Source of the DNA: Virgibacillus dokdonensis
GTDB lineage: Bacteria; Bacillota; Bacilli; Bacillales; Amphibacillaceae
NCBI RefSeq assembly: GCF_900166595.1
Contig: NZ_LT745763.1
Coordinates: 981,600-1,028,319, forward strand
Direction of reading: 5' to 3'
DNA: 46,720 bases
Shown: positions 1 to 46,720 of the stretch, in pieces
Layout: each line of letters begins with the position of its first letter
How positions within the stretch are numbered: position 1 is the first letter of the stretch
Position numbers and translations under genes: made by a program
Notes under the pieces: model-generated
The model's database searches: none
Seen by the model: the letters and a program-made list of their open reading frames with translations, nothing else
What the model was told of the DNA's origin: nothing

Positions 1-62
1 GATCTGTGAACCTTTTTAAAAAGAAGTCTATATCGAAATCTATAATCGAACAAGTATAGAGT

Positions 63-1460
63 CTATACCCAGCCAAAGCCTTTTACGACTTGCGCAATAA
101 CGAATGTGACGACAATGGCGATAGTAGTAGGTAATATAAAAGCGGCCGACGTCCATTTTACACTTTTTGTTTCTTTCCAAATGTTGAACATGGTTGTACC
201 ACAAGGATAATGCAATAAAGAAAATAGCATCATATTAAGCGCTGTTAACCACGTCCATCCATGGTCAAGAAATATTTGTTTTAAATCGTTTAAGTTATCC
301 ACTTCGATCATCGATCCTGTTGCAAGATATCCCATTAAAAGAATCGGCAGGACGATTTCATTTGCAGGAAAGCCTAAAATAAATGCCGTTAAAATAAAAC
401 CATCCAAGCCAATCGCCTGTGCAAAAGGGTCTAAAAACCCAGCAAAATGTTCAAGAACACTTTGATCACCAACGAAAATATTCGCTAAAATCCAAGTAAT
501 AACGGATGCTGGTGCAGCAATAATGACGGCTCTTTTTAATACAAACCATGACTTATCCAATGTAGCTCGAACAATCGTATTCCATATTTTCGGTTTTCTG
601 TAAGGTGGCAGTTCCAATGTATAGTGTGAAGGCACACCGCGCAATAATGTTTTGGAAAGAGCCCATGAAACAAAGATAGTCATGATAATGCCAAACAATA
701 CAATTCCTACGACAACGGACGCAGCAACAAACGTATTCATACCGCCTGAAAATCCAGCCGCCATAAATAAACCTGCAAGGAGAATTAATACTGGCCAGCG
801 CCCATTACACGGGACAAAGTTGTTTGTCAAGATGGCTATCATGCGTTCCCGTGGTGACTCAATAATGCGTGAAGACATGACCGCTGCAGCATTACATCCG
901 AACCCCATTGCCATCGTTAACGATTGTTTACCATGTGCACCAGATTTTTTAAATACACGATCTAAATTAAACGCTACTCGTGGTAAATATCCGAAATTTT
1001 CTAGCAAAGCAAACATTGGAAAGAAAATAGCCATTGGTGGCAGCATTACACTAACAACCCAGGAAGTACCACGGTAAAATCCTTCTACCAATATTCCATA
1101 CAACCAATCTGGAGAGTTAGCCCATTGGAATAATGAAGCAAGCCAATTTTCAACTGTAGCAAATAACTGGCTTATAGCAATACCTGGATAGTTTGCCCCT
1201 ACAATCGTTAAATAAATGACTACTCCAAGTAGCATAAGCATAATGGGAAAACCATAAATACGTGATGTTAAAATGTTATCCAAATTTTCATCAAGCCAGG
1301 TGGTTTTTTTATTAGAACGCTGTATGGAATGCTGGGTTATGCTTTGTGTAGATTGATAAATACTTGAAACGATATGATCTCTTAACGTATTTTCTTGATC
1401 ACTGTACTTTTCAAACAATGCATCAAGTTGCTGTATTTGTTGGTTTGTTTCATACGCCAT
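63..1460 (-). CDS. feoB: FeoB permease half (split ferrous iron transporter, membrane part)
   Basis: This is the membrane half of the ferrous iron transporter FeoB, encoded apart from its GTPase. The 465-residue protein has a hydrophilic N-terminus of about 70 residues, then roughly eight to ten hydrophobic segments. It contains the two Gate-type repeats of FeoB: one around GFGCNAAAVMSSRIIES followed by NNFVPCNGRWP (about residues 186-222), the other around LGFPANEIVLPILLMGY. The GTP-binding motifs are absent and lie in the upstream gene. The ATG overlaps the upstream stop by 11 bp, and the AAGGAGG ribosome binding site lies inside the upstream coding sequence, so the two halves are probably translationally coupled. 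In most bacteria both parts form one polypeptide of about 650-780 residues. Confidence is high for the family; the split is read directly. Confidence 0.88.
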   Translation of the reverse strand: MAYETNQQIQQLDALFEKYSDQENTLRDHIVSSIYQSTQSITQHSIQRSNKKTTWLDENLDNILTSRIYGFPIMLMLLGVVIYLTIVGANYPGIAISQLFATVENWLASLFQWANSPDWLYGILVEGFYRGTSWVVSVMLPPMAIFFPMFALLENFGYLPRVAFNLDRVFKKSGAHGKQSLTMAMGFGCNAAAVMSSRIIESPRERMIAILTNNFVPCNGRWPVLILLAGLFMAAGFSGGMNTFVAASVVVGIVLFGIIMTIFVSWALSKTLLRGVPSHYTLELPPYRKPKIWNTIVRATLDKSWFVLKRAVIIAAPASVITWILANIFVGDQSVLEHFAGFLDPFAQAIGLDGFILTAFILGFPANEIVLPILLMGYLATGSMIEVDNLNDLKQIFLDHGWTWLTALNMMLFSLLHYPCGTTMFNIWKETKSVKWTSAAFILPTTIAIVVTFVIAQVVKGFGWV

Positions 1461-2181
1461 GACAACAGCCTCCTTGTGCAGATGGATGTTTTTCCGAACT
1501 GAATTGTTGGTTTTGTATATACGCTTTTAGCGATTCTAATAATTTTTTATCTCCATCTAATATACGTAAAGCGATCCATCTCGCAGGAAAGATATCCCCA
1601 AAAATATGCTTGATTTCTGGTTCGAGTTCTTTTATTTTCTTTTCTATTTCTGGACTATATTTAATTTTGTAACCTTTCGTTATTAATTTACCTTCAATCA
1701 TTCGGTCTATCGTTTTTAGTAGTTGAATGATACCAATTTTTTCTCTAGCTGATATTAACACAACTGGAATACCTAATTGTTTAGATAACGCTTCTTTATC
1801 AATATGGATGCCTCTTTTTCTTGCTTCATCAATTAGATTGACACATAGAACGGCACGATCAGTCATTTCTAATACTTGTAATGCTATATTTAAATTTCGC
1901 TCTAACGAAGTAGCATCCACTACAACGAGTGCAATATCCGGTTTTTCAAAAATAATGTAATCTCTTGCTACTTCTTCGTCAGCTGAATTGGAGTAAAGAG
2001 AATATGTACCAGGTAAATCAATGACCTTATATACATGCTTCTCTGTTTTTAGTTCACCTTCAGCCCGTAATACCGTTTTTCCAGGCCAATTTCCTGTGTG
2101 TTGTTTTAACCCAGTAAGCAAGTTAAACAATGTGCTTTTTCCTGTGTTTGGATTTCCTGCTAAAGCAATGGTATGAGACAT
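1450..2181 (-). CDS. feoB: FeoB GTPase half (split ferrous iron transporter, G domain)
   Basis: This is the cytoplasmic G-protein domain of FeoB as a free 243-residue protein, expected to gate Fe(II) uptake with the membrane half encoded just downstream. Visible motifs are the P-loop GNPNTGKST (about residues 9-17), the G3 motif DLPG, a G4-like NLID and the G5-like SAR, followed by a helical region corresponding to the FeoB spacer. The C-terminus ends in a short Cys/His tail (GGCCHGV) whose codons also form the ribosome binding site and overlap the start of the permease gene. The ATG follows the feoA stop codon directly, with GAGGTGG as the Shine-Dalgarno. The order feoA, GTPase, permease indicates one operon. 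Confidence 0.9.
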   Translation of the reverse strand: MSHTIALAGNPNTGKSTLFNLLTGLKQHTGNWPGKTVLRAEGELKTEKHVYKVIDLPGTYSLYSNSADEEVARDYIIFEKPDIALVVVDATSLERNLNIALQVLEMTDRAVLCVNLIDEARKRGIHIDKEALSKQLGIPVVLISAREKIGIIQLLKTIDRMIEGKLITKGYKIKYSPEIEKKIKELEPEIKHIFGDIFPARWIALRILDGDKKLLESLKAYIQNQQFSSEKHPSAQGGCCHGV

Positions 2182-2436
2182 TTATACCACCTCTTTATGA
2201 ACTTTCTTTGCGTAGATAAAAGAACTTTCTTCTTTCCGCAGTGCGATCGTCGTGTTAAAAACTTTAAAAGCGATTGGATCTCCTAATGGACTTTTCTGTA
2301 CTATTTCAATGGTGGCTCCTGGGACAAAACCTAAATCTAGTAATCTACGCCGTATGACATCATCCCGTAGTTCAACAGATGTAATTTCTATTCGATCACC
2401 AATTTGAAATTGATAGATAGGTTTTTTATCAAGCAT
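2182..2436 (-). CDS. feoA: FeoA, accessory protein of ferrous iron transport
   Basis: This 84-residue protein has an SH3-like FeoA fold and is the first gene of the iron-uptake operon. The family signature is visible: RRRLLDLGFVPGATIEIVQKSPLGDPIAF is read at about residues 29-57 (only key parts matter: LLDLGF, PG, GDP). FeoA is thought to bind FeoB in the cytoplasm and assist GTP-dependent Fe(II) import. The ATG is preceded by AAAGGAG. Its stop codon abuts the next start, so translation is coupled. No clear Fur box was recognised in the region upstream, so regulation is unknown. Confidence 0.9.
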   Translation of the reverse strand: MLDKKPIYQFQIGDRIEITSVELRDDVIRRRLLDLGFVPGATIEIVQKSPLGDPIAFKVFNTTIALRKEESSFIYAKKVHKEVV

Positions 2437-3122
2437 ATTATGTCGCTCCTTTGGTTGTGAGTTAAATAGTTGGTTTAGGGAAACTTTAGGTTATACATAA
2501 CTATATTTTAATAACATATGCTTTGTTGATATGGATGTTGATTTTGTTTACTCTCTAAATATATTATGATTATAACTCAAAAAGTTGCCTTAACGCAAAC
2601 AATGTGTCCAGTTTTTTTGTAATACTGTAATAAGAGGCTTTCATGATTTTTTTACTTTATGGGGATTTTACAGTTCCTATTAGGAGTAACATGAATGGGG
2701 AGTAATGAGCATTCACAGGGGAAAAAAGTTAGTCCGTATTATAAACGAGTATATATCTAAATAATCGGCTTACATTTTAATTCATTCAAGTTAAAACATA
2801 CCTTGTTGCCATTTCCAAAATGCCAAATGATGGTATAATAGACCTACATAATTAGTTGTTAACTATTTAAAATATGTCGTTATTATAAAGTTATACGATA
2901 AAAGAAGTACCGGCAAGGGAACATTACAGAAGCATATTATGTCACTATCAGCAAGCTAGCTGACTCCCCAAGTTTTATGACGAAATCTTCGTTTTTTCTT
3001 ATACTTCCCATAGTAGAAAAAAGGATGAATTTTAAGTCTTATCGACTAAACAAAACTACGGCAATTTGCCATAAAATTTGCTGTGAAGTGAAATTTTCTA
3101 ATGTTTTGAAAGGAGGCTAATC
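2437..3122. other. Intergenic region between the feo operon and the protease gene
   Basis: This 686-bp AT-rich stretch between divergent genes holds no convincing protein gene. A sigma-A-like promoter is visible on the plus strand (TTTCCA near 2812, 16-nt spacer, TATAAT at about 2834). About 145 nt further on is a short hairpin with a U run (ACGAA/TTCGT at 2980-2992, then TTTTTTC). The pair could bound a small RNA. No perfect Fur box was found upstream of feoA. Confidence 0.4.
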
Positions 3123-4439
3123 ATGCGTTGCCCAACGTGTGGAATGAAAAAACAAAGAAGAACGCGTTTCTGTTTAAATTGTGGAAGAACGTTAAAGCGA
3201 GGAATAGCATTTAAGTTAACAGCCATCATTTCATTTTTGCTCCTTGTGAGCGGAGGCACTTATTTATTTATCGAAAGTAATGCTGCTAGCAATCGTCTAG
3301 AAACGCATACAAAAGCGGCTAACGCTGCAAGTCGCAATGATCCAGAATTAATGAACAAACAAAGCGATGACTTAGATGATGAAAAAACCGTTGAAGAAAA
3401 GATTCAAATGGCTGAAAAAAACGTATATACAGTTAGGACGAATGAAAGGGAAGGTGCTGCTTTTTTATATAATGATCAAGGCATCTTATTAACGAGTGCA
3501 CATCTTGTTGAAGGGCATACGGAAGTACAAGTTAGAAATAATCATGATGCATTTACTGGCTCTGTTATCGGCTATTCCAATGAAACAAATCTGGCAGCGA
3601 TTCAAGTATCTGAACTGGCAGGGGATCAACCAGCACCAATCGAGAGGGAAAAAGGTTTATCTGCAGGGGATGAAGTTATTGCTATGGGAAGCGAGCGTGT
3701 TTTAGACAATAATACAACGCCTACTGTTGTCAACGAAGTGGACTGGCATTTTTCTTATGGAAATTTTACATATGAACATACGTATCAATTGGAAGAGACG
3801 CTATTACTGGGATATAGTGGTGGGCCTTTATTGTCTGGCGAGACTGGTAGCATGATTGCTATTAATTCGATTGCCCATGTCAAAGATATTGCTGTACAAT
3901 TTAGTGTCCCTATACACGAGGTTGCAGATATGATAGACGGTTGGATAGATGAACCGATGAATGCAGCAACAATTACAGAACAATTTTATGATGCAGATGG
4001 GGGCTATTTTTTTGGAGATTTTTGGGGGACTCGATATCCAGAAGAAACGGCCACCAATCAAGAAAGTGAATCTACTAGTAAGGGAGAAGGCAGTGTAACA
4101 AATGCCGCCGAAAATAATACTTCTAATCATAGGGGACAGCAAACGTGGCAAGCACCTGCTTATACGCCACCAGCTAATAATGGATGGCAAAACCGGGACA
4201 ATAATACGCAAAATGGCACCAATGATATAAACCAAAATTCGACTCCGGAACAAAAGAAGGATAATGAAACAAATAAAGGCGCTGGTGAGGGTCCTTCAGA
4301 CGGTGGTGACGATCAAACAAATTATGACGAGAATTCAACTAAACCTACAGATGGACCGAAGAAACCAGAAGAACCAGAGAAACCAAAAGAACCTCAAGAA
4401 GACTCGTCAGAAGAAGATAACGAATCTAGTCAGCAATAA
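3123..4439 (+). CDS. Zinc-ribbon, membrane-anchored trypsin-like (HtrA-related) protease homologue
   Basis: The 438-residue protein begins with a cytoplasmic zinc ribbon (CPTC and CLNC, residues 3-20), then one transmembrane helix (about 28-50). An extracellular trypsin/HtrA-like domain follows (about 100-275), then a long Asn/Gln/Pro/Glu-rich tail of about 150 residues. No PDZ domain is seen. Catalytic-type positions are His127 in TSAHLVEG and Ser232 in GYSGGPL. The position where HtrA has the catalytic Asp is Asn156 (ETNLAAIQV), so the triad looks degenerate and activity is uncertain. The protein may act as a surface-stress protease or as a binding protein. The start ATG has a strong AAAGGAGG. 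The gene is monocistronic, with a perfect inverted repeat just after it. Confidence 0.7.
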   Translation: MRCPTCGMKKQRRTRFCLNCGRTLKRGIAFKLTAIISFLLLVSGGTYLFIESNAASNRLETHTKAANAASRNDPELMNKQSDDLDDEKTVEEKIQMAEKNVYTVRTNEREGAAFLYNDQGILLTSAHLVEGHTEVQVRNNHDAFTGSVIGYSNETNLAAIQVSELAGDQPAPIEREKGLSAGDEVIAMGSERVLDNNTTPTVVNEVDWHFSYGNFTYEHTYQLEETLLLGYSGGPLLSGETGSMIAINSIAHVKDIAVQFSVPIHEVADMIDGWIDEPMNAATITEQFYDADGGYFFGDFWGTRYPEETATNQESESTSKGEGSVTNAAENNTSNHRGQQTWQAPAYTPPANNGWQNRDNNTQNGTNDINQNSTPEQKKDNETNKGAGEGPSDGGDDQTNYDENSTKPTDGPKKPEEPEKPKEPQEDSSEEDNESSQQ

Positions 4440-4460
4440 TTTCATTTGTAATCTTTTTGT

Positions 4461-4491
4461 CTTAGACAGACTTGGCCTAAGTCTGTCTAAG
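4461..4491. repeat. Perfect 13-bp inverted repeat after the protease gene
   Basis: CTTAGACAGACTT at 4461-4473 pairs perfectly with AAGTCTGTCTAAG at 4479-4491 across a 5-nt loop. It lies between convergent genes where a terminator is expected, but neither strand has a U tract immediately after the stem. It may be a weak bidirectional terminator or a protein-binding site. Confidence 0.6.
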
Positions 4492-4562
4492 ACTAGAGGC
4501 AGTGAGGTGTCATGTTATAAGAGACAAACCCTATCCATTCATTTCCTAATGATAGTTTACTT

Positions 4563-4964
4563 TTAATTTTCTATCGTTTTTGTTGGTTTTCTTACAAAAC
4601 ACATAATTGCGGCGGCGAGATATAACAAAGATTGAAATAAAATTCCTGATAATAAAAGCCAGCCACTTAGAACAGCTGCTGCAATAAAAAATCCGCCGGC
4701 AGTTTTAGGGTTTCGCTTCAACTGTAATACACCAATCAATCCTAAAGTAAAGCTTATCAGAGCACCAATAATAGGAATCCAAATAAAGATAGATAAGAAG
4801 GAACCAAGGTCTGAAAGCATTCCAAAATCAGCCGGATCAATAGAACCTTCAAGCAGGTCGATACCACTGTTTAAAAGCAAAATGCCAACGATCCCAAAAA
4901 TAGCTAAAGCACCGTCCATTAAAAATCCGACAATGCCTAAAATCTTTTCAACTGTTCGATTCAC
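4563..4964 (-). CDS. DUF4064-like small membrane protein
   Basis: This 133-residue integral membrane protein has four hydrophobic segments (about residues 8-32, 52-80, 88-105 and 105-122) and a short basic C-terminus. The opening MNRTVEKILGIVGFLMDGAL and the overall layout fit the DUF4064 family of Firmicutes, whose function is unknown. The start is GTG, chosen because GAGGAGG lies at the right distance upstream and no ATG does. It is monocistronic and convergent with the protease homologue. I do not assign a function. Confidence 0.65.
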   Translation of the reverse strand: MNRTVEKILGIVGFLMDGALAIFGIVGILLLNSGIDLLEGSIDPADFGMLSDLGSFLSIFIWIPIIGALISFTLGLIGVLQLKRNPKTAGGFFIAAAVLSGWLLLSGILFQSLLYLAAAIMCFVRKPTKTIEN

Positions 4965-5102
4965 GCTTGTTACCTCCTCAGTCTAATCAATGGTTTTATT
5001 ATGTTACGTAAAAACAGCACGAATTGTTTCATTTTTCTTTATACGATACAAAACGAACATGACCTCGTTGTAAGTGTGCCAAACGTTATTAGGGTTGCGA
5101 AT

Positions 5103-6473
5103 TTAATGTTTCCCTTTTTTCGGAAAGCAAACGGTCACGGTTGTACCTTCCCCAACTTCACTATTAAAATCTATGGTTCCGTGATGAGCGTCTACAAGTG
5201 CTTTCACAATGGAAAGCCCGATTCCTATACCGCCAGTCTTGGTCGCCCTTGACTTATCTCCACGATAAAAGCGTTCAAACAAAAATGGAATATCTTCCTT
5301 TTTAATACCTATTCCCTCATCCATAACCATAAAACAGATGCAATCTTCCTTCTCTTCTGTAAAAATTTTCACTGTCTTTCCTGTTGGAGTATACTGCAAT
5401 GCATTGTTCATAAGGTTTGTTAAAATTTGTGTAACTCGGTCTTCATCTGCACGAAAATGGATTTCTTTGTTTGGAAAGTAGCTCCTTAATACAACCCCTT
5501 TTTTATGAAAAGCCGGCTGAAATTGACTATCCATAAAACGAAGAAGTTCCCCTGCATCTAAAGTAGACATGTTCAATTTCTTTTGTGGGTTTTCCACTGC
5601 AATTAACGTTTCCAATTCATTGACGAGTCGCACTAAGCGCATAAGTTCATGGTGGCTTTTTTGCAATCGTTCAGGAGTTGGTTCCCAAATACCGTCTTGA
5701 TAAGCTTCCAATTGACTACGTAAGGTTGCTAATGGTGTTCTAAGTTCATGTGCAAAATCAGCGGTAAATTGCTTTCTTAGTTGTTCCTCTTTCGCCAAGG
5801 AATTAGCTAATTCATTAAATGACTCCCCAAGCTGTTTCATTTCAATACTTAAATCTTTTACAGGCACGTCTACTCGTTTATGTTTTTTTAATTGCTGTAC
5901 AGCTGTTGATAACCGCGTAAAACCAGCACTTAACCTTCTAGAAAACAAAAAACTAAATAAAATCGATAACAATATAATAGCGATTACCGCAATTAGTATG
6001 TTTTTTTGAATCGATTTTAAGAAAGTAAAGTCCTCACCAACGAGTTCTACTGGATACACCACTTCCATCGTGCCAACCTTTTCTCCGTCTACTTCAATAG
6101 GGTGAGAACTTGTTTCGTAATCAACTTTTTCTGCTTGTTGATGCATGCCCATTCCCCTCATCATGTGCTGCATTCTTGTTGAGTCTGCAACAGCATTACC
6201 AGCCCGATCATAAATAGTATAAAACAAATTCTCTGTCATTGCTTGGTCATGAAGCATGCTGTTTGCTTGTTCACTTACTAAGCTTCCGGTTTGCTGATAC
6301 GTTCGAATGATCTCTTCCTCTACAAATGACGTTTTTTCTTCTCTACTTATTTGTAAATAGCTAGAAAATTGATTTTCTACCCCGAAAAATATGGAAAAAC
6401 TCGTTAAAAAAACACCGCATAAGGAAACAATTAATAAATAAATAAAAATTTTAGTGCGGAGTGTTAGCTTCAT
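5103..6473 (-). CDS. Two-component sensor histidine kinase (EnvZ/BaeS type) with a Met/His-rich sensor loop
   Basis: This membrane histidine kinase of 456 residues has a TM helix at about 8-31, an extracytoplasmic sensor at about 32-155 and a second TM at about 157-178. HAMP follows, then HisKA with the phospho-accepting His242 in FAHELRTP, and HATPase_c with N box (NLMNNALQY), DEGIGI, FERFYRGD and GGIGIGLSIVK. The sensor carries a compact Met/His cluster, MQHMMRGMGMH at residues 101-111, which resembles soft-metal (copper/silver) ligand motifs; metal sensing is an inference. The ATG at 6473 was preferred over an upstream in-frame ATG because GGGGG lies 8 nt before it. The start overlaps the end of the response regulator gene, so the pair is coupled. 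Confidence 0.85.
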   Translation of the reverse strand: MKLTLRTKIFIYLLIVSLCGVFLTSFSIFFGVENQFSSYLQISREEKTSFVEEEIIRTYQQTGSLVSEQANSMLHDQAMTENLFYTIYDRAGNAVADSTRMQHMMRGMGMHQQAEKVDYETSSHPIEVDGEKVGTMEVVYPVELVGEDFTFLKSIQKNILIAVIAIILLSILFSFLFSRRLSAGFTRLSTAVQQLKKHKRVDVPVKDLSIEMKQLGESFNELANSLAKEEQLRKQFTADFAHELRTPLATLRSQLEAYQDGIWEPTPERLQKSHHELMRLVRLVNELETLIAVENPQKKLNMSTLDAGELLRFMDSQFQPAFHKKGVVLRSYFPNKEIHFRADEDRVTQILTNLMNNALQYTPTGKTVKIFTEEKEDCICFMVMDEGIGIKKEDIPFLFERFYRGDKSRATKTGGIGIGLSIVKALVDAHHGTIDFNSEVGEGTTVTVCFPKKGKH

Positions 6474-7167
6474 CTGGTTTGCCCCCAAACTTATACCCCA
6501 TTCCAAAAACCGTTAATATATAATCAGGATGTCTAGAATCCTGTTCGATTTTTTTTCGTAAATTTTTTATGTGTGTATCAATACTTCGCTCATATCCTTC
6601 AAAAAAAAGATCATCCTCTTCTTGAATTTTTACGAGCAAATCCCCTCTGCTATATACCCTTCCAGGATAACTAGACATTGTTATTAATAGCTTATATTCA
6701 TTCGGTGTAAGTGCGACAACTTCATTATTGACTTTTACTTCCTTTTTTAAATGGTCAATAATTAGTTGCCCGTCGTTAAAACGGAGTTGGTCATTTTTTT
6801 CCGTCTTAGAAATTCGGCGCAGTAGAGCTTTAGCTCGCACAACAACCTCTCTTGGGCTAAAAGGCTTGGTAACATAATCATCTGCACCGATGACAATTCC
6901 ATTTATAATATCATCCTCTGCTGACTTAGCAGTAAGCATAATAATTGGCATATCACTATCTTTTCTAGTTAATCTGCACACTTCCTCTCCAGAAATATCG
7001 GGGAGCATTAAATCAAGAAGCACAATATCTGGGTTCCCTTCTTTTATTTGTTTTAGCGCTTCTAATCCATTGGCGGCAAATAAAATACTCCAACCTTCTT
7101 TTTCAAAATAAGCTTGCAAAACTTCACGAATCATTTCTTCATCATCGACAATTAATATGCGTGTCAT
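6451..7167 (-). CDS. OmpR/PhoB-family response regulator
   Basis: This 238-residue response regulator is paired with the overlapping histidine kinase gene. The receiver domain (about 1-115) has acidic residues in VDDEE, phospho-acceptor Asp52 in LLDLMLPD, a conserved Thr (LTAKS) and the switch Lys (TKPFSP). A C-terminal winged-helix domain (about 135-232) includes LTPNEYKLL and DTHIKNLRKKIE. The start MTRIL at 7167 is supported by GAGGGGG. Family members bind direct repeats with about 11-bp spacing, and such a repeat lies in the divergent promoter at 7348-7369. The neighbouring secreted protein gene is therefore a likely target. Confidence 0.9.
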   Translation of the reverse strand: MTRILIVDDEEMIREVLQAYFEKEGWSILFAANGLEALKQIKEGNPDIVLLDLMLPDISGEEVCRLTRKDSDMPIIMLTAKSAEDDIINGIVIGADDYVTKPFSPREVVVRAKALLRRISKTEKNDQLRFNDGQLIIDHLKKEVKVNNEVVALTPNEYKLLITMSSYPGRVYSRGDLLVKIQEEDDLFFEGYERSIDTHIKNLRKKIEQDSRHPDYILTVFGMGYKFGGKPDEANTPH

Positions 7168-7347
7168 TATTTTTCCCCCTCTTGTTTTGCACATCTTGTA
7201 TTCTAGAAAGTGTAACCTGCTTTCATCTCACGAATGTAATAGGCTTACTAAAGCTGTCTAGTTAGACATAGACAATAACTACTTACATCTATTATTTGTA
7301 ATTCCTATAGTATCATGCCAGCACAGTAGAATTCACATCTTCACAAC

Positions 7348-7393
7348 TTCTCCATAAGTTCTCCATAAGAACTACAAATGCGTGCGATATGAT
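7348..7393 (+). promoter_or_regulatory. Tandem 11-bp repeat overlapping a promoter; probable response-regulator site
   Basis: TTCTCCATAAG occurs twice back to back (7348-7358 and 7359-7369). The second copy covers the position of the -35 box relative to a -10-like TATGAT at 7388-7393. No good -35 is present, as expected for a promoter needing an activator. OmpR/PhoB regulators bind 11-bp direct repeats at such positions. Two TTCACA half-sites lie just upstream (7332 and 7340). Confidence 0.55.
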
Positions 7394-7423
7394 ATAGATA
7401 ATGAAAGAAAGGAGTTGGGCATA

Positions 7424-7669
7424 ATGAAAAAATTAATGATTGGTGCTATAACAGGAGCGATTATTTTAGGTGGTGCAGCAACGTATACATTCGCTGATGC
7501 CAATGAAGAGAATCAAGAATTTTATAATGATAGGAGACCGTATATGGAAGAAATGCATCCAAACTTCTCCGATGAGGATTATGAAGCAATGTATAACTTT
7601 TGTCACGGAAACGGAGACTTAGAAAGACGGCATCGCGGTGGAAATGGTTTTGATAAAAACAATGAATAG
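7424..7669 (+). CDS. Small secreted protein divergent from the two-component system
   Basis: This 81-residue exported protein has a clear signal peptide (MKKLMIGAITGAIILGGAAT, probable cleavage after TFADA). The acidic mature part contains Met-His and Cys-His features: MEEMHPNFSDEDYEAMYNFCHGNG and a His/Arg/Gly tail, cited here only as landmarks across residues 41-75. Small exported proteins of this type often sit beside two-component systems in bacilli, but the function is not known. The start at 7424 is preferred over one 14 codons upstream because AAAGGAG lies correctly placed and the signal peptide begins there. It may buffer metal or feed back on the kinase; that is inference. Confidence 0.65.
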   Translation: MKKLMIGAITGAIILGGAATYTFADANEENQEFYNDRRPYMEEMHPNFSDEDYEAMYNFCHGNGDLERRHRGGNGFDKNNE

Positions 7670-7686
7670 ATAAGAGGTGAGTAGTA

Positions 7687-7821
7687 ATGATGAATGGCTA
7701 TGGCCTTCATTTTGCAGGATTTGGAATACTAGGATGGATAATAAACCTTCTTGTAATAGGAATTGTCGTATATTATGCAACTAAATTGGCGTTAAAACAT
7801 TATGATAAAGACAAAAATTAA
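7687..7821 (+). CDS. 44-residue single-pass membrane microprotein
   Basis: This very small ORF lies 17 bp after the secreted protein gene, with GAGGTGAG as ribosome binding site and a rho-independent terminator right after it. The product starts MMNGYGLHFAGFG and has one hydrophobic helix (about residues 14-31, WIINLLVIGIVVYY) and a basic Lys/His-rich tail. Short proteins of this layout often accompany envelope-stress or metal-responsive two-component loci. The function is unknown, but the good signals on both sides make it a likely real gene. Confidence 0.6.
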   Translation: MMNGYGLHFAGFGILGWIINLLVIGIVVYYATKLALKHYDKDKN

Positions 7822-7826
7822 GTAAA

Positions 7827-7858
7827 GGATTGGCAGTCATCTTGCCAATCCATTTTTT
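7827..7858 (+). terminator. Rho-independent terminator after the small-protein pair
   Basis: The stem GGATTGGCA / TGCCAATCC (9 bp, 7-nt loop) is followed by ATTTTTTAT. It ends the 7424-7821 operon. Confidence 0.85.
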
Positions 7859-7896
7859 ATATCGTCTTTATTCAAAAGGCTATAAGGATGCTACAT

Positions 7897-8346
7897 TCAC
7901 CTCTTATTTTGAAAAAACCACTTGCTTTCAGGTCGTTCACGAGGGGTTAAATTCATAATAAAATAGCCAATAATTAAAATTAAGATAACGAATGCATAAA
8001 ATAACGTATCTAGCGCATTATCATGTTCAACAATGATCAAACGAATCATTGCTGTTATACCAATATATAAAAAATAACGTAAGGGAAAATGATAGTTTTC
8101 CTTAAAATATTTTACAATCATAGCGACAAACTCAAAATATAGGAAAAATAATAATACATTGGCAAGAAACAGTTGGTAGTCTGTCGTATCACCTTCAAGT
8201 AAAATTGTTCCGAATAAAATAAGCTCCTTTACAAGTAAGACAGATAAAACAATAGCGAGAATAATCAGGGATACATTTAATATAACTTGTAATAAATAAG
8301 GAAATACATATAATGATTTTGTATACAGCGACTTTAAATTTTTCAT
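7897..8346 (-). CDS. PsiE-like membrane protein
   Basis: This 149-residue protein has four hydrophobic helices (about residues 12-45, 62-80, 95-112 and 118-135). It matches the PsiE (phosphate-starvation-inducible E) family in size, topology and the short motif ITAMIRLIIVEHD preceding the last helix. The biochemical role of the family is unknown. The start at 8346 follows GGAGGG; the longer frame reaching back to 8415 lacks a ribosome binding site and carries an implausible hydrophilic leader. It stands alone between the small-protein operon and the GntR gene. Confidence 0.7.
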   Translation of the reverse strand: MKNLKSLYTKSLYVFPYLLQVILNVSLIILAIVLSVLLVKELILFGTILLEGDTTDYQLFLANVLLFFLYFEFVAMIVKYFKENYHFPLRYFLYIGITAMIRLIIVEHDNALDTLFYAFVILILIIGYFIMNLTPRERPESKWFFQNKR

Positions 8347-8655
8347 GCAAATATAAGCCCTCCATTCTAGCATGATACGTACATATTTCTTATTGTTATC
8401 ATAACACACCTCCAATAGATGACAGTATTAAATTTTCAATACTTTTTACTCTGTTAATAAAATCTAATATCTATTTTTTAAATAAAATAGAAGTAATAAA
8501 CTATTCCTTTGACATGGAGAAAAAATTAAAAGCTAAAGGCAATAAATAAACTTCTATTTTTCCTATAGGACGTAGAGGCTTCTCGGTTATCGTATAAGCC
8601 AAGTTTTTCTGAAATTATGTTATGATAAAATAAATAAATCGAGGGGGGAGACTAC
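8347..8655. other. Intergenic region between psiE-like and gntR-like genes
   Basis: These 309 bp between divergent genes hold no recognisable ORF or structured RNA. A TATGAT-like -10 about 35 nt before the GTG of the GntR gene is the only promoter-like element noted. Confidence 0.3.
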
Positions 8656-9375
8656 GTGCTCGATTATACGAATTCAGTTCCTTTACATGTACAGTTGAAG
8701 GAAATAATTGAAAAGCAAGTAGAAAATGGCGAATTGCAAGGTCAAATACCAAGTGAACGTCAATTCATGCATACATATAATGTAAGTAGGAGTACAGTAA
8801 GGGAAGCTATCACGCTATTAGTACGAGAAGGAATTGTAGAAAAAAGGCATGGAAAAGGGACATTTGTTTCTTTAAAACCAATTCACGATTGGCTTGGAAA
8901 TTTGCGTAGTACAACAGAAACAATTCAACATATGGGGATGGAGCCTGGCGCGCAACTAATTACAAATTATAAAACAACAACTCCAAGTTATATTCAAGAG
9001 CAAACTGGATTAAGAGAAGCATATTTTATAAAAAGAATACGTTACGCAGATCAGATCCCTATTGGAGTGGAGCGTCACTATTATCCTATATGGATTGGTG
9101 AAAAACTGCTGCAATATGATCTTAATAATGCGACCCTATACGATTTGCTGGAAAATGAATTAGGGATTACATTTGCGGAGGCGGATCAAACAATATCAAG
9201 CGGTCATATTTACGAAGAAGATCGACCTTATCTTTGTATAGAAAAAGACAAACATGTACTCATTGCCGAAAGAATTATAAAAAATGGAGCAGGGGAGATC
9301 ATAGAATTTGAAGAAGCCTTCTATAAAAGTGATTTATATGCGTTTAAAATAAAGCTGTCTCGCAAATTTGGTTAA
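8656..9375 (+). CDS. GntR-family (HutC/UTRA) transcriptional regulator
   Basis: This 239-residue regulator has an N-terminal winged helix-turn-helix (about 5-72; VHVQLKEIIE type opening, SERQFMHTYNVSRSTVREAI, GIVEKRHGKGTFV as separate landmarks). A UTRA ligand-binding domain follows at about 90-235. The start is GTG, supported by a GGGGGGAG ribosome binding site. It lies upstream of the taurine genes, facing the same way and separated by about 360 bp that contain a good promoter and a palindrome. It could therefore control the ald-tpa transcript. The ligand is unknown. Confidence 0.85.
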   Translation: MLDYTNSVPLHVQLKEIIEKQVENGELQGQIPSERQFMHTYNVSRSTVREAITLLVREGIVEKRHGKGTFVSLKPIHDWLGNLRSTTETIQHMGMEPGAQLITNYKTTTPSYIQEQTGLREAYFIKRIRYADQIPIGVERHYYPIWIGEKLLQYDLNNATLYDLLENELGITFAEADQTISSGHIYEEDRPYLCIEKDKHVLIAERIIKNGAGEIIEFEEAFYKSDLYAFKIKLSRKFG

Positions 9376-9732
9376 GTTGTGTTGCATACATGTAATAAGC
9401 GGGTACTTCATGGAGTGTATGGAGGGAAGAAAAGACTTGCTGGAGTCGGCTTACAATAGTTTAATTAGGTCGTTCGTTTTTGGGATATTTTGTAAATAAC
9501 TCATAATAAATGCTTATAAATAGTATTTTAATTATTAATATCTGAATTTTTATAATAAATTGAAATATAGGGTGATAATTGTATATAATATGTGTGATCA
9601 CAATCATTCAACTGGTACGGATGTCCTGATGAATCATTGTGTACAACGGTAGTTAACATGCATCAAAGGCATTTTTAAGCAATAACAAATAAGTAAAAAA
9701 CAGCTAAATATAAAGTATGAGGAGGTGCCTGA
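9376..9732 (+). promoter_or_regulatory. Promoter and operator region of the taurine operon
   Basis: A sigma-A promoter is visible: TTGAAA at 9560-9565, an 18-nt spacer and TATAAT at 9584-9589. Just downstream is the perfect palindrome TGTGATCACA at 9593-9602, placed where a repressor would block initiation. It contains the GT...AC arrangement usual for GntR-family operators. The ald remnant starts at 9733 after GGAGGTG. The rest of this stretch holds no other gene. Confidence 0.55.
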
Positions 9733-10192
9733 ATGATTATTCGTGTGCCAAAAGAGATTAAAAATAATGAACGTCGCGTTGCATTTACATCGTCTGGAGC
9801 TATGACATTTATTAGTCATGGTCATCCATGGTAAAAGGCATGTCCAAAGGATCGGTAATTATTGATGTAGCAGTGGATAAGGGGGGATCCATTGAATTAT
9901 TACGACACATGTTTAACCAATATAAGAAAAACATGATGTATTGCCTTATGCAGTAGCTAATATCCCTGGGTTTGTAGCTAGAACAGCTACACTATCCTTA
10001 ACAAATACTACCTGTCAGTATGGCATGTTAATAGCTAATCAAGGATTAAACAAGACGATTTAATTACATGCATCCTTAGCGAATGGTGTGAATACAGTTT
10101 ACGGAAATATAACACATGAGAAAGTTGCAGCCGCTTTTGATTTACCGTATATACCATTATCTACAGCCTTATCAGAATATGTATCTGTATAA
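9733..10192 (+). pseudogene. ald: Alanine dehydrogenase remnant (internal deletion and frameshifts)
   Basis: The first 32 codons read MIIRVPKEIKNNERRVAF and onward like the N-terminus of alanine dehydrogenase, then stop. Later pieces in changing frames match the C-terminal third: [31 protein letters not shown] and NITHEKVAAAFDLPY. The middle of the protein, roughly 220 codons including the Rossmann domain, is gone, and at least one further stop and frameshift are present. Only 460 bp remain of a gene normally of about 1.1 kb. In taurine operons Ald recycles alanine to pyruvate for the aminotransferase encoded next, so the position is informative. Promoter and ribosome binding site are intact; the remnant now acts as a leader for the downstream gene. 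Confidence 0.88.
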
Positions 10193-10214
10193 TTTTAAAA
10201 AGGGGGATTTGGGA

Positions 10215-11603
10215 ATGAAGGAGAAAATGGAAATGCGTTCTGTTACAGAAGAGAAGCCATCACACTTATGGCATGCCATGCATCGGCATGATCCGCAAGC
10301 GAAGCAGTTGGTTGCGGTTAAAGGAGAGGGCGGTTGGTTTACAGATGAGGCTGGGAATCGCTATTTGGATGGTGTTTCGGGTTTATGGTGTTTAAATCTA
10401 GGGCATGGAAGGCAAGAAATTATTGAAGCATGTGCAGAACAAATGGGGAAATTAACCTATTTTCCATTAACGATGAGTCACCAACCTGCATTGCAGTTAG
10501 CTACGAAGCTGAGTGATTTATTAGGCGGAAACTACCAATGCTTTTTTTCAAATAGTGGTTCGGAAGCAAATGAAACCGCTTTTAAGATTGCGAGACAGTA
10601 TCACAAACAGACCGGGAATCCGGAAAAATATAAAATCATCTCCCGTTATCGGAGCTATCATGGGACTACTTTAGGTGCATTAAGTGCTACTGCACAAGCA
10701 AATAGACGTGTAAAATATGATCCGGCTGTTCCAGGGTTTTTACACGTCTATCCACCATATGCTTATCGGTCGATTTTTAATGGTACAAAAGAAGAGTCTG
10801 ATTTAAAAACTGCGCAATTGGTAGAGGAGACCATTCGTTGGGAAGGAGAAGAAACAGTAGCCGCATTTATAATGGAACCGTTTATTTCTGGTGGTGGAGT
10901 TATCATTCCCTCTATGGAGTATATTGAACGAGTTCAAGACATTTGCAATCGATACAATGTCTTGCTCATCATGGATGAAGTCGTTTCCGGTTTTGGCAGA
11001 ACGGGAGAAATGTTTGGGTTTATGCATGCAAATGGGGTACAACCTGATATCGTAACGATGGCAAAAGGATTAACAAGTGGTTATTTACCATTAGGTGCAA
11101 CTGCTGTAAAAGATAAAATCTATCAATCATTTAAAAACGTCGGCAAAGATAACCATTTTCGACATGTATCCACATATGGCGGACATCCTGCAGCGTGTGC
11201 AGTAGCGCTAAAAAATATTGAAATTATTGAACGGGAAAATGTAGTGCAACGTGTACACGATCTTGCTAAAAGTCACTTAAACACGTTGCAGCGACTAACA
11301 AAGTATGATTATGTTGGTGAAGTGAGACAGATTGGTTTCTTGGTAGGCTTGGAAATGGTCAAGGATAAAGTAACAAAAGAACCGTTAGAAGATGAAAAAA
11401 TGGTGGAAATATTGCAAAACTGCAAGCACAGAGGATTAATTATTGGACGAAATGGCGATACGGTACCTGGCCAAAATAATGTCATCATCATTGCTCCACC
11501 ATTAACAAGTACGGAAGAAGATTTGATGTTTCTAGTGGAGACGGTAACAGATGTTTTTAATCATCTCTTTGGTAGTAATATTTCTGGAAGTATTCCATTA
11601 TAG
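10215..11603 (+). CDS. tpa: Taurine:pyruvate aminotransferase (class III, PLP)
   Basis: This 462-residue class III aminotransferase is predicted to convert taurine plus pyruvate to sulfoacetaldehyde plus alanine. Family features are WCLNLGHG, the SNSGSEANETAFKIAR cofactor-phosphate motif, MDEVVSGFGRTG with the PLP-pyridine Asp, and the Schiff-base Lys in MAKGLTSGYLPLGA. The substrate call rests mainly on context: a decayed alanine dehydrogenase immediately upstream and sulfoacetaldehyde acetyltransferase downstream. A related omega-amino acid:pyruvate aminotransferase is the alternative. The start at 10215 has AGGGGG upstream; a 33-codon extension overlapping the ald remnant is rejected. Confidence 0.78.
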   Translation: MKEKMEMRSVTEEKPSHLWHAMHRHDPQAKQLVAVKGEGGWFTDEAGNRYLDGVSGLWCLNLGHGRQEIIEACAEQMGKLTYFPLTMSHQPALQLATKLSDLLGGNYQCFFSNSGSEANETAFKIARQYHKQTGNPEKYKIISRYRSYHGTTLGALSATAQANRRVKYDPAVPGFLHVYPPYAYRSIFNGTKEESDLKTAQLVEETIRWEGEETVAAFIMEPFISGGGVIIPSMEYIERVQDICNRYNVLLIMDEVVSGFGRTGEMFGFMHANGVQPDIVTMAKGLTSGYLPLGATAVKDKIYQSFKNVGKDNHFRHVSTYGGHPAACAVALKNIEIIERENVVQRVHDLAKSHLNTLQRLTKYDYVGEVRQIGFLVGLEMVKDKVTKEPLEDEKMVEILQNCKHRGLIIGRNGDTVPGQNNVIIIAPPLTSTEEDLMFLVETVTDVFNHLFGSNISGSIPL

Positions 11604-11651
11604 AACCTGAAGTAATAACAAAGAGTAGATAAAATGGGGGGATGGCGTAAC

Positions 11652-12587
11652 GTGAACTATGAGCGATTACAAACGTTTATTGCAGTAGCTGAGAAAAACA
11701 GTTTTTCAGAAGCTGCGAAGAAGTTATTTGTTACGCAACCGACGATTACCTCACAGATAAAAGCTCTCGAAGAAGAATTACAAACTAAGTTATTTGAAAG
11801 AACGACGAAAACAGTTAAGTTAACCCAATCGGGAGAAATTTTGTTAAAGTATGCTAGAAATATTGTTCAGCTAAGCAATTTGGCTCGAAAAGAAATTTTA
11901 AAAATAGAAGAAAAAATATATGGAGATTTAAAAATAGGGTGTAGCTTAACAATTGGAGAATACATTTTACCGCATTTTTTAAAGCGTTTCAAAGAGAAGT
12001 ATCCACTTATTCATATGCAAGCAAAAATTTCTAATTCAACTTCAATTGTTCATCATATAAAGGATCAGGTCGTACATGTAGGATTAATCGAGACTCCAAT
12101 TAATGATAAGCACATCGTGATGCATCCAATATTAGAAGATGAACTCTGCTTAGTAACGAAAGTCGATTATTTTCCTTTTCTTGAAAAGCAAATAACGTTA
12201 GATCAATTAAAAAACATTCCTTTAATCATACGTGAAAACGGTTCTGGCACGCGTGAAGTTGTGGAGCAATATTTAAAACGAGCGGGAGTTTCTTTTCATG
12301 ATTTGAACATTGTAATGGAATTGGGCAGTACTGAAGCAATTAAAGCGGTAGTAGAATCAGGGTTAGGAGCTTCTTTTATTTCTAAAAACGCAATTTTAAA
12401 AGAGAAGCAATTAGGCTTACTAACGTCCTATAGCATAAAAAACGTTGCGTTTAACCGACATTTCTATTTGGTGTTTCGAAAAGGTCAGATCTTAACTTCA
12501 ACTACAGAATTGTTTATGGATGAATTGAGAAAGATGGCTATAGAACTAGAGGGCAATATTTCCACAAATCGATTAGGTGTTGTTTAA
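11652..12587 (+). CDS. LysR-family regulator (CysL-like), probably of taurine genes
   Basis: This 311-residue LysR-type regulator has an N-terminal HTH (about 1-60: FIAVAEKNSFSEAAKKLF and VTQPTITSQIKALEEEL) and a periplasmic-binding-like effector domain (about 88-300). It sits between the aminotransferase and sulfoacetaldehyde acetyltransferase genes, so it likely senses taurine or a sulfonate/sulfite-related metabolite. The overall layout resembles the CysL/CbbR branch. GTG at 11652 is preferred, with GGGGGGAT upstream; an ATG six codons earlier overlaps that site and has none of its own. Confidence 0.82.
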   Translation: MNYERLQTFIAVAEKNSFSEAAKKLFVTQPTITSQIKALEEELQTKLFERTTKTVKLTQSGEILLKYARNIVQLSNLARKEILKIEEKIYGDLKIGCSLTIGEYILPHFLKRFKEKYPLIHMQAKISNSTSIVHHIKDQVVHVGLIETPINDKHIVMHPILEDELCLVTKVDYFPFLEKQITLDQLKNIPLIIRENGSGTREVVEQYLKRAGVSFHDLNIVMELGSTEAIKAVVESGLGASFISKNAILKEKQLGLLTSYSIKNVAFNRHFYLVFRKGQILTSTTELFMDELRKMAIELEGNISTNRLGVV

Positions 12588-12884
12588 TGAATTCACGTTA
12601 AATAAATTGAATTTTCCATTCATTAGGGTTCCTTTTTTCGCTATTACTCGTAAGCAGCTCAATGATAGGATAGGATTTCAAGAACACTTGAAAGAAGAAG
12701 GGATTTATGTGCTGTTATTCCCCAGTTAGTTTTTTGTAACTTGGCATTTCTAAGTATGAAAGGATAGTCTTACAGAACTTTGTATTAAGAAGAATCGTAT
12801 CAGTAAAACGAAAGATTTCGTCATAGCGATTTTGCGATAAACCATTTTTTCTAAAGAGGATATAATCAAAGGGAGGCATTGGTT
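12588..12884. other. Gap between the LysR gene and xsc
   Basis: About 300 bp without an ORF. A TATAAT at about 12860 lies close upstream of the xsc ribosome binding site, but no well-spaced -35 is evident. The distance suggests xsc has its own promoter, plausibly under the LysR protein. Confidence 0.35.
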
Positions 12885-14660
12885 ATGGTAAAACAACAGT
12901 ATGCGGAAAGTAAACAAGTAGGTAATAAAATGAAAATGACGCCTAGTGAGGCGATTGTTGAAACGTTAGTTGCAGAAAACGTCAAAGAAGTGTATGGTAT
13001 TGTCGGATCAGCTTTTATGGATATGTTAGATTTATTTCCAACTGCAGGTATTCGATTTTTGCCAGTACGGCATGAACAAAGCGCAGCTCATATGGCAGAT
13101 GCTTATACACGCGTGTCAGGAGTCGCCGGTGTAGTCATTGGGCAAAATGGTCCTGGAATTACAAATATGGTTACATCAGTTGCAGCAGCAAACCAAGCCC
13201 ATACACCTATGGTTGTTATTTCCCCGTCAGCTGGGACGCCGACGATAGGCTGGGATGGTTTTCAAGAAGCAGATCAAGTATCCATTTTTCAATCCATTAC
13301 CAAAGAGACAGTTAGGGTTACTCATAAAAGTAGGGTAGCGGATTGTTTGCGGACAGCGTTTCGAATTGCGTATGCGGAAAGAGGGCCGGTTCTTTATGAT
13401 ATCCCACGTGACTTATTTTACGGTGAACTAGAAGATCAAATTCTTTCTCCCCGTCAATATCGTGTTGATAAACGAGGAAATGGCGACCCTGCTGCAATAA
13501 GTGATGCTGTCACATTATTACAGCAAGCTGAAAATCCAGTTATCCTATCTGGACGAGGTGTAGTAGATGCTGATGCCGTTGATGTGGTAAGTAAAATTGC
13601 TGAGCATTTAACTATTCCTGTTGCTGTTTCGTATATGCATAATGATGCATTTCCTGCAGATCACCCATTAGCAGTGGGTCCTATTGGTTACATGGGGTCT
13701 AAGGCGGCTATGTATACATTACAAGAAGCTGATGTAGTTTTAGCAATTGGTACACGGCTGTCTGTTTTTGGAACTTTGCCTTGCTATGATATCGACTATT
13801 TTCCTAAACAGGCTAAAATTATTCAAGTTGATATTAACCCGAGAAATATTGCTAGAACCCATCCTGTTGAAATTGGGATTATTGGTGATGCGAAATCTTC
13901 TGCAGAAGCTATTTATGAACAATTAGAGAAGTCTGTTCCTAAAAGAAAAAGTAATGACGAACGATTAACAGCAGTTAGTAAACGAAAACAAGATTGGGAG
14001 CAAGAACTTATTGATCTTGCTATGGTAGAAGGGGAGCCAATTAATCCGCGTCGGGCTTTACTTGAACTGACGAAAGCTTTGCCAGAGAATACAATTATCT
14101 CAACAGATATAGGTAACGTCTCATCTACGGCTAATGCGTATTTGAAATTCACTCAAACACGGCGACATATTGCTGCTTTAACGTTTGGAAACACTGGATT
14201 TGCTTATCCTGCAGCTTTAGGTGCACAATTGGCTGAACCAAGCTCTCCAGTAGTTGCAATTATTGGCGATGGAGCATGGGGGATGAGTTTGCATGAGGTA
14301 AGTACAGCTTTAGAACAAAATATTCCAGTTATTGCTTGCGTATTCAACAATAAGTCTTGGGCAGCCGAGAAGAAAAATCAAGTTGATTACTATGATAACC
14401 GCTTTATTGGGTCTGATATTGAAGCACCTGATTTTACAGAAGTAGCGAAATCAATGGGGGCATTGGGATATACCATAGAGCAACCAGAAGCTATTGCTGA
14501 AGTTGTAAATCATGTACTTCAACAAAGAAAGCCAGCTGTATTAAACATTATGGTTGATGGTACGCAGCTAGCTCCCCCGTTTAGAAAAGACGCACTGAAG
14601 ATGCCTACACGTCTATTGGATAAATATAAGCATTTAGATTATGAAACTTGGGGTAAATAA
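12885..14660 (+). CDS. xsc: Sulfoacetaldehyde acetyltransferase (TPP-dependent)
   Basis: This 591-residue thiamine-diphosphate enzyme is predicted to cleave sulfoacetaldehyde with phosphate to acetyl phosphate and sulfite, the key step of taurine dissimilation. Visible features are the catalytic Glu in [24 protein letters not shown], the central domain, and the TPP/Mg motif [19 protein letters not shown] ending in FNN. The opening [17 protein letters not shown] and the stretch [19 protein letters not shown] fit Xsc rather than acetolactate synthase. The start ATG has GGGAGG 8 nt upstream. No taurine transporter, sulfite exporter or phosphotransacetylase lies nearby, so those must be elsewhere. 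A terminator follows. Confidence 0.87.
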
Positions 14661-14671
14661 GACGAGAAAAT

Positions 14672-14709
14672 AAAAACTCACTGCATCCAATGAGGGGCAG
14701 TGAGTTTTT
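14672..14709 (+). terminator. Terminator after xsc
   Basis: A 13-bp stem AAAAACTCACTGC / GCAGTGAGTTTTT with a U tract immediately downstream. Confidence 0.9.
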
Positions 14710-14721
14710 GTCGTTGAAGGG

Positions 14722-14815
14722 ATAAGAAAGTATAAAATGAGGTGCTTGGAGTTAAGGAAATTCCTTTGTTCTATAGGAAACACTTGGCGACAAGCCAAGT
14801 GTTTTTAATTTAAAG
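14722..14815 (+). repeat. Shortened copy of the mosaic intergenic repeat, with a terminator-like hairpin
   Basis: It starts with AAGAAAGTATAAAA and contains CCTTTGTTCTATAGGAAA. It ends in the hairpin AACACTTGGC-GACAA-GCCAAGTGTT followed by TTTAATTT (14778-14808). The same three blocks bracket the 31.58-31.87 kb copy, but the middle roughly 200 bp are missing here. Confidence 0.6.
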
Positions 14816-14921
14816 AATCGTTGCTAAGGACGTTTGTTCTGAAGAAGGTTGTAGCTCGCTTCATTTGCTAGAACGATTTGTAAATAACAAGTATGAGTCA
14901 TCCGTTATCCTATAAAACAAT

Positions 14922-15506
14922 CTATTTCGTTGGGTAAGCGTAAATAACATAACGATCTGGCGCGTCCCCGATGTAGGAAAAAGGATAGCATGTAGATATC
15001 GTTAATACTTCGTTTTTTCTGTCTGGATCTATAACCGTTGTATCATCTGCAGCGACAATTTTATGATCCTGCATTGTATAAACAAAGGTTCCTTGTTTCA
15101 TTTTTACATGGAATTCATCTCCATCTTGTAATTGGTCAAAATTTCTAAACACGGTATCACGATGTCCAGATAATAAAATTTGTTTGTTTTCTCCTGGAAA
15201 CCCTGTACCGGTATAATGACCAACACCTTGAGCTAGGTCGTCTTCATCTACACCTTCAATGATTGGTAATTCTCGATCAAGCTTTGGAATATAAAGAACG
15301 CCGACTGTATCTCCTTGTTTGAACGCATCATAATTAAATTTTTCTACATCTTCTACATCCGAAATTATTTTATGGGAAACAAATGATTCTGCTTCTTCCA
15401 TCCGCTCACTTTCCATTGCCTTTGAATGATAAAGCTGAAACCCACCATAGCCTAGAATGGCTATTCCGCACACAATTAAAATGATTGAAAAAGTCCTTAA
15501 CAACAT
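14922..15506 (-). CDS. Class D sortase
   Basis: This 194-residue membrane-anchored transpeptidase has an N-terminal TM helix (about 4-22) and an extracellular sortase barrel. The catalytic residues are His115 (SGHRDT), Cys173 (TISTCYP) and Arg185 (DRYVIYA). Short length and sequence layout fit class D, the housekeeping-like sortases of bacilli that join LPXTG-type proteins to the cell wall. No LPXTG substrate is encoded next to it. The start is uncertain: ATG at 15506 is only 3 nt after GAGGTG, so the following TTG codon or a GTG two codons upstream may be used. Confidence 0.88.
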   Translation of the reverse strand: MLLRTFSIILIVCGIAILGYGGFQLYHSKAMESERMEEAESFVSHKIISDVEDVEKFNYDAFKQGDTVGVLYIPKLDRELPIIEGVDEDDLAQGVGHYTGTGFPGENKQILLSGHRDTVFRNFDQLQDGDEFHVKMKQGTFVYTMQDHKIVAADDTTVIDPDRKNEVLTISTCYPFSYIGDAPDRYVIYAYPTK

Positions 15507-15652
15507 TCCCACCTCTACCCAAAGATTTTAATAAGGTTTTAAATGATAAAATTTTCTTACAGTATATTTTAATCATATACGATGTTGGATAGGTTCGTAA
15601 AGCATGAAATTTTTTACTCTCATACCGCATAGAAATCAAGTTGTGTAAATTT

Positions 15653-16834
15653 CTATCCCATATTGACAGGAGTAAATAAGGCACTTTTTTGTAATCTTTG
15701 CACTGCTTCGTTTAGCACTTCTTCTGGCTGTACTAAGCCAATACGTACATACCCTTCTCCTGAAGGACCAAAAGCATTCCCGGGCACGACAACAATTCCT
15801 GCTTCATCCATTAGTTTATAAGCGAATGCAGTGGATGTATAATTTTTGGGAACTTTAGCCCAAATAAACATGGATGCTTTCGGTGAAGCAACCTTCCATC
15901 CAGCATTATGAAAACCAGTGACTAAAAGATCTCTACGTGCTTTATAGACGTTGCGTAATTTTTGTGTGAAGAAAGATGCATGTTCCAGTGCGCAAATTGC
16001 TGTTTTTTGTATTGGTAAAAAAACACCAAAATCTAAATTAGATTTCAAACGTTTTAGCCCGTCTACTATTTGTTCATTCCCTACTATATAGCCAATTCTG
16101 CACCCAGCTAAATTGAAACTTTTAGAGAATGAATTAAATTCTACGCCAACCTCTTTAGCACCATCAACCGAAAGAAAACTAATTGGTTTTTCGTCATAGT
16201 AAAGCTCTGAATAGGCAAAGTCATGTAAAATAGCAATGTTATATTTTTTAGCAATAGCCACTACTTTTTCAAAAAAAGCTTTTGTAGCCGTAGCTGGTAC
16301 AGGATTCCCCGGAAAATTAAGGATCATCAGTTTTGACTTTTGCAAAATTTCTTCTGGAATAGCATGAAGGTCTGGAAGAAAATGATTTTCTGCTTTTAGT
16401 GGCATGAGGTATTGTTCAGCTTCAGCTAAAGCTACACCCGTATGGTATGCTGTATAACCTGGATCAGGAAGAAGAATTGTGTCACCAGGGTTTGTTAATA
16501 CCATTGGCAAGTGAACCAAACCATCTTGGGAACCCATGACCATGAAAGCCTCTCGTGTTGGCATAAGCGGTACATGATATTGTTTGCCATAATAGGTTGC
16601 TATTGCTTCATGTAACTCATCCGTACCTGTAAGGGTATAGCCATATTGTGCAGGGTCTTGCACTTGCTTTGTAAGTTCGTCAATCACGAATGATGCTGGT
16701 GGAAGGTCTGGGCTTCCTACACTCAAGTCAATCATGTTGACCCCTTCGCTAATTTTTTTCTGTTTATAGCTGGAAAGTTCATTAAAAATAGATGTTTGAA
16801 AATGTTTCATTTTGTCAGCTAGATTAATATTCAT
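15653..16834 (-). CDS. Class I/II PLP aminotransferase (LL-diaminopimelate aminotransferase-like)
   Basis: This 393-residue fold-type I aminotransferase shows the opening MIDLSVGSPDLPP, QYGYTLTGTDELHEAIA, the Asn of NFPGNPVPATAT, the Asp/Tyr pair in HDFAYSELYYDE, the PLP Lys in SFSKSFNLAGCRIGY and the substrate Arg in GYVRIGL. The layout fits the group annotated as LL-diaminopimelate or methionine aminotransferases, but the substrate cannot be fixed from sequence. The gene is monocistronic. No good Shine-Dalgarno is apparent immediately before the ATG, though AAGGTGG lies about 8 nt upstream. Confidence 0.8.
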   Translation of the reverse strand: MNINLADKMKHFQTSIFNELSSYKQKKISEGVNMIDLSVGSPDLPPASFVIDELTKQVQDPAQYGYTLTGTDELHEAIATYYGKQYHVPLMPTREAFMVMGSQDGLVHLPMVLTNPGDTILLPDPGYTAYHTGVALAEAEQYLMPLKAENHFLPDLHAIPEEILQKSKLMILNFPGNPVPATATKAFFEKVVAIAKKYNIAILHDFAYSELYYDEKPISFLSVDGAKEVGVEFNSFSKSFNLAGCRIGYIVGNEQIVDGLKRLKSNLDFGVFLPIQKTAICALEHASFFTQKLRNVYKARRDLLVTGFHNAGWKVASPKASMFIWAKVPKNYTSTAFAYKLMDEAGIVVVPGNAFGPSGEGYVRIGLVQPEEVLNEAVQRLQKSALFTPVNMG

Positions 16835-17067
16835 GTGTAACCACCTTATCGTTGTGTATCCTTATACTGAAATTAGTATGATTATACCACTTTTACAAAC
16901 AGAATGGTAAATGAAATTTTTATAGGAAACCATGTTTGCTTTCACTAAACAACTATAAGACGAATGGTTAAATTAGTCAGCATAAAATATAAAAATAAGT
17001 GTATAAAATTTGTTATTTACCCCCATATAAAACAATTTTTTAGCGTATAATTATTAGATAATTAATG

Positions 17068-17099
17068 TAAGATAGTAAGATAGTAAGATAGTAATATAG
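17068..17099 (+). repeat. Four-unit 8-bp tandem repeat
   Basis: Three perfect copies of TAAGATAG and one variant (TAATATAG) lie about 55 bp upstream of the TetR promoter's -10 box. The rest of the 348-bp gap (16835-17182) holds no gene. Confidence 0.8.
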
Positions 17100-17121
17100 T
17101 TTTAAATTTTAGAAAATTAAC

Positions 17122-17150
17122 TTGACAGTTAAATAAAGAATAATTAGAAT
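17122..17150 (+). promoter_or_regulatory. Sigma-A promoter of the TetR regulator gene
   Basis: A near-consensus promoter: TTGACA at 17122-17127, a 17-nt spacer and TAGAAT at 17145-17150, about 32 nt before the start codon. Confidence 0.75.
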
Positions 17151-17182
17151 AATGAATAAGGTGAGGAAGGAAGTGAAACGGT

Positions 17183-17776
17183 ATGTCCTTGAGAGAGAAA
17201 AAAGTAGCAGAAAAAAAAGAGGAAATCATTCGTATGGCCATCCGTGTCCTATCGGAAAAAGGATACAATGGAATTACAATGGAAGAAATTGCTGCTAAGC
17301 TGTTAATGACAAAAGGAACTGTTTATTACTATTTTAAAGATAAACAGGAATTACTGTATCAGAGTCAAATTATGCTATTGGAACGGAGTTTGTGGAAAGT
17401 ACAACAAATTCAACAAAAACAAATTCCTATCGATAAAAAGCTTAATCAATCCATTATTTCTCATATTGAATATATATTGGAGGAACGCTCTGGGTTTGAA
17501 TTGATGTTAAAACCAGAACAAATATTTAATACAAAACAATTAGATGTTATTTTTAAACTTCGAGATACGTATGCCGAAATTTTTGATCAGATGATTACAG
17601 AGGGAATAGATGAAGGTACCTTTGATGTTACAGATGTAAAAGTGGTGCGAAATATAATTTTAGGTTCGATGAACTGGGTAACGCAATGGTATGCTGAGGA
17701 CGGGGAAAAAAGTAGGACAGAGATTGCTGAAGATATTGCTATCTACTTATTGCGAATGTTGTCACCAAATAAGTGA
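17183..17776 (+). CDS. TetR-family regulator (FadR-like), presumed repressor of the beta-oxidation operon
   Basis: This 197-residue regulator has an N-terminal TetR HTH: EIIRMAIRVLSEKGYNGIT then MEEIAAKLLMTKGTVYYYF (about residues 13-58). A helical ligand domain follows. Position right before acyl-CoA catabolic genes suggests a FadR-type acyl-CoA-responsive repressor, as known in bacilli. A 15-bp palindrome upstream of the first catabolic gene (17928-17942) is a candidate operator. The start is ATG, with AAGGAAGTGA upstream and its own near-consensus promoter. Confidence 0.85.
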   Translation: MSLREKKVAEKKEEIIRMAIRVLSEKGYNGITMEEIAAKLLMTKGTVYYYFKDKQELLYQSQIMLLERSLWKVQQIQQKQIPIDKKLNQSIISHIEYILEERSGFELMLKPEQIFNTKQLDVIFKLRDTYAEIFDQMITEGIDEGTFDVTDVKVVRNIILGSMNWVTQWYAEDGEKSRTEIAEDIAIYLLRMLSPNK

Positions 17777-17927
17777 CAATAGGTCCTTGCTAACGAAAGT
17801 GAATAGACGATAAGCACGATAGGAAAGTATACATTTTTTTGGTTTATAGCAAGAAAGACAATGGCGTCTTTCTGCCATAAGATAATTAGCCGAATTTTTA
17901 AAAAAGATTTGTATTGTAGAATGTGAA

Positions 17928-17942
17928 TATGGAATTTCCATA
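17928..17942. promoter_or_regulatory. 15-bp palindrome upstream of the beta-oxidation operon
   Basis: TATGGAATTTCCATA is symmetric about its central T. It lies 64 bp before the first structural gene, in the expected promoter zone. It is a candidate TetR operator. Confidence 0.45.
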
Positions 17943-18005
17943 GTATTTGAGGAGAGTAATTACTTGTTAAGAAGCAAATTTTAATTACATGTTGGAGGAG
18001 ATTAA

Positions 18006-18773
18006 ATGGAAATAGCAAAAGGGGTTGCTGTTGTTACTGGTGGTGCATCAGGCCTTGGTGAAGCTACAGTAAGAAAAATTGTAGAGGGAGGTGGAAAAGC
18101 CGTCATTTTTGATCTGGCAAAGAAGAATGGTGCATTACTAGCTGAAGAACTCGGAAGTGCAGTAGATTATTATCACGTTAATGTAACTGATGAGAGAAGT
18201 GTACAGGATGCATTAGAGAATACGATAAATCAATTTGGAAAAGTGGATATGCTTATTAACTGTGCAGGAATAGGCGCCGCAGAAAGAACACTAGGCAAAA
18301 AGGGGGTACATGATTTAGGAATTTTTAAAAAAGTTATTGAAGTAAATCTGCTTGGAACGTTTAATGTCATTCGGCTTGTTGCGCAAAAAATGTCCGCTAA
18401 TACTGTTAATGAAAATGGAGAGCGAGGAGTTATTATTAATACAGCTTCAGTAGCAGCGTTTGATGGTCAAATTGGTCAAGCGGCTTATAGTGCTTCCAAA
18501 GGGGGAATAACAGGAATGACGTTACCGATCGCTAGAGATCTATCATCTATAGGTATACGTGTTATGACGATTGCACCTGGATTATTTGAAACCCCGTTAT
18601 TTGCTTCCTTACCTGAAAAAGCAAAAAAAGCGTTAGGAGAAATGACACCGTTTCCATCTAGGCTAGGTTATCCCGAAGAATATGCACAGTTAGCAAAAAG
18701 TATTATTGAAAATCCTATGTTGAATGGAGAAATCATTCGATTAGACGGTGCCATACGTATGCAGCCCAAATGA
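18006..18773 (+). CDS. SDR-family 3-hydroxyacyl-CoA dehydrogenase (HSD10-like)
   Basis: This 255-residue short-chain dehydrogenase has the cofactor loop [10 protein letters not shown] (about 11-20), NCAGIG, a catalytic Ser in NTASVAA and the YSASKGG Tyr/Lys pair (about 161-167). The sequence [10 protein letters not shown] and the segment [18 protein letters not shown] match the type-2 3-hydroxyacyl-CoA dehydrogenase group. It probably oxidises 3-hydroxyacyl-CoA with NAD+, the third beta-oxidation step. The ATG follows TGGAGGAG. It is the first structural gene of the TetR-linked operon. The classical FadB-type enzyme is absent here, so this gene would fill that role. Confidence 0.8.
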
Positions 18774-18961
18774 TAAATAGAAATCTTTATACAATATAAA
18801 ATATTAAAATGTAGGCTTAGTCGTTGAAGAAACTGTCATGATTTGCATTAGATAGACTATCTATGAAGAAAAGAGAGTTTTTATAAAAAACTACATTGCA
18901 CATATAGTTGTAGTAAAAGCTAGATTAGGTTTTCTCAACGGTATTAGGAGGAGGTTTTTGC

Positions 18962-20119
18962 CTGAAAAGACATTTTTTAGAAGAAGAACATGCGATTTTC
19001 CGTAGTTCATTACGAAAATTTTTGGAACAAGAAGCAGCTCCATATTTCGCTGACTGGGAAGTGAATCAGCAAATACCAAGGTCATTTTGGAAAAAAGCAG
19101 GGGAACAAGGCTATCTATGTTCTTGGGCTAAAGAAGTCTATGGTGGTTTCGAAGCAGACTTTAGGTATTCGGTTGTTTTAAATGAAGAATTTGAACGGAT
19201 TGGCACAGCAATGGTAGGATTGGGCTTACATAATGATATTGTAATGCCTTATATAGATACGTATGGTTCAGAAGAACAAAAAAAACGGTGGTTACCTAAA
19301 GCGATACAAGGAGAGATTATTTCTGCTATTGCGATGACGGAGCCTGGGGCGGGGTCTGATTTGGCAGCAATTCAAACAACGGCAAAAAAAGATGGGGATG
19401 CTTATATTGTAAATGGAGAGAAAACATTTATAACAAATGGTTCTTCCGCAGATTTAGTGGTCGTCGTTTGCAAAACGAACCTACATGCCCAGCCTGCTTA
19501 TAAAGGAATAAGCCTGCTCGTTGTAGAAGCTAATACTCCAGGATTTCGAAAAGGGAAAAAGCTAAAAAAGATGGGACAGCTCGCAAATGATACATGTGAA
19601 TTAATTTTTGAAGATGCTCGTGTACCAGCTGGGAATTTACTGGGAGAAGAAGGTAAAGGATTTTATTATTTGATGGAAAAGTTGCAGCAGGAGCGGTTAT
19701 TAGTAAGTATGCAAAGTGTTGCAGCTATAAAAGAAATGATTACAATCACATCTGAATATGTAAAACAACGAAAAGCATTTGGAAAGCGAATTAGTGAATT
19801 TCAACATACACAATTTCAACTTGCTGAGCTTTATACAGAGTGGCAAATTGGCAATGTGTTTGTTGATCGTTTAATTGAACAACATATGGCTGGGGAGCAA
19901 ATTGTGTCAGAGGTGTCCATGGCAAAGTGGTGGACGACAGACTTAGCTAAGAAAGTAGCAGCAATTTGTATGCAATTACATGGTGGATATGGTTATATGG
20001 AAGAGTTTGAAATTGCAAGAAGATATCGTGATGTAGCTGTGTCATCTATTTATGCAGGTTCTAATGAAATTATGAAACTAATTATCGCCAAAAATATGGG
20101 ATTAGTAGATGCGGAATAG
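18962..20119 (+). CDS. Acyl-CoA dehydrogenase, apparently with a CTG start
   Basis: This FAD enzyme of 385 residues performs the first oxidation of beta-oxidation. Signatures are AMTEPGAGSDLAAIQTTAKK, YIVNGEKTFITNG, a C-terminal ARRYRDVAV region and YAGSNEIMKLIIAK. The catalytic base probably is Glu in the QLHGGYGYMEEFEIAR region. The reading frame extends upstream of the first TTG (19022) through residues that plainly belong to the family (LKRHFLEEEHAIFRSSLR). The only start-like codon there at the right distance from AGGAGGAGG is CTG at 18962; no ATG, GTG or TTG exists in frame. Starting at 19022 would remove an N-terminal helix. The CTG start is inferred. Confidence 0.85.
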   Translation: MKRHFLEEEHAIFRSSLRKFLEQEAAPYFADWEVNQQIPRSFWKKAGEQGYLCSWAKEVYGGFEADFRYSVVLNEEFERIGTAMVGLGLHNDIVMPYIDTYGSEEQKKRWLPKAIQGEIISAIAMTEPGAGSDLAAIQTTAKKDGDAYIVNGEKTFITNGSSADLVVVVCKTNLHAQPAYKGISLLVVEANTPGFRKGKKLKKMGQLANDTCELIFEDARVPAGNLLGEEGKGFYYLMEKLQQERLLVSMQSVAAIKEMITITSEYVKQRKAFGKRISEFQHTQFQLAELYTEWQIGNVFVDRLIEQHMAGEQIVSEVSMAKWWTTDLAKKVAAICMQLHGGYGYMEEFEIARRYRDVAVSSIYAGSNEIMKLIIAKNMGLVDAE

Positions 20120-20293
20120 TTAGATAACAATTGCCGTGGTTCGTATTGGAATAGTCACCATATACGAAGAAAGATATTTACAGGATTATTTTTGCATGTG
20201 AAAATGGAATCTATTTATTGAAAGGGTTTACATCTCGGGATTAGGCAATAGTCAGTAATAACATATATCAGAAATGGAAGGGATGATCATATA

Positions 20294-21445
20294 TTGCGAG
20301 AAGCGGTAATTATAGAGGCTGTAAGAACACCAGTTGGAAGGCGTAAAGGGAGTTTGTCAGCAAAACGTGCAGAAGATTTAGCGGCAAAACCTTTGCAAGC
20401 ATTGATAGAACGAGTAGGCATTGACCCTGGACTAGTAGAAGATGTCATCTACGGTTGTGTGTCTCAAGTAGGTGAGCAGGCGTTTGATATTGCTAGGCAA
20501 GCTGCATTAATTGCTGATTTTCCAGTTGAAGTGCCTGGAACAACGATTGATCGTCAATGTGGATCGAGTCAACAAGCTGTTCATTTTGCTTCTCAAGCGA
20601 TTATGAGCGGAGACATGGATGTGGTCATTGCCGGCGGCGTGGAAAATATGACGCGTGTTCCAATGGGGTCCAATATGCAAGGGGTTACAATAAATGAAAA
20701 TTTAACCTCCAAATATGAAATCATTAATCAAGGGCTATCCGCAGAACGAATTGCTGATAAATGGGGATTTAGTCGCCAGCAACTAGATGAGTTTTCACTC
20801 ATAAGTCATGAAAAAGCCATTGCAGCAATGAAATCGGGCTACTTTAATAAGGAGATCATGCCACTAGAAGTAAACTTACCAGATGGATCATTGGATTTGT
20901 TGAGGTATGATGAAGGACCGAGGGAACAAACAAGTTTGGATAAGTTAAGCGAATTAAAGGCTGCATTTCAAGAAGGTGGAAAAATCACTGCTGGCAACTC
21001 CAGTCAAATTAGTGATGGTGCAGCAGCGCTATTGCTAATGTCTCGTGACAAAGCAAACGAATTAGGGTTAAAGCCAAAGTTTCGGGTCTTAGCACGTACG
21101 GTGATTGGCTCTGACCCAACGCTTATGCTGACGGGACCAATACCTGCTACGGAAAAAGTATTACGTATAGCCCGATTAAGCATTTCCGATATCGACGTTT
21201 TTGAAGTAAATGAAGCTTTTGCCTCTGTAGCTTTAGCTTGGTTGCATGAAACTGGAGCAGATCCAAAACGTCTTAATCCAAATGGTGGTGCAATTGCGCT
21301 CGGTCATCCGCTTGGAGCCAGTGGGGCAAGATTAATGACAACTATGATACATGAATTGGAACGTACAGGTGGACGGTACGGATTACAAACCATGTGCGAA
21401 GGTCATGGTATGGCGAATGCAACAATTATTGAACGTTTAGCTTAA
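20294..21445 (+). CDS. Thiolase (acetyl-CoA C-acyltransferase)
   Basis: This 383-residue thiolase would cleave 3-ketoacyl-CoA with CoA in the last beta-oxidation step. The nucleophilic Cys89 lies in DRQCGSSQQAVHFA. The active-site His is in GGAIALGHPLGASGAR, and the second catalytic Cys in MCEGHGMANATII. The start is TTG with AAGGGATG upstream. A gap of 174 bp separates it from the acyl-CoA dehydrogenase gene. That it is FadA-like rather than a biosynthetic thiolase is inferred from the operon. Confidence 0.88.
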   Translation: MREAVIIEAVRTPVGRRKGSLSAKRAEDLAAKPLQALIERVGIDPGLVEDVIYGCVSQVGEQAFDIARQAALIADFPVEVPGTTIDRQCGSSQQAVHFASQAIMSGDMDVVIAGGVENMTRVPMGSNMQGVTINENLTSKYEIINQGLSAERIADKWGFSRQQLDEFSLISHEKAIAAMKSGYFNKEIMPLEVNLPDGSLDLLRYDEGPREQTSLDKLSELKAAFQEGGKITAGNSSQISDGAAALLLMSRDKANELGLKPKFRVLARTVIGSDPTLMLTGPIPATEKVLRIARLSISDIDVFEVNEAFASVALAWLHETGADPKRLNPNGGAIALGHPLGASGARLMTTMIHELERTGGRYGLQTMCEGHGMANATIIERLA

Positions 21446-21490
21446 TAGAAAAAAAGCTTGGTGTAAAATTTTAAACAAGGAGGTGTTCTT

Positions 21491-22650
21491 TTGCCGCTTA
21501 CAGCCATCCGTGTACTTGATTTGACTCGATTATTGCCAGGTCCCTATTGTTCTATGTTACTTGCAGATTTTGGTGCAGAGGTTATTAAGGTAGAAGATCA
21601 AGATAAGGGTGACTATGCTAGAAATTATTATCCTCTCCTTGATGAGGACAGTGCCATGTTTCACGCGTTGAACCGAAACAAGAAGAGCGTCTGTTTAAAT
21701 TTGAAACGGGAAGCAGATCGAACCATTTTTTTAAACATGGTCAAGGATGCAGATGTTGTTCTCGAATCTTTTCGACCGGGTGTAATGAAAAGATTAGGCG
21801 TAGATTATGAAACATTAAAAACGATTAACTCGCGAATTATTTATTGTTCGATTACAGGCTATGGACAAACAGGTCCATATGCTTCAAAAGCTGGCCATGA
21901 TTTGAATTACCTTAGCTACGCGGGATTATTACATCTCATAGGAGAACAGAATGGCAAGCCAATTGTACCAGCTGCGCAAATTGCAGATATTGGTGGCGGT
22001 GCTTATCCTGCTGCATTAGGAATTATGCTTGCATTGTGGGAGAGGAAGACATCTGGTGAAGGACAATTCATAGATATATCGATGATGGACGGCGTTCTTG
22101 CTTGGTTACAAACGAGCTTACCCAATTACTTTGCTACAGACGAATTACCAGAACGCGGAAAACAGCCTTTAAGTGGAGCATTAGCATGCTATGAAGTTTA
22201 TGAAACGAAAGATGGTAGATGGCTAGCGGTAGGAGCATTGGAACCGAAATTTTGGCAAGTATTTTGTGATACGATTGGCAAAAGGGAGCTAATCGCTTAT
22301 CAACACGCGCCTTTACTTGAACAGCATCGCGTCAAGTATGAAATTCAATCCGTTATTCAACAAAAATCATTAAACGAATGGGTACAGCTTTTTGAAGGTG
22401 TAGAGGCTTGTATATCCCCTGTTCAAAACTTTTCGGAAGTAGAAAAAGATGCCCAAGTAAAGGCACGAGATATGGTTGTATCCATCCCCCATCCTACAGT
22501 TGGGAGGTGAAGCAGATTGGGATACCTATAAAACTCTCTAAAACACCAGGAAGCATTCGTTCTTCAGCGCCTAAGCATGGAGAGCATCAGGAAGTGCTTG
22601 ATCCATATTTAGCTCATAGTTCTACAGCAGCTTTACAAGATGAAAATTAA
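21491..22650 (+). pseudogene. CaiB/BaiF-type CoA-transferase with a C-terminal 1-nt frameshift
   Basis: The first 339 codons encode a family III CoA-transferase / alpha-methylacyl-CoA racemase-like protein: RVLDLTRLLPGPYCSMLLAD, GAEVIKVED, LNRNKKSVCLNLK and the catalytic Asp region GHDLNYLSYAGLL. The frame stops after HPTVGR at 22510. The expected continuation VKQIGIPIKLSKTPGSIR is present in another frame and runs to 22650. One missing G in the GGGAGG(G)TGAAG context explains it. The truncated protein lacks about 45 residues. Either a real lesion or a sequencing error in a G-rich run is possible; activity may persist. TTG start with AAGGAGGTG. Confidence 0.82.
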
Positions 22651-22829
22651 ACGAAAACGGGGAGGAGGAAAAGTACAAGTCGTTCATTACACTTCTCTAC
22701 TTACAAAAAAGTACCATCTTTTTAGCTATTTTAGAAAACTTTGCTTATACGATAAGTCCTAAAAAACTTGACAATGACCTATAGTGTAGAAACATTTTTA
22801 CGTTGGAATACGTATGTTTTTGTAAGAAA

Positions 22830-23075
22830 TAAGAAAGTATAAAAATTGTTGCTTTGGGATACCGAATTAACGGAATAGCCTTGTCCAGCAACTAGGCGAA
22901 TTCACTTCATTGGTCTAAGTTAAGTCACCATCGGTTTGTGCTAAGTAGAAAGGCTGACTAAAAACTTTGCCTTAGTGTGTCGGCATACCTCTGTTTTAGT
23001 GGCAGGCTTCGTAAAACTTTCGTTGATTCGCTCCAGTCGCTACGTTGCTTAACAGGCGCTCTCAGCCTTTGTTAC
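22830..23075 (+). repeat. Mosaic intergenic repeat, copy 1
   Basis: This is one of three long copies of a non-coding repeat. It begins AAGAAAGTATAAAAATTG and has the core CCAGCAACTAGGCGA. It continues with AGTCACCATCGGTT and GCCTTAGTGTGTCGGCATAC, then the 3' block CGTTGATTCGCTCCAGTCGC, and ends GCCTTTGTTAC. It fills most of the 450 bp between the CoA-transferase and ligase genes. No ORF of its own is apparent. Confidence 0.8.
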
Positions 23076-23101
23076 ACAAAATTAAAATGGGAGGGATAGA
23101 T

Positions 23102-24645
23102 TTGAATATAGGATCGACGTTAGATCGACGTTAGCTAGGAATGCGCGGCAGTTTCCAGATAAGCAAGCTGTTTGTTTTGAAAATCACTCCTACACATATA
23201 AGCAGCTCAACGACGAAGTTAATAAGATTGCTAGCGGTTTATTAACACATCATGTAGGGAAAGGAGAAAAAATAGGTGTTTTAATGAAAAATTCCGATCA
23301 ATTCATGATTGTATTTTATGCCATTATGAAAATTGGAGCTATCGCTGTACCGATTAACTTTCGTTTAACCGCACGCGAAATACAATATATTGTGGAGGAT
23401 GCAGACATTTCTGTTCTATTTTTTGACGAAGCATATGTCCCTTTAGTTCGGCAAATTACGGAAAATAATCCGAATATAAAGTTACGCATTTGTGCCAGTG
23501 ATCAAGCTTATGAAAACATACAAACGATACATGATATTCGTGTGCAAAATGTATTAGAACCTAATGTAGAAGTTGCAGAATCAGATGATGCCGAAATATT
23601 ATACACATCTGGTACAACTGGAAACCCAAAAGGGGCTTTATTTGACCACCATCGAATCCTTTATGTCGCATTTACCTCAGCCATTATGATGAAAATAGAT
23701 CCTGCAGACAAATTACTTCACGTTGCGCCATTATTCCATTCCGCACAATTAAACCTATTTATGATTACAGGTACTTTTCTAGGTTCTACGCAAATTATCC
23801 ATCAAGACTTTCACCCCGCTCATGTATTACAAGCGATTGAACAATATAAAATCTCTCTCTTCTTTGCCGTGCCGACCATGTATAATTTCTTACTCCAAGT
23901 GTCGAATTATGAAACTTATGACCTTTCTTCAGTAAAACGTTGCGGTTATGGTGCTGCACCGATGCCAACCGCTTTATTGAAAAAAGTGATGCACTTATTT
24001 AAGCACGATCAATTTTACAATATGTGTGGTTTAACGGAAGCTGGTCCAGGTGGAGTTCTATTGTTGCCTGAGGAACATAAGACAAAAATGGGTGCAGGTG
24101 GAAAAGCTATGCTCTGTACGGAAGTCAAAGTCGTCAATGAATGGGGAGAGGATGCTGCACCTTATGAAGTAGGTGAATTTATTATTCAAAGTGAAATGGT
24201 GATGAAGGAATATTATAAAAATCCCGAAGAGACAAGACGAACGCTGAGAGACGGATGGCTTTATACTGGAGATTTAGCAATCATAGATGAAGATGGGTAT
24301 ATTACCCTTGTTGATCGAAAGAAAGATATGATTATATCCGGTGGTGAAAATATTTATTCTACAGAAGTAGAGCAAGTTCTTTATCAATCCCCTGATGTAT
24401 TAGAAGCAACAGTAATTGGATTACCAGATGAAATATGGGGAGAAAAAGTTGTTGCAATTGTTGTAGCAAAAGAAGGTAAAAGTTTGGAAGTAGAAAAACT
24501 AAAAACGTTTTGTCGCCAACATTTAGCTAGCCATAAAGTACCGACAGAATTTATTAAAGAAAATTTCATACCTCGCAATGCGTCCGGAAAAATCTTGAAA
24601 TATCGTCTTAGAGAAGCGCTACAAACAGGAGAGTCATCATCTTAG
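23102..24645 (+). pseudogene. Acyl-CoA synthetase with an 11-bp duplication breaking the 5' end
   Basis: From about 23134 to 24645 the frame encodes a nearly complete AMP-forming acyl-CoA ligase: YTSGTTGNPKGA (P-loop-like A3), CGLTEAGPGG-type A5, YTGDLAIIDEDGY, and DRKKDMIISGGENIY with the C-terminal Lys in NASGKILKYRLRE. The natural start is TTG at 23102 after GGGAGGG. It is separated from the rest by a tandem duplication of GATCGACGTTA (23112-23122 and 23123-23133), which brings a stop at codon 11. Removing one copy restores an unbroken frame (LNIGSTLARNARQFPDKQAV). As it stands only internal initiation, for example at 23284, could yield product, lacking about 57 residues. Confidence 0.85.
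23112..23133 (+). repeat. Tandem 11-bp duplication inside the ligase 5' end
   Basis: Two adjoining perfect copies of GATCGACGTTA. One copy fits the conserved reading frame; two shift it and give a TAG at 23132. Confidence 0.95.
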
Positions 24646-24673
24646 CAAATCATTAAAAAGGAGTGGAGCAAGT

Positions 24674-26293
24674 ATGATGGATAGCCCTTTATTAATAACA
24701 TCGTTAATCGAACGTGCAGAGAATTATTTTCCCAACAAGGAAATTATTTCAAGAACGCAAAAATATATGCATCGTTTAACGTATAAGGAACTTGGTGGCA
24801 GAGTAAGAGCGTTAGCTCATGCACTAAAGGAATTAGGGATACAAAAAGGAGATCGTGTTGGGACATTCGCTTGGAATCATCATCGCCATTTAGAAGCTTA
24901 TTTTGCGGTTCCATCTATTGGTGCGATTTTGCATACCATTAATATTCGCTTATCAGCTGAGCAACTTGGATATATTATAAACCATGCGGAAGATAAAGTG
25001 ATTCTTGTCGATGAGGAGCTTTTACCTGCGATAGAAAGTATATTCGATCAGCTTGAGACAGTAGAAACAATTATTGTAATGACAGACGAGGAGGTTGTCC
25101 CTGCATCTAAATTACCTTCTCTTTTACATTATGAACAGTTTCTAGAAGATGGGGATGCTACATTTGCTTTTAAAAAGGACATGGAGGAAGAGGAAGCAGC
25201 AGAATTATGCTATACATCAGGAACAACAGGTAAGCCGAAAGGGGTTGTATACTCGCACAGGGGTCTTGTTCTTCATGCGATGGCTTTAAGTCTAGCTGAT
25301 ACTTCTGCTGTTTCTGAAGAAGATGTTTCTATGCCTGTCGTTCCAATGTTTCATGCAAATGCTTGGGGGATGCCGCATGCAGCGACATGGATGGGAGCTA
25401 AACAAGTTCTACCAGGTCCCTATCCAACACCTGAAATTTTAGCAAGATTAATAGAAACAGAGAAAGTAACCATTACAGCAGGTGTTCCTACTATTTGGCT
25501 AGGTTTATTAAAAGAATTAGACAAGAAAACGTACCAGCTTGATAGTTTGCGTGGAATATTATGCGGAGGTTCTGCAGCGCCATTTGGAATGATAAAAGCC
25601 TTTGAAATGAAACATAAAATACCGTTTTTTCATGCATATGGGATGACTGAAACGACACCGTTAGCCTTATTTTCCAAATTAAAAAGTTCCCAAAAACAAC
25701 TGTCAGAAATGGATAAATTAGATATAAAATCAAAACAAGGAATGGCGGTGCCAGGAATTGAAATAAAAGCTATAAATGAGAATGGAGATATAAAAAGAGA
25801 TGGTCGGGAAATGGGAGAGCTGCTGATCAGAGGACCTTGGATTGCCGACTCGTACTATAAAGATGACCGTAGTGACAATTCGTTTCTTGATGGATGGCTG
25901 TATACGGGCGATGTCGTAACCATTGATGAGGAAGGGTTCGTGAAAATTGTTGATCGAACGAAAGATTTAATAAAAAGTGGTGGAGAGTGGATTTCATCGG
26001 TAGATTTAGAAAATGCACTAATGGCTCACGAAGCAGTGTATGAGGCTGCTGTTGTATCCGTTCCTCATGAAAAATGGCAAGAACGTCCAGTTGCTTGTGT
26101 TGTATTAAAAGATGATTATAGAAGCGTTGTAGGTCAACAGGATTTATACGCATTTTTAGAAGCACAATTTGTAAAATGGTGGCTGCCTGATGACATTTTA
26201 TTTATGGATGCGTTACCAAAAACATCTGTAGGTAAATTTTTAAAAACAGCTTTACGAGAAGAAGTGAAACAGCAATTAACGAAAGAATTTTAA
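24674..26293 (+). CDS. Long/medium-chain acyl-CoA ligase (AMP-forming)
   Basis: This 539-residue ANL-superfamily ligase activates a fatty or short organic acid to its CoA thioester. Motifs are CYTSGTTGKPKGVVYSHRG (A3), YGMTETTP (A5), GWLYTGDVVTIDEEGFVKI (A7), DRTKDLIKSGGEWISS (A8) and the C-terminal catalytic Lys in PKTSVGKFLKTALRE. The segment MPVVPMFHANAWGMPHAA fits the long-chain FadD-like/AlkK group. The start ATGATG has AAAGGAGTGG upstream. It is the last gene of the TetR-linked operon and could compensate for the broken ligase next to it. Confidence 0.85.
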   Translation: MMDSPLLITSLIERAENYFPNKEIISRTQKYMHRLTYKELGGRVRALAHALKELGIQKGDRVGTFAWNHHRHLEAYFAVPSIGAILHTINIRLSAEQLGYIINHAEDKVILVDEELLPAIESIFDQLETVETIIVMTDEEVVPASKLPSLLHYEQFLEDGDATFAFKKDMEEEEAAELCYTSGTTGKPKGVVYSHRGLVLHAMALSLADTSAVSEEDVSMPVVPMFHANAWGMPHAATWMGAKQVLPGPYPTPEILARLIETEKVTITAGVPTIWLGLLKELDKKTYQLDSLRGILCGGSAAPFGMIKAFEMKHKIPFFHAYGMTETTPLALFSKLKSSQKQLSEMDKLDIKSKQGMAVPGIEIKAINENGDIKRDGREMGELLIRGPWIADSYYKDDRSDNSFLDGWLYTGDVVTIDEEGFVKIVDRTKDLIKSGGEWISSVDLENALMAHEAVYEAAVVSVPHEKWQERPVACVVLKDDYRSVVGQQDLYAFLEAQFVKWWLPDDILFMDALPKTSVGKFLKTALREEVKQQLTKEF

Positions 26294-26324
26294 ACACGCA
26301 TTGCATAAGTTTATCTTGGGTAGA

Positions 26325-26398
26325 AGGTGTTGTATACTCCCACTTCAAAGATTGGAAGGTGCGAGTTGAAACGGCCAAAGCGGGAGATAACAGCACCT
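26325..26398. repeat. Imperfect long hairpin between convergent transcripts
   Basis: AGGTGTTGT at 26325-26333 pairs with ACAGCACCT at 26390-26398 (one G-U). After a 3x3 internal loop CTCCC pairs with GGGAG. The loop is about 36 nt. It has no U tract on either side, so it is not a classical terminator. The nature is unknown. Confidence 0.45.
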
Positions 26399-26497
26399 AA
26401 TCCCGATTTATCTAGAATTTTTTAGATTATCCCTTTGTTTGTTGTAATAATATTTAGTCGGGGATGAAATTGAAAATATAATTTATTTACTACTAAA

Positions 26498-27976
26498 CTA
26501 GGGTAATTTCTTTTCAATAGCTGGCTCTGTTTGTTTTTCAATATATTCCGTTCCTAAAATAGAATAATCTAGTTCGTGTTGAGATAGTCTTGAATAAACT
26601 TGAAAACGGATAAGGAAAAAAATAATTCCAAGTAGGATCCAAACCAACAAAGCAATCCATGAAGGTGTGCTTAAAAATCCAGGTGAGCCAGGAACAACTA
26701 ATAATAGAAAAAATGTTATTGCACAAAGTATGCCTAAAAAGAAAAAAAATTTTCTCTTTGGTGCTACAATTTGTTTGTTATTTTTAATATGTGTACGAGA
26801 CCAAGCAAATATTCGGTAAGCAACAAAACATGCATAAAAGTAGGCAATGGTCACACCAAGTGCTGACATATCAACAACCCATAATAAGGCTTCTCGTCCA
26901 AAGAATGGCGCTGCAGCTGTTAATAATAAAGTAAATATTATACCAACATGTGGGGTGCGGTGTTTGGTATGTAATTTACCAAAAATAGCAGGTAAAACTT
27001 TTGCCCTGCCCATGGCAAATAGTAGGCGACTAGTAGACATATAAAAGCCATTTAACCCAGTAAAGATCCCCATAATAAGTGCTATGGCTAGTAAGAATAC
27101 ACCAAACTTACCGTAAGCATTTTCTACAATTGTCCCCGTTCCCCAAGCAGAGCCAACTTGCGAAGCATTAGCCCATGGTTCGCTCACACCAGTTGCAATA
27201 ATGGTTAAACAATAGACAAAAGCAGAGCAAACAAGTGCAAGAACAATAATTTTAAACGTTTTTTTAGGGGAGAAATGAAATTCTTCAGCCGCTTGAGGAA
27301 TATTGTCGAAGCCGATGAATGCCCAAGGAGCTATGGCTACGATAGCAAAGATGGAAGAAGCAGCGCCAATTTCTGGCTTAAACAATGGCTGTAAATTGGA
27401 AAAGGAACTAGAAGAATGGAATAACATAGTAATGGTAAGCAATAACACGCCACTAAGTAAAATGATACAAAATAAAAATTGGCTAAAACCAGTAATTCTT
27501 GCTCCACGTATGTTTAACCAAGCAATAATTGTTAATCCTATGCAGGCAATCATAACCTCGATAGCATATACGTCCCAACCTGCAATGCTGTATAATAATC
27601 CTGTTTCCACAAAAGTTGGAAATAAAAACTTACCAAGTAATGCTAAAGCAGACGCATTTAAAGCGACGATAGACAAATATCCTAATGTAAGAAACCAACC
27701 GCATAAAAATGCATGGTATCTTCCTAGTCCATAATAAGCGTAGGTGAACTCTCCGCCTGAGACGGGTAATTTTTCTACAAGAAATCCGTAACTTACTCCT
27801 ATAATAATCATTAAAATGGCACCAATGATAAAGCCGAGGATGACTCCTAACGGACCAGCCATAGACATCCAATCTACTGGCAATACGAAGGCTCCCCATC
27901 CAATTGCTGAACCAAAAGCAATTGCCCATACCCAATGAGGTTTAAGGGATTTGGTTAGTTGTTCTCGATTTTCCAT
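26498..27976 (-). CDS. APC-superfamily amino acid permease
   Basis: This 492-residue membrane protein has about 12 predicted transmembrane helices. The APC-type start IAFGSAIGWGAFVLPVDW carries the substrate-contacting Gly-rich unwound TM1, followed by GGEFTYAYYGLGRYHAF and the TM6 region WAFIGFDNIPQAAEEF. It probably imports an amino acid or amine by cation symport; the substrate is unknown. The ATG is preceded by AGGAGTATT. It is monocistronic and convergent with the acyl-CoA operon. A link with taurine or fatty acid use cannot be shown. Confidence 0.83.
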   Translation of the reverse strand: MENREQLTKSLKPHWVWAIAFGSAIGWGAFVLPVDWMSMAGPLGVILGFIIGAILMIIIGVSYGFLVEKLPVSGGEFTYAYYGLGRYHAFLCGWFLTLGYLSIVALNASALALLGKFLFPTFVETGLLYSIAGWDVYAIEVMIACIGLTIIAWLNIRGARITGFSQFLFCIILLSGVLLLTITMLFHSSSSFSNLQPLFKPEIGAASSIFAIVAIAPWAFIGFDNIPQAAEEFHFSPKKTFKIIVLALVCSAFVYCLTIIATGVSEPWANASQVGSAWGTGTIVENAYGKFGVFLLAIALIMGIFTGLNGFYMSTSRLLFAMGRAKVLPAIFGKLHTKHRTPHVGIIFTLLLTAAAPFFGREALLWVVDMSALGVTIAYFYACFVAYRIFAWSRTHIKNNKQIVAPKRKFFFFLGILCAITFFLLLVVPGSPGFLSTPSWIALLVWILLGIIFFLIRFQVYSRLSQHELDYSILGTEYIEKQTEPAIEKKLP

Positions 27977-28600
27977 ATAAAATACTCCTCTACTAAAAAA
28001 GGTTGTGATACTTATTTTATCCTATAGGAAAGTTTAAATTGAAAGGCTTATCCCAAGTATATCTAAGGTGATTAAAGAATATTGTAGTTAGTATGAGGTG
28101 AAACAGTAATTTTTTCCATGAGTCAAGTTACGTTGTTTTAACGCTTTAGAAAACCTATAAACCAAATTTTGAATGATTTCAAAAAAGTCGTAATTGTTAC
28201 ATAGTAGTATTAGAGTTTATTTAAACATAGGTAAGCATTATTAGCAATATTTTTTAGAATATTCCGCTATTAATATCTTGTATTGTACTTATATTAAAAA
28301 ATTATATAAAGGTAAATTAATATTTTCCGATGAAGGACTGTCATTCGGAGGGGTTTTTTGAGCAATCTCTAAAATGTAACACTGTTTTATTAAAAATTCT
28401 ACTCGAAGAATATAAAAAGGCTGAACAATAATAAAGGGATTGTTCAGCTTTTACTATTTAGTGATTGCTAACTAATGCCTAGTTTGTTGATTTTATGACC
28501 CTTAAATGGAATCATTCAACCTAGTAAGATTGCATTGTTACAAATAGTAGGTGTTTAACGATGATTCAAAGTTTACACGGTTTATAAAAGATAAACGGTC
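27977..28600. other. Intergenic region with two hairpins
   Basis: These 624 bp hold no convincing gene. There is a small hairpin with a U run at about 28327-28357 (CCGATGA / TCATTCGG, then GGGGTTTTTTG). A better stem lies at 28421-28447 and is annotated separately. The rest is AT-rich. Confidence 0.4.
28415..28455 (-). terminator. Probable bidirectional terminator below the DUF3100 operon
   Basis: Stem CTGAACAAT / ATTGTTCAG (9 bp, loop of 9). On the minus strand it is followed by CCTTTTTATA, on the plus strand by CTTTTACTATTT. It fits the end of the 28601-31169 operon. Confidence 0.65.
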
Positions 28601-29086
28601 TTAATTTCCAGATAAATGCAAGCCAACCTGTGCAAGTAAGGCACTGCCTGCATATGTTCCTGTAAAAACAAAGACGGCTACGATTGCAACTTTCCATGAA
28701 GTATTTCGTAAATCAACAAGACGATTTGCAACAGATATACCCGCAAAGGTTAATATTGGTGTAGTTATTGAAAGAAAGTCAACTGCTTGAATTGCTTGGA
28801 CAAAAAAATCGGATAGTAAACATAATAAAAGCGAGGTAATCGAAACCCAGCCTAAGATCGGGAAATTGCGAATAAATTTCACCGAGGATTTCTGCATAAT
28901 AGTAGAAATGAAAATACCAATCATTGAAAATAGCCACAATACACCAAGACCAGCAAAGGTCATCGTTGTTATAGGCGTTGACTCAGGGTTTTTTATCAAT
29001 TTAATTTCCATTGTAAACAAAATTAATGCTACACTTAAGAGAAGGATCAGACCATATTTGACATATTTATTTTTTGGTATACTCAT
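28601..29086 (-). CDS. Small membrane protein, partner of the DUF3100 protein
   Basis: This 161-residue protein has four to five hydrophobic segments and no recognised catalytic motif. Its ATG overlaps the stop of the DUF3100 gene (ATGA), with GAGGTGA inside that gene, so the two are translationally coupled. Coupled unequal membrane proteins suggest a two-component carrier. I do not recognise the family with certainty. Together with the M20 hydrolase upstream it may serve uptake of an acylated or aromatic amino acid. Confidence 0.6.
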   Translation of the reverse strand: MSIPKNKYVKYGLILLLSVALILFTMEIKLIKNPESTPITTMTFAGLGVLWLFSMIGIFISTIMQKSSVKFIRNFPILGWVSITSLLLCLLSDFFVQAIQAVDFLSITTPILTFAGISVANRLVDLRNTSWKVAIVAVFVFTGTYAGSALLAQVGLHLSGN

Positions 29087-29874
29087 TTTTTATCACCTCG
29101 AACTAGTTTCTTATACATAAATGCTTGAATAGGCGCAGCTAAAAATACCATTGTAAAGGTGCCAAGAAAACTAGTGAGAAGTTGGCTGGCAGAAGCATAT
29201 GCAAGAATGGTGCTTTCCATTTCAGGGATGCGCGCGACTAATGTTGCTGATGCTGCACTCATCATACTACCTGATCCCACACCAGATGCCATAGCTAGTG
29301 CTTCAATTCGGATTCCTAAATCGAGTAAAATTGGTGCAAAAACGCTAAAAAAGATAGCCCCAAATAATGTTCCAATAATGTAGATGGAAAGAACGCCCCG
29401 ACCTTCTTTAGATTCCAATGTGTACTTTTCTGAAATATATGCAAGCTCTCCCTCACGGCCAATTCCTAACGTAGCACCAATTGCTTCTCGGCGTAAACCT
29501 AACAAAATAGCAACTGGTAACCCGATGAACACCGTTCCTAAATTACCAAGTTCTTGAATAACAAATACCCAACCGACCTGCAAGATGTCTCTAATTTGTG
29601 GTGCGACATCCGCTCCGTATCGTGCCATTAAAGGGAGCATAATTAAAATCAGGTATGTGCTAGCAAAATGAATGTTCTTTTCACTGTATATTTTTTTCAT
29701 GATTCCTTTACGAAATAATTTCAGACCTAAGAACATCGTTAATATAATGGCAAAAACTAAAGGAAGTAGTCCAATTGTAAACGGTCCTAATGGTATAGCT
29801 TGAAAACCTATTAATTCGGAGATGGTAATAATAACTAATGCAAAAGCGATTAAAAAAAGTAAGTTTTTGTTCAT
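29083..29874 (-). CDS. DUF3100-family membrane protein
   Basis: This integral membrane protein of about 263 residues has some seven to eight hydrophobic helices. A conserved hydrophilic stretch GREGELAYISEKYTLES then GRGVLSIY lies in the middle and fits the DUF3100 family. The last third has a Gly/Ser-rich SGVGSGSMMSAASA segment typical of substrate paths in carriers. The function of the family is not known; a transporter role is inferred from its coupled position between an M20 amidohydrolase and a second small membrane protein. ATG at 29874 with TGAGG 6 nt upstream is preferred over an ATG at 29886 inside the upstream stop. Confidence 0.65.
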   Translation of the reverse strand: MNKNLLFLIAFALVIITISELIGFQAIPLGPFTIGLLPLVFAIILTMFLGLKLFRKGIMKKIYSEKNIHFASTYLILIMLPLMARYGADVAPQIRDILQVGWVFVIQELGNLGTVFIGLPVAILLGLRREAIGATLGIGREGELAYISEKYTLESKEGRGVLSIYIIGTLFGAIFFSVFAPILLDLGIRIEALAMASGVGSGSMMSAASATLVARIPEMESTILAYASASQLLTSFLGTFTMVFLAAPIQAFMYKKLVRGDKK

Positions 29875-29882
29875 GTTCTGCC

Positions 29883-31169
29883 TCATTTCTTTGTTGGGTT
29901 GGAGTTATTTTGAACAATGGAAGCGATTAGTTCTTGATAAGCTTTATAGCTTTGTTTATATAGCTTTGCTTTGTCAATGCTTCCACTCATTTGTTCCAGT
30001 ACTTGTGCTAAAAATCTCGGAAATATCTCGTAAATAAACGTAGGATCGACATCTATAAAGTCATCTCCATGGATGGTTCCGGTAAAGCCGCTATAGCCAA
30101 TTTGTATACATGGCATTATAAAGGAAAGGTCGCCTATATCCCCTGCAGCACTAATAAAGTTACCATTTAGTATTTCATCAATTTCAGTGTTTTTATGGAA
30201 TGCTGCTTCAACAAATGTGGATAGATACCTATCTTGTACGAATGGTAAATAGCCCATTTGTGTATCAATCGTTACATTTCCTTGTAGAGCCATGGCACTT
30301 CCTTTCGCCGCATCGTCCAATTTTTCCGCTGTCTCTTTTAAATAGTCTACAGATTTGGTTCGCAAGTCTGTTCCTACTACGATGTGATTAGGGATAACAT
30401 TTGTAGACATATCCGATTCCATAATGATTGGATTAATTCGAACATGCTCTGACTCTTTTAATTGTTGACGACTAAGTCCGATTGCAGTATTAAACAGCGT
30501 CGACATATGATACGCATTCTTAGAAGAAAATGGATCAAATCCAGCATGTGTAGCTTTACCTTCAAAAGCGTATTTTTTGTATAAAAAACCAGCTAAATCG
30601 CAATTAATTTCAATGGTTCGTTTAGAAAATTCTCCGCCAATGGCATGCACACATATACTTAGGTCGATGTCATCAAAAACACCTAGTTTCATAGCTTCTG
30701 GTTTCCCACCATAATGACTAATTTGACCTTCTTGTAACAATTGCTGACGGTAGGTTAAATCTAAGTATTCTTCTGCGGGTACAAAAACGAATGTTAGTTT
30801 GAAATCTAAATTTTTATATGCTTTTGTCTTAAAGAAATATTGATAGAGTGCTAGAGCTATCGCTATTTGTGAGTAATGACCGCAGTTATGGGCTGCTCCT
30901 GTTTGCTCATCAGCATACATATGGGTAGGTGCATAGACTGCATCTAATTCAGCGATAAAAGCAATGTGTAAATCATCTGTTCCTTTAGTTCCTAAGCTTG
31001 TCTTAAAACCAGTTAAACTAAAATTTTCAATGTCAATATTAGGGTTTACTGCCTTTAAATAATCAATGACTTGTTTTTTTGTACGTTTTTCTTTATATCC
31101 AAGTTCAGGATGGTAATAAATATCCTCAGCGACCTGTTTTATGGCTTCATATTGTTGTTTAAATTGCAT
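29883..31169 (-). CDS. M20-family amidohydrolase (AbgB/HipO-like)
   Basis: This cytoplasmic metallopeptidase-like amidohydrolase of 428 residues has probable metal ligands in AHNCGHYSQ (about residues 93-101), the Glu pair in FVPAEEY, and a lid domain starting near KATHAGFDPF. This family removes acyl or aminobenzoyl groups from amino acids or cleaves dipeptides. The AbgB-type layout is suggested by ELDAVYAPTHMYADEQTGAAHNCGH, of which only the flanks matter. First gene of a coupled operon with two membrane proteins, it likely hydrolyses what they import. The ATG has GGGGG upstream. Its promoter faces away from the purine riboswitch. Confidence 0.75.
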   Translation of the reverse strand: MQFKQQYEAIKQVAEDIYYHPELGYKEKRTKKQVIDYLKAVNPNIDIENFSLTGFKTSLGTKGTDDLHIAFIAELDAVYAPTHMYADEQTGAAHNCGHYSQIAIALALYQYFFKTKAYKNLDFKLTFVFVPAEEYLDLTYRQQLLQEGQISHYGGKPEAMKLGVFDDIDLSICVHAIGGEFSKRTIEINCDLAGFLYKKYAFEGKATHAGFDPFSSKNAYHMSTLFNTAIGLSRQQLKESEHVRINPIIMESDMSTNVIPNHIVVGTDLRTKSVDYLKETAEKLDDAAKGSAMALQGNVTIDTQMGYLPFVQDRYLSTFVEAAFHKNTEIDEILNGNFISAAGDIGDLSFIMPCIQIGYSGFTGTIHGDDFIDVDPTFIYEIFPRFLAQVLEQMSGSIDKAKLYKQSYKAYQELIASIVQNNSNPTKK

Positions 31170-31394
31170 TTGGATGCCCCCTGTAAAATATGTCGAAAAA
31201 ACACGAATTTATCTTATCACTATGTTGAAAGTTCGTCAATAACGAATATTTTTAAGTATATACGTTTTATTGTTCGTTTTTTAATTGTTTGATAAGTGGG
31301 AAACAAGGTAATATTTGATTTTTGCAACAAATTAACATAGGGTTGTTTTTTTAGAAATGAATGTTATACTTATCCCATTCAAATTAAATCGTAA

Positions 31395-31466
31395 CTTTCA
31401 TATAATCGCGGGGATATGGCCTGCAAGTTTCTACCGGTTTACCGTAAATAAACTGACTATGAAAAA
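31395..31466 (+). ncRNA. Purine riboswitch aptamer, guanine/xanthine-type
   Basis: The aptamer core is readable directly. P1 is TTTCATA (31396-31402) with TATGAAA (31458-31464). Next come TAATCGCGG, the L2 GATATGG, GTTTCTACCGG in J2/3, L3 ACCGTAAAT and the closing AACTGACTATGAA. The specificity base is C (31457), not T, which in this family selects guanine, hypoxanthine or xanthine over adenine. The sequence is very close to the xpt-pbuX guanine aptamer of Bacillus. It precedes an NCS2 permease operon. Confidence 0.93.
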
Positions 31467-31516
31467 GGTATGGCTTATGCTATTATGGCATAGTCTATTC
31501 TTTGTTATTTCGTTTT

Positions 31517-31573
31517 AAAAGTTCGGAATACATTGCTTTTTCATGGAAAGGCAGTGTATTCCGAACTTTTTTT
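31517..31573 (+). terminator. Riboswitch expression platform: intrinsic terminator
   Basis: A 20-bp stem AAAAGTTCGGAATACATTGC / GCAGTGTATTCCGAACTTTT (one G-U) is followed by a run of U. CTTTTTCAT at 31536-31544, in the terminator's 5' stem end and loop, is a perfect complement of ATGAAAAAG at 31459-31467, the 3' strand of P1. Ligand binding would free the terminator, giving an OFF switch. Confidence 0.88.
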
Positions 31574-31580
31574 ATGGTCT

Positions 31581-31875
31581 AGGAAATTATAAAATTTTGC
31601 AGCTGTGGATAAACTAACTAAGTTATTTAGCCACGTCCGGCTCCAGCGCCCAGCAACTAGGCGACTTCACGAAATCGCCTTACGATAAGTCATCATCGGT
31701 TCGTTCCTCACCGTGATTCCTAAAACTTTCGTTGATTCGTTCCAGTCGCTACGTTGCTAACCGGGCGCTTGCGCCTTTGTTCCACTATAGGAAAGTATAA
31801 AAGTTTATAGTATAAGAAAAACTACACCTTTCGCCATAGGACTTGGCGACAAGCCAAGTTTTTCTAATTCTATCC
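31581..31875 (+). repeat. Mosaic intergenic repeat, copy 2, between riboswitch and permease
   Basis: It starts AGGAAATTATAAAATTTTG and carries GCCACGTCCGGCTCCAGCGC, the core CCAGCAACTAGGCGACTTCA, and AGTCATCATCGGTTCGT. The 3' block is TTTCGTTGATTCGTTCCAGT, then GGCGCTTGCGCCTTTGTTC. It is followed by TATAGGAAAGTATAAAA and the hairpin ACTTGGC-GACAA-GCCAAGT with TTTTTCT (31841-31865). The latter resembles a second terminator ahead of the permease. Confidence 0.8.
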
Positions 31876-31930
31876 GTGTATGTTCCAATAAGAGGATGCT
31901 AGATGGAGATATAGGAGAAACACCTACTGT

Positions 31931-33367
31931 ATGGGACAATCAACTAGACAAAGGGGACAACAAAGAATGAAATCGTTACTCGAAGAAGACCAATTTCAGC
32001 GTAATCAACATCTATCTAAGCAAGAAAGACCACGAGTTTTAAAGTCACTTATGATTGGTTCACAGCATGTTTTAGCAATGGATTTGTTTATTCCACCTAT
32101 TATTTTAGCTGGGCTTCTGTCGCTTTCTGTCGCAAATACAGCATTACTTATTCAAATGACATTTCTAGCTTGTGGTATTGCTACGGTGATACAAGCAGGG
32201 TTTGCAATGAAGCTACCTGTTATGCAGGGCCCTTCTTTTATACCATTGAGCGCTTTAGCAGCAATTGGAACTACCTCTGGACTAGGCGCTATGATTGGTA
32301 GCTTGATTCCTGGGGCCATATTGATTGCTTTGTTAGGCTATCCTTTCCGAATATTCAGTAAAATAATTCAATCTTTTATACCGAAACTTGTTGCTGGAAC
32401 AGTAATTATTGTGGTGGGTGTTGCATTAATGCCAAGCGCCATTCAATCAATTTATACTGCTTCAGGTCATTTTGGCACGAATGTTTTCATTGCTGCTTTG
32501 AGTATGGGAGTGTTAGTAGTATGTATTTATATAGGAGAAACATTTATCAGTTTTAAGTTTGTGAAATTGTTTTCAGTTATTCTCGCCTTAACTATAGGCA
32601 CAGTCGTAGCTTCATTCTTTGGTATGTTGGATTTTTCATCGGTGTATACAGCTAAGTGGTTTGCAATGCCACATCTTTTTGCTTTCGGTGTCCCCACCTT
32701 TGAATGGGAAGCGATTATGATTGTGACTTTTCTTTATTTTATTATTATGATTGAAACAACAGGCACCTGGTTTACCGTTAGTAATGTGACTGGACAGCCT
32801 CTTGATGATAGACGTTTAAATGGCGGAGCATTAGGAGAAGGTATTGGCTGTTTAATAGGCGCTTGCTTTGGTGGTACATCTGTTACTGGCTATTCTTCTA
32901 ATGCTGGGGTAGTAGCTATTACTGGTGTGAAAAGCCGTTATCCGGTGATAGCTGGAGGAATTATTTTAATTGCATTAAGCATGATGCCTAAAATAATGAA
33001 TGCTATTGCCAGTATCCCGGCTCCAGTTGTTAACGGTGTGTTCGCTTTAGTCTGTGTCGTCATTATGATGAACGGATTTCGAGTGGTAAAAGATATCCCG
33101 TTTTCTGAACGAAATATGTTAATGATTGGCATCCCAATTATGTTAACGTTGTTTACAATATTTTTACCAGCTGAAATTATTGAAAAAATGCCAGACATAA
33201 TTCACTATTTATTATCTTCAGGAATGGCGGTTGGGGTTTTAGCAGCAGTTATATTAAATAAACTGCTACCTGAAAAAACAAATCATATAATACGAAATGT
33301 AAATAATAAACCATTAACAAATCATGTAGATAAACATTATGAAACGATCACTGGAGGAAAAAGATGA
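31931..33367 (+). CDS. NCS2 / nucleobase-ascorbate transporter family permease (xanthine/uracil/urate type)
   Basis: This 478-residue permease has about 12-14 hydrophobic segments. It shows the NAT features LPVMQGPSFIPLSAL in TM3 and the signature region GYSSNAGVVAITGV, plus the acidic IMIETTGTWF in TM8. The substrate should be a nucleobase or similar ring; the guanine-class riboswitch upstream argues for a purine. The start may be ATG at 31931 or ATG at 31967 (AAAGGGG upstream). The stop overlaps the next start by 4 bp. An inserted repeat and a terminator-like hairpin lie between riboswitch and gene, so control may be altered. Confidence 0.85.
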   Translation: MGQSTRQRGQQRMKSLLEEDQFQRNQHLSKQERPRVLKSLMIGSQHVLAMDLFIPPIILAGLLSLSVANTALLIQMTFLACGIATVIQAGFAMKLPVMQGPSFIPLSALAAIGTTSGLGAMIGSLIPGAILIALLGYPFRIFSKIIQSFIPKLVAGTVIIVVGVALMPSAIQSIYTASGHFGTNVFIAALSMGVLVVCIYIGETFISFKFVKLFSVILALTIGTVVASFFGMLDFSSVYTAKWFAMPHLFAFGVPTFEWEAIMIVTFLYFIIMIETTGTWFTVSNVTGQPLDDRRLNGGALGEGIGCLIGACFGGTSVTGYSSNAGVVAITGVKSRYPVIAGGIILIALSMMPKIMNAIASIPAPVVNGVFALVCVVIMMNGFRVVKDIPFSERNMLMIGIPIMLTLFTIFLPAEIIEKMPDIIHYLLSSGMAVGVLAAVILNKLLPEKTNHIIRNVNNKPLTNHVDKHYETITGGKR

Positions 33368-34725
33368 AACAAACACTTTTAAAAAATGGATATATTATTT
33401 CAATGAATGCAAATAGAGAAGTATTTGTTCACGGAGATGTTCTCATTGAAGGCAATACAATCAAAGCAGTTGGGCATGTTACAAAAGACAGCATTCACGA
33501 TGATGCCGATGTAGTAGACGTTACTGGGAAAATGGTTATGCCAGGTCTTATCAATACGCATGTTCATTTGTCACAACAACTAGGTAGGGGCATTGCAGAT
33601 GATGTGGATTTACTAACATGGTTGCGTAAACGAATTTGGCCATATGAAAGCAGTATGACAGAGGAGGAAGCGTATATTTCAGCCCTTGCTTGTAGTATTG
33701 AACTTATTAAATCAGGTGTTACGACTTTGGCTGAAGCTGGCGGTCATCATGTAGATGCATTAGGAAAAGCGGTCAAAGAAGTTGGACTTCGGGCTATTTT
33801 ATCACGCTCAACCATGGATATGGGGGAAGGATTGCCATTAAATTGGCAGGAAACAACAAATGATGCATTGAAAAAACAAGAAGCACTTATAGAGAAATGG
33901 CATCATACTTCTGACGAGCGAATTAAAATGTGGTTTGGTTTACGTACTATATTTAATTGTTCTGATGATTTAATAAGACAAACAAAACAATTAGCTGATC
34001 AATATGGAGTTGGTATTCATATGCATGCAGCAGAAATAATGGATGAAATTCGTTATACAAAGGAACAACGTGGTGCTTCAACTATTGAGCATTTACATAA
34101 ACTTGGTTTATTGGATGAAAACTTGTTAACAGCACATATGGTTTGGCTAACAGATCGAGAAATGGATCTTGTGATGTTACATAACGTTAAAGTTTCCCAT
34201 AACCCAGGTGCAGCAATGAAGGTGCTCGGTTTTGCCAGAATTCCAGAAATGCTGGAAAAAGGAATCGATGTGTCCATTGGTACAGATGGCGCGCCCGCAA
34301 ATAATCGTATGGACATGATGGACGAAATGTATGTAACATCACTCATACATAAAGGAAGAACATTGGATACAACGACTGTTCCCGCTGAGCAAGTCCTAGA
34401 AATGGCGACTGTAAAGGCAGCGAAATGTTTATTGTGGGATAGGGAGATTGGTTCATTGGAGCAAGGAAAAAGGGCTGACCTCATTATTATTGACCCTAAA
34501 CAAATAGGAAGTTTCCCCATGCATGACCCGATTGCCAATATCGTTTATTCCATGCATGCAAGCAATGTAGAGTCTTCCATGTGCAATGGGCAATGGTTAA
34601 TGAAAGATCGAAACATTTTAACCGTCAATGAAAATGAAATAATAGAGACAGCTCAGCAATTGGCGGAAGGTGTTGTGAAACGTGCAGGCATCCATTTAAA
34701 GGAACGCTTCCTGCATGTAAGGTAA
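33364..34725 (+). CDS. TRZ/ATZ-family amidohydrolase (8-oxoguanine/guanine/SAH-deaminase-like)
   Basis: This 453-residue metal-dependent hydrolase of the amidohydrolase superfamily has metal ligands in NTHVHLSQQ (HxH), IHMHAAE, TAHMVWL and the Asp of GTDGAPANNRMDM. The family deaminates or dechlorinates N-heterocycles (guanine, 8-oxoguanine, S-adenosylhomocysteine, isoxanthopterin, triazines). Given a purine riboswitch and a coupled nucleobase permease (ATGA overlap), a purine-ring deaminase is the best guess; the exact substrate is unknown. It is distinct from the nucleoside-deaminase-type GuaD of B. subtilis. Confidence 0.82.
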   Translation: MKQTLLKNGYIISMNANREVFVHGDVLIEGNTIKAVGHVTKDSIHDDADVVDVTGKMVMPGLINTHVHLSQQLGRGIADDVDLLTWLRKRIWPYESSMTEEEAYISALACSIELIKSGVTTLAEAGGHHVDALGKAVKEVGLRAILSRSTMDMGEGLPLNWQETTNDALKKQEALIEKWHHTSDERIKMWFGLRTIFNCSDDLIRQTKQLADQYGVGIHMHAAEIMDEIRYTKEQRGASTIEHLHKLGLLDENLLTAHMVWLTDREMDLVMLHNVKVSHNPGAAMKVLGFARIPEMLEKGIDVSIGTDGAPANNRMDMMDEMYVTSLIHKGRTLDTTTVPAEQVLEMATVKAAKCLLWDREIGSLEQGKRADLIIIDPKQIGSFPMHDPIANIVYSMHASNVESSMCNGQWLMKDRNILTVNENEIIETAQQLAEGVVKRAGIHLKERFLHVR

Positions 34726-34788
34726 GGAGTGTTTCAGGAAAAACGTTTTTGTAAAAATAACTCAACTATTAAACAGAAGGGGATTTGT

Positions 34789-35796
34789 ATGAAAAAAGAT
34801 CGATTATGGCAGGAGTGGCATCCAGTTTTAAAGGAAACGGAATTACACGAAGATCCAAAGCAAGTTCACATTCTTGGAGAAAGAGTAGTTTTATTTCGAA
34901 ATCAAAAGGGAGTTCATGCATTTAAGGATTTATGCATTCATCGAGGTGCAGCATTGTCTTTAGGGAAAGTAAAGAATGGGAATATTGTTTGTCCATATCA
35001 TGCTTGGGAGTACAATGATGAAGGGATATGTGTAAAAATACCTGCCCTACCATGCGAGCGTGCCATTCCACAAAAGGCGAAAGCCACGGTATATCATTGT
35101 CAAGTGTATGCGGGATTAATTTGGGTAAACTTAAGTGAACAGCCTTTACCATTATTAAACTATCTAGAATATAGTAGAGAAGGATATCGGACTGCTATTT
35201 GTGGCCCTTATAAAGTGAGTGCTAACGCACCTAGAGTCATTGAGAACTTCCTTGATATTTCGCATCTTATGTTTGTTCATGGTGGTTTATTGGGAGATGA
35301 GGATCATGCTGAAGTGCAAAATTATGATGTTACGTTTGTTGATGGTCGTTTTATCACAAGTGAAATACCAATCTATCAGCCCAATCCAGATGGTCGTTCA
35401 GTAGGTGGCTATACGGACTATGTATATGAAATACTTAATCCTACTACAGCTCGTTTTACCAAATCAGTTGAGGGTTCAAGTGAAGAATTCATCGTCCTCA
35501 TTACAGTCGTACAAGAAGCGGATGAACAAACAAAAGTGTTTATGCTATTAACTAGAAACTATGATTTAGATAAGCCGGATGAACCATTTGTGGAGTTTCA
35601 AGATCTAATATTTAAACAAGATTTAGATGTGGTTGAAAGCCAGAAGCCTGAGTTATTGCCGTTAGATTTGCAAGCCGAAATGCATTTGAAATGTGATGCT
35701 TTAACCATTGCTTATCGTCGCTGGTTAGATGAACTTGGCATAGAAACCGGAACTACTCCTAATTATCGAAAAAAGCGTGAAATAGTACCATCTTAA
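34789..35796 (+). CDS. Rieske non-heme iron oxygenase (catalytic alpha-subunit type)
   Basis: This 335-residue protein has an N-terminal Rieske [2Fe-2S] domain: CIHRGA and CPYHAWEY (about residues 49-72, C-x-H ... C-x2-H). A C-terminal catalytic domain has the mononuclear iron motif ENFLDISHLMFVH (about 145-157). These enzymes hydroxylate or demethylate ring compounds using a separate reductase, which is not encoded in this window. Known precedents acting on purines are the hypoxanthine oxygenase HpxD and the caffeine N-demethylases. The start at 34789 has AGAAGGGGA; a GTG 20 codons upstream lacks support. A terminator follows. Confidence 0.88.
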   Translation: MKKDRLWQEWHPVLKETELHEDPKQVHILGERVVLFRNQKGVHAFKDLCIHRGAALSLGKVKNGNIVCPYHAWEYNDEGICVKIPALPCERAIPQKAKATVYHCQVYAGLIWVNLSEQPLPLLNYLEYSREGYRTAICGPYKVSANAPRVIENFLDISHLMFVHGGLLGDEDHAEVQNYDVTFVDGRFITSEIPIYQPNPDGRSVGGYTDYVYEILNPTTARFTKSVEGSSEEFIVLITVVQEADEQTKVFMLLTRNYDLDKPDEPFVEFQDLIFKQDLDVVESQKPELLPLDLQAEMHLKCDALTIAYRRWLDELGIETGTTPNYRKKREIVPS

Positions 35797-35813
35797 TGAT
35801 CTTGAAAAATTAA

Positions 35814-35870
35814 AGTCCGATCTACCATTTGAGATTCTTTGAAATATGAATGATAGATCGGATTTTCTCT
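35814..35870 (+). terminator. Terminator of the permease/amidohydrolase/Rieske operon
   Basis: Stem TCCGATCTACCAT / ATGATAGATCGGA (one mismatch) with TTTTCTCTT after it. Confidence 0.85.
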
Positions 35871-35921
35871 TAAATGTTCGCGCAGAACCTATCCCTGCTT
35901 CAAGTAGATTTTTTTAAACGG

Positions 35922-36164
35922 TAAGAAAGTATAAAAATTAGATGCTTTGGGGTAATGAATTAACAGAATAAGCCACGTCCGGCTTCAGCGCCAGCAACTA
36001 GGCGACTTCACTCCATTGCCCTAAGATAAGTCATCATCGGTTCGTGCTAAATAGGAAGACCGACTAAAAACGGGCTTGCCTTAGTGCGTCGGCATACCCC
36101 TGTAAAACATTAGTTGATTCGTTCCACTCGCTACGTTGCTAAACGGGCGCCCCGAGCCTTTGTT
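35922..36164 (+). repeat. Mosaic intergenic repeat, copy 3
   Basis: It begins AAGAAAGTATAAAAATTAGA and has GCCACGTCCGGCTTCAGCGC, CCAGCAACTAGGCGACTTCA, AGTCATCATCGGTTCGTGCT, GCCTTAGTGCGTCGGCATAC, GTTGATTCGTTCCACTCGCT and an end at GAGCCTTTGTTTA. It is the best match to copy 1 across its whole length and has the same orientation as copies 1 and 2. Confidence 0.85.
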
Positions 36165-36214
36165 TAGAGGTTATGAGAATATGAGTAAATAACTGTGATT
36201 GGAGGGGAAGGTAA

Positions 36215-36373
36215 TTGGGGAAGCAACTGTTAGCACATATAGCCTTACTTAGAAATGCTACTACAGACCAAAAGTTTATCATTGATGATCAATACCTTGT
36301 GCGTGCCTTTTCAAGTGAACAATCGTCAAATAGGCAAGCGGAATTTCATACACTTGCAAAGCTTTCTCCTTAA
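36215..36373 (+). CDS. Small ORF of 52 residues, hypothetical
   Basis: A TTG start with an excellent GGAGGGGA ribosome binding site opens a 52-codon frame that begins MGKQLLAHIALL, with a polar remainder. A strong bidirectional terminator follows. I recognise no family. It might be a genuine small protein or the truncated 5' end of a lost gene placed next to the repeat. Confidence 0.4.
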   Translation: MGKQLLAHIALLRNATTDQKFIIDDQYLVRAFSSEQSSNRQAEFHTLAKLSP

Positions 36374-36382
36374 ATTTGCTGA

Positions 36383-36435
36383 GTAAAAAAACAAGGTCTA
36401 TCCAAAAAGTATTTGGCTAGACCTTGTTCGTTTTT
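36383..36435. terminator. Bidirectional terminator
   Basis: Perfect 11-bp stem AACAAGGTCTA / TAGACCTTGTT. It is followed by CGTTTTTC on the plus strand and, on the minus strand, by TTTTTTAC. It serves the small ORF and bdhA. Confidence 0.88.
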
Positions 36436-36556
36436 CACAAGTTAACGTTTTTAATTAGAAAGCAATTGTATATTTTAGACGTTTTCACTTTTTTGTGAGC
36501 GTCAAGAAACAGATGCTGTTCTTTAAACGATTTAAACGTATATTTTTTTGTTGTGC

Positions 36557-37606
36557 TTATTTTTCGCCACTTAGCTCAATTAAAATTTTAGCTTGAGACT
36601 TATCTGTAGATAATAATTCAAATCCTTTTTCTACGATGTCATCTAATTGAATTTGGTTAGTAATAATGGATTGTGGTTTTAATTGTCCACTTGCCATTAA
36701 GTCGATTGTTTGTTGGAAAGATGTTGGTGTGTACGCAATAGTAGAAGTGATTTTCACACCTTTTCCAGTTAGTTGCATTGGGTTCCACTCAATTGGTCTA
36801 GCAAAAATAGAAACGATGACCATCGTTCCACGTGGTTTTGTTACTTCAATAGATTGTTTGAAAGTAGGCGCTACACCAGCAACTTCAAATGAAGCATTGA
36901 CACCCTCAGGTACGATATCGAAAACAGCTTTTACTGGATCTGTTTCCCCTGAATTAATGACGTGTGTCGCACCAACTTCTTTTGCTTTTTCTAAACGTGT
37001 TTCAGATAAGTCTAATGCGATAATTTTGCTTGCTCCAGCTGCTCTTGCTGCTAGGATGGTTAACAAACCAATTGGACCAGCACCAAATACTGCAACAGTG
37101 TCGCCAAATTGCATGCCAGCTTCTTTCACAGCTTGAACTGCTACTGCTGTAGGTTCAATTAATGCCCCATCTTGTAAAGTTAATGGTTCTGGTAAAAGAT
37201 ACACGTTGTTTTCTGGAACATTGGCAAAAGATGTGAATCCACCATCTGTGTGCAAGCCTACAAAAGAAAAACCATCATATGGATCAAGATCTTCTGATTT
37301 GTTGCCATGCGTAATAGTTGGATTTACAGCTACGCGGTCGCCTGGTTTGAAGTTTGTTACCTTTGCCCCAACTTCTTCAATGACACCAGCAAATTCATGC
37401 CCCATGGTAAGCGGCGCAATACCACCAGCTAATTCATCTTCTTTTTCTGTTGGAATAAATACTGGACCTTCTTCATACTCATGTAAGTCACTACCGCATA
37501 GACCAGCCCATGCAACCTTTACTTTAACCTCTGTGTCTTTTAATGGTTTTTGTTCTCTTTCTTCTACGCGAATGTCTTTTTGTCCATACCATACTGCTGC
37601 TTTCAT
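36557..37606 (-). CDS. bdhA: 2,3-butanediol dehydrogenase (zinc-dependent MDR)
   Basis: This 349-residue medium-chain dehydrogenase interconverts (R,R)-butanediol or acetoin and diacetyl with NAD(H). Catalytic zinc ligands are the Cys in GLCGSDLHEY and the Glu/His of MGHEFAGVIEEVG. The nucleotide loop is VFGAGPIGLLTI. The structural-zinc cysteine lobe is missing (NPTITHGNKSEDLDPYDGF instead), as is normal for the B. subtilis BdhA type. The start ATG has GGGGGTAACAA upstream, a reasonable ribosome binding site. It is monocistronic. Confidence 0.88.
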   Translation of the reverse strand: MKAAVWYGQKDIRVEEREQKPLKDTEVKVKVAWAGLCGSDLHEYEEGPVFIPTEKEDELAGGIAPLTMGHEFAGVIEEVGAKVTNFKPGDRVAVNPTITHGNKSEDLDPYDGFSFVGLHTDGGFTSFANVPENNVYLLPEPLTLQDGALIEPTAVAVQAVKEAGMQFGDTVAVFGAGPIGLLTILAARAAGASKIIALDLSETRLEKAKEVGATHVINSGETDPVKAVFDIVPEGVNASFEVAGVAPTFKQSIEVTKPRGTMVIVSIFARPIEWNPMQLTGKGVKITSTIAYTPTSFQQTIDLMASGQLKPQSIITNQIQLDDIVEKGFELLSTDKSQAKILIELSGEK

Positions 37607-37793
37607 AATGTTGTTACCCCCAAAAGAAAATTTTTACAAACTAACTCCGGTATTATTGTATCGCAGATTTACAAATTTCGACACTCTTTTGTTTGAGTTA
37701 ACGACAATGTAACAAAATGTTCATATTTCTTAGGTTTATCTTCAAGGGATTACAACTGTATAGAAGGTACTCACTTCATGGTAATGAATAAAT

Positions 37794-38675
37794 CTATTTT
37801 AAAATACCAGTGGCAGTAAGTTGTTGTTCTAGTGTATCCCATTCCATTTTTGTTAAGTTCTGTATTGGTAGACGGACATCTCCAACCGTAATGCCTAGCA
37901 TATTTAGAGCACTTTTAACCGGAGCCGGACTTGACTGAGCAAACATTGCTTTCATTATTGGCAGTAATTTTTGGTGCGATTTTGCGCTTGTGGTGATGTC
38001 ACCATTTCTAAAGTGCTGGATCATTTCCTGCATTTGGTTACCAATAATATGAGAGGAAACGGATACAATGCCATTTGCACCAATGGCAATGGCAGGTAGC
38101 GTTAAGCTATCATCTCCACAGTATAAAGTGAAACTATCTGGAGTGTTAGAGATTATGGTTGTCATTTGATCTAAATTACCACTTGCTTCTTTAACCGATA
38201 CAATATTCTCTATGTTAGAAAGACGATTGATCGTATCCGCTTCCACTTGGACAGAAGTTCTGCCAGGTACGTTATAAAGCATTATTGGTAAATGTGTTGC
38301 GTTAGCAATCGTAGCAAAATGCTGATAAATACCTTCTTGAGAAGGCTTGTTGTAGTAAGGGGTGACAAGCATAATTGCGTCGACACCAGTTTTTTCAGCC
38401 AGCTTGGTTAATTCAATGGAAGCTTTCGTATTATTAGAACCTGTTCCGGCTATTATTTTTGCTCGTCCTTTAGAAACTGTAACTACATGTTTAAATAAAG
38501 CTATTTTTTCATCATTGGTTAACGTTGGTGATTCTCCAGTAGTACCAGCAATAACTAAGCTATCCGATCCATTTTCAATTAAGTAGTTGACAAGTTTTTC
38601 AACGGCATAAAAATCAATATTTTCGTTGTTGTCAAATGGTGTTACCATTGCAGTGATAACTTGGCCAAAATTCAT
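37794..38675 (-). CDS. dapA: 4-hydroxy-tetrahydrodipicolinate synthase
   Basis: This 293-residue class I aldolase-type enzyme condenses pyruvate with aspartate semialdehyde in lysine and diaminopimelate synthesis. Hallmarks are the GTTGESPTL motif, the catalytic Tyr in YNVPGRT and the Schiff-base Lys in SVKEASGNL. The start at 38675 is chosen because the frame upstream runs into the riboswitch terminator and AAGGGTGTGAAG lies before this ATG. Expression is expected to be repressed by lysine through the riboswitch. The gene stands alone rather than in a dap/asd operon. Confidence 0.93.
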   Translation of the reverse strand: MNFGQVITAMVTPFDNNENIDFYAVEKLVNYLIENGSDSLVIAGTTGESPTLTNDEKIALFKHVVTVSKGRAKIIAGTGSNNTKASIELTKLAEKTGVDAIMLVTPYYNKPSQEGIYQHFATIANATHLPIMLYNVPGRTSVQVEADTINRLSNIENIVSVKEASGNLDQMTTIISNTPDSFTLYCGDDSLTLPAIAIGANGIVSVSSHIIGNQMQEMIQHFRNGDITTSAKSHQKLLPIMKAMFAQSSPAPVKSALNMLGITVGDVRLPIQNLTKMEWDTLEQQLTATGILK

Positions 38676-38728
38676 TACTTCACACCCTTTTTTAAAATTA
38701 TAGTGTAGGTAACAAGGCAATTTTGTCC

Positions 38729-38766
38729 GCAAAAAAGCAACAGCGACGGCATATCGCTGCTGCTTT
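38729..38766 (-). terminator. Lysine riboswitch expression platform: intrinsic terminator
   Basis: On the minus strand AAAGCAGCAGCGA pairs with TCGCTGTTGCTTT (13 bp, one G-U) and a U tract follows. It lies between the aptamer and dapA, consistent with transcription attenuation by lysine. Confidence 0.88.
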
Positions 38767-38791
38767 GAAAGTTTAAAAGCTTCATGCGTCT

Positions 38792-38962
38792 AGATAGCCC
38801 TCCATATAGTTACCTATATGACAGTCCTGTATTTGTTCAATAGCAGAACCAGCTGTAGAAGTAATGAGTTCTCTACAACTTCGGCAAAGCACCCTTTTCA
38901 CTATTTTCCATGGATCTCATTATCCTCCAATAGTGTACTTTTGAGCCTCGCACCTCTATCCT
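38792..38962 (-). ncRNA. Lysine riboswitch (L box)
   Basis: Read on the minus strand, the conserved elements appear in order: GGATAGAGGTGCGAGG at the 5' side, CAAAAGTA, GGTGCTTTGCCGAAG, CAGCTGGTTCTGCTATTG, GACTGTCATATAGG and the closing GGAGGGCTATCT. The last pairs with GATAG to form P1. The length is about 170 nt. It precedes dapA and an intrinsic terminator. The assignment rests on motif order and context. Confidence 0.92.
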
Positions 38963-39186
38963 TATTTCAATAACATTTTGAAATAGGAATATATTCGATT
39001 GTCTGTACTATAGCAGATTTCTCCTTGTTATGCAAGAACACTTTTTACGTGTTTTATCTATATAAAATGCCTAAGATTAGCATACTTTGGTCCATTATCT
39101 ATTATAGAATTGAAATCTAATCTAAGGCGTGCTTGCAAGCCACCTTTTGTCTAAAGTTCTTGATCTAGGCTTTAGCTAAGTGATAC

Positions 39187-39729
39187 CTACGTTAATTGCA
39201 TATTAGTGAGGCAGGTTGGGTCTTCTGTATAAGAGGAAAATTCAGATTGAACTTGTTTACCATCATGCTCTATTGTTATATGGTATTTTTTGTCTCTAGG
39301 AACCCATAAGTCAATAAAACCATTTGCCAAAGACATTACTTTTTCATCGACAACGACATTACCATCTTCATCTTCAATATATACATCGAATTCTTTCATT
39401 ACCATTTCGCCTTGGCATCCTGTTAAACTATGGTAAGTACAAGGATGCGTTTGTTCTACGAATGGAGCAATAGAAACGAAAAATTCATCTTTAGGGAGTT
39501 CATAGCTTTTTTCTTTTCCAGCTGTAGTATTTACAACTAGCTCTTCACCTGTAATTGAAGCTGATTCTGCTTCTTTTTTGTCCGTGCTGTAATCGTTTAC
39601 TAACTGTTTAACGTCTACTTTATCACTATTCTCTTCAGTTTCACTTGTCGTATCGTCGTTATTACATGCGACTAGTATTAGTCCAAATAGTGATAGTATC
39701 AAGAAGAGTAGTAAGGATTTTAATTTCAA
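39187..39729 (-). CDS. CueP-family metal-binding lipoprotein
   Basis: This protein is predicted as a 180-residue lipoprotein with a signal peptide and lipobox ending LILVAC. An acidic linker leads to the CueP-type domain with HPCTYHSLTGCQGEM, LANGFIDLWVPR and the C-terminal TCLTNMQL. The three conserved Cys and neighbouring His/Glu match the copper-binding family first known from Salmonella CueP. In Gram-positives these are surface-anchored. The start is TTG at 39729, with GGAGGTGA upstream; the longer frame to 39801 would put residues before the signal peptide. The gene is alone; no copper ATPase is near. Confidence 0.8.
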   Translation of the reverse strand: MKLKSLLLFLILSLFGLILVACNNDDTTSETEENSDKVDVKQLVNDYSTDKKEAESASITGEELVVNTTAGKEKSYELPKDEFFVSIAPFVEQTHPCTYHSLTGCQGEMVMKEFDVYIEDEDGNVVVDEKVMSLANGFIDLWVPRDKKYHITIEHDGKQVQSEFSSYTEDPTCLTNMQLT

Positions 39730-40305
39730 TATCGTCACCTCCATTTTATAGTTTATTGTTTGAGAAAAGTATAGCAAATCGTTCATTAGACAATCAATCA
39801 TTTGCTAGCAGATGGTTATTTACCAAAAAGGTCGATTTTAAAAAATTACACTTTCAAAAACCTATATATAGTGGTTTATCCAATAATCCAAACGCTATAT
39901 GCCGTGCATAAAATGATCTTTAGAACCTTAATTGTTACTATCATAAAAAAGTGCAAATATTTTGTAGAACATTTAATATGAAAAAGGTATCTATTGGTTA
40001 TATATCTAAATAATGGGTGGCAGGAATATAATGTAAATATTTGAAGGAGAAATAAATTAAATGATGTTATAAACAATGATTCTGGAGACATCATCGGTCC
40101 TAGCTTTAATTGGGGGTTTTTGGGATTGTCTAAAAGTGACAGCGTCTTTTTCTTATTAAAAAGCACCTTTTCCTTCTATTCTTCGAAACCAGATATAGGC
40201 TGGTTTCCATAGATGTTAAGAAGTTTCTCCCTCTCCGCGTTTTACTTTTTATTCATTTGCGCTTAGACTTTAAGTACACATCTCTTTAAAAAGGAAGGTA
40301 TCATC
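39730..40305. other. Intergenic region upstream of the lactonase gene
   Basis: These 576 bp contain no gene I can support. A 96-codon frame on the minus strand (39876-40166) has no ribosome binding site and no recognisable features. A plus-strand stretch near 40072-40212 could be read as a peptide (IIGPSFNWGFLGL) but has no proper start. It may be a decayed fragment. Confidence 0.35.
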
Positions 40306-41343
40306 ATGAAAAATAATTTTCTTGGATATGCAGGGACGTACACGCGTAATACAAGTAAGGGTATCTATCGTTTTGAATTAGATCCAAAAGCGAAAAAAAT
40401 AACAGCAGTTGAAGTAGCCGCTGAAGTTGGGAGCCCAACGTATGTAGCCGTTAGTGAAGATAACCGTTACTTGTTCTCCATTGGACAAGACGGAGATTTA
40501 GGCGGTGTACAAGCTTATCAAATAAAACAAGAAACAGGGGAACTAATAAAAATAGATGAACAACTAACAGAAGGGAAATCCCCATGTCACTTATCCATTT
40601 ATGACAATCAAATAGTTACTGGTAATTACCATAGAGGCGAGGTAGTTTTATACGCTTTTGAAGATAACAAAGCATTAGTAACTGCGTCCGCTATACAACA
40701 TAACGGTGATGGTCCTCATGAGCGTCAAGAAAAATCACACGTTCATTTTGCTGGATTTACGCCAGATCATAACTATGTAGTCGTTTGTGATCTAGGTACA
40801 GATGAGCTAGTAACCTACCGTATAGAAGATAATAAACTTGTTCGTCATCAAACACGAACCGTAAAACCGGGAAGTGGTCCAAGACATATTGTATTTCATC
40901 CCAATGGGAAAACAGCGTATTTACTTACGGAGCTTAGTTCAGAAGTAATTGTTCTAGATTATGATGCACAAACAGGAAGTTTTTCAGAAAAGCAAACCGT
41001 GCTTGCGAAACCAGCAGATTTCACAGAAACAAACGATGCTAGTGCGATTCATATCTCGTCAGACGGAAAATTTGTTTACACTGGTAATCGCGGTCACAAT
41101 AGTATCGCGCTATTTGAAGTAGATGCAGAAACAGACGAATTAACCTTTATAGAATTTACTGCAACAGGCGGAGAGTGGCCACGTGATTTTGTATTAGATC
41201 CTAGTGAGTCCTTCATTGTTGCTTCCAATCAGCATAGTGGAAACTTAGTTTTATTTGCACGCGATCAAAAGACGGGAAAATTAACACCAATGGATTCTAC
41301 TGTCGAAGTTCCTGAAGTAGTCTGTGTGAAATTTTTAAACTAG
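40306..41343 (+). CDS. pgl: 6-phosphogluconolactonase-like beta-propeller (lactonase, YkgB type)
   Basis: This seven-bladed propeller protein of 345 residues belongs to the YkgB/lactonase family. Repeated blade signatures are visible, such as SPTYVAVSEDNRYLFSIG, GPRHIVFHPNGKTAYLLTEL, DASAIHISSDGKFVYTGNRG and WPRDFVLDPSESFIVASNQ. Family members of bacilli act as 6-phosphogluconolactonase, although other lactone substrates are possible. The ATG follows AAGGAAGG. It is monocistronic with a terminator behind it. Confidence 0.83.
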   Translation: MKNNFLGYAGTYTRNTSKGIYRFELDPKAKKITAVEVAAEVGSPTYVAVSEDNRYLFSIGQDGDLGGVQAYQIKQETGELIKIDEQLTEGKSPCHLSIYDNQIVTGNYHRGEVVLYAFEDNKALVTASAIQHNGDGPHERQEKSHVHFAGFTPDHNYVVVCDLGTDELVTYRIEDNKLVRHQTRTVKPGSGPRHIVFHPNGKTAYLLTELSSEVIVLDYDAQTGSFSEKQTVLAKPADFTETNDASAIHISSDGKFVYTGNRGHNSIALFEVDAETDELTFIEFTATGGEWPRDFVLDPSESFIVASNQHSGNLVLFARDQKTGKLTPMDSTVEVPEVVCVKFLN

Positions 41344-41395
41344 TTTTACATTGCTTGAATATACGAAATAACAGTATTACAATTACTAATCCGTT

Positions 41396-41428
41396 AAAGA
41401 CTTGGCTTAAAGCCAAGTCTTTTTCATT
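41396..41428 (+). terminator. Terminator after the lactonase gene
   Basis: Stem AAAGACTTGGC / GCCAAGTCTTT (11 bp, 5-nt loop), then TTCATTTT. Confidence 0.9.
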
Positions 41429-41531
41429 TTATCAACTAATAAAATGAAGAAATGACTAAATATACCATAATATCCACCGATATAAACAAAGCAAAAGCAA
41501 AAAACATCTTCTAAGGAGGGGAGCAAAAAAT

Positions 41532-43178
41532 ATGTTAACCGTTGCAGCTCAAATCGTAGAAATCTTAAAAGCACAAGGCTGCCAGTATGCCTTTGGAGTT
41601 CCAGGTAAGCCTATTGTGCCGCTCATTTTAGAAATGGAACATCACGACATGGATTTTGTATTAGCACGACATGAATGTAGTGCTGGTTATATGGCAACAG
41701 GCTATGCCTTGAAAAATGATAGTTTAGCAGTTGCTATTGGTACATCAGGTCCTGGAGGAACGAACCTTCTTACAGCCGCAGCACAAGCAAAAGCATATCA
41801 TGCACCTGTCTTGTTTATTACTGGTCATCCACCATTAACGGATATGGGGAAGCCAGTTGGTCAAGACTCAAGTATGTTTGGTACGGATTTAACAGAAATG
41901 TTTCGTTCTGTAACGTTGTTTAGCGCAAAGGTAGAGGATGCAAACCTGTTAAAAAAATATATTCAGTACGCTTTAGAACGAGCCTTGCTTGGAGAAAAAG
42001 GGCCAGTACATTTATCCATTCCCCTAGATGTACTTATTAATAAGATAGCCCCATTCTCATCGCCTATAAAGCTAATAAATGATACTCCTATTTCAGGGAA
42101 TCTGAAGCAAGCAGCCCACATATTGCAAGATGCGAAACGTCCTGTTTTATTGTTAGGAAAAGGGGTTCACATAGCTAAGGCTTACCGAGAAGTAATGCAG
42201 TTTAGTGAAAAATGGAATATTCCGGTCATGACCACACCAGGAGGTAAAGGCACATTTCCCACAAAACATCGACTTTCATTAGGGGCGTATGGACTAGGTG
42301 GGACTGAAGCCGCTACTGCTTATATGGCTGAGGGTGTAGATGTGATGGTTGTTATTGGATCTAAGTTGACGGATATGTCAATAGCTGGATTGGCAAGTGA
42401 ACAATACCCTAAAACAATGATTCATTTTGATCAACAGGCTGATTTTATCGGAAAGTCTATTTTAGTAGATACTGTATTTGTTAAAGGAGATGCAAAGAAG
42501 AATCTTCAGCAGTTAAATACGAACTATTCTTCAAATAGGGAAACGCCCAATTTAAAGCCGTATTGGAAAAAAGAAATACTTGATTTAGAAGAAAAGAAAA
42601 AAGACCAAGCTCCATACCAAAATTTATCTACAGCAGAAGTTATGAAATGTTTAAGAGCCGTATTACCTGAGGAGACCGTTGTATTTGGAGATGATGGTAG
42701 CCATACTTTCTATGCTATTAAATATTTTGATATTGTAAAATCTGGTACTTTCTTTTTTGACGATGTATTTGGTGCAATGGGGCACGGGCTTAATTTTGCA
42801 ATCGGAGCAAAAATAGCTACAAAAGAAATACCTGTTGTTAGTTTTACGGGTGATGGCTGTGTGATGATGCAAGGAACGGAAATATCGACAGCTGTAAACC
42901 AAAAAATACCAATGATTTTCTATGTGTTTAATAATGGCATGCTTGACATGGTAGATAAAGGCATGCGTTATAACATTGGTAAATCAGCAGGAACAAGGTA
43001 TACGACTGCAATGAATGCGACATTGTTTGCTGAATCTCTAGGCGCAATCGGTTATCGTTGCACAAAAATGGAAGAAATTGTCGAAGCAACTGAAATAGCG
43101 TTAAAAGAACGACAAACAGCAGTTATTGAAATCCTAGTGGAAAAAGAGGAAGTCCCTCCAACATTAAAACGTGGGTAA
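41532..43178 (+). CDS. TPP-dependent decarboxylase/synthase, acetolactate-synthase superfamily
   Basis: This 548-residue thiamine-diphosphate enzyme has three domains. Features are the catalytic Glu in ARHECSAGYMATGYA (about residue 48), GTSGPGGTNLL, and the TPP/Mg motif GDGCVMMQGTEISTA ending FNNGML. It lacks the FAD-contact signatures I would expect of a true acetolactate synthase, and no small subunit follows. It could be a benzoylformate-, oxo-acid- or hydroxyacyl-CoA-type lyase; the reaction is unknown. The ATG is preceded by AAGGAGGGG. It is the first gene of an operon with a CMD-like protein, a STAS-like protein and a chemoreceptor. Confidence 0.8.
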   Translation: MLTVAAQIVEILKAQGCQYAFGVPGKPIVPLILEMEHHDMDFVLARHECSAGYMATGYALKNDSLAVAIGTSGPGGTNLLTAAAQAKAYHAPVLFITGHPPLTDMGKPVGQDSSMFGTDLTEMFRSVTLFSAKVEDANLLKKYIQYALERALLGEKGPVHLSIPLDVLINKIAPFSSPIKLINDTPISGNLKQAAHILQDAKRPVLLLGKGVHIAKAYREVMQFSEKWNIPVMTTPGGKGTFPTKHRLSLGAYGLGGTEAATAYMAEGVDVMVVIGSKLTDMSIAGLASEQYPKTMIHFDQQADFIGKSILVDTVFVKGDAKKNLQQLNTNYSSNRETPNLKPYWKKEILDLEEKKKDQAPYQNLSTAEVMKCLRAVLPEETVVFGDDGSHTFYAIKYFDIVKSGTFFFDDVFGAMGHGLNFAIGAKIATKEIPVVSFTGDGCVMMQGTEISTAVNQKIPMIFYVFNNGMLDMVDKGMRYNIGKSAGTRYTTAMNATLFAESLGAIGYRCTKMEEIVEATEIALKERQTAVIEILVEKEEVPPTLKRG

Positions 43179-43237
43179 GGTGCAAATTTGCCATCTTTCC
43201 CTTCTTTATATGAATACCAAGATAGGAGATGAACATA

Positions 43238-43618
43238 TTGACTAAACAAGAAAGAGGATGGAAGCAAATTGAAGAATTAGCCGGTTCTAAAGGAATAGAT
43301 GCGATGAAAGAAGTTGAAAAGTTTTCGCCGCGTTTAGCTAAGCTTGCTTTAGAATTTGGCTATGGGGATGTTTATCACAATGATTCGCTTGATTTAAAGC
43401 AACGAGCCCTTATTACGCTATCTTCTTTAATCACCCAAGGAGATGCTGGTAGAGGATTAACCTATCATTTCCATGCAGCACTAAACGTTGGTGTTCATCA
43501 GTCGGAAATTTTAGAATTAATAAATCATTGTAGTGCCTACGCAGGATTTCCAAAGGCAATTCATGCATTGCATATTTTTAAATCAGTAGTTGAAGAAAGG
43601 GAGAAGAACAATGGCTAA
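43238..43618 (+). CDS. Carboxymuconolactone decarboxylase-family protein
   Basis: This is a 126-residue single-domain CMD-like helical protein. Characteristic pieces are the LDLKQRALITLSSLITQGD segment and the ELINHCSAYAGFPKAIHAL motif. It has one Cys in this motif, not the CxxC of AhpD peroxidases, so a lyase or accessory role is more likely than peroxidase activity. The TTG start at 43238 has AGGAG 9 nt upstream; an ATG three codons earlier touches that site. Its 3' end overlaps the next gene by 8 bp. Confidence 0.78.
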   Translation: MTKQERGWKQIEELAGSKGIDAMKEVEKFSPRLAKLALEFGYGDVYHNDSLDLKQRALITLSSLITQGDAGRGLTYHFHAALNVGVHQSEILELINHCSAYAGFPKAIHALHIFKSVVEEREKNNG

Positions 43619-43997
43619 GTATGAAATGAAAGTGTATAAAGATGTACTATATTTTAACTACTTTGAAATGGCTGGGACGAAAGAGGAAGCTGAGAAACAT
43701 GCAAATGCAGTAAAAGAGGTTTTACAAAAACCCGAAATAAAAAAATTCCTTAATGATAATAGCAAGATTATAGGTGTAGCTAAGCCAGAGGTGAATATGG
43801 TATGGGGGAAATTTATGGAATGGGTAAGCAGTAATATTGAGAAAAACGCTACTGTAGCACCAAGTGTGGCGCTAAAAATGCAGTTGAATCGCTTATCTAG
43901 AACAGCAGGTACATATGACTCCATACGAGCTTTTACGAAATTAGATGAAGCACTGGAGTTCATGGGTATTCCAGAATTCAAAATAAATGAAGGATGA
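43611..43997 (+). CDS. Small STAS/SpoIIAA-like protein, hypothetical
   Basis: This 128-residue soluble protein contains no catalytic motif. The alternating strand/helix pattern and the C-terminal part (VAPSVALKMQLNRLSR then DSIRAFTKLDEALEFMG) look like the SpoIIAA/STAS-type fold often found in signalling or as small-ligand binders; this is tentative. It starts at 43611 with AAAGGGAGA upstream, overlapping the CMD gene. Its place between metabolic enzymes and a chemoreceptor is suggestive of a signalling link. Confidence 0.5.
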   Translation: MAKYEMKVYKDVLYFNYFEMAGTKEEAEKHANAVKEVLQKPEIKKFLNDNSKIIGVAKPEVNMVWGKFMEWVSSNIEKNATVAPSVALKMQLNRLSRTAGTYDSIRAFTKLDEALEFMGIPEFKINEG

Positions 43998-44003
43998 AAA
44001 GAG

Positions 44004-45269
44004 ATGAAAAAAGTAGGAAGAAGCTTAACGGTTTATCAAACATTATTATTGTATTTATTTTTATTTACTTTAATTATTACTTTTATACCTTTGATTACAC
44101 TTTTCATATTCATTATCTCAGATATTAGTTTGAAGTCTATTTCTGCATTAATCGGGCTATCTATTGCAAGTTTACTCTCCCTGTGTTTTGCCTATATCTA
44201 TGGACATTTTCTGTTTTCTCCGTTTAAACAAAGTGTAAAAGATATAGATGTTAGCAGAGATGATTCTCTTCACCATCCTGTTTATAAGTGGGTGAAGGAG
44301 TGGATAATGAATACAGAGAATAATTATTCAGTAAATGAACAAGATCGACAAGTAATGGAATTAGTTGAACAAACAGCTGCATCTTCTCAGCAGCTGATGT
44401 CTACAACGGAAGAGACGACGAAAGCAACAGGCGAAATTTCTGCGTCCATTCAAGAATTAGCTTCTGGAGCAGATATGCAAACACAATCCATTCAAACGAT
44501 TAATGATTCTTCATCGCAAGTCTTTTTTACTTTAACTGAAATAGATGAAAGTACGAAATTTGTGAAAGAGACGTCGAAAACGGCTAAGAAAAATGCGAAA
44601 AACGGAAGTGAAGTTGTTTTTAGTGCTACCGAGCAAATGGATGAGATAGCGAAGCAAGTGGATGATTCTATTCACGTCGTAAATGATTTAAAAGAAAAAA
44701 TGAATCAGGTCGGAGAAATATTGTCGCTTATAACGGATATATCAAATCAAACGAATCTGCTTTCTTTAAATGCTGCAATTGAGGCTGCGCGTGCGGGTGA
44801 GCATGGGAAAGGGTTCTCTGTAGTTGCTGAAGAAGTTCGCAAATTAGCAGAGCAAACAAATGCAGCAACAGCTAAAACTCAACATCTAATTGATGAAATT
44901 CAAGGTGGAACAAAAGAAGTTATTCATGTCATTCAGGAAAGTGGAAATACCATTAAACAAGGTGTATCCAGAAATGGTGAAATTTCTCAAGTATTTCAGC
45001 TTATTTCTCAAGATGTGGATGTAGTGGATGAATTTATTCAAGATTTATCAGAAGCTGTTCATGAGGTAAAGGAAAATATGAATGGTGTTACTTCATCTAT
45101 GGAAGATGTATCTAGTGTTGCAAGTCAATCGACAGCTAATCTACAAAATATTGTGGCTGTCGTTGAGGAACTAAATGCGTCTATGCAGGAAGTATCTTCT
45201 TCAGCCTCATTACTGGCTGATATATCGACGAAATTAAATGATCAAGTAGACAATGAGTGGAATAAATAG
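44004..45269 (+). CDS. Methyl-accepting chemotaxis protein without an extracellular sensor domain
   Basis: This 421-residue chemoreceptor has two closely spaced TM helices (about 12-40 and 46-70) joined by only a few residues, so no extracellular ligand domain. A short linker leads into a long coiled-coil signalling domain. The hairpin tip is intact: [20 protein letters not shown] then [20 protein letters not shown]. It must sense membrane, redox or cytoplasmic signals, or a partner protein. It is last in the TPP/CMD/STAS-like operon, 6 bp after the previous stop, so co-expression is likely. No clear HAMP sequence is evident. Confidence 0.88.
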
Positions 45270-45343
45270 GGTTTTTTAATTAAACATATGGGCTAGCTTG
45301 TATTACTATATTTGTTAGTGATTAGTACTTGTGCTTTTATCTT

Positions 45344-45393
45344 GGAGCTGTCGCAAAATGCATATTATACATTTGCTGACAGCTCCTTTTTAT
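45344..45393 (+). terminator. Strong hairpin after the chemoreceptor gene; possibly also the insertion-sequence end
   Basis: GGAGCTGTCGCAAAATG pairs with CATTTGCTGACAGCTCC across a short loop, then TTTTTATAT. It works as a terminator for the operon. GGAGCTGTCGCAAAATG also resembles terminal repeats of IS1182-type elements, so 45344 may be the left end of the IS. Confidence 0.75.
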
Positions 45394-45498
45394 ATATGAG
45401 ATTGCTCGTTTTAAGATGCATTATTTTATTTATGGTGATAAAGGGAAATTTAATCGGCTTTTGACGCACTTAAATAAGCCTCGCCTTTTTTTATTTTT

Positions 45499-46720
45499 TT
45501 AAGCTGTCTTTAATGGATGATAATAGAGGTTTAGGCGATTAGCTTGGATTTTCGTATGTATTTTATTGAGATTATAACCAAATGCCAGGATTAAAAGTTC
45601 GTTTCGTACATTGCCTGTTCCTCGCGTACGAAATTTCTTCAAATGATAATCTTCCTTCAGTACGCCGAACGTTCCTTCCACTTGAATGGAACGATTCATA
45701 CGGTACAGTGTGCCTGTTTCCCGGTATGCCAGAAATTCCTTGGCTACATGCAGTTGGCGATTCCCTTTCGCTTTTGTACATTTTTCTTTGAGCGGACAAT
45801 CTGTACAATCTTCACATTCGTAGACGGTTACCTTAGATTGATAGCCAGTCTGCGAGGTTCGCGTGTAGTTTCTAATGGCATGCAGCTGCTGGTTATTGGC
45901 ACAGGTATCTGTGCTTTTATCATAAGCCATGTTTTCTCGGTGTCTGATGTCCTTTTTGAAAGAAGCTTTTTTCTTGCGTTCATGATTTTGCGGCTTGATA
46001 TAGGCCGTCTGTTTTTGCTTCTTTAAATACACGTAATTTTCTTCGCTTTCATATCCAGAATCTGCGACGATGTTGCGATAGGTAAAGGGAAGATGTTCCT
46101 TTACGTATTGAAGCATTGGAATTAATGTTGTTGTGTCGTTTCGATCGGAAAACGCATTGATCCCAACGATAAATTCCGCATCCACGGCAGCTTGGACATT
46201 ATAAGCTGGTTTGAGTTGACCATTCCTCATAGGATCATCTTTCATTCGCATAAACGTGGCATTATGGTCTGTTTTAGAATAACTGTTTCGTTTCTCTCCC
46301 ATAATCTGATTGGAAGTATCGTAGTGTTCTTTACGTTGAAGCATTTCCTTTACTTGTTCATGATAACGTTGAAGGACCGTTTTTCTTTTCCCTTTTCCAT
46401 AAACGAACGTGATGTTTTCTTCCGCTTTTACTTTCTCCAGGAAAACAAGCACTTTTTTCAAATCTTCTAAAAAAGTCTCGTAAGGACTGGTGAAAATCTG
46501 ACAGTATGTTGTATTGATCTGTTCCAGCAGGGCTTGCCATTTGATATACATCTTGGCTTCATGTTTGGTGATTGCCTTTTTCCATACGAAAGAATACCGG
46601 TTGGCATACGCTTCGATTTTGGTGCCATCGATATAGATGGTTTCACCGGTAATCGCTTCTTGTTGATAAAGCCACACGACTTGTTGAAAGAAGAGCTGTT
46701 CCATCACCGTATCGGTCAGA
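45499..46720 (-). mobile_element. IS1182-family transposase, 5' end beyond the window
   Basis: The frame stays open to the right edge, and the first in-window Met (46707) is preceded by in-frame LTDTV, so the N-terminus is outside. The visible part (about 406 residues) includes YIDGTKIEAYANRYSF and the DDE-domain pieces AVDAEFIVG, IVADSGYESEENYVYLKK and the C-terminal YRMNRSIQVEGTFGVLKEDY. A Cys-rich segment (CEDCTDCPLKEKC) between the last two is typical of IS1182 transposases. The gene appears intact within the window. Several plus-strand frames here are antisense shadows. Only the downstream flank of the IS can be examined. Confidence 0.88.

Follow-up and report, generated by a model that had tools for sequence, protein, structure and literature searches.

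Guanine-class purine riboswitches (RF00167) include the xpt type of B. subtilis. Variants of this class, namely the 8-oxoguanine and xanthine-II riboswitches, display the same scaffold on purine-degradation genes with altered cores, and the 8-oxoguanine type follows an ON logic. Among Rieske oxygenases, NdmA and NdmB of Pseudomonas putida CBB5 are methylxanthine N-demethylases, and SxtT and GxtA hydroxylate a tricyclic scaffold (PMC8752792). By Yu and Breaker (2020; PMC7373994), the NMT1/xanthine riboswitch is presented as an OFF switch with HpxD-like Rieske genes among its associated genes. In the open-access literature searched, no paper joining the purine riboswitch and a Rieske oxygenase was found; for the guanine riboswitch and Rieske, the only match was PMC7373994, which deals with another riboswitch.

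The window, i.e. the whole stretch of DNA analysed here (46,720 nucleotides), corresponds to positions 981600–1028319 of contig C15 in genome G000, a Virgibacillus-like genome of 4.6 Mb. The following features were predicted:

31343–31370, plus strand: candidate sigma-A promoter (TTGTTT-16-TATACT), recognised by eye and missing from the list of the consensus scan, with the transcription start expected near 31377
31378–31479, plus strand: purine riboswitch aptamer (RF00167) with a guanine-type core that varies little or not at all among 25 aptamers
31458–31467, plus strand: 3' strand of P1 and also 5' strand of the antiterminator, forming 10 pairs with 31536–31545 in the fold of the truncated transcript
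31504–31531, plus strand: inner antiterminator helix (31504–31512 with 31524–31531), the fold containing 10 such pairs
31517–31570, plus strand: intrinsic terminator, fold of −33.6 kcal/mol, T run to 31574
31630–31795, plus strand: copy of a dispersed repeat in the terminator–permease interval, from sequence comparison with the genome
31931–33367, plus strand: NCS2 purine permease, PbuX-like (PF00860, 237 bits; TIGR03173, 356.8 bits, below the cut-off of 414.15)
33364–34725, plus strand: TRZ/ATZ-type amidohydrolase, putative purine or nucleoside deaminase (PF01979; best NCBIfam model PRK07228)
34789–35796, plus strand: Rieske oxygenase of the SxtT/NdmA group (PF00355 and PF19112)
35812–35866, plus strand: operon terminator, fold of −19.6 kcal/mol (z −2.73; equalled by 1 of 200 shuffled sequences)

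The Rfam search of the window gave 85.0 bits for the aptamer (gathering threshold 37, E 4.8e-14), with model positions 1–102 of 102 covered and a complete three-way junction. Its core is canonical (TATAAT, GTTTCTACC, ACCGTAAAT, GACTATG), and the specificity C of J3/1 (C74) is kept in 25 of 25 aptamers. The leader (31385–31580) folds at −65.3 kcal/mol against a mean of −37.15 for shuffled sequences (z −6.83), and none of 200 shuffles was as good. The best match of the promoter scan, 31378–31406, was dropped as it corresponds to the aptamer's own J1/2 TATAAT. At gathering, RF00167 and RF00168 were the only families detected across the whole window, and the leader did not match the NMT1/xanthine riboswitch. 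The RF00168 match is an ordinary lysine riboswitch (125.5 bits; 38787–38966, minus strand), after which a gene at 37794–38732 was read by eye as dihydrodipicolinate synthase.

The partner of the P1 3' strand, 31536–31545, is the upper arm and loop of the terminator. This complementarity indicates that the OFF form, with aptamer and terminator, and the ON form, with the antiterminator, are mutually exclusive, an OFF architecture predicted by folding. The same arrangement was recovered in 24 of 25 leaders; in that of locus L006 no terminator was located by the script. An inner helix equivalent to that of the window occurs in all 24 terminator-bearing leaders and at least six pairs also form in 533 of 960 shuffles, so that the control supports this helix weakly. 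The leader agrees with the xpt type in the score and core of its aptamer and in the OFF logic of its terminator, and guanine would be the ligand in the cell, as read from a leader of the guanine class. In contrast to the 8-oxoguanine and xanthine-II variants, the core is canonical and the architecture is OFF, a combination which suits acquisition repressed by its product. The NMT1/xanthine riboswitch (PMC7373994) is likewise a purine OFF switch, associated with Rieske and transporter genes and with deaminase or amidohydrolase genes, but it differs in RNA motif, in its likely translational control and in its ligand, xanthine or urate. The preliminary description had called an OFF switch on a catabolic set unusual; the OFF architecture stands, and the NMT1/xanthine precedent weakens the claim of rarity. 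Its account of a purine aptamer with terminator and antiterminator ahead of permease, amidohydrolase and Rieske genes, closed by a single terminator, was otherwise borne out.

The permease may start at 31967, where an AGGGG precedes it (by eye), and an ATGA overlap couples the amidohydrolase to the permease. The dispersed repeat upstream, about 155 nt long and without Rfam match at gathering in the window, has at least 45 matches in the genome, at least 40 of them near full length, among 40 of 249 first-look candidates that were scored. A second copy in the window (about 35975–36150) is outside this list of 45. Of the listed full copies on contig C15, the 22 on the plus strand are all located below 1.92 Mb, and 14 of the 15 on the minus strand above 2.47 Mb, a distribution that looks like orientation with replication. 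The minus strand at 28601–31169 encodes a M20-type peptidase or amidohydrolase, a protein with DUF3100 and a small one that has no Pfam match; among the 25 close loci described below, these divergent neighbours are shared with V. chiguensis only.

Conservation of the gene set was investigated by scanning contigs with the Rieske alignment. From the best 80 loci which were kept, 25 (L004–L028) show at least 67% identity and 55 (L029–L083) are more distant. Riboswitch, permease and Rieske gene follow each other in 24 of the 25 close loci, with the aptamer detected by text pattern in 20 and by Rfam in four more; the exception is L027 of Halalkalibacter wakoensis. These 24 loci carry 14 genus names: Virgibacillus, Ornithinibacillus, Oceanobacillus, Niallia, Salinibacillus, Neobacillus, Cytobacillus, Sporosarcina, Robertmurraya, Rummeliibacillus, Bacillus, Allobacillus, Alkalibacillus and Gracilibacillus. 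L024 and L028 belong to the same species, as separate strains, the Rieske protein of the window is 98–99% identical to that of V. chiguensis, and the permease of L005 and the guanine deaminase of L019 were each matched as two pieces. No aptamer was found in the 55 distant loci, all of which were searched by text pattern and two of them with Rfam. For the tree, nine of the 80 loci were dropped for a stop in the matched stretch; it comprised the other 71 together with the window and two second copies. The riboswitch-linked Rieske rows (25 with the window) formed one clade (99/94) with one label change. Conserved gene order and a single clade with one label change make a chance linkage unlikely. 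Around the 25 loci, the genes for Rieske oxygenase, permease and guanine deaminase are the only gene clusters common to more than three of them.

The amidohydrolase was rejected as a core part of the operon, since it is present in the locus of only one of the 25 relatives taken from the best 80 loci, V. chiguensis, besides the window. Of the three-gene set for which a synteny search had been suggested, riboswitch, permease and Rieske gene held together and the amidohydrolase did not. Judged by gene order, the minimal unit is formed by these first three elements and represents a genuine regulon, conserved and belonging to a known class of riboswitch, of which no description was found in the open-access literature searched. 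The window amidohydrolase remains below the curated cut-offs of all NCBIfam families shown, with 448.3 bits for PRK07228 (5'-deoxyadenosine deaminase; cut-off 522) and 174.9 bits for TIGR02967 (guanine deaminase; cut-off 375.4). Among the best 120 of 5654 relatives, those with names are mostly anaerobes at no more than 68% identity (Clostridia, Cetobacterium, Fusobacterium and Desulfovibrio kin), plus one Paenibacillus, from which we infer that the gene was probably acquired by transfer. A divergent guanine deaminase gene faces the riboswitch in 18 of the 25 loci. TIGR02967 was above cut-off in all four locus deaminases tested and, at the level of whole genomes, in 17 of 25. This divergent gene is missing from the window and from V. 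chiguensis, where the amidohydrolase gene is inserted after the permease and before the Rieske gene; the Allobacillus and Alkalibacillus loci have neither.

Many of the leaders display an additional element. Among the 25 Rieske-type leaders, 14 (L005, L006, L008, L009, L011, L013–L017 and L019–L022) have it: a GATTATATGAAAAAC-like stretch between terminator and permease is complementary to the P1 5' strand and J1/2 (p ≤ 0.015 versus shuffles, rough values as the terminator ends were crudely located). With better terminators, such complementarity was detected at p ≤ 0.02 in six of nine Rieske-type leaders versus none of 18 other purine leaders, in a comparison of 27 loci from 12 genomes (three further riboswitch loci, of 30 in all, did not match the pattern and dropped out). 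The window leader itself gave non-significant values (p 0.27 with crude ends, 0.20 with better terminators), and its dispersed repeat perhaps explains the missing complementarity. The stretch might hold the read-through message open as an ON-state latch; it could also be a protein site or a second promoter. This anti-aptamer stretch and the Rieske oxygenase under control distinguish the set from the xpt type.

Other purine aptamers were encountered in the same genomes. Two divergent ones in Niallia (L142, 149–247, G005, 63.8 bits; L143, 165–264, G013, 73.3 bits) have a P1 3' strand that is the terminator's own arm, an ON design recognised by folding for L142 and by eye for L143; they lie ahead of a predicted amidohydrolase gene and resemble the 8-oxoguanine-type variants. 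The gene after the L142 aptamer encodes an amidohydrolase (PRK07228, 728 bits, cut-off 522) with 36% identity to that of the window. A further divergent aptamer in Cytobacillus oceanisediminis (L138, 8153–8250, minus strand, 66.5 bits) precedes a gene whose product groups with 2Fe-2S-like proteins of xanthine dehydrogenase, and is perhaps a xanthine-sensing variant.

By sequence and fold, the window Rieske protein is closest to SxtT/GxtA and to NdmA/NdmB. SxtT and GxtA score above NdmA/NdmB, and dicamba monooxygenase ties by fold. With NdmA/NdmB it shares the Rieske plus SRPBCC/VanA_C architecture, the fold and the Gln/Asn position, which place it in their group, in agreement with the purine-related Rieske enzyme of the preliminary description. 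It differs in being 30–32% identical over the aligned fold, under riboswitch control and linked to a NCS2 permease, and no NdmD-type reductase was found. The reductase suspected to be missing was indeed not recovered in G000, the three PF00175 proteins of which are CysJ-like, flavohaemoglobin-like and PyrK-like, none of VanB or NdmD type. The substrate would be a purine, and the reaction would be an oxidative trimming of a modified purine, probably N-demethylation. A second Rieske gene, 48% identical, was observed in Paenibacillus rigui (L126, 8492–9550) within an allantoin-pathway cluster, with genes for a TRZ/ATZ-type amidohydrolase and OHCU decarboxylase on either side.

Purine degradation and salvage were surveyed in 25 genomes, i.e. 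G000 and 24 relatives (L021 was left out), of which 24 bear the riboswitch unit. Xanthine dehydrogenase (PF02738) is absent in 16 of these 24, OHCU decarboxylase in 19, a candidate FAD-dependent urate hydroxylase in 19, and uricase (PF01014) in all 24 and in the 25 overall. All three urate-step markers covered by the genome-wide search (PF01014, OHCU decarboxylase and the FAD enzyme) are lacking in 19 of 24; the PF02738 search covered G000 and its 24 relatives. The absence of xanthine dehydrogenase and uricase, initially noticed in the locus, extends to the whole genome G000 (PF02738, PF01014). Xanthine phosphoribosyltransferase is above cut-off in 22 of 24 riboswitch-bearing genomes. The surveys speak against the new purine catabolic route proposed at the outset, of which the non-conserved amidohydrolase was a part, but allantoinase is above cut-off in 12 of 24 (G000 is not one of them), which counts against a pure salvage reading. 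Among the 55 sister-group loci (of the best 80), 43 have a BMP lipoprotein gene and 22 a xanthine dehydrogenase Mo subunit, and OHCU decarboxylase is present in 12 of 12 genomes G025–G036. A feeder role, converting modified into ordinary purines, fits both groups.

The best explanation, to which we give about even chances, is a feedback-controlled purine acquisition operon combining guanine-repressed uptake with oxidative trimming of a modified purine for salvage; the salvage of a modified purine under guanine scarcity had already been anticipated. An HpxD-like ring hydroxylase, turning hypoxanthine into xanthine or xanthine into urate in place of xanthine dehydrogenase, appears unlikely. It would agree with the frequent lack of PF02738, with the xanthine yielded by the divergent guanine deaminase, with the allantoinase genes and with the HpxD-like genes that go with a purine OFF riboswitch elsewhere (PMC7373994). 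However, a xanthine-to-urate step would be redundant beside the xanthine dehydrogenase subunit of the sister group and a likely dead end in most riboswitch-bearing genomes, from which the searched urate-step markers are missing. It is quite improbable that the enzyme hydroxylates or dealkylates a different substrate, either a modified purine such as an oxidised purine or N6-alkyladenine or a purine-like compound such as a pterin or plant alkaloid, for detoxification or nitrogen rather than guanine recovery. The tricyclic scaffold reported for SxtT and GxtA, the broad TRZ/ATZ type of the Virgibacillus amidohydrolase and a sister group found mostly, among the best 80 loci, in Paenibacillus, in Cohnella and in bacilli whose loci have genes for BMP transport point in this direction, yet for a canonical guanine-type OFF aptamer a guanine-related product or need is simplest.

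A role as non-homologous urate hydroxylase in place of uricase was set aside as highly improbable, even with PF01014 missing from the 25 genomes and the P. rigui copy lying between deaminase and OHCU decarboxylase genes. Of 37 genomes, 18 are OHCU-positive and split exactly into five with PF01014 and 13 with a FAD enzyme, with zero overlap, so the urate step seems filled without the Rieske protein; most riboswitch-bearing genomes also lack the decarboxylase. The FAD enzyme (L131, 8818–10260; no NCBIfam match at 1e-20), present in exactly the 13 OHCU-positive genomes without PF01014, is flanked in Robertmurraya by OHCU decarboxylase and hydroxyisourate hydrolase. In bacilli, it may act as a urate hydroxylase similar to HpyO. 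Complementary gene distribution has earlier served to find a urate oxidase (PMC4562309).

In the preferred acquisition operon, plentiful guanine (or hypoxanthine) would bind the nascent leader, P1 would close, the terminator would form and transcription would stop. With scarce guanine, the P1 3' strand would pair with the terminator arm and allow read-through into permease and Rieske genes. The permease would bring in a modified purine base, from which the Rieske oxygenase, with electrons presumably from a general ferredoxin or flavodoxin system, would remove or alter a substituent, most likely N-methyl. The normal base produced would enter salvage via guanine deaminase and phosphoribosyltransferases. 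In Virgibacillus, the amidohydrolase would have joined the operon, perhaps substituting for the missing guanine deaminase. Tentatively, and at less than even chances, this could amount to an undescribed aerobic purine recovery in bacilli, in which methylated bases set free by nucleic-acid turnover are taken up by the NCS2 importer and converted back to guanine or xanthine by a Rieske N-demethylase under guanine-riboswitch feedback, many leaders having an extra strand that pairs with the aptamer 5' half as a possible ON lock.

For an uncharacterised clade of Gram-positive Rieske proteins, the range of likely substrates is narrowed by two things combined, a riboswitch class whose ligand is known and a gene partner that is conserved. 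Two logics of purine switches can also be compared, product-repressed uptake in the Rieske set versus apparent substrate-induced degradation in the ON design of the Niallia variants. If modified bases are indeed demethylated, this would reveal what can become of the methylated purines that RNA and DNA turnover releases, and oxygenases for purine N-dealkylation would be present outside Pseudomonas.
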